This document shows, one piece after another, positions 1 through 36,686 of a DNA stretch of 36,686 nucleotides; within the stretch, counting starts at the first letter, position 1, and every line of letters starts with the position of its first letter. Under the pieces are notes generated by a model, which saw only the letters and a list, made by a program, of their open reading frames with translations, ran no database searches and was not told where the DNA came from. The stretch is from Bryobacteraceae bacterium (GTDB taxonomy: Bacteria > Acidobacteriota > Terriglobia > Bryobacterales > Bryobacteraceae). Where the stretch lies: assembly GCA_013388415.1 (NCBI GenBank), contig JACADU010000138.1:1-36686 (forward strand), in the 5' to 3' direction. The translations under genes were made by a program, and so were the position numbers.

Positions 1-111
1 CACTGTCCTCAAAAGCTTCGTCTCGGGGTCCACGTCCACAAACGCAAACTTCTCGCAGTGGCCAAAGTGCTGGGCCAGCACCCCGTCCGCCATCGGTATC
101 GCTATACGCAT
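1..111 (-). CDS. NifX/NifB-type FeMo-cofactor binding domain protein (partial)
   Basis: Only the first 37 codons are present; the gene runs off the left edge. The protein begins MRIAIPMADGVLAQHFGHCE and continues KFAFVDVDPETKLLRTV. This is the first strand-loop-strand of the dinitrogenase iron-molybdenum cofactor domain (NifX/NifB-C/ORP family, COG1433), including its usual HFGHC-like motif. An AAGGA ribosome-binding site lies about 7 bases before the ATG. Small stand-alone members of this family bind Fe-S or Mo/Cu-S clusters. The gene is divergent from the MauE-thioredoxin gene, and the palindromic operator at 212-230 sits between them, so it may share their control. Family assignment is fairly secure; the bound cofactor cannot be told from this fragment. 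Confidence 0.8.
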   Translation of the reverse strand, partial: MRIAIPMADGVLAQHFGHCEKFAFVDVDPETKLLRTV

Positions 112-211
112 CGGTGATCCTTGCCTTTCAACCGTGTTTTTGAAGCGTCGCAGACTACGGCTTCTTCATGCATCGGGCGCCTGCCTCCGGCAGCCGCGTT
201 GTGATACTGTA

Positions 212-230
212 TAGATGCATTTAACATCTA
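212..230. promoter_or_regulatory. PadR-block operator copy 1
   Basis: TAGATGCATTTAACATCTA, a palindrome with TAGATG/CATCTA arms. It is the first of four copies in this block. A possible -10 box (TACTGT, 205-210) ends one base before it, as at the other three sites. An outer pair TACTGTA (205-211) and TACAGTA (234-240) adds further symmetry. The site lies in the 155-bp divergent gap between the NifX-like gene and the MauE-thioredoxin gene and could repress both. No good -35 partner is visible for the + strand promoter. Confidence 0.85.
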
Positions 231-266
231 GAGTACAGTAGGCTCTAGTCTCTGGTCAACTTCGCT

Positions 267-1196
267 ATGAGCGCGACACTCGAACCTCTTGAAGCCGTTG
301 AGGGCCCGCGTTGCTTCAGCCAGTGGAAAAGACGGGCAGCCGCGGCCTCCGCTTTCGTTCTCGCCGTGTTGTTCCTTGCTTCCGGGCTCTGGAAAGTCTC
401 AGACCTCGACGGCACCTCCCAGCGCATGGTGCAGTCGCTGATACCGGTTTCGTTGAGCATGCCCGCGGCGGCCGCTGTGGCCATCTGCGAGATCTTTGCC
501 GGGCTCTTGCTCCTGTTTCCCAAGACCCGGCGGTGGGGAGCCTGGCTCGCATCACTCATGCTCCTGGCCTTCATGATCTACATCGGCGCTCTCTATGACC
601 GCCTGCTCGGCGAAGACTGCAACTGCTTCCCGTGGATTCAGCGTGTCGTTGGTCCGGGCTTCTTCATCGGAGACGCCGCGATGCTGCTGCTTGCAGCCGT
701 GGCCGCCCTCTGGTCTTCCCAATCCACCGCATGGCGCCTCGCCTGCGCCCTCTTACTTGGCGTTGCGGCGCTCACTGCCGGCTCCTACGCCGTCACGTTG
801 ATCCAGCGGAGCAACGCCGATGTTCCTGACTATGCAACCGTCGACGGGAAGCCACTCAACCTTCGGCAGGGGCATATCCTGCTTTACTTCTTCGACCCCG
901 AATGCTCTCACTGCTACACCGTGGCCCGGGAAATGTCGAAGCAAGACTGGGGTGCGGCCCGCGTCGTCGTCCTCGCCACGCGTGAACCGCAATTCACTCA
1001 GAGTTTCCTCGATGACACCGGACTCCGCGCCGGGATCTCGCCCGATGCGGCCACCCTCCGGAAGATATTCCCTTTCACCGATCCGCCGTACGCCGTCGCG
1101 CTCCATCATGGCAAGGCAGCCGCTCTGTTCAATTCCGGACAGATGGAGGGCGAATCCTATTACGAGGCGCTCAGGCGTCTGGGCCACATCCAATGA
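267..1196 (+). CDS. MauE/DoxX-like membrane protein fused to a thioredoxin-like domain
   Basis: A 309-residue protein. Residues about 25-175 hold hydrophobic helices in the MauE/DoxX arrangement, with the early pattern LFLASGLWKVSDL and a CNC pair (C118, C120) in the loop GEDCNCFPW, where MauE proteins carry redox cysteines. From about residue 180 a soluble thioredoxin-like domain follows with a CSHC motif (C213, C216) in YFFDPECSHC. This suggests electron transfer from an extracytoplasmic thioredoxin domain through the membrane part, as in VKOR- or DsbD-like disulfide relays; that role is inferred. No strong ribosome-binding site precedes the ATG at 267, the first plausible start after the operator. 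The stop overlaps the next gene as ATGA. Confidence 0.85.
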   Translation: MSATLEPLEAVEGPRCFSQWKRRAAAASAFVLAVLFLASGLWKVSDLDGTSQRMVQSLIPVSLSMPAAAAVAICEIFAGLLLLFPKTRRWGAWLASLMLLAFMIYIGALYDRLLGEDCNCFPWIQRVVGPGFFIGDAAMLLLAAVAALWSSQSTAWRLACALLLGVAALTAGSYAVTLIQRSNADVPDYATVDGKPLNLRQGHILLYFFDPECSHCYTVAREMSKQDWGAARVVVLATREPQFTQSFLDDTGLRAGISPDAATLRKIFPFTDPPYAVALHHGKAAALFNSGQMEGESYYEALRRLGHIQ

Positions 1197-2032
1197 TCGA
1201 ACGGCTCCGCATCACTGCTCTGGCCGATAACTCCACCGGCGCTCCGGGCATTCTGGCTGAACACGGACTCTCGTTGCTCATCGAAGCCGGCGACCGCCGC
1301 ATCCTCTTCGACACAGGCCAGGGCAAAGTCCTGGGCGACAACCTCGCCGCGCTCCAGATCGCCCTCGACCCGCTGGACGCCATCGTCCTCAGCCACGGGC
1401 ATTACGATCACACCGGCGGGCTGCCCATCGCCCTCGATCAAGCGTGCCCCAAAGCTGTCTTCGTGCACCCGGCGGCGCTCGAACCGAAGTTCGCCAAACA
1501 GGATCCGCCTCCCTTCCGCTCCATCGGCATTCCCGCGCCCTCGCTCGAAGCGCTCAAAGCCGTGGGGGACCGCATCGTCTGGACCCGCTCCGCGACCGAA
1601 GTCATCCCCGGCGTCTGGTGCACCGGTGAGATCCCCCGGCAGGACGCCGGCAGGAGAGGCGATCCGGTGTTCTACCTCGACGCTGACGGCCGCACGCCGG
1701 ACCCGCTTGCCGATGATCAGGCCCTGGTCGTCGAAACCACCCACGGATTGGCCGTCGTGGCCGGCTGCGCGCACGCCGGCGTCGTCAACACGCTTGACCT
1801 CGTCTGCCGGCTGGCCGGCCGCGGCGAGATTCACGCCCTGGTGGGGGGCTTGCATCTCGGCCGCGCTTCGCAAAAGCAACTCGAGAACACCGCCTCGGCT
1901 CTGGCCCTCCGGCGCCTGGAGTGGATTGCTCCCTGCCACTGTACGGGCATGAATGCTCATGCCTGCCTGCGCGCGCGCTTTCCGGCTCGCGTGCTCGATT
2001 TCTCCGCCGGCTGCAACCTGGTGTTCGAATGA
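1193..2032 (+). CDS. MBL-fold metallohydrolase, COG1237 type
   Basis: A 279-residue metallo-beta-lactamase-fold protein. The core zinc motif SHGHYDHTGG is present (H68, H70, D72, H73), followed by GCAHAGVVNT and GGLHLG, and by PCHCTG near the C-terminus. This pattern matches the COG1237 branch, often labelled 7,8-dihydropterin-6-methyl-4-(beta-D-ribofuranosyl)aminobenzene-5'-phosphate synthase after an archaeal member. That name should not be taken as its reaction here. The ATG overlaps the upstream stop (ATGA) and the stop overlaps trmO, so the three genes are translationally coupled. No signal peptide is seen, so it is cytoplasmic. Members of this branch occur beside COG1433 and TrmO proteins in other genomes, from memory. 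Confidence 0.88.
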   Translation: MIERLRITALADNSTGAPGILAEHGLSLLIEAGDRRILFDTGQGKVLGDNLAALQIALDPLDAIVLSHGHYDHTGGLPIALDQACPKAVFVHPAALEPKFAKQDPPPFRSIGIPAPSLEALKAVGDRIVWTRSATEVIPGVWCTGEIPRQDAGRRGDPVFYLDADGRTPDPLADDQALVVETTHGLAVVAGCAHAGVVNTLDLVCRLAGRGEIHALVGGLHLGRASQKQLENTASALALRRLEWIAPCHCTGMNAHACLRARFPARVLDFSAGCNLVFE

Positions 2033-2565
2033 AAGACGTGAAGTTTGGCAAACTCGTCCTCGATCCCATCGGTTGGATCGAAACTCCATTCCGCGAGCCG
2101 GCCGGCACGCCAATTCAACCCTCCCGTGCGCGAGGCGCCCTTGGCAAGGTCCGGCTATACCCGGGCTTTCACGCCGGCCTCAAGGATATCGAGGGATTCG
2201 AGCGCATCTGGCTCATCTATTGGTTCCACGCGGCGCCGGCCGCCAACTTGCTCGTCACACCGTTTCTTGACACGGTTGAACGCGGCGTCTTCGCTACCCG
2301 CGCCCCGGCCCGCCCGTCCCCGGTCGGGATCTCCGCGGTCCGCTTGCTTGCAGTCAGCGGCGGCGTCCTCGAAGTCGCTGACGTGGACATCGTCGATGGC
2401 GCCCCACTGCTCGACGTCAAGCCGTATGTTCCGGAGTTTGACTGCTACCCCTTGAGCAAAGCCGGCTGGTTTGATGAGACGAAGTCGCGCCGCCGCCTGG
2501 CTGACGAGCGCTTCATGAACAACACTCGCTCCGAGGAGCCGCGCAAGCCCCTGGACACCCCATGA
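2029..2565 (+). CDS. trmO: TrmO-type tRNA N6-threonylcarbamoyladenosine methyltransferase (TsaA/YaeB family)
   Basis: A 178-residue protein starting at the ATG that overlaps the upstream stop (ATGA). Family motifs include GTPIQPS early, then LKDIEGFERIWLIYWFH, ATRAPARPSPVGIS and DIVDGAPLLDVKPYVPEFD. These are hallmarks of the TrmO/TsaA fold, which uses S-adenosylmethionine to methylate t6A37 in tRNA. At 178 residues it is shorter than E. coli TrmO (about 235) and close to archaeal-type members, which lack part of the C-terminal extension. Placement in a metal/redox block rather than with tRNA genes hints at another substrate, but only by context. Its stop overlaps a 21-codon mini-ORF. Confidence 0.88.
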   Translation: MKDVKFGKLVLDPIGWIETPFREPAGTPIQPSRARGALGKVRLYPGFHAGLKDIEGFERIWLIYWFHAAPAANLLVTPFLDTVERGVFATRAPARPSPVGISAVRLLAVSGGVLEVADVDIVDGAPLLDVKPYVPEFDCYPLSKAGWFDETKSRRRLADERFMNNTRSEEPRKPLDTP

Positions 2566-2627
2566 CCAGACTGGTGCTCGACTGCCTCATGATTACCGGT
2601 TTCGTTGCCGGCATGATGCATGCTTGA
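2562..2627 (+). CDS. 21-residue hydrophobic mini-ORF coupled to trmO
   Basis: The ATG at 2562 overlaps the trmO stop as ATGA, the junction used throughout this operon. It encodes MTRLVLDCLMITGFVAGMMH plus Ala before a TGA. The peptide is hydrophobic enough to insert in a membrane and has one cysteine. The stop codon lies inside the -35 box of the next promoter. There is no family to recognise and it may simply be chance; the repeated ATGA junction is the only argument for translation. Confidence 0.3.
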   Translation: MTRLVLDCLMITGFVAGMMHA

Positions 2628-2652
2628 AAGCGGTGAATGCTGAGACTACACT
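2624..2652 (+). promoter_or_regulatory. Sigma-70-type promoter for the SH3-like gene
   Basis: TTGAAA (2624-2629), a 17-base spacer, then TACACT (2647-2652). Transcription would begin near 2659, inside the operator at 2654-2672. This is the best -35/-10 pair among the four operator-linked promoters. Confidence 0.6.
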
Positions 2653-2653
2653 G

Positions 2654-2672
2654 TAGATGCGAGTTACATCTA
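2654..2672. promoter_or_regulatory. PadR-block operator copy 2
   Basis: TAGATGCGAGTTACATCTA, with perfect TAGATG/CATCTA arms and one base after the -10 box. A bound repressor would cover the start of transcription. The downstream gene starts 26 bases after it. Confidence 0.85.
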
Positions 2673-2698
2673 TTGCAACCCGCTCAGGAGATCGGCAG

Positions 2699-3103
2699 AT
2701 GATCAGGCTGTTGTACTTCGTTGTGATACTTGGCAGCTTTGTCCTGCTGTACGGCGTCGGGCGCGTTTGGAAGTTGAAACCCGAGACCAAGTACGATCAC
2801 AGCATTTACATCGGTGAAACCGCCGTTCTCACCATCAAGGGAGGCGGCGAAGTCTGGTTGGCCCATCGCAAGGACGACTGCTACTCCATGAATGTCGCCA
2901 TGGCGCGCAAGGATTCAGAGCATCTGCGCGGGTGTGCGGACGCGCACACCGCTTTCGCCGCGCCCGCGGGGACTTTTGTGAAAGTGATCGGATCCTCCGT
3001 CAGCCGGAAGCACGTCGAGGTCGTCGATGGCCCGCTTGCGGGCAAGAGAGGCTGGGTCGAGTTCCAGTATCTGCGCCCGAGGCAGCCAGGCGAATTCAAT
3101 TAG
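2699..3103 (+). CDS. Membrane-anchored SH3-like domain protein
   Basis: A 134-residue protein. The start at 2699 is chosen because AGGAG lies 8 bases upstream; an in-frame ATG at 2657 lies inside the operator and would precede any ribosome-binding site. Residues 2-18 form one hydrophobic segment (IRLLYFVVILGSFVLLYG), a signal anchor or uncleaved signal. The remainder has short beta-strand-like stretches ending in GPLAGKRGWVEFQYLRP, typical of bacterial SH3-like barrels, which sit in the periplasm and often contact peptidoglycan. Two cysteines (in DDCYS and RGCAD) could form a disulfide. It has its own promoter and operator. The specific function is unknown. Confidence 0.7.
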   Translation: MIRLLYFVVILGSFVLLYGVGRVWKLKPETKYDHSIYIGETAVLTIKGGGEVWLAHRKDDCYSMNVAMARKDSEHLRGCADAHTAFAAPAGTFVKVIGSSVSRKHVEVVDGPLAGKRGWVEFQYLRPRQPGEFN

Positions 3104-3116
3104 CGAAGCGGCAAGC

Positions 3117-3461
3117 TCACCAGAGCGTCCCGCCGCGGTCGTCTCTCAGGCGGACGAGCCTGCCGTTCAGGACAATCGTTGCCGCAATGAGTCTCTCGCC
3201 GTCAAGCCCCATGGCCCGGTATCCCGACACTTGAATGGCGTCTCCCTCCCGAACCGCGATTTCCTTATCGCGGAAGAAACCCGAAGGCGCCAGCCGGACA
3301 AGCGCCTGCTTCTGGCCGGAAGCGACCTTGATTTCCACCATCGCCTCCTCGGGCGTGGCGCCGCGAAGGTAGTTCACTTCCGTCACCTTCCCTTCCAGAA
3401 ATTCCAGGGCTGCCGGCCCTCCTCCATTCACGCGCCCGCACCCGGCGCTCCGGCAGCCCAC
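3117..3461 (-). CDS. OB-fold-like domain protein, C-terminal part of an ORF interrupted by TGA
   Basis: A 114-codon open frame beginning at a GTG directly after a TGA. From about residue 18 it reads LEFLEGKVTEVNYLRG and continues with alternating strands to LNGRLVRLRDDRGGTLW. That layout, including the closing LRDxxGxxLW, resembles small secreted OB-fold proteins. The GTG has no ribosome-binding site of its own. The 40 codons upstream (3462-3581) are in the same frame and supply a ribosome-binding site and signal peptide, so the two parts look like one 154-residue secreted protein broken by a single stop. Possible readings are a nonsense mutation (CGA to TGA), a sequencing error, TGA readthrough, or reinitiation. 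Confidence 0.6.
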   Translation of the reverse strand: MGCRSAGCGRVNGGGPAALEFLEGKVTEVNYLRGATPEEAMVEIKVASGQKQALVRLAPSGFFRDKEIAVREGDAIQVSGYRAMGLDGERLIAATIVLNGRLVRLRDDRGGTLW

Positions 3462-3581
3462 TCAATCGTTGTAGTCCCGGTGGTGAAGATGGCTGCAACG
3501 GCTGCATGAATGCCCGCCCGCTTCCACGCCAGCAGCGAGCCATATGATGGCCGGAAAGGCGAGCCCTGTCATCCACCGCAT
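3462..3581 (-). CDS. Signal-peptide ORF in frame with the OB-fold gene
   Basis: Thirty-nine residues, beginning MRWMTGLAFPAIIWLAAGVE, then AGGHSCSRCSHLHHRDYND and a TGA. AAGGAG lies 6 bases before the ATG, the best ribosome-binding site in the area. The N-terminus is a convincing signal peptide with a likely cleavage after VEA. The mature part is a Cys/His-rich stub (CSRC, HLHH). It starts 13 bases past operator copy 3, which controls it. Either it is a tiny secreted peptide or, more likely, the N-terminus of the OB-fold protein that follows in the same frame. Confidence 0.6.
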   Translation of the reverse strand: MRWMTGLAFPAIIWLAAGVEAGGHSCSRCSHLHHRDYND

Positions 3582-3594
3582 AGCATTCTCCTTC

Positions 3595-3613
3595 TAGATG
3601 TGATCGACATCTA
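3595..3613. promoter_or_regulatory. PadR-block operator copy 3
   Basis: TAGATGTGATCGACATCTA, with seven-base arms TAGATGT/ACATCTA. It lies between the OB-fold gene and the padR-family gene, so it may also provide autoregulation. Read on the - strand, it follows the TATACT box by one base. Confidence 0.88.
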
Positions 3614-3614
3614 A

Positions 3615-3643
3615 AGTATAGTTGCATTGTCAAGCCGCGTCAT
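3615..3643 (-). promoter_or_regulatory. Promoter for the OB-fold gene
   Basis: On the - strand, ATGACG (3643-3638), 17 bases, then TATACT (3620-3615). Transcription would start near 3608 within the operator. A perfect TTGACA at 3633-3628 is only 7 bases from TATACT and probably is not the -35. Confidence 0.45.
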
Positions 3644-3748
3644 CCCCGGTCCGGCGGCGGAACTTAGGTGGAACGTGCATCTATTTCTATCTGGTGCTAT
3701 GCTCTGTTGTTGAAGACACCGCGGCAGCGCGGCGAGCAGGAGGACCGA

Positions 3749-4183
3749 ATGCCCCGACGGATGTGCCCCAGGCATGGGGAGAATCAGCCTTGCACCTGCG
3801 CCATGGGCAATCTTTACCGTTTCGTGGAGCCGGTGGTGCTTTTGCTGCTGAAAAAGAAGGGCCAATCTTACGGATATGACCTTTCCGGCGACCTGCGCGA
3901 TCACGCTCTCACCGACGCGGAGATCGAGCGCGCCGCCCTCTACCGCACGCTCCGCCAGTTGGAGATGAATGGCAACGTCAGGTCCGAATGGGAGACCGAC
4001 AAGGGCGGTCCCGCCCGCCGCGTGTACAGACTCACGCCCCGGGGCGAGAAGCACCTCGAGGAGTGGGCCACGGTCCTCGACCACGTTTCCAAGTCCATGG
4101 CCCGCTTCGTTAAGGACGCTCGCGCGGCCCTCAACAGCCCCGCGGCCCGCAAGAGCAGCGGCGCTGTGCGCCAGGCATCCTGA
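3749..4183 (+). CDS. PadR-family transcriptional regulator with Cys/His-rich N-terminus
   Basis: A 144-residue protein. The ATG at 3749 is chosen for AGGAGG five bases upstream. Residues 1-20 (MPRRMCPRHGENQPCTCAMG) hold C6, H9, C15 and C17, a possible metal or Fe-S site ahead of the DNA-binding domain. From residue 21 a PadR winged helix is clear: FVEPVVLLLLKKKGQSYGYD, then YRTLRQLEMNGNVRSEWE and GGPARRVYRLTPRGEKHL, followed by a short C-terminal dimerisation helix. It is the only regulator in the block and the natural candidate to bind the four palindromes. Known PadR operators also centre on ATGT/ACAT half-sites. Operator copy 3 lies upstream of it, suggesting autoregulation. Confidence 0.88.
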   Translation: MPRRMCPRHGENQPCTCAMGNLYRFVEPVVLLLLKKKGQSYGYDLSGDLRDHALTDAEIERAALYRTLRQLEMNGNVRSEWETDKGGPARRVYRLTPRGEKHLEEWATVLDHVSKSMARFVKDARAALNSPAARKSSGAVRQAS

Positions 4184-4224
4184 TCTTCCTCGTCAGGCAG
4201 ACTGAATGCTCCCCGGGCTTGTGT

Positions 4225-4252
4225 TTGCCGCCAAAAGATGTAAGTATATTAT
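4225..4252 (+). promoter_or_regulatory. Promoter for the one-helix membrane protein
   Basis: TTGCCG (4225-4230), 16 bases, TATTAT (4247-4252). An overlapping TATATT (4245-4250) would match the one-base spacing to the operator seen elsewhere. The region is clearly AT-rich against its surroundings. Confidence 0.5.
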
Positions 4253-4273
4253 AGATGTAAAACACATCTATAA
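4249..4273. promoter_or_regulatory. PadR-block operator copy 4 (most extended)
   Basis: The 19-base core TAGATGTAAAACACATCTA occupies 4252-4270, and symmetry continues outward to give perfect 10-base arms (4249-4258 and 4264-4273) around a 5-base centre. It is the strongest palindrome of the four. A further half-site-like AAGATGTAA lies just upstream at about 4236-4243. The next gene starts 26 bases downstream. Confidence 0.9.
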
Positions 4274-4299
4274 GTGCCGGACTGGAGAGGAGCCCTGCT

Positions 4300-4515
4300 A
4301 TGGTTGGCGCGACGCCGCAATTCCTGGACCTGATGACGGGCTCTGTTCTCGTAGCTCTTTGGGCCGGGCTGGGACTTGCCGCGTGCCTCTGGCTCGCCTT
4401 GCTTGGCGGATTGCTGCGGGATGCCGCAGTCCTTTGCTTGCGGCGCCCGCACCATTCAGCCGGCTTCTCGGCCGCCGACCTTCAATTCCTCCGCAGCCTG
4501 CACATCCGCCTCTAA
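4300..4515 (+). CDS. Small one-helix membrane protein
   Basis: A 71-residue protein with a GAGGAG-like ribosome-binding site about 8 bases before the ATG. One long hydrophobic segment covers residues about 14-38 (TGSVLVALWAGLGLAACLWL and on), followed by a basic cytoplasmic-type tail with CLRRPHH and HIRL. It has its own promoter and operator and is the last member of the PadR-controlled block. No family is recognised. The 161 bases after it hold no gene I can support. Confidence 0.6.
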   Translation: MVGATPQFLDLMTGSVLVALWAGLGLAACLWLALLGGLLRDAAVLCLRRPHHSAGFSAADLQFLRSLHIRL

Positions 4516-4676
4516 CTGGCCGTCTTCGCCATTGACGGCGTTCGAAATCAATCTCGGCTCTTGCTTATCAAACACTTGCGGGAAAGCGGGTCCTCGAATC
4601 CTGCGGCCATGTGGTTTATGTGGAGGCGCAAGCGGGCTGCGCACGAAACCCGGCGCGCGCCCGAGGAGAAACGAGA

Positions 4677-5363
4677 ATGATTACACCCGAAATCGACCGC
4701 AAGACGCTCGCGCTTCCGCCCACGTGTTACTTCCGCGAACCACAGCACAAGGACCTCATCGTGCTCGGCTGCACGCTGACCGCCACGCCCGAAGCGGCGA
4801 GCCTGAACTGGAAGAGGCAGGGGAGACTCCATGCCGCGCCCTACCTCATTGCGCGGGACGGCACGATTTACGAAACATTCGACCCGCGCGCCTGGTCTCT
4901 GCACCTGAACATGCCCGCGCAGCTCAACCCGACTGCCAGGAACGATCGCCGCTCGATTGCCGTCCAGCTTGTGAACGTGGGCGGGTTGAGACTCCGCCAT
5001 GATGGCTTTCTCACGTGGCCGTGCGACAACACCGCCCGGCCGTGGTGCTCTATCCAGGCCACAAACTTCTACCTCAAACAGAGCTTCCGTGGATACGCGT
5101 ACTTCGCGACGTTCACCGAAGCCCAGATGAACGCGCTGAGCAGACTGATTCCCTGGCTCTGCCGGGAGCACGGCATCCCCTGGCAGTTGCCTCCTCGCGA
5201 AGAGCGGCTCTTGGCCGACCCCCGGCGCTGGTCCCGCTTTCGCGGCATCCTCGCCCACCATCACTTCCGCCCCGAACACTCCGATGTCGGTCCAGCTTTC
5301 GATTGGGACCGAATCTCACCGGCGCCGGCGGTTAGCAATCCATCGGCCAAACTCGCGGTTTGA
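4677..5363 (+). CDS. N-acetylmuramoyl-L-alanine amidase (amidase_2) homologue lacking one zinc ligand
   Basis: A 228-residue protein; the ATG at 4677 has GAGGAG 8 bases upstream. Family features are the fold around LNWKRQGRLHAAPYLIARDG, SIAVQLVNVGG, the TEAQMNALSRLIPWLC helix and the C-terminal AHHHFRPEHSDVGPAFDW. In amidase_2 enzymes the first zinc ligand is a His in a V-H-x-S/T strand (His17 of T7 lysozyme). Here the matching strand reads IVLGCTLTATP, with Gly31 in that place. The later His and Asp ligands are present. It may be inactive or use a different metal arrangement, for example Cys32. No signal peptide is seen. It stands alone before rpoN with a 38-base gap. Confidence 0.7.
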   Translation: MITPEIDRKTLALPPTCYFREPQHKDLIVLGCTLTATPEAASLNWKRQGRLHAAPYLIARDGTIYETFDPRAWSLHLNMPAQLNPTARNDRRSIAVQLVNVGGLRLRHDGFLTWPCDNTARPWCSIQATNFYLKQSFRGYAYFATFTEAQMNALSRLIPWLCREHGIPWQLPPREERLLADPRRWSRFRGILAHHHFRPEHSDVGPAFDWDRISPAPAVSNPSAKLAV

Positions 5364-5401
5364 GGTTCGTAATCGCCATGCCTCTGTTATCATGAGGCCA
5401 G

Positions 5402-6979
5402 ATGAGCCTGCTTTCTCCGAGACTTCAGATCGCGATTAAGCAGAAGCAGATCCTGACCCCTGGGCTGGTCCAGATGGTCACGGTGCTTCAGCTAAACCGA
5501 TTGGAATTAAAGGAGATGATCGACCAGGAGATCGCCCAGAATCCGGTCCTCGAAGAGGTCGGAGAGGGTGGCGAGGAGCTGACCCCGGCCGAGGTCCAGG
5601 AACTGTTGGAGGCGGAGCGCAACCCCGAACCGGCAGACCGCGAAGTGACCGCCCTCACCCGCGAAGCCGCTGACGACGCTCAGGATGCTCTCCGGGACGG
5701 CTACGACTCGCGCGGCACGCCGGAAACAGTCGAGGCGGCTCCGGCCGCCGAATCGCCCGACGTCCCGGAACCCGCGGCCAGCGCCGAGGTTGACTCCTTC
5801 GAGCAGATCGATTTCGACACGTACTTCGACAACTGGCTCGACCCCGGTTACAGGTCCCCGGCCACCGAGGATGTCGAAAAGCCGTCTTTCGAGACCTTCC
5901 TCTCCTCGCCCATCACGCTGACCGATCATCTCCGGACCCAGCTCAGCTATGAGATCCTCCCCGATGACGTCCGGGACGCCACCGAGGCGATCCTCGGAAA
6001 TCTCGAAGACACCGGCTACCTGATGATCGGCTTGGATGAGATCTCGGCCAGCGAGTCAATTCCGCTGGACGTGCTCGAGCGAGCCCTCAAGGCGGTCCAG
6101 AGCGTCGAACCTGGCGTTGGAGCGCGCTCCCTTCAGGAATGCCTCCTCCTTCAGTTGGCCCACCGCGGCGCTGAGGGCGGCGTCGCCTGGCAAATCGTCG
6201 CCAACCACCTGCCCCTGGTCGAAAAGCGCGACGTCAAGGAGCTTGCGCGCCAGCTCCACCGCCCCGTCGAGCACATCGAGATCGCGCTCCACGTCATCCG
6301 CAGCCTCGACCCCAAGCCCGGCATCAAGTACAGTGGACCCGGCGCGCGCCAGGTCGCCCCCGATGTCTACATTTTCAAGGACGGAGATCAGTGGGTGATC
6401 CAGGTGAGCGACGACGACCTGCCCCAGCTCAGATTGAACGGCAATTACCGCCGCCTTCTGGACCGTGAACAGGAGCAGGACAAGAAGACTCGCGACTACG
6501 TTCGCGAGCGCTTCCACTCCGCCCTCCAGCTCATCCGGAACATCGAGCAGCGGAAACAGACGATTTTGAAGGTCTGCCAATCGATCGTTGAACGGCAGGC
6601 CGAGTTCCTCGAACATGGCCCAAGCCGCCTGAGGCCCTTGATGATCAAGGAGGTGGCCGAGGAGATAGGGGTGCATGCCTCGACGGTCAGCCGCGCCGTG
6701 GCCGGCAAATACGCCCACACGCCGCAGGGCGTCTTCGAGCTGCGCTACTTCTTCCCGGAAGCCGTCCAAGGCCCGGCGGGAGGGAATATCCCGCTCCAGA
6801 CTCTCAAGAAGATGGTGAAGAAGATGATCGATGAAGAAGATCGCTCGAAGCCTCTCACCGACGACCAACTCGCCCGGATGCTCCAGCAGCAGGGCATTCA
6901 GGTCACCCGCCGGACGGTGGCCAAGTATCGCGAGGACATGCTGATTCCATCAACGCATCAGCGCCGGCAGCGGACATAA
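5402..6979 (+). CDS. rpoN: RNA polymerase sigma-54 factor
   Basis: A 525-residue protein of full sigma-54 length. Region I (residues 1-50) has LQIAIKQKQILTPGLVQMV and LKEMIDQEIAQNPVLEE, the glutamine/leucine-rich part contacted by enhancer-binding activators. An acidic region II follows (about 55-165). The core-binding region runs from about 170 to 400, with the helix-turn-helix HASTVSRAVAGKYAHTPQG near 430. The RpoN box near the C-terminus reads TRRTVAKYREDM, close to the consensus ARRTVAKYRE. It directs core polymerase to -24/-12 promoters. It heads the common rpoN-hpf-rapZ order. Confidence 0.97.
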   Translation: MSLLSPRLQIAIKQKQILTPGLVQMVTVLQLNRLELKEMIDQEIAQNPVLEEVGEGGEELTPAEVQELLEAERNPEPADREVTALTREAADDAQDALRDGYDSRGTPETVEAAPAAESPDVPEPAASAEVDSFEQIDFDTYFDNWLDPGYRSPATEDVEKPSFETFLSSPITLTDHLRTQLSYEILPDDVRDATEAILGNLEDTGYLMIGLDEISASESIPLDVLERALKAVQSVEPGVGARSLQECLLLQLAHRGAEGGVAWQIVANHLPLVEKRDVKELARQLHRPVEHIEIALHVIRSLDPKPGIKYSGPGARQVAPDVYIFKDGDQWVIQVSDDDLPQLRLNGNYRRLLDREQEQDKKTRDYVRERFHSALQLIRNIEQRKQTILKVCQSIVERQAEFLEHGPSRLRPLMIKEVAEEIGVHASTVSRAVAGKYAHTPQGVFELRYFFPEAVQGPAGGNIPLQTLKKMVKKMIDEEDRSKPLTDDQLARMLQQQGIQVTRRTVAKYREDMLIPSTHQRRQRT

Positions 6980-6990
6980 TCGCCGCCGCG

Positions 6991-7062
6991 GCGCATCCCG
7001 CGCCTCACGCGGGAGACTCGGATGCGCGGGCAGATTGAGGCGCGCCCTCTCTTGAGCGCGCC
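6991..7062 (+). promoter_or_regulatory. Two hairpins between rpoN and hpf
   Basis: The first stem has outer arms GCGCAT (6991-6996) and ATGCGC (7022-7027) enclosing an inner hairpin CCCGCG/CGCGGG (6997-7002, 7008-7013). The second pairs GGCGCG (7039-7044) with CGCGCC (7057-7062), just before the hpf ribosome-binding site. Neither is followed by a T-run, so they are not classical terminators. They may stabilise RNA ends or control hpf translation; chance pairing in GC-rich sequence is also possible. Confidence 0.4.
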
Positions 7063-7080
7063 CCGAAGAAAGGTAAGGCA

Positions 7081-7650
7081 ATGAAAATCACCTTTACCGG
7101 AAAGCAAGACCAGTTGACGGCCAGCCAGGAGCGCAAACTCGCGCTGGCTTTTGGGCGCCTTTCGAAACATCTCGAAAGGCGCGGGGAGAAGACGGCGCAA
7201 GTCATCTTGAGCAACGAACGGCACCTCAAGCAGGCTGAGGTGCGCATGAACTATTACGGCCACACCATCATCGGCCAGGGAGCCGAAACGGACCAGTTCT
7301 CCTCGATCATGACCGCCCTCGAAAAGATCGAGAAGCAGGTGATGCGAAACCGCGAGAAGTGGCGCGACTTCAAACGCGAAACGCCGTCGCGCGCCGCCCG
7401 GGTCCGGGGCGTCTCTCCAATCCTCGAGGAACCGGTGCCGCCAGAACCCCAGCAACGCAGGAAGAAGCCGGGGCCCGACAGGGTCGTCCGCGCCACTGCG
7501 AAGACCAACGGCAAGCCCATGACCTTCGACGAGGCCATGCTCGAAATCCAGGACGGTCAGGATTACGTCGTCTATCGCGACGTCGCCTCGGATCAAGTCC
7601 GCGTCCTGATCAAGCGCAGCGACGGAAAGGTCGATCTCGTCGAGGCCTGA
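7081..7650 (+). CDS. hpf: Long-form ribosome hibernation promoting factor
   Basis: A 189-residue protein with both parts of long HPF. The N-terminal S30AE domain (residues 1-100) begins MKITFTGKQDQLTASQERKL and contains VRMNYYGHTIIGQGAE. A proline/arginine-rich linker (about 102-140) leads to the C-terminal dimerisation domain (about 142-189), PMTFDEAMLEIQDGQDYVVY, ending DGKVDLVEA. Long HPFs bind the decoding centre and join 70S ribosomes into inactive 100S dimers in stationary phase. GAAAGG lies before the ATG. The stop overlaps the rapZ start (TGATG). Its place after rpoN is conserved in many bacteria. Confidence 0.95.
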   Translation: MKITFTGKQDQLTASQERKLALAFGRLSKHLERRGEKTAQVILSNERHLKQAEVRMNYYGHTIIGQGAETDQFSSIMTALEKIEKQVMRNREKWRDFKRETPSRAARVRGVSPILEEPVPPEPQQRRKKPGPDRVVRATAKTNGKPMTFDEAMLEIQDGQDYVVYRDVASDQVRVLIKRSDGKVDLVEA

Positions 7651-8552
7651 TGCCCCGAAAGAAGTCCGGTTCGGAGCAGACAACCAAAGCCGGGCGTGGC
7701 GCCCCCACTCTGGTCGCCATTACCGGCTTGAGCGGGTCAGGAAAGGCGACTGTCCTGAACACGCTCGAAGACAACGGCTACTACACCGTCGACAATCTTC
7801 CGGTCGAGCTCATCGGGAAGTTTACCGAACTCGCCCTCGGTCCCAACTCCGCGCACCAGCGCGCAGCCATCATCGTCGACATCCGCGAAGGCGAAAGCCT
7901 GAAGCAGTTTCCGGCGGTCTTCTCCAGGCTCCGGAACCAGGTGAAGGCCAGTCTGCTCTTTCTCGATGCCGACGACGAAACGCTCGTGAGGCGCTATAGC
8001 GAGACCCGCCGTCCCCATCCGGCAAGATACGGCTCGAACGTGCTCGAGAGCGTGCGGCATGAACGGAAGCTGCTCGAGCCTATCCGCGCCATCGCCGACC
8101 ACGTCCTCTCCACCAGCGAGATGAACGTTCATCAACTCCGGCGGCGGATTGTCGAACTCTATGCCTCCCCGGAGGAGGCTTCCCTTCGCACCTCGGTCAT
8201 CAGCTTCGGATACCGTCATGGAGTGCCGCAGGAGGCGGACCTCGTTTTCGACGTCCGCTTCCTGCCCAATCCCAACTACGTCCCGGAGCTGAAGCTGCTG
8301 ACCGGCAGAAACCCGCGGGTGGCGAAATACATCCGGCAATTCCCGCAGTCACAGGAGTTCCTCACCCGGCTCTCCGCAATGCTGTTCTTTTTGTTGCCCC
8401 ACTACATCCGCGAGGGCAAGAGCTATCTCACCATCGCCTTCGGCTGCACCGGCGGGCACCACCGCTCCGTCATGATGGCCGAAGAAATAGCGAAAATGAT
8501 CCAGCAGTCCGGCTATCCTGTCCAGCTCACCCACCGGGACATTCGGAAGTAG
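7650..8552 (+). CDS. rapZ: RapZ-family P-loop protein (YvcJ/YhbJ)
   Basis: A 300-residue protein beginning at an ATG that overlaps the hpf stop. Family motifs are the Walker A loop GLSGSGKAT (residues 26-34), DNLP, RRPHP, SFGYRHGVP, DVRFLPNP and the C-terminal FGCTGGHHRSV. In E. coli RapZ delivers the small RNA GlmZ to RNase E and senses glucosamine-6-phosphate; in other phyla the role is unclear. The Walker A residue after lysine is Ala33 instead of the usual Ser/Thr that helps hold magnesium, although Thr34 follows. ptsN, which often sits between hpf and rapZ, is absent. Confidence 0.95.
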   Translation: MPRKKSGSEQTTKAGRGAPTLVAITGLSGSGKATVLNTLEDNGYYTVDNLPVELIGKFTELALGPNSAHQRAAIIVDIREGESLKQFPAVFSRLRNQVKASLLFLDADDETLVRRYSETRRPHPARYGSNVLESVRHERKLLEPIRAIADHVLSTSEMNVHQLRRRIVELYASPEEASLRTSVISFGYRHGVPQEADLVFDVRFLPNPNYVPELKLLTGRNPRVAKYIRQFPQSQEFLTRLSAMLFFLLPHYIREGKSYLTIAFGCTGGHHRSVMMAEEIAKMIQQSGYPVQLTHRDIRK

Positions 8553-8582
8553 CAGGGTTACAATTAGGTAATCCCGCCTCTC

Positions 8583-9512
8583 ATGCCGGCTATAACGACC
8601 ATCGCTGACGAGATCTTGGAGCTCAAGCGCGAGCGCAACGCTATTCTGCTGGCCCATCATTACCAGGAAAGCGAGATTCAGGAGCTCGCCGACTCGATTG
8701 GCGACAGCCTCGAGCTCGCCCGCCGGGCGCAGTCATTCAAGGGCGAGGTGATCGCTTTCTGCGGCGTGTGGTTCATGGCGGAGACGGCGAAACTGTTAAA
8801 TCCGGAGCGGATTGTGGTCGTGCCCGACAGCGAAGCCGGGTGCAGTCTGGTGGACGCCTGCCCGGCGCCGCAGTTGCGGGCGTGGAAGGCGGCGCATCCC
8901 GGGCATGTGGTGGTTTCGTATGTGAACACAAGCGCCGAAGTGAAAGCGGAGAGCGACATCGTCTGCACCTCGCGCAACGCGGTTGACGTCGTCAACTCCA
9001 TTCCCGCGGACCAGCCGATTCTCTTCGTGCCGGACGTGAATCTGGGCAATTACGTCAAGCGAATGACCGGGCGGGAGAACATGAAGATCTGGCAGGGCGC
9101 CTGCATTGTGCACGCGACGTTTCCTGCCAGGCGCCTGGTGGGGGCGAAGGCGAACCACCCGGACGCGCTGGTGGCGGCTCATACCGAGTGCCCGCCCGAA
9201 GTGCTGCGGATGTGCGACTTCATCGGCTCGACTTCGGCGATCATCGAGTGGTGCGTCCGGCACGAGCACGACGAGTTCATCATCCTGACCGAGAGCGGCG
9301 TGATCCACTCGCTGCACAAGCTGGCGCCGCGCAAGCGGTTCCACTTCATCGCCAACGAAAACTGCAACTGCAGCGAGTGCCCGTACATGAAGCGGAACAC
9401 GCTGGAGAAACTGCGCGATGCTCTGCTACACCTCGAGCCTCGCGTCGAATTGCCCGCCGAAGTGATGAACCGCGCTCGCCGGCCCGTCGAGCGGATGCTG
9501 GCGCTGCGATGA
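8583..9512 (+). CDS. nadA: Quinolinate synthase
   Basis: A 309-residue protein that condenses iminoaspartate with dihydroxyacetone phosphate to quinolinate in NAD synthesis, using one [4Fe-4S] cluster. Motifs include LLAHHYQESEIQELAD near the start, FCGVWFMAETAKLLNP, then PDSEAGCSL with C87, NTSAEVKA, WQGACIVH and the final NENCNCSECPYMK. The three cluster cysteines of the family map to C87, the WQGAC cysteine and one in the last motif. No strong ribosome-binding site precedes the ATG. The stop overlaps moaA as ATGA. nadB and nadC are not in the window. Codon style changes from C-ending to G-ending early in this gene. Confidence 0.96.
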   Translation: MPAITTIADEILELKRERNAILLAHHYQESEIQELADSIGDSLELARRAQSFKGEVIAFCGVWFMAETAKLLNPERIVVVPDSEAGCSLVDACPAPQLRAWKAAHPGHVVVSYVNTSAEVKAESDIVCTSRNAVDVVNSIPADQPILFVPDVNLGNYVKRMTGRENMKIWQGACIVHATFPARRLVGAKANHPDALVAAHTECPPEVLRMCDFIGSTSAIIEWCVRHEHDEFIILTESGVIHSLHKLAPRKRFHFIANENCNCSECPYMKRNTLEKLRDALLHLEPRVELPAEVMNRARRPVERMLALR

Positions 9513-10501
9513 ACCCGCTCTCCGACACGTTCGGCCGCCTTCACGACAATCTCCGGTTGAGCGTCACCGACCGGTGTAACATCCGGTGCTTCTACTGCAT
9601 GCCCGAGCATGATGTGAAGTACGTTCCGCATCCGGAAGTGCTGCGGTTCGAGGAGATCGAGCGTTTCGCCCGAATCGCGGTGAGCCTGGGGGTCAGGAAG
9701 CTGCGCATCACGGGCGGGGAGCCGTTGGTGCGGCGCGATCTCCACGTGCTGGCAAGGAAGCTCTCGGCCATACCGGGCGTAGAGGACCTTGCGCTGACAA
9801 CCAACGGCGTGCTGCTCGCAGAGCAGGCCAAGGAGCTGTATGAGGCAGGGCTGCGGCGGATCAACGTCCATCTCGACACGCTCGACCGGGAGCGGTTTAT
9901 TCAAATCACCCGCCGGGATGATCTCGCGAAGGTGCTGGCGGGAATCGACAGGGCTCTGGAGCTGGGCTTTGGGCCGGTCAAGCTGAACGCCGTGGCGGTC
10001 AAAGGGCTGGTGGAGCCGGACATCGTTCCGCTGGCGCGGTTTGCGAGGGAACGCGGCATCGAGGTCCGTTACATCGAGTTCATGCCGCTGGACGCGCAGG
10101 GCTTGTGGGACAAGAACAAGGTTCTTTTGGCTGACGACATCCTGAAGATCCTGGCGGGGGAGATCGGGCCGCTGGAGGCGCTGCCGGATCCCGATCCGCG
10201 GGCTCCGGCGCTCGAGTACCGCTTCAGCGACGGCGTGGGCAAGATCGGCTTTATCGCCAGCGTCAGCCGGCCGTTCTGCCTGAACTGCAACCGGATCCGG
10301 CTTACTGCCGACGGGATGCTGCGGTATTGTCTGTTCGCCATCGAGGAAACTGACATCAAGGGTCCAATGCGGCGCGGAGCCTCTGACGGCGAGATTGCGG
10401 CGATCATCGCGGAGACAGTTCGTGCCAAGTGGCTGGGGCACGAGATCAACCGTGCCGGGTTCGTGCCGCCGCCGCGCCCGATGCACGCCATCGGCGGGTA
10501 G
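9509..10501 (+). CDS. moaA: GTP 3',8-cyclase, molybdenum cofactor biosynthesis
   Basis: A 330-residue radical SAM enzyme that, with MoaC, converts GTP to cyclic pyranopterin monophosphate, the first step of molybdopterin synthesis. The SAM cluster motif is CNIRCFYC (C23, C27, C30), followed by TGGEPLVRRD. The second cluster uses cysteines in FCLNCNRIRLTADGMLRYC near residues 255-275. The chain ends in Gly-Gly, as the family requires. The start overlaps the nadA stop by four bases. No other moa or moe genes are in the window, so the pathway is completed elsewhere. Confidence 0.97.
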   Translation: MNPLSDTFGRLHDNLRLSVTDRCNIRCFYCMPEHDVKYVPHPEVLRFEEIERFARIAVSLGVRKLRITGGEPLVRRDLHVLARKLSAIPGVEDLALTTNGVLLAEQAKELYEAGLRRINVHLDTLDRERFIQITRRDDLAKVLAGIDRALELGFGPVKLNAVAVKGLVEPDIVPLARFARERGIEVRYIEFMPLDAQGLWDKNKVLLADDILKILAGEIGPLEALPDPDPRAPALEYRFSDGVGKIGFIASVSRPFCLNCNRIRLTADGMLRYCLFAIEETDIKGPMRRGASDGEIAAIIAETVRAKWLGHEINRAGFVPPPRPMHAIGG

Positions 10502-10525
10502 CGCCGTCGGCTAATCTGAAAGGTC

Positions 10526-12136
10526 ATGCGACAGGCGTTGCCATGGCTCGCTGCGGCGGGCCTGACTCTGTTGTTCTGCCTGACCGGCGCCGTCTTCATT
10601 CCCTACGCGGGCGCCCAGTATGACGAGGTGCTGTTCACGGACGCCATCTACGCGCCAGAGTCGGTTGAGTACTTCACGACGATCGGCTCGTCAAAAGTGC
10701 CGGTCATGCTGATGACCTACATCGGCACGCTGAAGGCGGCGTTGTACCTGCCGGTGTTCAAGCTGCTGGGGAACAACCATGTTTCCTTGCGGGTCCCGGT
10801 GCTCCTCGCCGGGGCGGCGGCGGTTTTTGTGTTCTTCGTTGTCGCGCGGCGGCTGGGCGGGGCGAAGATCGCCCTGGCGGTCACGGCGCTGTTGGCAACC
10901 GACGCGGTTTATCTTTTGACCTGCGTCTTCGATTGGGGTCCGGTCGCGCTTCAGCATTTTTTGCTGGCGGCGGCTCTCTATTCGGGCTTCCGCTATGCGG
11001 AAACGAAGCGGGCCCGGTGGCTGTTCGGATGCAATCTGGCAACCGGGCTGGCGTTATGGGACAAGGCCATCTTCCTTTGGCTGCTCGCCGGTTTCGGTGT
11101 TGCGCTGCTGTTCTGCTTCCGGGCCGAACTTTGGGCGATCGCCAGGAGCAGGCGGCTGCTCGCCGCGGCGGCTGGCGGCTTCCTGCTTGGCGCTGCGCCG
11201 TTCATTTACTACAACTACAGAAGACCGTTGCAGACGTTCCTGGCGAACACGCAGGTGGACGAGAGCGTGCCGATCAGTTTCAAACTGCTGAGCATCGATA
11301 AAGCGATGGACGGCAGCGGGCTGTTCGGCTACATCGTCCGGGAGTCGCCCGAAGGATACCCGGAAAACCTGAAGTTTGCGGAGAAGGTTCCGTTGTGGCT
11401 GAGCGGGATGCTGCGGGCTCCCCGCTCGAGCTGGCAGCATCTGCTGCTGGTGGCGGCGCTGATGCTGGCGCCGCTGACCTGGTTCGGGCAACGGCGGCGG
11501 CTTTCCGTCTTCCTGCTGCTGGGCCTGGTGTTCTCGGCGCTGCTGATGATGAGCACGCGAAATGCGGGAGCGAGCCAGCATCACACAATTCTTTTGTGGC
11601 CGATTCCGCAACTGATTCTGGTTCTGGTGCTGGCGGAGGCCGCGGCGCGCTGGCCGCGCAAGGGAGCGGCAGCGGCGCTTGGCGTGACGCTGTTTTGCGC
11701 GTTGTCGAACGCCGCGATCCTGAATCAATATCTGGCGCAGTTCATCTCGTCGGGGCCGACGGTGATCTGGACGAACGCCATCCGGCCGCTGGTGAACGAG
11801 CTTGGGCGCTATCACGGGCGGCTGGTCTTCGCCGCCGACTGGGGGATCAGCGAGCAGGTGCAGTTCTACGGAGCCGGAAGGATCGGCTTCCACCGCCCGG
11901 CCGACGGCACCGTTCTTTCGCTGCACGAGCCGCTCAGCCGGGCGTACGTGGAGAAGTCCCTGGCGGATCCGAAGACCCTTTTCGTCACGCACACCGAGGG
12001 GCGCGAGGCTTTCGGTGGGGTGCGCCAGAAGCTGATCGATTTCGCCGCGGAGCGGGGCTACCGCGACGAAATCCTCCACGTGATCAAAGACAGGCACGGC
12101 GTGCCGATCTTCGAGATCCATGAATTCAAGCGATAG
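10526..12136 (+). CDS. GT39/ArnT-like polytopic glycosyltransferase
   Basis: A 536-residue integral membrane protein with a GAAAGG ribosome-binding site just before the ATG. The N-terminal helix (residues 6-28) is followed by a periplasmic loop with AQYDEVLF, where the acidic pair matches the catalytic Asp/Glu seen early in ArnT/PMT-type (GT-C) enzymes. About ten hydrophobic helices follow up to residue 420, then a soluble C-terminal domain (about 425-536). Such enzymes move sugars from polyprenyl phosphate carriers to lipid or protein acceptors in the periplasm. Donor and acceptor cannot be told from sequence. It overlaps the Smr gene by 17 bases. Confidence 0.75.
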   Translation: MRQALPWLAAAGLTLLFCLTGAVFIPYAGAQYDEVLFTDAIYAPESVEYFTTIGSSKVPVMLMTYIGTLKAALYLPVFKLLGNNHVSLRVPVLLAGAAAVFVFFVVARRLGGAKIALAVTALLATDAVYLLTCVFDWGPVALQHFLLAAALYSGFRYAETKRARWLFGCNLATGLALWDKAIFLWLLAGFGVALLFCFRAELWAIARSRRLLAAAAGGFLLGAAPFIYYNYRRPLQTFLANTQVDESVPISFKLLSIDKAMDGSGLFGYIVRESPEGYPENLKFAEKVPLWLSGMLRAPRSSWQHLLLVAALMLAPLTWFGQRRRLSVFLLLGLVFSALLMMSTRNAGASQHHTILLWPIPQLILVLVLAEAAARWPRKGAAAALGVTLFCALSNAAILNQYLAQFISSGPTVIWTNAIRPLVNELGRYHGRLVFAADWGISEQVQFYGAGRIGFHRPADGTVLSLHEPLSRAYVEKSLADPKTLFVTHTEGREAFGGVRQKLIDFAAERGYRDEILHVIKDRHGVPIFEIHEFKR

Positions 12137-12416
12137 TCCCGGCGAGGGCGAAGTCTTCGAATATCCGATCACGGACGAGTTGGACCTCCACACCTTCGCG
12201 CCTCGGGATGTGAAAGCGGCGGTGGAGGCGTATCTGGAGGCTGCGGCGGAACGCGGCTTGCGCCATGTCAGGATCATCCACGGCAAAGGCATCGGAGTGC
12301 AGCGTGAGGTGGTGAGAAAGGCTCTGGAGAGGTCGGCGCTGGTGGAAGAGTTCAGGAATGCGCCGGAGGAGGCGGGGGGATGGGGGGCGACGCTGGTTAC
12401 TCTTCGGATTGACTGA
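12120..12416 (+). CDS. Stand-alone Smr-domain protein
   Basis: A 98-residue protein made of little more than an Smr domain, the nuclease domain found at the C-terminus of MutS2. Motifs in order are ELDLHTFAPRDV (LDLH), VRIIHGKGIGVQREVV (HGKG) and GGWGATLVTL. Small Smr proteins nick DNA or cleave RNA; bacterial SmrA/SmrB act on ribosome-bound mRNA. The start lies inside the end of the glycosyltransferase gene. Its 3' end overlaps the convergent TolB-like gene by 20 bases, so both C-termini are encoded in the same DNA. Confidence 0.88.
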   Translation: MNSSDSPGEGEVFEYPITDELDLHTFAPRDVKAAVEAYLEAAAERGLRHVRIIHGKGIGVQREVVRKALERSALVEEFRNAPEEAGGWGATLVTLRID

Positions 12417-14142
12417 AGAGGGCGCGCTCGATTTCTGCATACTGCGGAGTGCCTTCGAGCGGCCGGATGAGCGGATCTTGACGCAGGTAGACGAGCCAGG
12501 GTTCGTGCTCGGAGTAGGCCTGCATGAGGCAGGCGGCGGCGGTTGGTAGGTCGCCGAGGTTGGCGTAAACGGTGGCCATGTCGTAAACGGAGACGTAGGC
12601 GTGTTCAGCCGTCTTGCGAAGCGAGACAGCGATCTCGCTGGCTTCTTCGGTTTGACCGAGGCGGGCCTTGAGGCAGGCGATGAGAGCGAGATTGCGCGGG
12701 TCGGAACCGGCGCGGGGGCGGGCCTCTTCGAGGACATCGAGGGCGTGCTGGAAGTCGCCGTGGGCGGCGAGGACGCGGGCTTCGAGGTGGTGAGCGCCGT
12801 AGAAGGTCTGGCTGAGCCCGCGGGCCGCGCGGAGCAGCCGGAGTCCGGAGGCGAGGTCGCCCGTCTGGGCGGCCAGCAGACCCTCGAGGGCATGGAGGAC
12901 GGGGCTTGCCGAGTCGAGCCCCCGTGCCAGGCTGAGCTGGTTGTGAGCTTCGCCGTAGCGGCGAAGTGGGGCGTAGACTGCGGCGGCGAGCCAGACGCGG
13001 CCCATGAAGATATTGGGATTGATCTCAAGAGCGCGGAGGAAATCCTCCTCGGCGGCATCCCAGCGCCATTCGTAGGTGGCGTGATAAAAGCCCCGCCAGA
13101 CGTGCGCCTGCGGCAGTTCCGGGTTGAGCTCCAGAGCGCGCTGGAGAAAGCCTCTGGCTTCAGTGGCGACCATGGTGGGGGCGGTGTCGCCGAAAATGCT
13201 CATCAGAAGCATGCTCCCGCCGAGCCCGGCCCAAGCCGGCGCGAGCATGGGGTCCGCCTGCGTGGCGCGGCGGAAGGCTTCGGCGGCGCGGCGGAGGCTT
13301 CGCGGGGTCATTTGGAGCATCAGGTGACGGCCTTCCAGCAGGTGGCGGAAGGCGGAGAGCGCGGCGTCGGAGTCGGAAGCCGCCCCGGCTGGAACCGGCA
13401 TGGGGACGCCAAGACGTGACGCCACTTCACGGGCGATGGGTTCATGCAGTGTCTGGAGTTGGACAGCGCCGGCTGAGAAGGATGCGCTCCAGCGCGCGAA
13501 TCCGGTCGCGCACTCCGCGAGCAACACGTTCAGCCGCCAACCGTCGCCCGCCCGGCGCAGAGAACCTTCGAGGATCCAATCGACGCCGAGTTCGGCGGAA
13601 GCCGATTTCAGATCGCGGCCGGGCTGGGAGAACCGGAGAGTGGATGAGCGGGTGACGACGAGAAGACCGGGAATCCTGGCGAGCGACGCAAGGAAATCGT
13701 CAGTGAGCGCGCCGGCCAGCATCAGTGCGTCGGGGGAGCCGGGGACCGTCTCCAATGGCAGGACGGCGAGGCGCGGGCAGGGAGTCAAGGCGGGCGGCGC
13801 TGCGGCTGGCGCGGAAAGGCCGGAAAACCGCGGGATGTAGGAGCCCTCCGGCAGGGAGATGACGACCGCGTCTTTCTTGCCGGGTCCGGCGTAATACTCC
13901 CTCAGCTTGCGCCGCAGTCGCCGGGCTTCGACACGGACGATGGAGTCGATGCGGGGGTCGTAGTCGGCGGGGCGGTCGAAGACCTCGACGCCGATGGTGT
14001 ACTCCTTCAGGTCCTCGGTACGGCCGGCGAGGGCGCGCTCGACGATCACGGCAAGGAACCGCTGCATCCGCCGGGACTGGGCGAACTGCGGGGACGAGAG
14101 GATGCCTCTCAGAAGGGCGCCGGCCTGATCCTGTTGTTCCAC
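12397..14142 (-). CDS. TolB-like/TPR repeat protein
   Basis: A 581-residue protein starting at GTG. Residues 1-110 form a conserved N-terminal module (LLRGILSSPQFAQSRRMQRF, LKEYTIGVEVFDRP, DSIVRVEARRLRRKLREYY) common in acidobacterial regulators. Residues about 125-250 match the TolB/FlgO-like domain that often follows it (LAVLPLETVPGSPDALMLAG, GVDWILEGSLRRAGDGWRLN). From about 260 to 565 run tetratricopeptide helices (AFRRATQADPMLAPAWAGLG, RALELNPELPQAHVWRGFYH). There is no signal peptide or transmembrane segment, so it is cytoplasmic. It is divergent from an ECF sigma gene, with 94 bases between. The role is unknown. Confidence 0.75.
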   Translation of the reverse strand: MEQQDQAGALLRGILSSPQFAQSRRMQRFLAVIVERALAGRTEDLKEYTIGVEVFDRPADYDPRIDSIVRVEARRLRRKLREYYAGPGKKDAVVISLPEGSYIPRFSGLSAPAAAPPALTPCPRLAVLPLETVPGSPDALMLAGALTDDFLASLARIPGLLVVTRSSTLRFSQPGRDLKSASAELGVDWILEGSLRRAGDGWRLNVLLAECATGFARWSASFSAGAVQLQTLHEPIAREVASRLGVPMPVPAGAASDSDAALSAFRHLLEGRHLMLQMTPRSLRRAAEAFRRATQADPMLAPAWAGLGGSMLLMSIFGDTAPTMVATEARGFLQRALELNPELPQAHVWRGFYHATYEWRWDAAEEDFLRALEINPNIFMGRVWLAAAVYAPLRRYGEAHNQLSLARGLDSASPVLHALEGLLAAQTGDLASGLRLLRAARGLSQTFYGAHHLEARVLAAHGDFQHALDVLEEARPRAGSDPRNLALIACLKARLGQTEEASEIAVSLRKTAEHAYVSVYDMATVYANLGDLPTAAACLMQAYSEHEPWLVYLRQDPLIRPLEGTPQYAEIERALFSQSEE

Positions 14143-14236
14143 AAGGAGTAATCAGTTTATCTCACCGTTAGCTCACTCGCTCTCCCTCCGATGTTAAAGC
14201 CTCCCGACGCGATTCTGGTCTCGAAAGGGACGGCTG

Positions 14237-14839
14237 ATGAACACGGGAAAAGGGACCAGGATTCACGATGAGAAGCAGTTGATCGAGCGGGCGCAGGCGG
14301 GCGGCCGCGAGGCGTTCGACGAGCTGGCTCAGATCTACTCCGCGCGGATGTATCGCATGGCGATGCGGATCACCGGCAATGAGAGCGAGGCGGAGGACGC
14401 GGTGCAGCAGGCGCTGCTCGGGGCGTTCCAGAACCTGTCGCGTTTCCGGGGGGACTCGGCGTTCTCGACGTGGGTGACGAGGATCACGATGAACGAGGCG
14501 CTGGGGATCGTCCGGAAACGGCGGAAGAACGTCGTGGAGATCGGCGAGATGGTCAATGAGGACGGCGACGTTGTGGTCCGGGTTCTCGCTTCGGCCGGGG
14601 AGACGCCGGAGGCGGCTGCGTTGCGCGAGGAGCGCCGCCGGCTGGTCCACGAAAGCATGAGCCTTGTGAAGCCGTCCTATCTCAAGGTGATGAAGCTGCG
14701 GCTGATCGAGGACCTCAGCGTGGAGGAGATTGGCTCACGGCTGGGCATCCCGGTCAACACAGTCAAAGTGCACCTGTACCGCGGCAGGCAGGCGATGAAG
14801 GAGTACCTGGAGCCGCGGCTAGCGAGACCCGCCGCCTGA
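14237..14839 (+). CDS. ECF-family RNA polymerase sigma factor
   Basis: A 200-residue sigma factor with region 2 at residues about 25-95 (EAFDELAQIYSARMYRMAMR, EAEDAVQQALLGAFQNLSRF, FSTWVTRITMNEAL) and region 4 at about 135-190 (LVKPSYLKVMKLRLIEDLSV, EEIGSRLGIPVNTVKVHLYR). The linker between them is long and acidic. GAAAGGG lies about 7 bases before the ATG. No anti-sigma gene adjoins it: the next gene is a convergent membrane protein that it overlaps by 21 bases, and the upstream neighbour is the divergent TolB-like protein. Its control is therefore not evident. Confidence 0.93.
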   Translation: MNTGKGTRIHDEKQLIERAQAGGREAFDELAQIYSARMYRMAMRITGNESEAEDAVQQALLGAFQNLSRFRGDSAFSTWVTRITMNEALGIVRKRRKNVVEIGEMVNEDGDVVVRVLASAGETPEAAALREERRRLVHESMSLVKPSYLKVMKLRLIEDLSVEEIGSRLGIPVNTVKVHLYRGRQAMKEYLEPRLARPAA

Positions 14840-16195
14840 GGTCACGGAAAGCGACCAAGGGCCGTCGCGAAGGGAGAGAACGTAGTGATGGCCGGCGGGA
14901 CCGGGGCTATTCTGCTTCCGGCGGTCGACGACCAACGTGTTGTCGCGATAGTAAAGACGGAACAGCCTGGTGAGGATCCAATCGTCATTGGCGAAAGGGT
15001 CCTCATCGACATAAACGCGGGCGCCTTTGGGCAGGGCGGGGAGCTGGCGGTCGAGAAGAGCGACGATGGAACGGACCTTGGGTTCGTCCGGCGTGACGCC
15101 CCTGAGCCCTTCCGGTCTGTGGCGGAGATGAAGCGGGAGGAGGAGCGCCGCGCAGGCCAAGGGCAGAATCAGAACGCTGCGCCCGTCCTTGAGCCGCGCG
15201 GGCAGGACTGCTGCAAGCACTGAGCCGGCGAGCATTGCCACGCCAAGCATCGGGACGTACATGACGTAAAGGCTGCGCTGGGAGATCAAGAGCACAGGCA
15301 GCGGCGTGATGAGCGCCCAGAGGGCAGCGAATCGAATGTGGTTCCGGCGGGCGAGAGAGACGCTGAGGACGAGGGCGCTGACGAAAGAAACCACGAACGC
15401 GCCGCTGGCGGACGGCGGATTGTAGAACATGAGGCCGACGTAGACGCGAAGGACGTTCTGTGCCTGATCGGGCGAGGGCCGGTAGGCGGGGTTGACGGCC
15501 ATGCCGCCGACTTCGAGAAGCCGGCCGTACATGCCGATGGAAACGATGGCGGCGGTGATGACGGTGGCGCGGAAGTCGCGTCCGGCGCGAGGGTGGAACA
15601 GTAGTTCGCAGCCGGCCAGAAGAACAAGCAGAACGGCCGCCATCTCCTTGGCGTTGAGTCCGAAGATCTGAAGGGCGACGATGGCGGCTAGCAGCGTCGC
15701 GCCCGGCCGGCCTTTTGAGCGTTTGGCGGAGTAGAGCAGGACAGCGCCGGCAAGGCAGGCGAAGCAGAGCAAGTCGTAGACGGTGCCGGAGGAGTAATAG
15801 AGGTCGGCGAGGTAGGCGTTGTAGGCGAAGAGCACCGTGGAGAGTGAAGCCGTTGCGGGGCTGGCGGTCAGACGCCTGACGAGACAGTAAGCGAGGACCA
15901 GGTTTGTGAGGAGAAGCGCGAAACAGACCAGCCTGTAGGGCAGCGGGTTGAAGCCGGCGAGGTCGAACAACGGCCGGTAGAAGAACGCGCCGGCGGGGCG
16001 GTAGCCTCCCTCGTAGAAGAGCAGGTTCGATACAAGCAGTTTGCTCCAGGGCTCGCGCCAATAGCCGTAGATGTTCATCATCTCGTCCGGGAATAGCCCG
16101 GAGCGGAGACCGGCTCCGGCCATGGCCAGGAAGAGGATCACAGCGGGAGAGATGAGCGCCAGGTCTTTCCAGGGGATGCGGAGGGCCCGGTTCAT
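14819..16195 (-). CDS. Polytopic membrane protein, glycosyltransferase-like
   Basis: A 458-residue protein with about ten hydrophobic helices, then a soluble tail from about residue 365. After the first helix comes SGLFPDEMMNIYGYWREPWS, whose acidic pair is where GT-C (PMT/ArnT-type) enzymes carry catalytic residues, and a YYSSGTVYDLL loop follows in the middle. Membership of that superfamily is likely but the match is weaker than for the gene at 10526. It lies 12 bases after typA on the same strand and is probably co-transcribed with it. Its 3' end overlaps the ECF sigma gene tail to tail by 21 bases. Confidence 0.6.
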   Translation of the reverse strand: MNRALRIPWKDLALISPAVILFLAMAGAGLRSGLFPDEMMNIYGYWREPWSKLLVSNLLFYEGGYRPAGAFFYRPLFDLAGFNPLPYRLVCFALLLTNLVLAYCLVRRLTASPATASLSTVLFAYNAYLADLYYSSGTVYDLLCFACLAGAVLLYSAKRSKGRPGATLLAAIVALQIFGLNAKEMAAVLLVLLAGCELLFHPRAGRDFRATVITAAIVSIGMYGRLLEVGGMAVNPAYRPSPDQAQNVLRVYVGLMFYNPPSASGAFVVSFVSALVLSVSLARRNHIRFAALWALITPLPVLLISQRSLYVMYVPMLGVAMLAGSVLAAVLPARLKDGRSVLILPLACAALLLPLHLRHRPEGLRGVTPDEPKVRSIVALLDRQLPALPKGARVYVDEDPFANDDWILTRLFRLYYRDNTLVVDRRKQNSPGPAGHHYVLSLRDGPWSLSVTSGGGSR

Positions 16196-16207
16196 GGGAG
16201 GCGCGCC

Positions 16208-18007
16208 TCAGCGCTGGTTGGCCTTGAGGATCTTCTTGCGCAAGCGGATGGACTTGGGCGTGACCTCGACGTACTCCTCGTCGTTGATGAACTCGATCGC
16301 CTGTTCGAGGTTCAGGATGCGCGGGGGAACGAGGCGGATGGCTTCATCGGCGGTGGAAGCGCGCATGTTGGTGAGCTTCTTTTCCTTGACGATGTTGACG
16401 TTGAGGTCGTCAGGGCGCGAGTTCTCGCCGATGATCATGCCTTCGTAGACCTCCTGGCCGGGCTCGATGAAGATCTCGCCCCGTTCCTGAAGGTTGTAGA
16501 TTGCGTAGCCGGTGGCGGCGCCGGGGCGGTCGGCGACGAGCGCGCCGGTCAGGCGCATGGGAATGTCGCCCTGCCACTCGATGTAACCGTGAAAGAGCGA
16601 ATTCATGATCGCCGTGCCCTTGGTGTCGGTCAGCATTTCGCTGCGAAGGCCGATGAGCCCGCGGGAGGGGACGAGAAATTCGAGGCGGGCGCGCCCGCTG
16701 CCATGGTTGACCATCTTCGACATCTTGCCTTTGCGCATACCGAGCTTCTCGATAACCACACCAACGTAGTTTTCGGGAACATCGACGACGAGCAGCTCCT
16801 GGGGCTCGTGGAGTTTCCCGCCGATCTCTTTCGTGAGAATGGTTGGCTTGCCGACCATGAGCTCGTAGCCTTCGCGGCGCATCATCTCGATGAGGATGGC
16901 GAGTTGGAGTTCTCCGCGGCCCATCACCTTGAAGGCGTCCGGACCGCCGGCTTCTTCGACGCGCAGGCTGACATTGGTAAGGAGTTCGCGGTCGAGGCGG
17001 TCGCGCAGATTGCGGCTGGTGACGTACTGGCCCTCGCGTCCGGCGAAGGGCGAGGTGTTCACCGTGAAGAGCATGGCGATGGTCGGCTCGTCGATCTGGA
17101 TTTTCGGCATTGGCGCGGGGGTCTCGGGGTGGGAGACCGTTTCGCCGATGAAGATGCCTTCGACGCCGGCGATGGCGAGGATATCGCCGGGCCGAGCGAT
17201 GGTCTCCTCCACGCGCTTCAGACCTTCGAACGAGTACATCTTGGTGATTTTGGTCTTCTGGATCTCGCCGTTGAGCTTGCAGACACTGACTTCGTCGCCC
17301 AGGCGGAGCGTGCCCTGGGAGACGCGCCCGATGGCGATTCGGCCGAGATAGTCCGAGTAGTCGAGGTTGGCGACCTGGAACTGGAGGATGGCGCCGGGGT
17401 CGCCGGTGGCCTGTGGGATGTGTTCGACGATGGCTTCAAAGAGGGGCTCGAGGGTGGTGGAATCGTCGCTAAGCGAACGCTTGGCGATTCCGTCGCGGGC
17501 GATGGCGTAAATCACGGGGAAGTCGAGCTGCTCTTCGGTGGCGTCGAGGTCGATGAAGAGGTCGTAGATTTCGTTCAGAACTTCCTCGACGCGGGCGTCG
17601 GCGCGGTCGATTTTGTTGATGACGACGATTTGCGGGAGGCGCGCTTCGAGGGCTTTGGAGAGAACGTAGCGGGTTTGCGGCAAAGGACCTTCGCTGGCGT
17701 CGACCAGAAGCATGACGCCGTCGACGAGTTTGAGGGCGCGTTCGACCTCGCCGCCGAAGTCGGAGTGGCCTGGCGTGTCAACGATGTTGATCTTGACGCC
17801 GTGATAGCGCACGCCGGTGGTCTTGGCGAGGATGGTGATGCCGCGTTCGCGCTCGAGCTCGTTGGAGTCCATGACGCGCTCGGCGACGTTCTCGTTGGCG
17901 CGAAAGATGCCGCTCTGCTTGAACATGGAGTCGACCAGGGTGGTTTTGCCGTGGTCGACGTGCGCAATGATGGCGATGTTGCGAAGGTTCGGATTCTTGA
18001 TTTTCAT
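16208..18007 (-). CDS. typA: Ribosome-associated translational GTPase TypA/BipA
   Basis: A 599-residue protein, near the usual length of about 605. The GTPase domain shows G1 [14 protein letters not shown], the switch region [13 protein letters not shown]3 [11 protein letters not shown] and G4 NKIDRADAR. Domain II, two alpha/beta domains and the BipA-specific C-terminal domain follow ([34 protein letters not shown], ending [11 protein letters not shown]). BipA binds the 70S A site and supports 50S assembly at low temperature and under stress. It is 110 bases from the upstream TlpA-like gene and probably has its own promoter. Confidence 0.97.
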
Positions 18008-18117
18008 TCGTGGGGAGACCGCGAGAGTGAACTTTCATTGTCCCACAGGGGTTTCACGGCGTCGCAACGCAGGGACCGGGCTTGGCCGCGCGCTTTGCGG
18101 AATGCGACCGGATCGGG

Positions 18118-19104
18118 TTACCGGCCGGAGGTCTTGGAGGATGACGGCTTCGCTGGCTGTTCGTCGCGCAGGTAGGGCACAAGCTCGTCGTAGGTCATGC
18201 TGCCGGGGTGGTACAGGCGAACGATTCCGGTCTTATCGATGACGGCAAGCGTGGGCGTTGTGCTGGCGCCCCACAGCTTGAAGTTCTCCTCGCTGACGGG
18301 AACGCTCATACGTTCGATGGCGCCGTAGTATTTCGCGCGGGTCTCTTCAATGTAGGCGACCTCACGCGGGCGCGGAGCCTCCTCGCCGCCGGCGATGTAG
18401 CCGTAAGGCTGCGTTGGCCCGACGATGGCGAGGTTCGGGAATTCCTTCGAGATGCGGGCCATTGTGGCGGCCATCCCTTTGCAGTCGCCGCACCAGTGGG
18501 CCCAGAAGAACATGAGCACTTTTCGGCCCCGCAGAGACGACAAGGGCACAGGCTTGTTCGGGCCAACCGATTCGGCGACCGCGAGCGCGGGCGCGGCACG
18601 GCCCTCAAGCGAGACGAGGTGCAGGTTCTTCTGAATCCTGGCGCGAATCGGCGAAGAGTAGTATCGCTTGAGCTGCTGTTGCAGATAAGCGACGGCTTCG
18701 CTCTTCTGCCCCTGGGCGTCAAGGGCGAGACCCTGCACTTCAATGGCGGCGCCCAACGCAATCGCGAGGCTGGCATCGCCGCCGAGTTTGCGCGTCTTCA
18801 GCAGAGCCAGAGCCTGCTGCTCGACATCCCGGGCGACGCGGACCGCCTCGCCATACTCCTCCGCAAAGAGCCTGCCGCGGGCGATCCAGCTATACGCCTC
18901 CAGCCAGGCGGAGGTGCGCCCGTTGTCCTTCTCGAAGGCGTCGAGAATGCGCCTGGCTTCGGCCCAGTTCTTCTGCTCCGCGGCGTTGCGGACCTGCCGA
19001 ATGGCGGCAGGCTTCTGCGCCGGAGCCTGGTTGCCCGCCGCCAGGATGGCTGCTGCAAAGACGAGAGCCAGCTTAGGGCTTGCCAGCCGACAACTGCTCC
19101 ACAT
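18118..19104 (-). CDS. TlpA-like secreted thioredoxin-fold protein with helical N-terminal region
   Basis: The ATG at 19104 is chosen because it begins a signal peptide (SPKLALVFAAAILAAG, cleavage near APAQ) and has AAGGAG 11 bases upstream. The protein is 328 residues. The mature N-terminal part (about 31-165) is helical and TPR-like (NAAEQKNWAEARRILDAFEK). The thioredoxin-like domain (about 170-315) has the motif FFWAHWCGDCKGM with C205 and C208 and the cis-proline segment ASTTPTLAVID. It is expected to work as a periplasmic thiol-disulfide protein. It is 70 bases after the isomerase gene on the same strand. Confidence 0.85.
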   Translation of the reverse strand: MWSSCRLASPKLALVFAAAILAAGNQAPAQKPAAIRQVRNAAEQKNWAEARRILDAFEKDNGRTSAWLEAYSWIARGRLFAEEYGEAVRVARDVEQQALALLKTRKLGGDASLAIALGAAIEVQGLALDAQGQKSEAVAYLQQQLKRYYSSPIRARIQKNLHLVSLEGRAAPALAVAESVGPNKPVPLSSLRGRKVLMFFWAHWCGDCKGMAATMARISKEFPNLAIVGPTQPYGYIAGGEEAPRPREVAYIEETRAKYYGAIERMSVPVSEENFKLWGASTTPTLAVIDKTGIVRLYHPGSMTYDELVPYLRDEQPAKPSSSKTSGR

Positions 19105-19174
19105 GGGCCAGACCACTCCTTGAAGGTCGTGGCGCAGCAGCGGCGGCAGAGGCGCGGCCGTCAGGGAGCGCTTG

Positions 19175-20197
19175 TTACGCATCAAAGAACTTCCTCGTCC
19201 AGGCCATCGAAACCTCAAAGTCCTCGCGTTCTCTGGCGAGCGATTCTTCTTTGCTGGCGGGCTTGGCGGGCGCGGGACGCGGCGTCCCTTTCGCGCCCAG
19301 TGAGATGAAGCGCGAGAACTCCCAGGCAGGCACATTCCGGTAGCCGTCCCAGAACTCGGGTTTGCGCCAGGCGTATGGGCGCGGCCCCATGACGATGACT
19401 TCGAGAGACATCGTCTTGCCCGGGCAGAGCGTGACGAACTTCCTCAACAGCCCTTCCATGTCGACGTTGCCTTCCCCCATGCGGGTCCAATTGACCATCG
19501 TGCCTTCATCGGTGTTCCAGAGGTAGCTGTCGCGGATGTGCGCGGTCAGAATGTATGGGGCCAGGGTTTCGAGGGTCAAGTGGGGGTCCTCGAGCACCCA
19601 GCAGGGGTTGCCGGAGTCGTAGCAGGCTCCGACTACGTCCTTTCCCGCCTCTTCAATCAGCGTCTTGAGCTCGCGCGCCTGCATATCGCCGGCGTGGTTC
19701 TCGATGGCTATCTTCAGCCCGAGATCCTGCGCCAGTGACCGCACCGCGCGCAGCACCTTCACCGTGTCGGCGATTCGAGCCTCGATGCCGCCGGGCGTCT
19801 TGCGGTCCGCCATGGTGCCGAGGAAAGCGCGTACGAGCTTGGAGCCGGCTGTCTTGGCCGCCTTCAGCACCGCGGTTAATTGTTCCTCGGCTGTTCCCTG
19901 CTTGGGATCGAAGGCGGTGGAGGTGGGGCAGATGGAGCGCATCCCGATTTCAAGTTCGATTCCGAGCTTGCGGGCGTGCCCGCCCACCTTCTTCATGTGC
20001 TGTTCATCGAGCGAACCGAGGAACCGGATCTCGGAGAAGTGCACGACCTTTGCGCCGAATTTCGCACAGTAGTCGAGCGACTGGAACGGAGTCCAACCCT
20101 GGGACCGGAGACTGAACATGTCGACGCCGAGTCTGGGTCCGGCGCCGGCAGCAAGAGGAGCCGCGGCGGAGGTGGCGAGAAACTGCCTGCGATTCAT
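19175..20197 (-). CDS. Tat-exported sugar phosphate isomerase/epimerase-like TIM-barrel protein
   Basis: A 340-residue protein. The start at 20197 is chosen because it opens with the Tat-type signal MNRRQFLATSAAAPLAAGAG. The rest is a xylose-isomerase-like (AP endonuclease 2) barrel: PFQSLDYCAKFGAKVVHFSE, LKIAIENHAGDM, VVGACYDSGNPCW, ILTAHIRDSY and MSLEVIVMG. The Glu, Asp and His residues at these strand ends are the usual metal ligands. Exported members are common in organisms that degrade plant or algal sugars. The substrate is unknown. It lies 50 bases after the SDR gene, and the two may act on the same sugar. Confidence 0.85.
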   Translation of the reverse strand: MNRRQFLATSAAAPLAAGAGPRLGVDMFSLRSQGWTPFQSLDYCAKFGAKVVHFSEIRFLGSLDEQHMKKVGGHARKLGIELEIGMRSICPTSTAFDPKQGTAEEQLTAVLKAAKTAGSKLVRAFLGTMADRKTPGGIEARIADTVKVLRAVRSLAQDLGLKIAIENHAGDMQARELKTLIEEAGKDVVGACYDSGNPCWVLEDPHLTLETLAPYILTAHIRDSYLWNTDEGTMVNWTRMGEGNVDMEGLLRKFVTLCPGKTMSLEVIVMGPRPYAWRKPEFWDGYRNVPAWEFSRFISLGAKGTPRPAPAKPASKEESLAREREDFEVSMAWTRKFFDA

Positions 20198-20247
20198 GGC
20201 GATTCTTTCATTATTCACCATCCGGCTCGACCGCCAGAGAGGCAGGC

Positions 20248-20970
20248 TCACGCCATCGAGGCGCCGCCGCCGGCCTGGATGTTCTGGCCGGTCATCCAAT
20301 CCGCGTCCGGAGTGCAGAGCCATGTGACAACGCGGGCGACATCTTCCACCTGTCCGACGCGGCCGAGAGGCGACATCGACGGCGCGATGTCCACGAGGTG
20401 AGGGAATTGCCGCAGCATGTCGGTGTCGGTGAAGCCCGGCGAGACCGTGTTGACCGTGATCTGACGATCGCCCAATTCCCGCGCCAGGCACCGCGTGAAC
20501 AGTTGCAGCGCGGCCTTCGAGCCGCAGTAGATCGATCCGCCCGGCGTGCCGTGCACTGTGGCGCCGGTTGACATGTTGACGATGCGGCCTCCGTTTCTCA
20601 GGCGGCGCGCGGCTTCGCGCAGACAATAGAACGCGCCGCGGGTGTTCACGCCGAAGACGAACTCGAAGTCCTCATCGGTCGTTTCGGCCAGCGGCTTGAA
20701 GACGGCCACGCCAGCGTTGTTGACCAGGATGTCGATGCCGCCGAATTCATGCTCCGCCGTCTCAAACAGCGCGGTGACATGCCTCGGGTCGCTGACGTCA
20801 GCGCGGACCGCCAAGCCGCCGAAAGCGCGCGCCGCGCTCTCAGCCTCCAGTTCCGAGCGGGTGTAGTTGACGACAACGCGTGCGCCCTCGCGCGCCAGAG
20901 ACTCGGCGATGCCGCGGCCGATTCCCCGCGAGCCGCCGGTCACGATTGCCACTTTATTCTCGAGCCGCAT
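20248..20970 (-). CDS. Short-chain dehydrogenase/reductase (FabG-like)
   Basis: A 240-residue classical SDR. The cofactor loop TGGSRGIG is at residues 11-18, NNAG at about 84-87, and the catalytic Ser-Tyr-Lys set is S134, Y148 and K152 (IYCGSK). The C-terminus ends in WMTGQNIQAGGGASMA, the usual SDR tail. Such enzymes oxidise alcohols or reduce ketones with NAD(P). The sequence resembles both FabG and glucose dehydrogenase-type members; since it is outside a fatty acid cluster and beside an exported sugar isomerase, a sugar or polyol substrate is as likely as 3-oxoacyl-ACP. It leads a likely - strand operon. Confidence 0.9.
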   Translation of the reverse strand: MRLENKVAIVTGGSRGIGRGIAESLAREGARVVVNYTRSELEAESAARAFGGLAVRADVSDPRHVTALFETAEHEFGGIDILVNNAGVAVFKPLAETTDEDFEFVFGVNTRGAFYCLREAARRLRNGGRIVNMSTGATVHGTPGGSIYCGSKAALQLFTRCLARELGDRQITVNTVSPGFTDTDMLRQFPHLVDIAPSMSPLGRVGQVEDVARVVTWLCTPDADWMTGQNIQAGGGASMA

Positions 20971-21038
20971 GAGCCAAGCATATCTGTTTGGCGAGCGCCT
21001 GAAACCAGTTCGCGCCTCCCCGGGACAAATGACTGAAA

Positions 21039-21563
21039 ATGTCCAGAAGGCCCTATTCGGGGGCTGGTTGGATCTTCCGTGCCGGCCTGACGAGGGGCTT
21101 TCGGGAAATCGACATTCAGCCTGACGGCGTCGCGTTCGGTTTCATCGATTTGGGAGATCTGTCCGCCCTGCCGGCGCATCGCTCTGCATTCCGCCGGGTG
21201 ATTCCGGCGGCGTATCCCGGCATGCCGTCCAGCCGGTATCCCGCGCTCATCAGCCATTTCTACTGGTTCTCGCACGGGATTGAGGCGGGAGACCTCGTCG
21301 CACTGGTTGACGATTTCAGGGGCGATGTGTACCTCGGCAGGGCCAGCGGCCCCTACGAGTACAGGCCCGCCCGTGCGCCGGGGTTCAACTTCCGCCCCGT
21401 CCTCTGGACGAGCATGCTCCCCTTGACTCAAGTCCCCGCGAAGTGCCGCGAACACTGGCGCGCGAGAACAGGACTGTTCCCGATGGGCCGGATACTCGGT
21501 GCGATATCGTCCCTGGAGGGAGACGCGCTCATCCAGGCTGGTCCCGGCCTCGCGGGTCCCTGA
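21039..21563 (+). CDS. Orphan domain resembling the N-terminus of Mrr-type restriction proteins (COG4127-like)
   Basis: A 174-residue protein. It opens with GWIFRAGLTRGFREIDIQPD, then AFGFIDLGDLS, FRRVIPAAYPGMPSSRYPAL, HGIEAGDLVALVDDFRGDVY and LGRASGPYEYRP, and ends near LFPMGRIL. The order (opening W-x-x-RAG, I/F-x-LGDLS, AYP, GDLV and the GRA-x-GPYEYRP strand) is that of the N-terminal region of predicted Mrr-cat restriction endonucleases (COG4127). The nuclease domain that normally follows is absent: the frame stops and a TolC-like gene comes next. It may be a truncated restriction gene or a stand-alone sensor domain. The identification is from memory of the family. Confidence 0.5.
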   Translation: MSRRPYSGAGWIFRAGLTRGFREIDIQPDGVAFGFIDLGDLSALPAHRSAFRRVIPAAYPGMPSSRYPALISHFYWFSHGIEAGDLVALVDDFRGDVYLGRASGPYEYRPARAPGFNFRPVLWTSMLPLTQVPAKCREHWRARTGLFPMGRILGAISSLEGDALIQAGPGLAGP

Positions 21564-21700
21564 TTTCGAAACGTGGAATCCTAGGAACTGGCGCCGTATT
21601 CCGAAAGCCGGCCGGCCAGTATTTTCAGCGCCGGGAACTGTCGCGGGGCGGCGGCCGTCTTTCTATTTGGTGTCAGAAAACTAGCTGCCTGAGCCGTCTC

Positions 21701-23596
21701 ATGAAACCCAGAAGTCAACTATTGTCCGTTTTTCTTATCTTTCCGCTGGTCAGCGCCCCATCCGCAGCCCAGAGCCAGCTTGGCATGGCCGATCCGAAAG
21801 GCAGCCTGCTCTGGATGACCGGGCCGTACCGTACCCGCGAGGCCGCTCCAATCCGGGAAGCCAATTCGAGCCGTCTCGATTCCCTGATCAGGGCCGGGAA
21901 CCTCTATTTGACGGCGCAGGACGTGGTGGCGCTGGCCATCGAGAACAGCGTCGACGTCGAAATCCAGCGCTACGCCCCCCTGCTGGCGGCGCAGGTATTG
22001 AAACGCGCCGAGGCGGGCGGCGCGCTGCGGAGTGTCGGGCTGCCGGTCTCTGCCGGTCCGCAGAGCGTCAGCCTGCAAGGCGTCAGTCTCGCCGGGGGCG
22101 ACGCCGGAGGCGCGGGTGGCGGCGTGGGATCCGGCGGCGGCATCGTCACGCAGCTTGGCCCGGGCATCCCCTCGCTCGATCCCAACCTCTCCGCCTTCGT
22201 GAACTATCAGCACGCCAAAACGCCCCAAAGCAACACCATCCTCACCGGCACGACCGCGTTGGTCCAGAAGTCGGGGATCTTCCAGACGCAGTATTCGCAG
22301 AACTTCGATTTCGGCCTGGGCGCCTCGGTGAGTTATGCAAGCCAGCGCATTTCTCTCAACAGCCAGTTCTTCAACCTCAACCCGTTCACGACCGGCTCCC
22401 TCGACTTCCAGGTGACGCAGAACCTGCTGCAGGGCTTTGGTCCGGCGGTCAACGGGCGCAACATCCGGGTCCAGAGGAACAACCTGAAAGTCACCGACTT
22501 GCAGTTCAGGCAGCAGCTCATCGCCACGATCTCCTCGGCCTTGAACCTCTATTGGGATCTGGTGAGCTTCGACACCGACCGGAGGGCGCGCCGCCAGAGC
22601 GTCGAGGTGGCCAGGCAGCTTCTCGAGAACAATCGCAAGCAGGTCGAGATCGGCGCACTGGCCGAGATCGAGATCACGCGCGCCGAGGCCCAACTCTACG
22701 CCGCCCAGCAGGACCTGGTCATCGCCGAGACGAACTTCATGCAGCAGGAGACCATCCTGAAAAACGCCCTGAGCCGCAACGGCGTGGCTGCCGCCGGGCT
22801 CTCCGCCGTCCATATCGTGCCTCTGGACCGGATTGAAATGCCGGCCACGGACGAGCTGAAACCGGAAGAGGAACTGGTGAGGGAAGCGCTTGAAAAGCGG
22901 GCTGAGATCCAGCAGGCGCGCATCAACCTCGACAGCAACCGGCTGAACCTGACCGGCATCAAGAGTTCTCTCAAGCCTTCGCTGCAAGCCTTCGCGCAGT
23001 TCACCTCCAACGGATTGGTGGGCGAGTTGACCGCTCTCGGCGCGTTGCAGCCCGGCATTGCGGAACTGGCAGGGGGCTACGGCAAGCTGCTCAACCAGCT
23101 CGTTACAGCCAAGTATCCCACCTACTCCGTGGGCTTCTCGCTCAACATTCCGCTGCGCAACCGGGCCGCGCAGTCCGACTATGCCACCAGCATGCTGGAG
23201 ATGCGGCAGAACGAGTTGAACCTGATGAAGAACAGCAGCCAGGTTCGCGTGGACGTGCAGAATGCGGTGATTGGCTTGCGCCAGGCCCGGGCACGCTACG
23301 AGGCGGCGCTGAAGTCGCGGATTCTGCAGGAAGAAACCCTTTCGGCCGACCGGCGGCGGTACGAACTCGGCGCCGGCACGCCTTATCAGGTGGTGCAAAG
23401 CCAGCGCGACCTCGCTACCGCCATCAGCGCGGAAGTGCAGGCGATGGCGAACTACACGCACGCGCGCATCGCTTACGACCAGGCCTTGGGCCGCACGCTC
23501 GAGGTGAATGGCGTAATCGTCGAGGAGGCGCTTGAAGGCAAGGTGAGCCGCGAATCGAAACTGCCCGCCAAGCTGCCGGAAGGAGGCGCCCAATGA
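21701..23596 (+). CDS. TolC-like outer membrane protein, first of a tandem pair
   Basis: A 631-residue protein. The start at 21701 is chosen for the signal peptide MKPRSQLLSVFLIFPLVSAP (cleavage near AAQS). TolC (OEP) features are the N-terminal LYLTAQDVVALAIENSVDVE, long helices with RRQSVEVARQLLENNRKQVE and IEITRAEAQLYAAQQDLVIA, and the repeat-half copy beginning LVREALEKRAEIQQARINLD. A Gly-rich stretch (about 125-145, GGAGGGVGSGGG) is unusual. It should form a trimeric channel across the outer membrane for efflux or secretion. No inner-membrane pump or adaptor genes adjoin it. The stop overlaps its paralogue by four bases. Confidence 0.85.
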   Translation: MKPRSQLLSVFLIFPLVSAPSAAQSQLGMADPKGSLLWMTGPYRTREAAPIREANSSRLDSLIRAGNLYLTAQDVVALAIENSVDVEIQRYAPLLAAQVLKRAEAGGALRSVGLPVSAGPQSVSLQGVSLAGGDAGGAGGGVGSGGGIVTQLGPGIPSLDPNLSAFVNYQHAKTPQSNTILTGTTALVQKSGIFQTQYSQNFDFGLGASVSYASQRISLNSQFFNLNPFTTGSLDFQVTQNLLQGFGPAVNGRNIRVQRNNLKVTDLQFRQQLIATISSALNLYWDLVSFDTDRRARRQSVEVARQLLENNRKQVEIGALAEIEITRAEAQLYAAQQDLVIAETNFMQQETILKNALSRNGVAAAGLSAVHIVPLDRIEMPATDELKPEEELVREALEKRAEIQQARINLDSNRLNLTGIKSSLKPSLQAFAQFTSNGLVGELTALGALQPGIAELAGGYGKLLNQLVTAKYPTYSVGFSLNIPLRNRAAQSDYATSMLEMRQNELNLMKNSSQVRVDVQNAVIGLRQARARYEAALKSRILQEETLSADRRRYELGAGTPYQVVQSQRDLATAISAEVQAMANYTHARIAYDQALGRTLEVNGVIVEEALEGKVSRESKLPAKLPEGGAQ

Positions 23597-25470
23597 GAAC
23601 GTTCGTCGCATTGTTCTGCTGCGGGCTGCTGCCGGGCCAGTTGCCGCTGGCCGCTCAGCAGATGGCCATCGCGCCCCAGCGTCCGGCAGGATCGGTTTTC
23701 GTCCGCCCATACTCCGCCGTGACCGTGCCCGCAATTCGCGCCGGCAACTCGCAGCGGATGGCCGGCCTGATTCGCGCCGGCAACCTGTACCTCTCGTTGG
23801 AGGATGCGCTCGCGCTTGCTCTTGAGAATAACATCGACCTGGAACTCGCCCGCTACAACCCGATCCTGGCCGAGTGGAGGCTCCAACGCGCCCAAGCGGG
23901 CGGCCTGCTGCCGGGCGTGCCGAGTTCAGCCGCTCAAGCCGGCAGTGTCGCGGCCGGACAGGGCGTCACCGGCAGCCAGACCGCCGCGGGCATCACCGGC
24001 GGCGGATTCGGTGGAGGAGGCGCGCGCAATACCAACCAGTCCATCACGCAGATAGGGCCGGTGACCCAGACCCTCGATCCGATCTTCCAGCAGACCACCA
24101 CGTTCACTCACAGTGAAAAGCCGCAGTCCAACACAGTCCAGAGCCGCAGCCCGGTGCTCATTTCGGATTCGCGCGTTTTCAACAACTCCATCCAGCAGGG
24201 TTTTCTCACCGGCGGCAGCGTCAGTCTCGGCTTCCGCACCAACTACCTTGAAGAGAACTCTCCCACCAACATCCTCAACCCGTCGACGGCCGCGAACCTC
24301 TCGCTCTCCTTCCAGCACAACCTGCTGCGCGGCCTGGGCCGGAGGGTGAATGAGCGGAACATTACAGTTTCGAAGATGAACGTGCAGACCAGCGACATCG
24401 CGTTCAAGGCGCAGGTCATCGCCGTGGTGAATCAGGTGGTGAACGCCTACATCGCGCTGGCGGCTTCGCAGGAGGACCTGAAGGCCAAACAGCTTGCGCT
24501 GGACGTGGCGGAGACTTTGAGAAAGAACGCCAACCGGCAGGTGGAGATCGGCGTTCTCGCGCAACCCGAACTCACCCGGTTCGAGGCGCAGGTGGCCCAG
24601 AGCCGGCTGGCGCTGGTGAATTCTGAAACCACGGCCGCGCAACAGGAGTTGCGGCTGAAGAACCTGTTGAGCCGGAACGGCGCCGCCGACCCGGCGCTCG
24701 CCTCGGCCCGCGTGATCCTCACCGGCCGTCTGACCATTCCCGAGAAGGACGACCTCCCTCCCATCGAAGAACTGGTGAAGAAGGCGCGCGCGAACCGCCC
24801 CGACTTGCAGGTCGCCAATGCCAATCTGGAGGCGGCGCGAGTTTCCGCCATCGGGACCGCGAACGGCGTGCTGCCGAACTTGCAGGTCTTTGGCGCGATG
24901 ACCAGCGCCGGACTGGCCGGCACGGCGAGGCCAGCCGAACCGGGGCAGGCCAGTCCCGACCCGTTTTTCGTGGGCGGCTTCCCGACCGCGGCGGGGCAGG
25001 TCTTCCGGCGCAACTTCCCCACCGACCGCATCGGCGCGTTCATCTCCGTGCCGGTCCGCAACCGGCAGGCCCAATCCGACCATGCCATCGACCAACTGCA
25101 GTACCGGCAGAGCGAGCTCTCGAACCGGAAAGCTCTCAACCGCGTGGAGGTGGACGTCATGAACGCCGTGGTTTCTCTGCGGCAGGCCCGCGCCCGCTAC
25201 GAATCCGCGCAGAAGAACCGCGTGTTGCAGGAGCAGTTGCTGCGAGGCGAGCAAACCAAATTCGAAGCCGGCGCTTCCACGGCCGCGGCTGTCATACAAC
25301 TACAGCGCGACCTGGCAGCCGCGAGGTTCGCGGAAGTCTCTTCTCTCGCCTCCTACAACACGGCGAAAGCCGCGCTGGACCAGGTGACGGGCTCCACGCT
25401 GGAAGCCAACAGCGTCTCCATCGCCGAAGCCCGGGAGGGCAAAGTGGCGCGCGAGTCGAAACTGCCCTGA
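23593..25470 (+). CDS. TolC-like outer membrane protein, second of a tandem pair
   Basis: A 625-residue paralogue of the preceding gene, started by ATG overlapping its stop. It has a signal peptide (RTFVALFCCGLLPGQLPLAA) and the same plan: LYLSLEDALALALENNIDLE, a Gly-rich patch (GGGFGGGGARN), a SEKPQSNT segment, paired helical hairpins, and the C-terminal EGKVARESKLP, almost the same as EGKVSRESKLP in the first copy. The two arose by duplication but have diverged throughout. A co-translated pair suggests mixed or alternative trimers. It is convergent with tRNA-Leu, whose 3' end lies 15 bases after the stop. Confidence 0.85.
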   Translation: MRTFVALFCCGLLPGQLPLAAQQMAIAPQRPAGSVFVRPYSAVTVPAIRAGNSQRMAGLIRAGNLYLSLEDALALALENNIDLELARYNPILAEWRLQRAQAGGLLPGVPSSAAQAGSVAAGQGVTGSQTAAGITGGGFGGGGARNTNQSITQIGPVTQTLDPIFQQTTTFTHSEKPQSNTVQSRSPVLISDSRVFNNSIQQGFLTGGSVSLGFRTNYLEENSPTNILNPSTAANLSLSFQHNLLRGLGRRVNERNITVSKMNVQTSDIAFKAQVIAVVNQVVNAYIALAASQEDLKAKQLALDVAETLRKNANRQVEIGVLAQPELTRFEAQVAQSRLALVNSETTAAQQELRLKNLLSRNGAADPALASARVILTGRLTIPEKDDLPPIEELVKKARANRPDLQVANANLEAARVSAIGTANGVLPNLQVFGAMTSAGLAGTARPAEPGQASPDPFFVGGFPTAAGQVFRRNFPTDRIGAFISVPVRNRQAQSDHAIDQLQYRQSELSNRKALNRVEVDVMNAVVSLRQARARYESAQKNRVLQEQLLRGEQTKFEAGASTAAAVIQLQRDLAAARFAEVSSLASYNTAKAALDQVTGSTLEANSVSIAEAREGKVARESKLP

Positions 25471-25485
25471 CGGGGGGCTTGTGCG

Positions 25486-25574
25486 TGGTGCCCGGGGCGG
25501 GAATCGAACCCGCACGTTCCTTTCGGAACTAGGGATTTTAAGTCCCTTGCGTCTGCCAGTTTCGCCACCCGGGC
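25486..25574 (-). tRNA. tRNA-Leu (anticodon UAA)
   Basis: An 89-base tRNA with CCA encoded. Acceptor arms GCCCGGG and CCCGGGC pair fully. The anticodon stem AGGGA/TCCCT encloses the loop CTTAAAA, giving anticodon TAA. A long variable arm (GTTCCGAAAGGAAC) marks it as class II, and the T arm GCGGG-TTCGATT-CCCGC is perfect. It starts one base after the sulfatase stop codon on the same strand, so its promoter must lie inside that gene or it is made by processing of the sulfatase transcript. Confidence 0.97.
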
Positions 25575-25575
25575 G

Positions 25576-26931
25576 TCAACGTTGAGTTGCGTAGAATTCG
25601 CGCAATCGCGGAGCCATTGTCTCCGCTTCCCATGATGTCAGCTCCGACTTCAGTTCCGCCACCTTCGCGGGATTGGCCGGCAGCAGATTCTTCGACTCAC
25701 CCGGATCCGATTCGAGATCGAACAAGAACTCCGCGCCCGAGTCGAAGACGTACTTCCAGCGGCCGTCGCGAACGGCTTTGCGGCGGTTGGCCGCGCGCTT
25801 GTAGCGCCAGAAGAGCGTCCGCGCGGCGGGCGGCCTCGATCCTGACGCATAGGGCAGCAGATCCATTCCGTCGAGCCGCAGGCCTTGCGGCGCGACCCCC
25901 GCGGCGGCAAGCAGTGTCGCCGTGATGTCCATGGTCAAAGCCGGCTGAGAAGACGTTGCGCCGGCCTTCAACCGGCCCGGCCAGCGAAGCAGCAGCGGCG
26001 AGCGGATGCCGCCCTCGAACACGCTCGATTTGCCTCCGCGCCACGGCGAGTTCCGCCCCACCGCGGTCCCGCCGTTGTCGCTGTGGAACACGACCAGGGT
26101 GTTTTGCGCCGCGCCCATGCGGTCGAGCCGCGCCAGGATGCCGCCGACGCACCGGTCGAGATGCTGCACCATCGCCGCATAGGTCTTGCGGTCCTTCGGG
26201 CGTTGCGGCGCGGTGCCGGCCGCCGGGTCGAACTCGGCCGGGTTCTGCAACGGGTCGTGCGGAGCGGTGAAGGGCAGATAAAGGAAAAACGGCCGGCCGC
26301 CGCGCTTTCCGAGCCAGTCAAGCGCGGCTTCGGTGAACAGGTCCGTAAGGTTTCCGGCGCGGTCTACCCTGGTCTCGTTGAGGTAGAGCGGTTTTTGGCC
26401 GCGGCCCTCGTTCGGCTCCTCATGGGTGTAATAGTCCGCCGCGCCCCCCAGGATGCCGAAGAACTCGTGAAAGCCCTGCCGCACCGGGAGAAACTTCTCA
26501 CGATAGCCGAGGTGCCACTTGCCGAACAGCGCGACGTCATAGCCGGCTTTGGCGAGCGAGGGGGCAAGCGTGGCGTCAGCGGGCGGCAGCCCCAACTCCC
26601 CGCGCGACTGCAACCAGGCTGCCTCGTCGTATCTGCCGGTGTCGCCGACGCCGATGGCGCACTCCAGACCGCCGGCGCGCTGCTGATACCGCCCGGTGAG
26701 CAGAGCGCAGCGCGCCGGCGAGCACTCGGGCGCGTTGGAATAGCTCTGAGTGAACCGCACGCCGTCGCGGGCCAGGGAGTCGATGTTGGGCGTCGAGATG
26801 TCGGGGGCGCCATTCAGACTGAGGTCGCCCCACCCGAGGTCGTCGGCCAGGATCATGACGAGATTCGGCCGTTTTGAGGCGGCCATCGCCAAGGCGGGAG
26901 CGGCAAGCAACGAACGGCGGCTGAATTGCAT
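25576..26931 (-). CDS. Tat-exported arylsulfatase-type sulfatase
   Basis: A 451-residue protein. The start at 26931 is chosen for its Tat-type signal MQFSRRSLLAAPALAMAASK. The sulfatase signature follows: NLVMILADDLGWGDLSLNG with the metal-binding Asp pair, then ECSPARCALLTGRY, in which C70 is the residue converted to formylglycine and R74 its partner. Later motifs include GKWHLGYREK, FTAPHDP and HSDNGG. It hydrolyses sulfate esters, probably of polysaccharides or aryl sulfates, outside the cytoplasm. The activating enzyme is not in the window. tRNA-Leu follows the stop by one base. A divergent Spy-like gene starts 84 bases upstream. Confidence 0.93.
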   Translation of the reverse strand: MQFSRRSLLAAPALAMAASKRPNLVMILADDLGWGDLSLNGAPDISTPNIDSLARDGVRFTQSYSNAPECSPARCALLTGRYQQRAGGLECAIGVGDTGRYDEAAWLQSRGELGLPPADATLAPSLAKAGYDVALFGKWHLGYREKFLPVRQGFHEFFGILGGAADYYTHEEPNEGRGQKPLYLNETRVDRAGNLTDLFTEAALDWLGKRGGRPFFLYLPFTAPHDPLQNPAEFDPAAGTAPQRPKDRKTYAAMVQHLDRCVGGILARLDRMGAAQNTLVVFHSDNGGTAVGRNSPWRGGKSSVFEGGIRSPLLLRWPGRLKAGATSSQPALTMDITATLLAAAGVAPQGLRLDGMDLLPYASGSRPPAARTLFWRYKRAANRRKAVRDGRWKYVFDSGAEFLFDLESDPGESKNLLPANPAKVAELKSELTSWEAETMAPRLREFYATQR

Positions 26932-27015
26932 GGCTGCTGGTATTGCATCACGTCCGCAAAGGCTGCGGGCGGCGGGGCGCAACTTCTTCCCCGCCGGCCG
27001 GTTTATCAATGATGT

Positions 27016-27579
27016 ATGAAGTTTACATTCGCTCTCCGCCTGGGGGTGGCGGCGATGAGCCTCGCCGCCTTCGCCCAGCAGAATCCGATCATGCCGCCCA
27101 TCCGGATGCCGTATCCGCAACTGACTCGCTACCTGGAACTGACCGCCGAACAACAGACAGGACTCTTCCGGCTGCAAGCGGAGTGGCATCGGTATCTGAT
27201 TGAGAAGCAGCGCCGGGTCGGTGAAGTGGAACGCGAACTCGCGCAGGAAACCAACGCGAAAGTTCCGGACCCTGTCGCTCTCGGTGTCCGGTACGCCGAG
27301 TTGGAAGCCATCTGCCGCGAGGCGCGCGACCGCGACAGCCAGACCATGCAGAACGCCCGGAAACTGCTCACGGCGCCTCAACTGACCAAGTTGCAGACGC
27401 TCGAAGCGGCCTACGCGCTCCTACCCGTCATCGCGGAGGCCGACAGCGCCGGGCTGATGCGCGCGCCCGTCATGGGCCGCGTGCTGACGAACGCGACTGC
27501 CGTCGATGTCGCACAACTAATTGGCACGATCTCTACAAGCTACCCCGGCTGCCGCTATCCGGCACGACTGAACGACTAA
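27016..27579 (+). CDS. Spy/CpxP-like periplasmic helical protein
   Basis: A 187-residue protein with a signal peptide (MKFTFALRLGVAAMSLAAFA, cleavage before QQNP). The mature part is helical and has two LT-x-x-Q-like motifs typical of the Spy/CpxP and zinc-resistance-associated group: LELTAEQQTGLFRLQAEWHR and LLTAPQLTKLQTLEAAYALL. Members act as periplasmic chaperones or metal binders, and many acidobacteria have several. Its last 47 bases overlap the convergent kinase gene, so the C-terminal region (SYPGCRYPARLND) may not be conserved. Confidence 0.65.
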   Translation: MKFTFALRLGVAAMSLAAFAQQNPIMPPIRMPYPQLTRYLELTAEQQTGLFRLQAEWHRYLIEKQRRVGEVERELAQETNAKVPDPVALGVRYAELEAICREARDRDSQTMQNARKLLTAPQLTKLQTLEAAYALLPVIAEADSAGLMRAPVMGRVLTNATAVDVAQLIGTISTSYPGCRYPARLND

Positions 27580-29824
27580 CCGCTCCATGCGCGGCCGGAG
27601 GCGGAACCGGCGGAGGCGGCAATTCCACGCCCGCCTCGGCGGCGCGGCTGCGAATCCCTTGCGATTCGTCCCATGCCTTGGCGTTTTGAGGATCGCGGCT
27701 GAGGCCGAAATCGGCGTGCTCCACGGCTTCGAGTATCAGCGGGCGCCAACGCTCTGGAGGGAGTCCAAGCAAGCGCCGCGCCGAAGCGAGCCAGGAAAGG
27801 CTGAGAGCGAGGGTCCTTCTGATGGTGAGCCCCTGCGGCAACTCGTCGCGTAACGACCGGTGCGAACGCACCGATGCATCCAACAGCGCCTCCGCCGCTT
27901 TCGGCTTCCCCAGCAAGAGCAAGGTCCGCGCTTCCTCAAGCTGGTTCTTTGCCCGAAGCCAGTCATATTTCAGGTTCCGGATGTCCTCTGCTTTCAAACG
28001 CGCGAGGATCGCATTGCTCTCCTCGTAATCCCGCAGCGCGTCTTCCAGACGGCCCATGTCGCGGTGCAGGTAGCCGCGCGCGGCGAGGACGCCCGCCAAG
28101 TCCGCGCTGGCTGCCGCGGTGGGCCGGCGTTCAAGCGCTTGCCGCTTCAGCCGCACGCCTTCATTTCGTAAAGCGAGGCATTCTTCCCATTGCTGCTTGT
28201 GAAAAGGAGCTCTCGAGAGTGTCATGAGGAGATTCGCCCGGTGCTGCGTCAAATCCTGGTTCAACTTCCGGCTCTTCTCCAAATCGTCGAGCGATTGCAG
28301 AGCCCGTTTGGCGACCGCCGCGCTCCTGTCATACTGTCCTGCTTCAATCAGGAGTGAAGCGAGCGCGTCGCTGGCGATGGCGAACCGGGCCATATACCTG
28401 CCGCCCTTCTCGCGCCCCTCGAAGATGAGTTCGAGCGTCCTGAATCCGTCCTCCAGGGTCCGGATACCCACCTCGATGGACCCCAGATGCGGAATTGCGG
28501 GATGCCCGTGCATGACACCGTACAGCATTTGCGCTTCAAACAGGGCAAGAAGAACGTTGCGTTCCCTTTTTCCTGAATCGACGTGGGCTGTCAGCCGCTG
28601 GACAGCGATGCGAACCCTTTCAGCCAGGAGCTTCTGATCGAGATAACCGGCATCCAGCAACCCCACGACCATATTGGTCTGCGAGAGCAGCGCGTCCGCC
28701 TCCTGCCTCAACAGAAGGTTCTCCCGCTCGCGGTTAAGCCAGACGTAGACTAACGTTGCGGCGAACAGCAGGAAGCAGAACACGGCGGCAAGCAGGCGGC
28801 GGCGCCTGGAGGCGGCAACTTGCGGGTCGAGCGCGGCAGTGAGTTCCTCCGCGAAGTTGGAAGTGGAGACGAAGCGTGTCCCCGGATGGGAACTCAGCGC
28901 CTTTGCGAAAACGCGCATGGCCCTGGGGTGCAAGGCTGCGCACCGGGCCATGAGCGCGGCTGGAGATTCGAGAGCCGCCGGGCGATGGCCGGTAATCATC
29001 TCAACAGCCATCCGCGCCAGGCTGTATTGATCGCTCGTCGCCGCGGGCGCGCCGGAAAGCTGCTCTTCGGGAGCATACGCCAGCGAACCCGCCGGCTGCT
29101 CCGTCTGCTGCGCCGCCCCCGCCAACCGCGAAATCCCGAAATCGACCAGAACCGGCTCTTCGCCGGGCGAACCGGCGCCGCGCAGCAGGACATTCTCGGG
29201 TTTGAGGTCGAGGTGCCAGACTCCCTGCTGCTGCGCCGCGTCCAGAGCCTGAGCGATCAGGTTCACCAGACGGCACGCGCGCATTGGTTCCAGCGGGCCG
29301 CCGCGCAACGCCTCCCGCAGCGTCGGCCCGTCGATGAATTCGAGGACGATGTAACGGCGGCCGTCTTCGAGCACGCCCGAATCCAGCGGCGTGGCGATCA
29401 GCCGGTGGTTCAGTCTGGCCAGGGCGGCCAGTTCGTTCTCGAACCTCTGGCCAAGACCGCCGGCGTGGAGCGCCTTCACCACTACGGCCCGGCCCAGGAC
29501 GGCTTCGTCGCTGGCCTCCCAAACGGAGCCGTTTCCGCCGCGTCCAAGTTCGCGCCTGAGACGGTACCGGCCGGCGACAAGCTGCCCGGCCGAGAGGCCA
29601 TCAGCCGGAACCTCGGACTGAGGGATTGCGGCGATCCGCTCCGGCAGTGAACGGTCCAGCACGCTCGCGGACTGTTCGTGAGCCCGCAGCATCGCCAGCA
29701 ACTCATCGGCGGCCGCGGGTTCGCCGCCCAGCCTGGCCAGGACAAAGCTCGCCCGCTCGCCCTCCGGAAGGTCGAGCGCCGCTTCAAACAGCGGTTTGAC
29801 CTTGCGCCAGAGCGCGGGGCTCAT
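27533..29824 (-). CDS. Transmembrane serine/threonine protein kinase with helical repeat region
   Basis: A 763-residue protein. The kinase domain covers about residues 87-335: the Gly loop GRGGNGSVW, the ATP lysine K117 (VVVK), the catalytic loop HLDLKPENVL with D206, and DFG at 228-230. The usual Arg before the catalytic Asp is Leu, so it is a non-RD kinase. A transmembrane helix follows at about 345-362 (LAAVFCFLLFAATLVYVWL), then an extracytoplasmic TPR-like helical region (AVAKRALQSLDDLEKSRKLN, RDMGRLEDALRDYEESNAIL). The start overlaps the upstream sigma factor stop (ATGA). The 3' end overlaps the Spy-like gene by 47 bases. Confidence 0.92.
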   Translation of the reverse strand: MSPALWRKVKPLFEAALDLPEGERASFVLARLGGEPAAADELLAMLRAHEQSASVLDRSLPERIAAIPQSEVPADGLSAGQLVAGRYRLRRELGRGGNGSVWEASDEAVLGRAVVVKALHAGGLGQRFENELAALARLNHRLIATPLDSGVLEDGRRYIVLEFIDGPTLREALRGGPLEPMRACRLVNLIAQALDAAQQQGVWHLDLKPENVLLRGAGSPGEEPVLVDFGISRLAGAAQQTEQPAGSLAYAPEEQLSGAPAATSDQYSLARMAVEMITGHRPAALESPAALMARCAALHPRAMRVFAKALSSHPGTRFVSTSNFAEELTAALDPQVAASRRRRLLAAVFCFLLFAATLVYVWLNRERENLLLRQEADALLSQTNMVVGLLDAGYLDQKLLAERVRIAVQRLTAHVDSGKRERNVLLALFEAQMLYGVMHGHPAIPHLGSIEVGIRTLEDGFRTLELIFEGREKGGRYMARFAIASDALASLLIEAGQYDRSAAVAKRALQSLDDLEKSRKLNQDLTQHRANLLMTLSRAPFHKQQWEECLALRNEGVRLKRQALERRPTAAASADLAGVLAARGYLHRDMGRLEDALRDYEESNAILARLKAEDIRNLKYDWLRAKNQLEEARTLLLLGKPKAAEALLDASVRSHRSLRDELPQGLTIRRTLALSLSWLASARRLLGLPPERWRPLILEAVEHADFGLSRDPQNAKAWDESQGIRSRAAEAGVELPPPPVPPPAAHGAVSRSVVPDSGSRGSL

Positions 29825-30456
29825 CGCTCAGAACCCCGCTCAGACCGCCGCGGCTCAGCGGGCGTTTCTGAGCCACGCGCGTCAGCAAGCCGCCCCACGG
29901 CGGCCAACAGCCACGCCCGCGCGGCCTCCCAATCGCGCTGCACCGTCCGCACGTTGATGTCAAGCCTGCCGGCGATCTCCTCCCGCGACAGGCCGCAGAA
30001 AAACCGCAAATCGACGATTTCCGCCGCCCGGGGATCGAACGACTTGAGCTGATCGAGCAGGTTGTCCAGCAGCAGCCAGGTCTCCAGGTCGGCCGAAGAA
30101 GCTTTCTCGAAGCCTGTATACTCTGCCATCCCGGCTCCGCCGCCGCGCCTCTCAGCCAGACGCCGCCGCGCATGATCAATGAGGAGCCTTCGCATCTGCC
30201 TGCCCGCGGCGGCAGCCAGATCGGACCTGTCCCTGTAACGGGCCTCCTGCCGCAGGAACATGCGGATGATCGCTTCATGGGCCAACGCCGTCGGCTCCAG
30301 CGTATGGCCCTGCCGCTCCCCGCGCATCAGGTTGCCGGCGATCGAACGCAGCCACGGATAGACGGCTTCCAGCAGACGATCCAGCGAATCGGCCTCCCCG
30401 CGCCGCGCGGATTCGAGCAGCTTCGTGATTTCACCGGGTTCGCTGGCTTGCTGCAA
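29821..30456 (-). CDS. ECF sigma factor paired with a Ser/Thr kinase (TIGR02999-like)
   Basis: A 211-residue sigma factor beginning at TTG; no ATG or clear ribosome-binding site is available, since a TGA lies a few codons upstream in frame. Region 2 carries LDRLLEAVYPWLRSIAGNLM and LEPTALAHEAIIRMFLR, with AAAGRQMRRLLIDHARRRLA. Region 4 is VDLRFFCGLSREEIAGRLDI and NVRTVQRDWEAARAWLL. The RRLLIDHARR segment is a mark of the ECF group found with kinases in Acidobacteria and Planctomycetes. The overlapping kinase gene downstream replaces the usual anti-sigma gene, which suggests control by phosphorylation. Confidence 0.9.
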   Translation of the reverse strand: MQQASEPGEITKLLESARRGEADSLDRLLEAVYPWLRSIAGNLMRGERQGHTLEPTALAHEAIIRMFLRQEARYRDRSDLAAAAGRQMRRLLIDHARRRLAERRGGGAGMAEYTGFEKASSADLETWLLLDNLLDQLKSFDPRAAEIVDLRFFCGLSREEIAGRLDINVRTVQRDWEAARAWLLAAVGRLADARGSETPAEPRRSERGSER

Positions 30457-30546
30457 GTTTTCGAGTCTACCTCAATTCAAGAACACAGTCCGGCGAGTCA
30501 ACGATAATGAAATTAGCTGCACTTCACAAGAGGGAGTTCCCCTGGA

Positions 30547-32424
30547 ATGCGTTTTTCGTTCGCCTCGGCGATTCTGCTGGCTGCGGCGCTCGGCATCTTT
30601 GCGGCCCAAAAACAGGCGGCTCCGGCGCCGGCGACCAAGCCTGCCCCCTCCGATGCGCCACTCCTGCCCGCCGTGATTCCGCCAAGGCCAAAGGCGGGAC
30701 CGGTGGAGATTTTCCCACTCGAGGGCGTCAAGGCTGGTGTCAAAGGCATCGCCTGGACCGTTTTCCAGGGCACCGAACCGGAACCCGTCCCCGTCGAACT
30801 GATTGGACTCTGGAAGAACGCCTGGGGGCCGCGGCAGGACGTGATTCTGGCGAAGCTTGGAGGCAAGGCACTGCGAACGAACGTCGCCGGCGGCATGAGC
30901 GGCAGCCCCGTTTACATCGATGGCAAGCTGCTTGGGGCCATCGCCTTGCGCATCAGCGTCTTCTCGCCCGACGCCATCTGCGGCATCACGCCGATTCAGC
31001 AGATGCTCGAGATCAACGCCATCGACGACTCGCGCCCCTCGCAGTCCAAGACCCCGGCCGAGCCGCAGCGGCGCGCCGAACTCTCAGCGCCTGCCGGATT
31101 GCTCGAAGGCGCGCGCATGACACCCATCGAGACCCCCCTCACGTTCGCCGGCTTTCACGAAAGCACGCTCCGCGAGTTCCGGCCTTGGTTCGAGCAAATG
31201 GGCATCACGCCCGTTCAGGGCGGAGCGGCGGGCGCCATCCGGTCCAGCACGCCCGCGCCCGGCTGGCAGAACGCGCTCCAGCCCGGCGAAGCCATTGCCG
31301 GCGTCCTCGTCTCGGGCGATCTTTCGGTGACCGGCCTTGGAACCGTGACATACAACGACGGCAAGAAAGTCCTCGGATTCGGCCACAGCTTCTTCAATCT
31401 CGGGCCGCTGAGCATGCCCATGAGCAAGGGCGAGGTCCTGATGGTTCTTTCGAGCCAGTTCCAGCCCAACAAGTTCGCCAATGCCACGGAAATCGTCGGC
31501 GCGCTCCGGCAGGACCGCCACTCGGGCATCCTCGGCGAACTCGGGACGACGGCCCAGACCATCCCCGTCACGTTGCGCGTGAAATCGCAGCCGTTGCCTG
31601 GCGCGCCGGCCGACAACAAGGAATTCCGCTTCAATGTCTTCTCGCACCCCCGCTGGACGCCGTTCCTGATGATGATGACCGTCTTCAACACGCTCCAGGA
31701 CCTCAATTCCGCCGCCAGCGATGAAGCCACGTTCAGGCTCAGCGGCTCCATCCGTGTCGAGGGGCAGCCGGAACTGAAGGTCTCCAACATGGCTGCCACA
31801 GGTGAAGCGCCCATGCCCGCGCCCATGCAAATCGCCGTGTGGTGGGCCGACCGCTTCAACCGGCTCTTCCAGAATCCGCATGACCTGCCGTCCGTGCAGA
31901 GCGTCACCGCCGAAATCGTCATGCAGGCCGAGAGGCAGGTCGCCGCCGTGGAATCCGCCTGGCTTGACCGGGTGGAGGTCCGCCCGGGCGAAGAGCTGAC
32001 CGGGCGCGTTGTGCTGAAGCCCTGGCGCGGAGAACGGCAGGTCAAGACCTTCAAGCTCGTAGTGCCCAACTCGCTCGCGAAGGGAGACCACCGGCTCCTG
32101 CTCAGCGACGGCGATACCCTCAACCGGGCGCAAATGATGGCCGCGGTGATGCACCGGAATCTGGACCTCGGCCAGACGATTTCGATTCTGAATCAGGAGC
32201 GGGCCAACAACCGGCTTTACATGTCCCTGGTCGAGGCCAGGCCCACGGTGTTCGTCGATGACCAGGCGATGGGCGCGCTGCCTTCGTCCGTTCTTGGCGT
32301 GATGCAGGCGCCCAGAGGAGGCCGTCCTCTCGCCGCTACACCCGAAACCGCGAGGCCCGTTAATTCCGTGCCCATCGATTCCATCGTCAGCGGCAACGCC
32401 TCGGTGCGCTTCACCGTGAAGTAG
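30547..32424 (+). CDS. SpoIVB-type (S55) peptidase homologue, secreted
   Basis: A 625-residue protein with a signal peptide (FASAILLAAALGIFAAQKQA) and a Pro/Ala-rich linker. The S55 domain follows: GIAWTVFQGTEPEPVPVELI, then NVAGGMSGSPVYIDGKLLGA, with the nucleophile expected at S118 of GMSGSP, and FSPDAICGITPI. SpoIVB cleaves a membrane regulator during Bacillus sporulation; these acidobacterial relatives are not tied to sporulation. A segment at about 280-292 (LGFGHSFFNLGPL) and the rest, to residue 625, are not assigned. It is divergent from the sigma/kinase pair, with 90 bases between, and is followed 19 bases later by a beta-propeller gene. Confidence 0.75.
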   Translation: MRFSFASAILLAAALGIFAAQKQAAPAPATKPAPSDAPLLPAVIPPRPKAGPVEIFPLEGVKAGVKGIAWTVFQGTEPEPVPVELIGLWKNAWGPRQDVILAKLGGKALRTNVAGGMSGSPVYIDGKLLGAIALRISVFSPDAICGITPIQQMLEINAIDDSRPSQSKTPAEPQRRAELSAPAGLLEGARMTPIETPLTFAGFHESTLREFRPWFEQMGITPVQGGAAGAIRSSTPAPGWQNALQPGEAIAGVLVSGDLSVTGLGTVTYNDGKKVLGFGHSFFNLGPLSMPMSKGEVLMVLSSQFQPNKFANATEIVGALRQDRHSGILGELGTTAQTIPVTLRVKSQPLPGAPADNKEFRFNVFSHPRWTPFLMMMTVFNTLQDLNSAASDEATFRLSGSIRVEGQPELKVSNMAATGEAPMPAPMQIAVWWADRFNRLFQNPHDLPSVQSVTAEIVMQAERQVAAVESAWLDRVEVRPGEELTGRVVLKPWRGERQVKTFKLVVPNSLAKGDHRLLLSDGDTLNRAQMMAAVMHRNLDLGQTISILNQERANNRLYMSLVEARPTVFVDDQAMGALPSSVLGVMQAPRGGRPLAATPETARPVNSVPIDSIVSGNASVRFTVK

Positions 32425-32443
32425 TTTCCAGAAAGACCCATCA

Positions 32444-34636
32444 ATGACGCAGACAATTCGTGTAATGGCGGCTTTGGGCGCCGCGAGCCTGCTCGCTTTT
32501 TCCGTAGAGACGAAAACCTGGACTCATAGCGAAGCCTCCGAGTTCGAGAAAGGCATCCTCAAGGGCCTGGCGCTCAGCTCGAACGGACGGCTGACACTCG
32601 CCCCCGAATGGAAGGAACTTTTCGACGCCGAGACGCCGCATCTGTGGACAGCGGTGGCGATGGGCGAGCGTGTCTTCGCAGCCGGATCGGACGGCAAGGT
32701 GTTTGTGTCGGAAAAAGGCAAGGCCCGGCTCTTCGCCACGCTCGAGGGCGGGACTGTCTATTCAATGGCCGCCGTGCCGGGCTCGCTCTTCGCCGGCGTC
32801 GCGCCGGACGCCAAAATCTACAAGCTCGACGGCTCGGGCAGAGCCGCGCTGCTCGCGTCTTTGAAAGCGCGCTACCTGTGGGCGCTCGCCCCCGCGCCCA
32901 ACGGCGCACTCTATGCCGCTACCGGGGAACCGGGGCAGGTTTGGCGCGTGGAGGCGAACGGGCAGGCCAAGCTGCTGTTCGACGCTGAAGAGGCGCACGT
33001 TCGTTCGCTCGCTGTCGGCGCCAAGGGCCAGATCTATGCGGGCACGGAGCCGCGCGGCCTGGTCTTCAGAGTCACGCCGGCGGGTGAAGCGTTCGTGGTG
33101 GTTCAGACGGGAAAGCGTGAAGTGACGGCGCTGGCGGCGGCCGCCGACGGGACAGTCTATGCTGCGGCAGCGGGCAACCGGTCGCCGGTGCAGGTTCCGC
33201 CGGCTCCATCCGTCGTCACGCCAACCACCGTCACGCCGCAGCCGGCCACCAGCGCCGCCGGCGCGCAGCAGGCCGCGGCTCAGCGCCCGGCCACTCAGCC
33301 TGCGCCGCCGGCAATGAGCTTCGGAGCCGCTCCCGCGGCTGGCGGCAGCGAGATCTGGCGCTTGCACCCCGACGGCGAGCCGCGCCGCATCTGGACCCAT
33401 CCGCAGGCCGTCGTCTACGCCCTCGCCCTAGACGGCAAAGGCGCGCTCCTCGCGGGAACCGGCGCGGAGGGAAAACTGCACCGCATCGACGATGAACGCA
33501 CCTCCACTCTCCTGATTGACGCCGGCGCGCTGCAAATCACCGCGCTCGTCCCGGGGCAGCAGGGCTCGCTCCTGGCTGCCACCGCCAACCCCGGCAAGCT
33601 GTTTCAACTCGGTCCCGGACTCGTGAAGTCCGGCACAATCGAAAGCGACGTCCTCGACGCGGGCGGCTTCACCTACTGGGGACGCCTGCGATTCGAAGGC
33701 TCCGCTGAAGGTGGGGCGATTCAGCTTGAAGCGCGCAGCGGCAATCTCGAAAGCGGGCAGTCGTTCTGGAGTCCGTGGACTCCCGTAGACCCTGCCCGAG
33801 GGAGCAGGATCGAAGCCCCCCCCGCGCGGTTCCTCGCGTGGCGGGCGACACTGTCGTCCTCGCCCGCCGGCGCCTCGCCTGTGCTTTTTCTGGTGGAAGC
33901 GGCTTATCAGATGAAGAACCTGCCGCCGGCGATTGAACGATTCGAGATCACTCCGGCAAACTACAAGTTCCCAACCTCAACATCGCCGCTCACCGCCTCT
34001 CAAACCCTCACGCTCCCCGCCTTCGGCCAGCCGCGCCGCCAATCACCAACGGCCGCGAACCCCGGCGATTCCGGCGCCGTCACGATGAATTATGAGAAGG
34101 GGCACATCGGCGCCCGCTGGCGCGTTTCCGACGCCAACGGGGACGCCGTCGAATCCACAATCGAGATTCGCGGCGCCGGCGAACAGGAATGGAAGCCGCT
34201 CAAGTCCGGAATGAAGGAGAGCCGCTACAGTTGGGACACGACCGGCTTCGCCGACGGGCGCTATCGCTTGAGACTCACCGCGTCCGACCAGCCGGACAAC
34301 TACCCCGGCATGGGCCTCACCGCCTCGCTCGAAAGCGAAGAGTTCACCATTGACAACACGCCGCCGGAGATCATGGATGTCTCCGCCCGCGTCGAAGGGC
34401 AGAAGCTCATCGTCCGCTTCCGCGCCCGCGACGCGCTCAGCTCTCTCCAGTCGGCCGAGTTCTCCGTCAACGGCGGGGAGTGGATTGCCGCATCGCCTAC
34501 GACTCGAATCACTGACTCTCCGGAGCACGACTACAGCACCGAAAGCGCCAAACCGGCGCAGTCGGAGATCACCATCGCCATCCGCGTCACCGACGAGATG
34601 GACAACGTTGGCGTGCGCCGGATCACCATCCGCTGA
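32444..34636 (+). CDS. Secreted beta-propeller protein with C-terminal beta-sandwich region
   Basis: A 730-residue protein with a short signal peptide (MAALGAASLLAFSVETKTW). Residues about 60-250 and 290-400 carry repeated blades, for example GTVYSMAAVPGSLFAGVAPD, LWALAPAPNGALYAATGEPG and VRSLAVGAKGQIYAGTEPRG, a pattern of WD40-like or two-component-regulator-type propellers. A Pro/Ala/Gln-rich linker (about 245-290) splits the blades. From about 540 on, immunoglobulin-like strands occur (WRVSDANGDAVESTIEIRGA, FTIDNTPPEIMDVSARVEGQ). It is 19 bases after the S55-like gene and probably co-transcribed. Binding partner unknown. Confidence 0.7.
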   Translation: MTQTIRVMAALGAASLLAFSVETKTWTHSEASEFEKGILKGLALSSNGRLTLAPEWKELFDAETPHLWTAVAMGERVFAAGSDGKVFVSEKGKARLFATLEGGTVYSMAAVPGSLFAGVAPDAKIYKLDGSGRAALLASLKARYLWALAPAPNGALYAATGEPGQVWRVEANGQAKLLFDAEEAHVRSLAVGAKGQIYAGTEPRGLVFRVTPAGEAFVVVQTGKREVTALAAAADGTVYAAAAGNRSPVQVPPAPSVVTPTTVTPQPATSAAGAQQAAAQRPATQPAPPAMSFGAAPAAGGSEIWRLHPDGEPRRIWTHPQAVVYALALDGKGALLAGTGAEGKLHRIDDERTSTLLIDAGALQITALVPGQQGSLLAATANPGKLFQLGPGLVKSGTIESDVLDAGGFTYWGRLRFEGSAEGGAIQLEARSGNLESGQSFWSPWTPVDPARGSRIEAPPARFLAWRATLSSSPAGASPVLFLVEAAYQMKNLPPAIERFEITPANYKFPTSTSPLTASQTLTLPAFGQPRRQSPTAANPGDSGAVTMNYEKGHIGARWRVSDANGDAVESTIEIRGAGEQEWKPLKSGMKESRYSWDTTGFADGRYRLRLTASDQPDNYPGMGLTASLESEEFTIDNTPPEIMDVSARVEGQKLIVRFRARDALSSLQSAEFSVNGGEWIAASPTTRITDSPEHDYSTESAKPAQSEITIAIRVTDEMDNVGVRRITIR

Positions 34637-34652
34637 CCGCTGACGGCGCCGC

Positions 34653-35399
34653 TCAGATCCGGTTGAAGAGCGCGACGACCTTCGAAAGCGACTTGTGCTG
34701 CTTGATCATCGGGACCATGCTGGTTTCGCGCTCGTCGATCTCCTGCGCCCGCTTCAGGACTTCCGCCGCCTTCTCCTGGGGCACGGAGACGATGCCGTCC
34801 TCGCCCGCGACGATGATGTCGCCCGGCTTGATGGTGACGCCGCCGCACTCGACCGGGATGTTCCGCGCGACGCTGGTCCAGCGGCTCACTGCCGTCGCCG
34901 GCGTGATGCTTGAAGCGTAAGTGGTCAGACCCAAGGCCCGCAGCTCTCCCACGTCCCGCACACCGCCATCAATGACCATGCCGGCCATGCCCCGCGCCTT
35001 CGCCGCGGTCCCCATGAGGCCGCCGATCGCGGCCACGTCCGCGCCGTCCTCCATCACGATCACTCCCACTTCACCGGGGTTGGAGTTGTCGATCATTTCC
35101 GTCGCGTATCTGGTGGCAAGCGTCGGCGTCGCCTTATCCGGAGCTGAGGGTCTCGCCAGCGCCGTAATGGCCCGGCCGACGATCTGGCCCGGCACGACGG
35201 GCCGGATCTTGTGTGAGAGGAAGCCGCGCCGGCCGACCACCTGGTCGACGGCGTCCGCCACCGACGCCACAGTCGTCTTCCTGAAGCCGTCGATGATGGG
35301 GTCGCCTGATGAGGTTGCCTTCCTGGCCGCCTGGAATCCGGCCAACGCCAGCAGCGAAAGCAAGGGAAGGGTGATGAGGATTTTCTTGCGGAGTGTCAT
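34653..35399 (-). CDS. RraA-family protein with N-terminal membrane segment
   Basis: A 248-residue protein. Residues about 35-248 match the RraA/HMG-aldolase fold: VASVADAVDQVVG, PGQIVGRAITA, AAIGGLMGTAAKARGMAGMV and IDGGVRDVGELRALG, where Gly, Arg and Asp of the DGGVRD segment shape the active site. RraA itself inhibits RNase E; close relatives are 4-hydroxy-4-methyl-2-oxoglutarate aldolases using a divalent metal. Unusually, it starts with a hydrophobic segment (ITLPLLSLLALAGFQAA) like a signal peptide or anchor, which places it outside the cytoplasm. It is convergent with the propeller gene, with 16 bases between. Confidence 0.85.
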   Translation of the reverse strand: MTLRKKILITLPLLSLLALAGFQAARKATSSGDPIIDGFRKTTVASVADAVDQVVGRRGFLSHKIRPVVPGQIVGRAITALARPSAPDKATPTLATRYATEMIDNSNPGEVGVIVMEDGADVAAIGGLMGTAAKARGMAGMVIDGGVRDVGELRALGLTTYASSITPATAVSRWTSVARNIPVECGGVTIKPGDIIVAGEDGIVSVPQEKAAEVLKRAQEIDERETSMVPMIKQHKSLSKVVALFNRI

Positions 35400-35450
35400 C
35401 AGTGGGGATCTTACCTGACTTCAGCCCACGATTTCACCCCTCAATAGGGA

Positions 35451-35478
35451 GACCGGCGCACCCGAAGATGCGCCGGTC
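35451..35478. terminator. Possible terminator hairpin between SWIM and RraA-like genes
   Basis: Perfect 10-base arms GACCGGCGCA and TGCGCCGGTC around an 8-base loop. It lies in the 151-base gap between the end of the SWIM gene and the start of the RraA-like gene, both on the - strand. No T-run follows it on that strand, so intrinsic termination is uncertain; a processed RNA end is also possible. Confidence 0.45.
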
Positions 35479-35550
35479 GCCACGTCGATCGAGTTTTACC
35501 CTAAGTCTTGGACTCGATGGTCCCCTTCCAACCGGGGCACTTTCAGAATA

Positions 35551-36420
35551 TCACTGCGGCTTGCGCGGCGGGACTGAACGCCTTTTGATTTGAGCGCCCT
35601 TTGGTTGCAGGCTCTTGGCAGCCGGACGTTTTGTAACGGCCTTCTTCGCGCGCGCCGGCTTGGCCGGCGCCACCTTCGGCTGCGGCGCCACCGGCTCATC
35701 GCCGTTTGCCATGTCCAACCCGAAAATGGCGGACAGGTCCTCGCTCTCCAGAACTTTCGCGGAGGGGGCGGCGGCCGTTGCCAGCGGGGCCGCAGTGGCG
35801 GCCTGAGCGATGAGATCCTTCTCGTCGACTTCACGCAGCCGGAAGAGCAACTCCGGTTGCTTGTCCAGGCGGGCGCCGACGCCATACAGCACCGCGGCGA
35901 CGTGTTTGCACATGCTGGCCCAGTCCGGGCAACTGCAATTGAGCTTGATCTCGGACGGCGCAGGGAAGAGGCCGGTCTCCCGCCGGCAGATGCGCTCCAT
36001 CACCCCTTTCGACAGCCGGCCCTGAAGAAGCTCGACCAGTGAGTCGATGCCGCCAGCGCAGTCTTTACAGATCGCCTTCCAACGAGCCTTGGCCACCGGC
36101 TTGATCTCCAGCGCGACCTCGTACAACTCGGAACCGCTGACGAGGGCCGTGATTTCGCCGGGACCGATCTGAAGATCGACCACCGAGCCGTTGCGAACGT
36201 AGGTGCGGCCGCGAGGCAGGCGGTTCGCGTAGTCGCTGTACCGCTCCAGATTCTCGCACCATGCATTGCCCCAGAACGTCGTCGTGATTTTGCGGCCCTC
36301 GATCTCGACGGGGCTGATCGCCTGCCCCTTCTTCCTGCGTTTCTCGACCTCCCGCGAGGCCTTGCGCCGGCGCTCGGCCACGCTCACATATGGTCTCCAG
36401 CCCCACTCGTAATAGCGCAC
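35551..36420 (-). CDS. SWIM zinc-finger protein
   Basis: A 289-residue protein starting at GTG. The SWIM motif CSCPDWASMCKH gives zinc ligands C162, C164, C171 and H173. Upstream is a conserved region typical of SWIM proteins that partner SNF2 helicases (MRYYEWGWRPYVSVAERRRK, TTTFWGNAWCENLERYSDYA). The C-terminal third is low-complexity, rich in Ala, Lys and Pro (KVAPAKPARAKKAVTKRPAA), and could bind nucleic acid. It begins 3 bases after the SNF2 helicase stop, so the two are co-translated. They probably form a DNA-translocating complex; its task is not known. Confidence 0.88.
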   Translation of the reverse strand: MRYYEWGWRPYVSVAERRRKASREVEKRRKKGQAISPVEIEGRKITTTFWGNAWCENLERYSDYANRLPRGRTYVRNGSVVDLQIGPGEITALVSGSELYEVALEIKPVAKARWKAICKDCAGGIDSLVELLQGRLSKGVMERICRRETGLFPAPSEIKLNCSCPDWASMCKHVAAVLYGVGARLDKQPELLFRLREVDEKDLIAQAATAAPLATAAAPSAKVLESEDLSAIFGLDMANGDEPVAPQPKVAPAKPARAKKAVTKRPAAKSLQPKGAQIKRRSVPPRKPQ

Positions 36421-36423
36421 GAA

Positions 36424-36686
36424 TCAGTTCTCCCTCAGGGCCTTGCTGAGATCGAGCGACACCAGATCGAGGAGTTCCTTGTCGTTCAATTCCGTCAGCA
36501 GCAATCCGGCGTCCCCCTCGAGCAGCTCGCTCGACAGGTGGCGCTTGGACTCGATCATATCGTCAATCTTCTCCTCGACGGTTCCGCGGCAAACGAATTT
36601 GTGAACGAGGACGTTCTTCGTCTGGCCAATACGAAAAGCGCGGTCCGTGGCCTGGTTTTCCACAGCCGGATTCCACCAGCGATCGA
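36424..36686 (-). CDS. SNF2-family DEAD/DEAH helicase, C-terminal end (partial)
   Basis: Only the last 87 or so codons are in the window; the gene enters from the right edge. It reads [20 protein letters not shown], which is SNF2 helicase motif VI with its arginine fingers, then [20 protein letters not shown] and a C-terminal helix ending [13 protein letters not shown]2 proteins move along double-stranded DNA with ATP. It is followed by the SWIM protein 3 bases later. A GTG at 36661-36663 is an internal valine, not a start. Confidence 0.92.

Follow-up and report, generated by a model that had tools for sequence, protein, structure and literature searches.

The window analysed here, a stretch of 36,686 nucleotides of contig JACADU010000138.1 from a Bryobacteraceae bacterium, carries a padR gene and its neighbours, among which lie five copies of a 19-base palindrome. 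The features, with their positions in the window, are as follows:

1..111, minus strand: nifX-like gene (PF02579, ORP/MrpORP C-terminal type), 5′ part only, read from its translation; cut by the contig end
205..210, plus strand: weak −10-like hexamer TACTGT adjoining site 1 (TANNNT is enriched beside sites)
212..230, unstranded: candidate operator site 1, between the divergent nifX and mauE/Trx genes
267..1196, plus strand: MauE/DoxX-like membrane protein with a C-terminal Cys-containing extension (PF07291 8e-23, PF07681 2e-8)
1193..2032, plus strand: metallo-beta-lactamase-fold (MBL) hydrolase (PF00753 2e-14)
2029..2565, plus strand: TrmO/TsaA-type SAM methyltransferase family protein (TIGR00104 119 bits, cut-off 93; PF01980)
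2647..2652, plus strand: −10-like TACACT, with −35 TTGAAA at 2624-2629 and a 17-nt spacer, read from the sequence
2654..2672, unstranded: candidate operator site 2 (pattern and matrix)
2700..3103, plus strand: 134-aa membrane-anchored protein of unknown function, kept behind an operator in genome G206
3117..3581, minus strand: secreted Cys/His-rich protein with a MamX/MamS-like C-terminal domain; in-frame TGA at 3462-3464
3595..3613, unstranded: candidate operator site 3, facing the minus-strand gene
3615..3620, minus strand: −10-like hexamer TATACT adjoining site 3
3665..3683, unstranded: candidate operator site 5, upstream of padR, absent from the preliminary description of this DNA
3698..3703, plus strand: putative padR −10 TATGCT, 14 nt 3′ of site 5
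3749..4183, plus strand: padR, PadR-s2 type wHTH regulator (PF03551 58.7 bits, cut-off 27)
4245..4250, plus strand: −10-like hexamer TATATT adjoining site 4
4252..4270, unstranded: candidate operator site 4, with 10-base perfect arms (pattern and matrix)
4300..4515, plus strand: 71-aa membrane protein with a homolog near padR in genome G068 (44% identity)

The nifX-like gene continues on an overlapping contig of this genome, C111, which supplies its remainder (completed protein: PF02579 7e-19, MrpORP 9e-30) and then carries a 4HBT/PaaI thioesterase-like gene. Because homologs of the MamX-like protein have a Trp near the position of the in-frame TGA, and the copy of the closest relative looks broken, gene decay or a changed Trp codon would explain this codon more simply than selenocysteine.

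A pattern search of the window for TAGATG-Y-N5-ACATCTA gave exact matches at 212-230, 2654-2672, 3595-3613 and 4252-4270, agreeing to the letter with the preliminary description, which had also noted the perfect 10-base arms of the last copy (TTATAGATGT/ACATCTATAA). The genome scan proposed there returns these four perfect arm matches, all in the window, as the only ones in the organism's own genome (4.35 Mb in 504 contigs, 84% complete). The accompanying statement that the window holds no other copy is correct for perfect copies but overlooks an imperfect fifth, TAGGTGGAACGTGCATCTA at 3665-3683, which lies directly 5′ of padR and has one arm mismatch. In a scan with a matrix built from the sites of the window and its relatives, site 5 scores 23.1 bits, against 23.0 for the perfect site at 3595 and 5.3 for the next-best window position; its location upstream of padR is kept in relatives. 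The form ATGY-N5-RCAT is common to all five window sites and the relatives' consensus. With up to 3 mismatches allowed, the window contains 14 strand-hits against 0.94 expected, a number reached in 0 of 100 shuffles. One-mismatch copies elsewhere in the genome were rejected, the best two (17.8 and 13.6 bits) lying inside long open frames.

Terminators and miniature elements may be perfect dyads too, and the palindromes could in principle be hairpins, terminators or other structural or mobile repeats instead of operators. This is extremely unlikely: the copies have no T-run, their arms are conserved around a variable centre, and they precede gene starts and are kept clade-wide while the surrounding sequence diverges.

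Sites 1 to 4 lie 36, 27, 13 and 29 nt from the gene starts, as previously reported. A −10-like hexamer had also been placed one base 5′ of each of these sites; the letters are present at all four, but an evident −35 element accompanies only the site at 2654. TANNNT beside sites is enriched, not universal, adjoining the site in 9 of 48 non-padR site-gene pairs (relatives and window) against 2% of random intergenic positions. The layout at padR is different: the putative −10 follows site 5 at a distance of 14 nt, which would place the operator over the −35 region. The same arrangement is seen in 17 of the 36 pairs of padR and site, compared with 4.8% for random intergenic positions. Most non-padR sites lie at or just 3′ of the presumed −10, ∼20-100 nt from the start codon. 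PadR might be an activator or a dual regulator at some sites, as the padR layout would allow and as AphA, a PadR-family activator (PMC3506622), exemplifies; we consider this unlikely, as the location of most other sites is that of a repressor.

The PadR protein matches PF03551 with 58.7 bits, above the gathering score of 27. A wHTH with a single C-terminal helix after the wing (97-129 in the model), an invariant W106 and best-matching solved structures of the same type (Foldseek) assign it to PadR-s2. Its best NCBIfam match is PhaQ (TIGR02719), a poly-beta-hydroxybutyrate-responsive repressor, but membership was rejected at 64.1 bits against a curated cut-off of 139.35, and there are no PHB genes among the targets found here. 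At 144 aa, the protein exceeds the usual ∼110 because of its tails. The N-terminal tail, disordered in the predicted structure (pLDDT ∼55), carries the motif C-x2-H-x5-C-x-C (C6, H9, C15 and C17), of which H9, C15 and C17 are invariant and C6 nearly so in a 25-row alignment. Across orthologs the motif reads C-x(1,2)-H-x(3-5)-C-x-C, with C-x-H-x3-C-x-C in G164 and G167; with this variable spacing, the four residues correspond to a Cys/His ligand set as expected of an Fe-S, metal or persulfide sensor. A few paralogs (e.g., L146) have lost the tail or carry an altered form of it; it is missing from the PadR homolog L077 and was not seen in the remaining PadR proteins inspected. A search for plasmid copies of this PadR found none.

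Site presence tracks padR presence in related genomes, where the preliminary description had suggested looking for conservation. Of 237 family genomes, 34 have padR and 203 do not; a perfect site was found in 16 of the former and 7 of the latter (p 1e-10). The 19-mer with up to 2 mismatches occurs in 25 of 39 genomes with padR against 3 of 39 without it (p 2e-7), the three matches without padR being of chance-level quality; because the genomes are related, these Fisher p-values overstate independence. A site (arm match of 10/12 or better within 260 nt) lies upstream of 31 of 43 padR orthologs, compared with 28 of 2030 control windows (1.4%). When the regions upstream of padR, that of the window left out, were searched blindly for dyads, TAGATG-N7-CATCTA emerged in 11 of them (at most 2 in shuffles), and 60 of 65 sites of at least 20 bits are intergenic where intergenic DNA makes up 11% of the sequence. 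About one quarter of padR orthologs have no recognisable site directly upstream; among them, those of G141 and G480 apparently lie within a site-led same-strand run. G480 belongs to another family: there the palindrome heads the run and the padR ortholog is apparently its last gene, and both are present outside the family.

As any target would carry an upstream site, position alone is no proof of autoregulation, and the palindrome could be bound by a regulator encoded elsewhere, with padR as one target among others. We find this very improbable: genomes that have the site are for the most part those with a padR of this clade, the two are found together in a genome of another family, and no other regulator recurs among site-led genes. 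Of these genes padR is by far the most frequent, being site-led in 36 of 42 genomes, while the second reaches 13. Co-occurrence, upstream sites and the blind search thus support the earlier proposal of a single regulator, the PadR encoded at 3749; its description as serving a single block holds within the window, whereas relatives carry sites away from padR too. Very probably, the five 19-base copies let PadR switch six adjacent promoters, one of them that of padR.

It is likely, in our assessment, that TAGATGYAANTTRCATCTA is the operator of PadR (3749-4183) as an autoregulated local repressor of six units, relieved by a signal that likely acts via the Cys/His tail. A PadR dimer would occupy the palindrome, which would overlap the core promoters, and block transcription. 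At the padR promoter the operator would sit over the −35 region, giving autoregulation; at the others it would sit on the initiation region, just 3′ of the −10-like element. The divergent or single units under this control would be nifX-thioesterase, mauE/Trx-MBL-trmO, the 134-aa protein, the MamX-like protein, padR and the 71-aa protein. Repression would be lifted, most likely through the conserved tail, by a sulfur species (sulfide, polysulfide or persulfide), a change in Fe-S cluster state or a thiophilic metal. The sites and their specificity, the link to padR, the conserved tail and the targets of relatives come directly from the sequence comparisons; we infer PadR binding, the sign of regulation (from operator position) and a sulfur, Fe-S or metal ligand (from the regulon genes).

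In relatives, site-led genes and operons, near padR or on other contigs, encode NifX/ORP-like, thioesterase-like, MBL and ArsP_2 proteins. Sites also precede a CoA-disulfide reductase with rhodanese, a DsrK-like gene (NF045796 1e-81) heading an operon with Hmc-like subunits, and periplasmic rhodanese and CysK-like (cysteine-synthase-like) genes. The NifX subtype co-occurs with padR in 12 of 13 genomes (p 1e-10, Fisher, independence again being overstated by relatedness). CoA-disulfide reductase was not found in the window genome at the E-value used. The window targets MBL, TrmO and MauE-like are without a proven sulfur role.

The sulfur-handling and iron-sulfur targets of relatives, on which the sulfur assignment mainly rests, point to a so far undescribed regulator that senses sulfur or a metal. 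Tentatively, we suggest that this PadR-s2 clade has acquired a tail which either holds a metal or Fe-S cluster or undergoes persulfidation. These proteins would then sense reactive sulfur or Fe-S status and, in Acidobacteria, govern a regulon of ORP-NifX, persulfide-reductase and DsrK/Hmc-like genes; this would be the first sulfur- or cluster-sensing PadR. It is also possible, though short of probable, that PadR represses via the palindrome in response to a metal (Cu, Zn or As) or Fe-S status and not to a sulfur species, with ORP/NifX-type cluster handling and ArsP_2 export as targets. The C-x-H-x-C-x-C motif, with its variable spacing, resembles a metal or cluster ligand set, and the G206 block combines NifX, Mrp-like ATPases with ferredoxin domains, DUF5320 and ArsP_2; the recurring rhodanese, CoA-disulfide reductase, CysK-like and DsrK-like targets, in contrast, are sulfur and not metal genes.

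CstR, SqrR/BigR and FisR are sulfide or persulfide sensors whose cysteines control rhodanese, SQR and persulfide-handling genes; they are CsoR, ArsR and NtrC-type proteins. The predicted regulator would resemble them in controlling similar genes via cysteines but is a PadR protein, and among the papers searched none links PadR regulators to sulfane sulfur, rhodanese or ORP. With LmrR, bcPadR1 and cdPadR1 (PadR-s2) it shares a small wHTH, one dimerisation helix at the C-terminus that carries a conserved Trp, and, as predicted, local and often autoregulatory control (PMC5050560, PMC3506622). Published PadR sites have ATGT/ACAT 8 or 10 nt apart (PMC5050560, PMC3506622); the window sites, with a spacer of 5, depart from this canonical ATGT-N8/10-ACAT form, as the preliminary description had rightly noted of their 5-base centre. 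LmrR, bcPadR1 and cdPadR1 use spacers of 8-10 or TACT-N11/12-AGTA, whereas the window system has a longer palindrome with TAG outer arms, an N-terminal Cys/His tail and a regulon other than multidrug export. The likeness to ORP/MrpORP of sulfate reducers (PMC6345978) lies in the NifX-fold orange-protein domain and, in G206, DUF5320 and Mrp ATPases with ferredoxin domains; here these are separate genes, in Acidobacteria, under a predicted PadR operator.

An uncharacterised PadR clade thereby gains a predicted operator, autoregulatory circuit and regulon, and PadR operators would not be definable from spacing alone. A common signal is proposed for the poorly understood NifX/ORP-like, MBL, TrmO, DUF5320, thioesterase-like, MamX-like and ArsP_2 genes. 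Should the Cys/His tail prove to be a sensor of sulfur or of a cluster, PadR would join the few folds known to be used in this way, and Acidobacteria would have a sulfur-response regulator.

The palindrome TAGATG-N7-CATCTA lies exactly where the preliminary description placed its four copies, and a scan of the whole 4.35-Mb genome finds perfect arm matches only there. The accompanying claim that the window holds no other copy has to be amended, as a fifth site, TAGGTGGAACGTGCATCTA, was overlooked 65 nt upstream of the padR start. With up to three mismatches allowed, the window gives 14 strand-hits (0.94 expected), far from chance. Scored with a matrix built from the window and relatives, the five sites reach 23 to 30 bits and the rest of the window at most 5.3 bits; the best two one-mismatch matches elsewhere in the genome (17.8 and 13.6 bits) are inside long open frames. 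Because the matrix takes in sites from relatives, the independent tests are the searches with a window-derived consensus (the perfect-site count across family genomes and the padR-upstream arm-match test) and a blind dyad search. The sites and the genes they concern are as follows:

Site 1, 212 through 230: between the divergent mauE/Trx-MBL-trmO genes (MBL, metallo-β-lactamase-fold hydrolase) and nifX, with predicted control of both
TrmO/TsaA-type methyltransferase gene, 2029 through 2565: overlaps the MBL gene within the operon
Site 2, 2654 through 2672: upstream of the gene for a 134-aa membrane protein
MamX/MamS-like gene, 3117 through 3581, − strand: secreted, Cys/His-rich product
Site 3, 3595 through 3613: upstream of the MamX-like gene
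Site 5, 3665 through 3683: upstream of padR
padR, 3749 through 4183, + strand: putative regulator
Site 4, 4252 through 4270: upstream of the gene for a 71-aa membrane protein

A padR ortholog is present in 34 of 237 family genomes, which are metagenome-assembled and incomplete. Of these 34, 16 have perfect sites, as do 7 of the 203 genomes lacking padR (Fisher p = 1e-10, a value overstated because the genomes are related; G132, G133, and G135, for example, are one genus). A stricter 19-mer search (up to two mismatches) gives 25 of 39 genomes with padR versus 3 of 39 without, and a reversed control pattern has almost no matches. An arm match of at least 10 of 12 bases lies within 260 nt upstream of 31 of 43 padR orthologs, compared with 28 of 2,030 control windows, a few of which are true sites. 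When padR upstream regions other than that of the window are searched blindly for dyads, TAGATG-N7-CATCTA ranks first, with 11 regions as against no more than 2 in shuffles. Some of the orthologs lacking an upstream site seemingly sit within site-led same-strand runs: padR is preceded by MBL and ArsP_2 genes in relative G141, and in G480, from another family, the apparent run spans 7.8 kb from a DsrK-like gene to padR (pieced from two adjoining stretches, with operon structure inferred). Site presence thus tracks padR orthologs and the blind search returns the same palindrome, strongly supporting the earlier assignment of the PadR at 3749 as the regulator of the sites. G480 belongs to the same phylum, and its stretch C6:127000-150000 (loci L132 and L169) combines NifX-like genes with a padR ortholog and a DsrK/Hmc-like run led by the palindrome, which suggests transfer of the whole circuit.

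The regulator is a PadR-s2 member, a type described previously (PMC3506622, PMC5050560). It matches PF03551 at 58.7 bits in a profile search (cut-off, 27), and the model predicted from 25 relatives has a winged helix and a single C-terminal helix, in which W106 is invariant across the alignment; small PadR proteins are the best-matching solved structures. Before the first helix the clade carries a tail, C-x(1,2)-H-x(3-5)-C-x-C, with H9, C15, and C17 invariant and C6 nearly so; the incidentally encountered PadR proteins that are not orthologs (L077, L138, L140) lack this tail. The protein is of a known type, and its operator is non-canonical: published sites read ATGT-N8/10-ACAT (PMC5050560, PMC3506622), whereas here ATGY-N5-RCAT lies inside a longer palindrome, the spacing of 5 rather than 8 or 10 bearing out the difference first noted. 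Among the openly accessible papers searched, none describes this tail, operator, or regulon for a PadR. Some genomes, among them G068 (L079, L080, L081) and G003 (L100, L101), carry this PadR as three or four paralogs, of which several are accompanied by an operator copy of their own; cross-talk or specialization is conceivable.

Strong sites are mostly intergenic (60 of 65). At padR, TANNNT occurs 14 to 15 nt 3′ of the operator in 17 of 36 padR-site pairs, versus 4.8% of random intergenic positions, which would place the −35 region under the operator. At other targets TANNNT abuts the 5′ side of the operator in 9 of 48 cases (2% by chance), and initiation would fall within the operator. Both layouts would be compatible with steric repression.

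Beyond site 1, window positions 1 through 120 coincide with 9003 through 9122 of L181 on contig C111 of the same genome, which carries the remainder of nifX and then a 4HBT thioesterase-like gene; the two contigs are thus neighbors. The matching divergent block of close relative G206 encodes NifX, DUF5320, two Mrp-type ATPases with ferredoxin domains, a second NifX and, further on, a CoA-disulfide reductase with rhodanese and a thioesterase, with an additional ArsP_2 exporter in the other arm. In other relatives, sites lead genes for NifX (13 genomes), thioesterase-like proteins (9), CoA-disulfide reductase/rhodanese (8), MBL (4), and DsrK-like proteins (2), besides CysK-like, rhodanese, and others; these counts are approximate, since gene calls came from a home-made coding model. 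The DsrK-like gene (NF045796, 1e-81, below curated cut-offs) has Hmc-like partners. For several of these sites, padR is on a different contig. The NifX subtype accompanies padR in 12 of 13 genomes and CoA-disulfide reductase/rhodanese in 12 of 25.

The MamX/MamS-like gene has an in-frame TGA (3462 through 3464) separating the signal-peptide part from the C-terminal domain, for which nonsense mutation, assembly error, and recoding are candidates; its homologs each form one uninterrupted open frame, and the copy in G206, the closest relative, appears broken. As the TrmO/TsaA-type gene stands alongside ArsP_2 exporters in relatives, its substrate may not be tRNA. In G080 and G003 (L102 4487, L177 5564), such sites are flanked on one side by a response-regulator gene and on the other by a long run of genes, one of which encodes a multihaem-cytochrome-like protein.

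From operator position we infer a repressing sign of control. The PadR would then be a local, autoregulated repressor of the site-led genes, released by a signal concerning sulfur, Fe-S clusters, or thiophilic metals. Sensing of sulfur or a cluster through the tail is a tentative reading, to which we give somewhat less than an even chance, and a metal signal has a comparable share. Whichever the signal, it would probably act on this repressor through the Cys/His tail.
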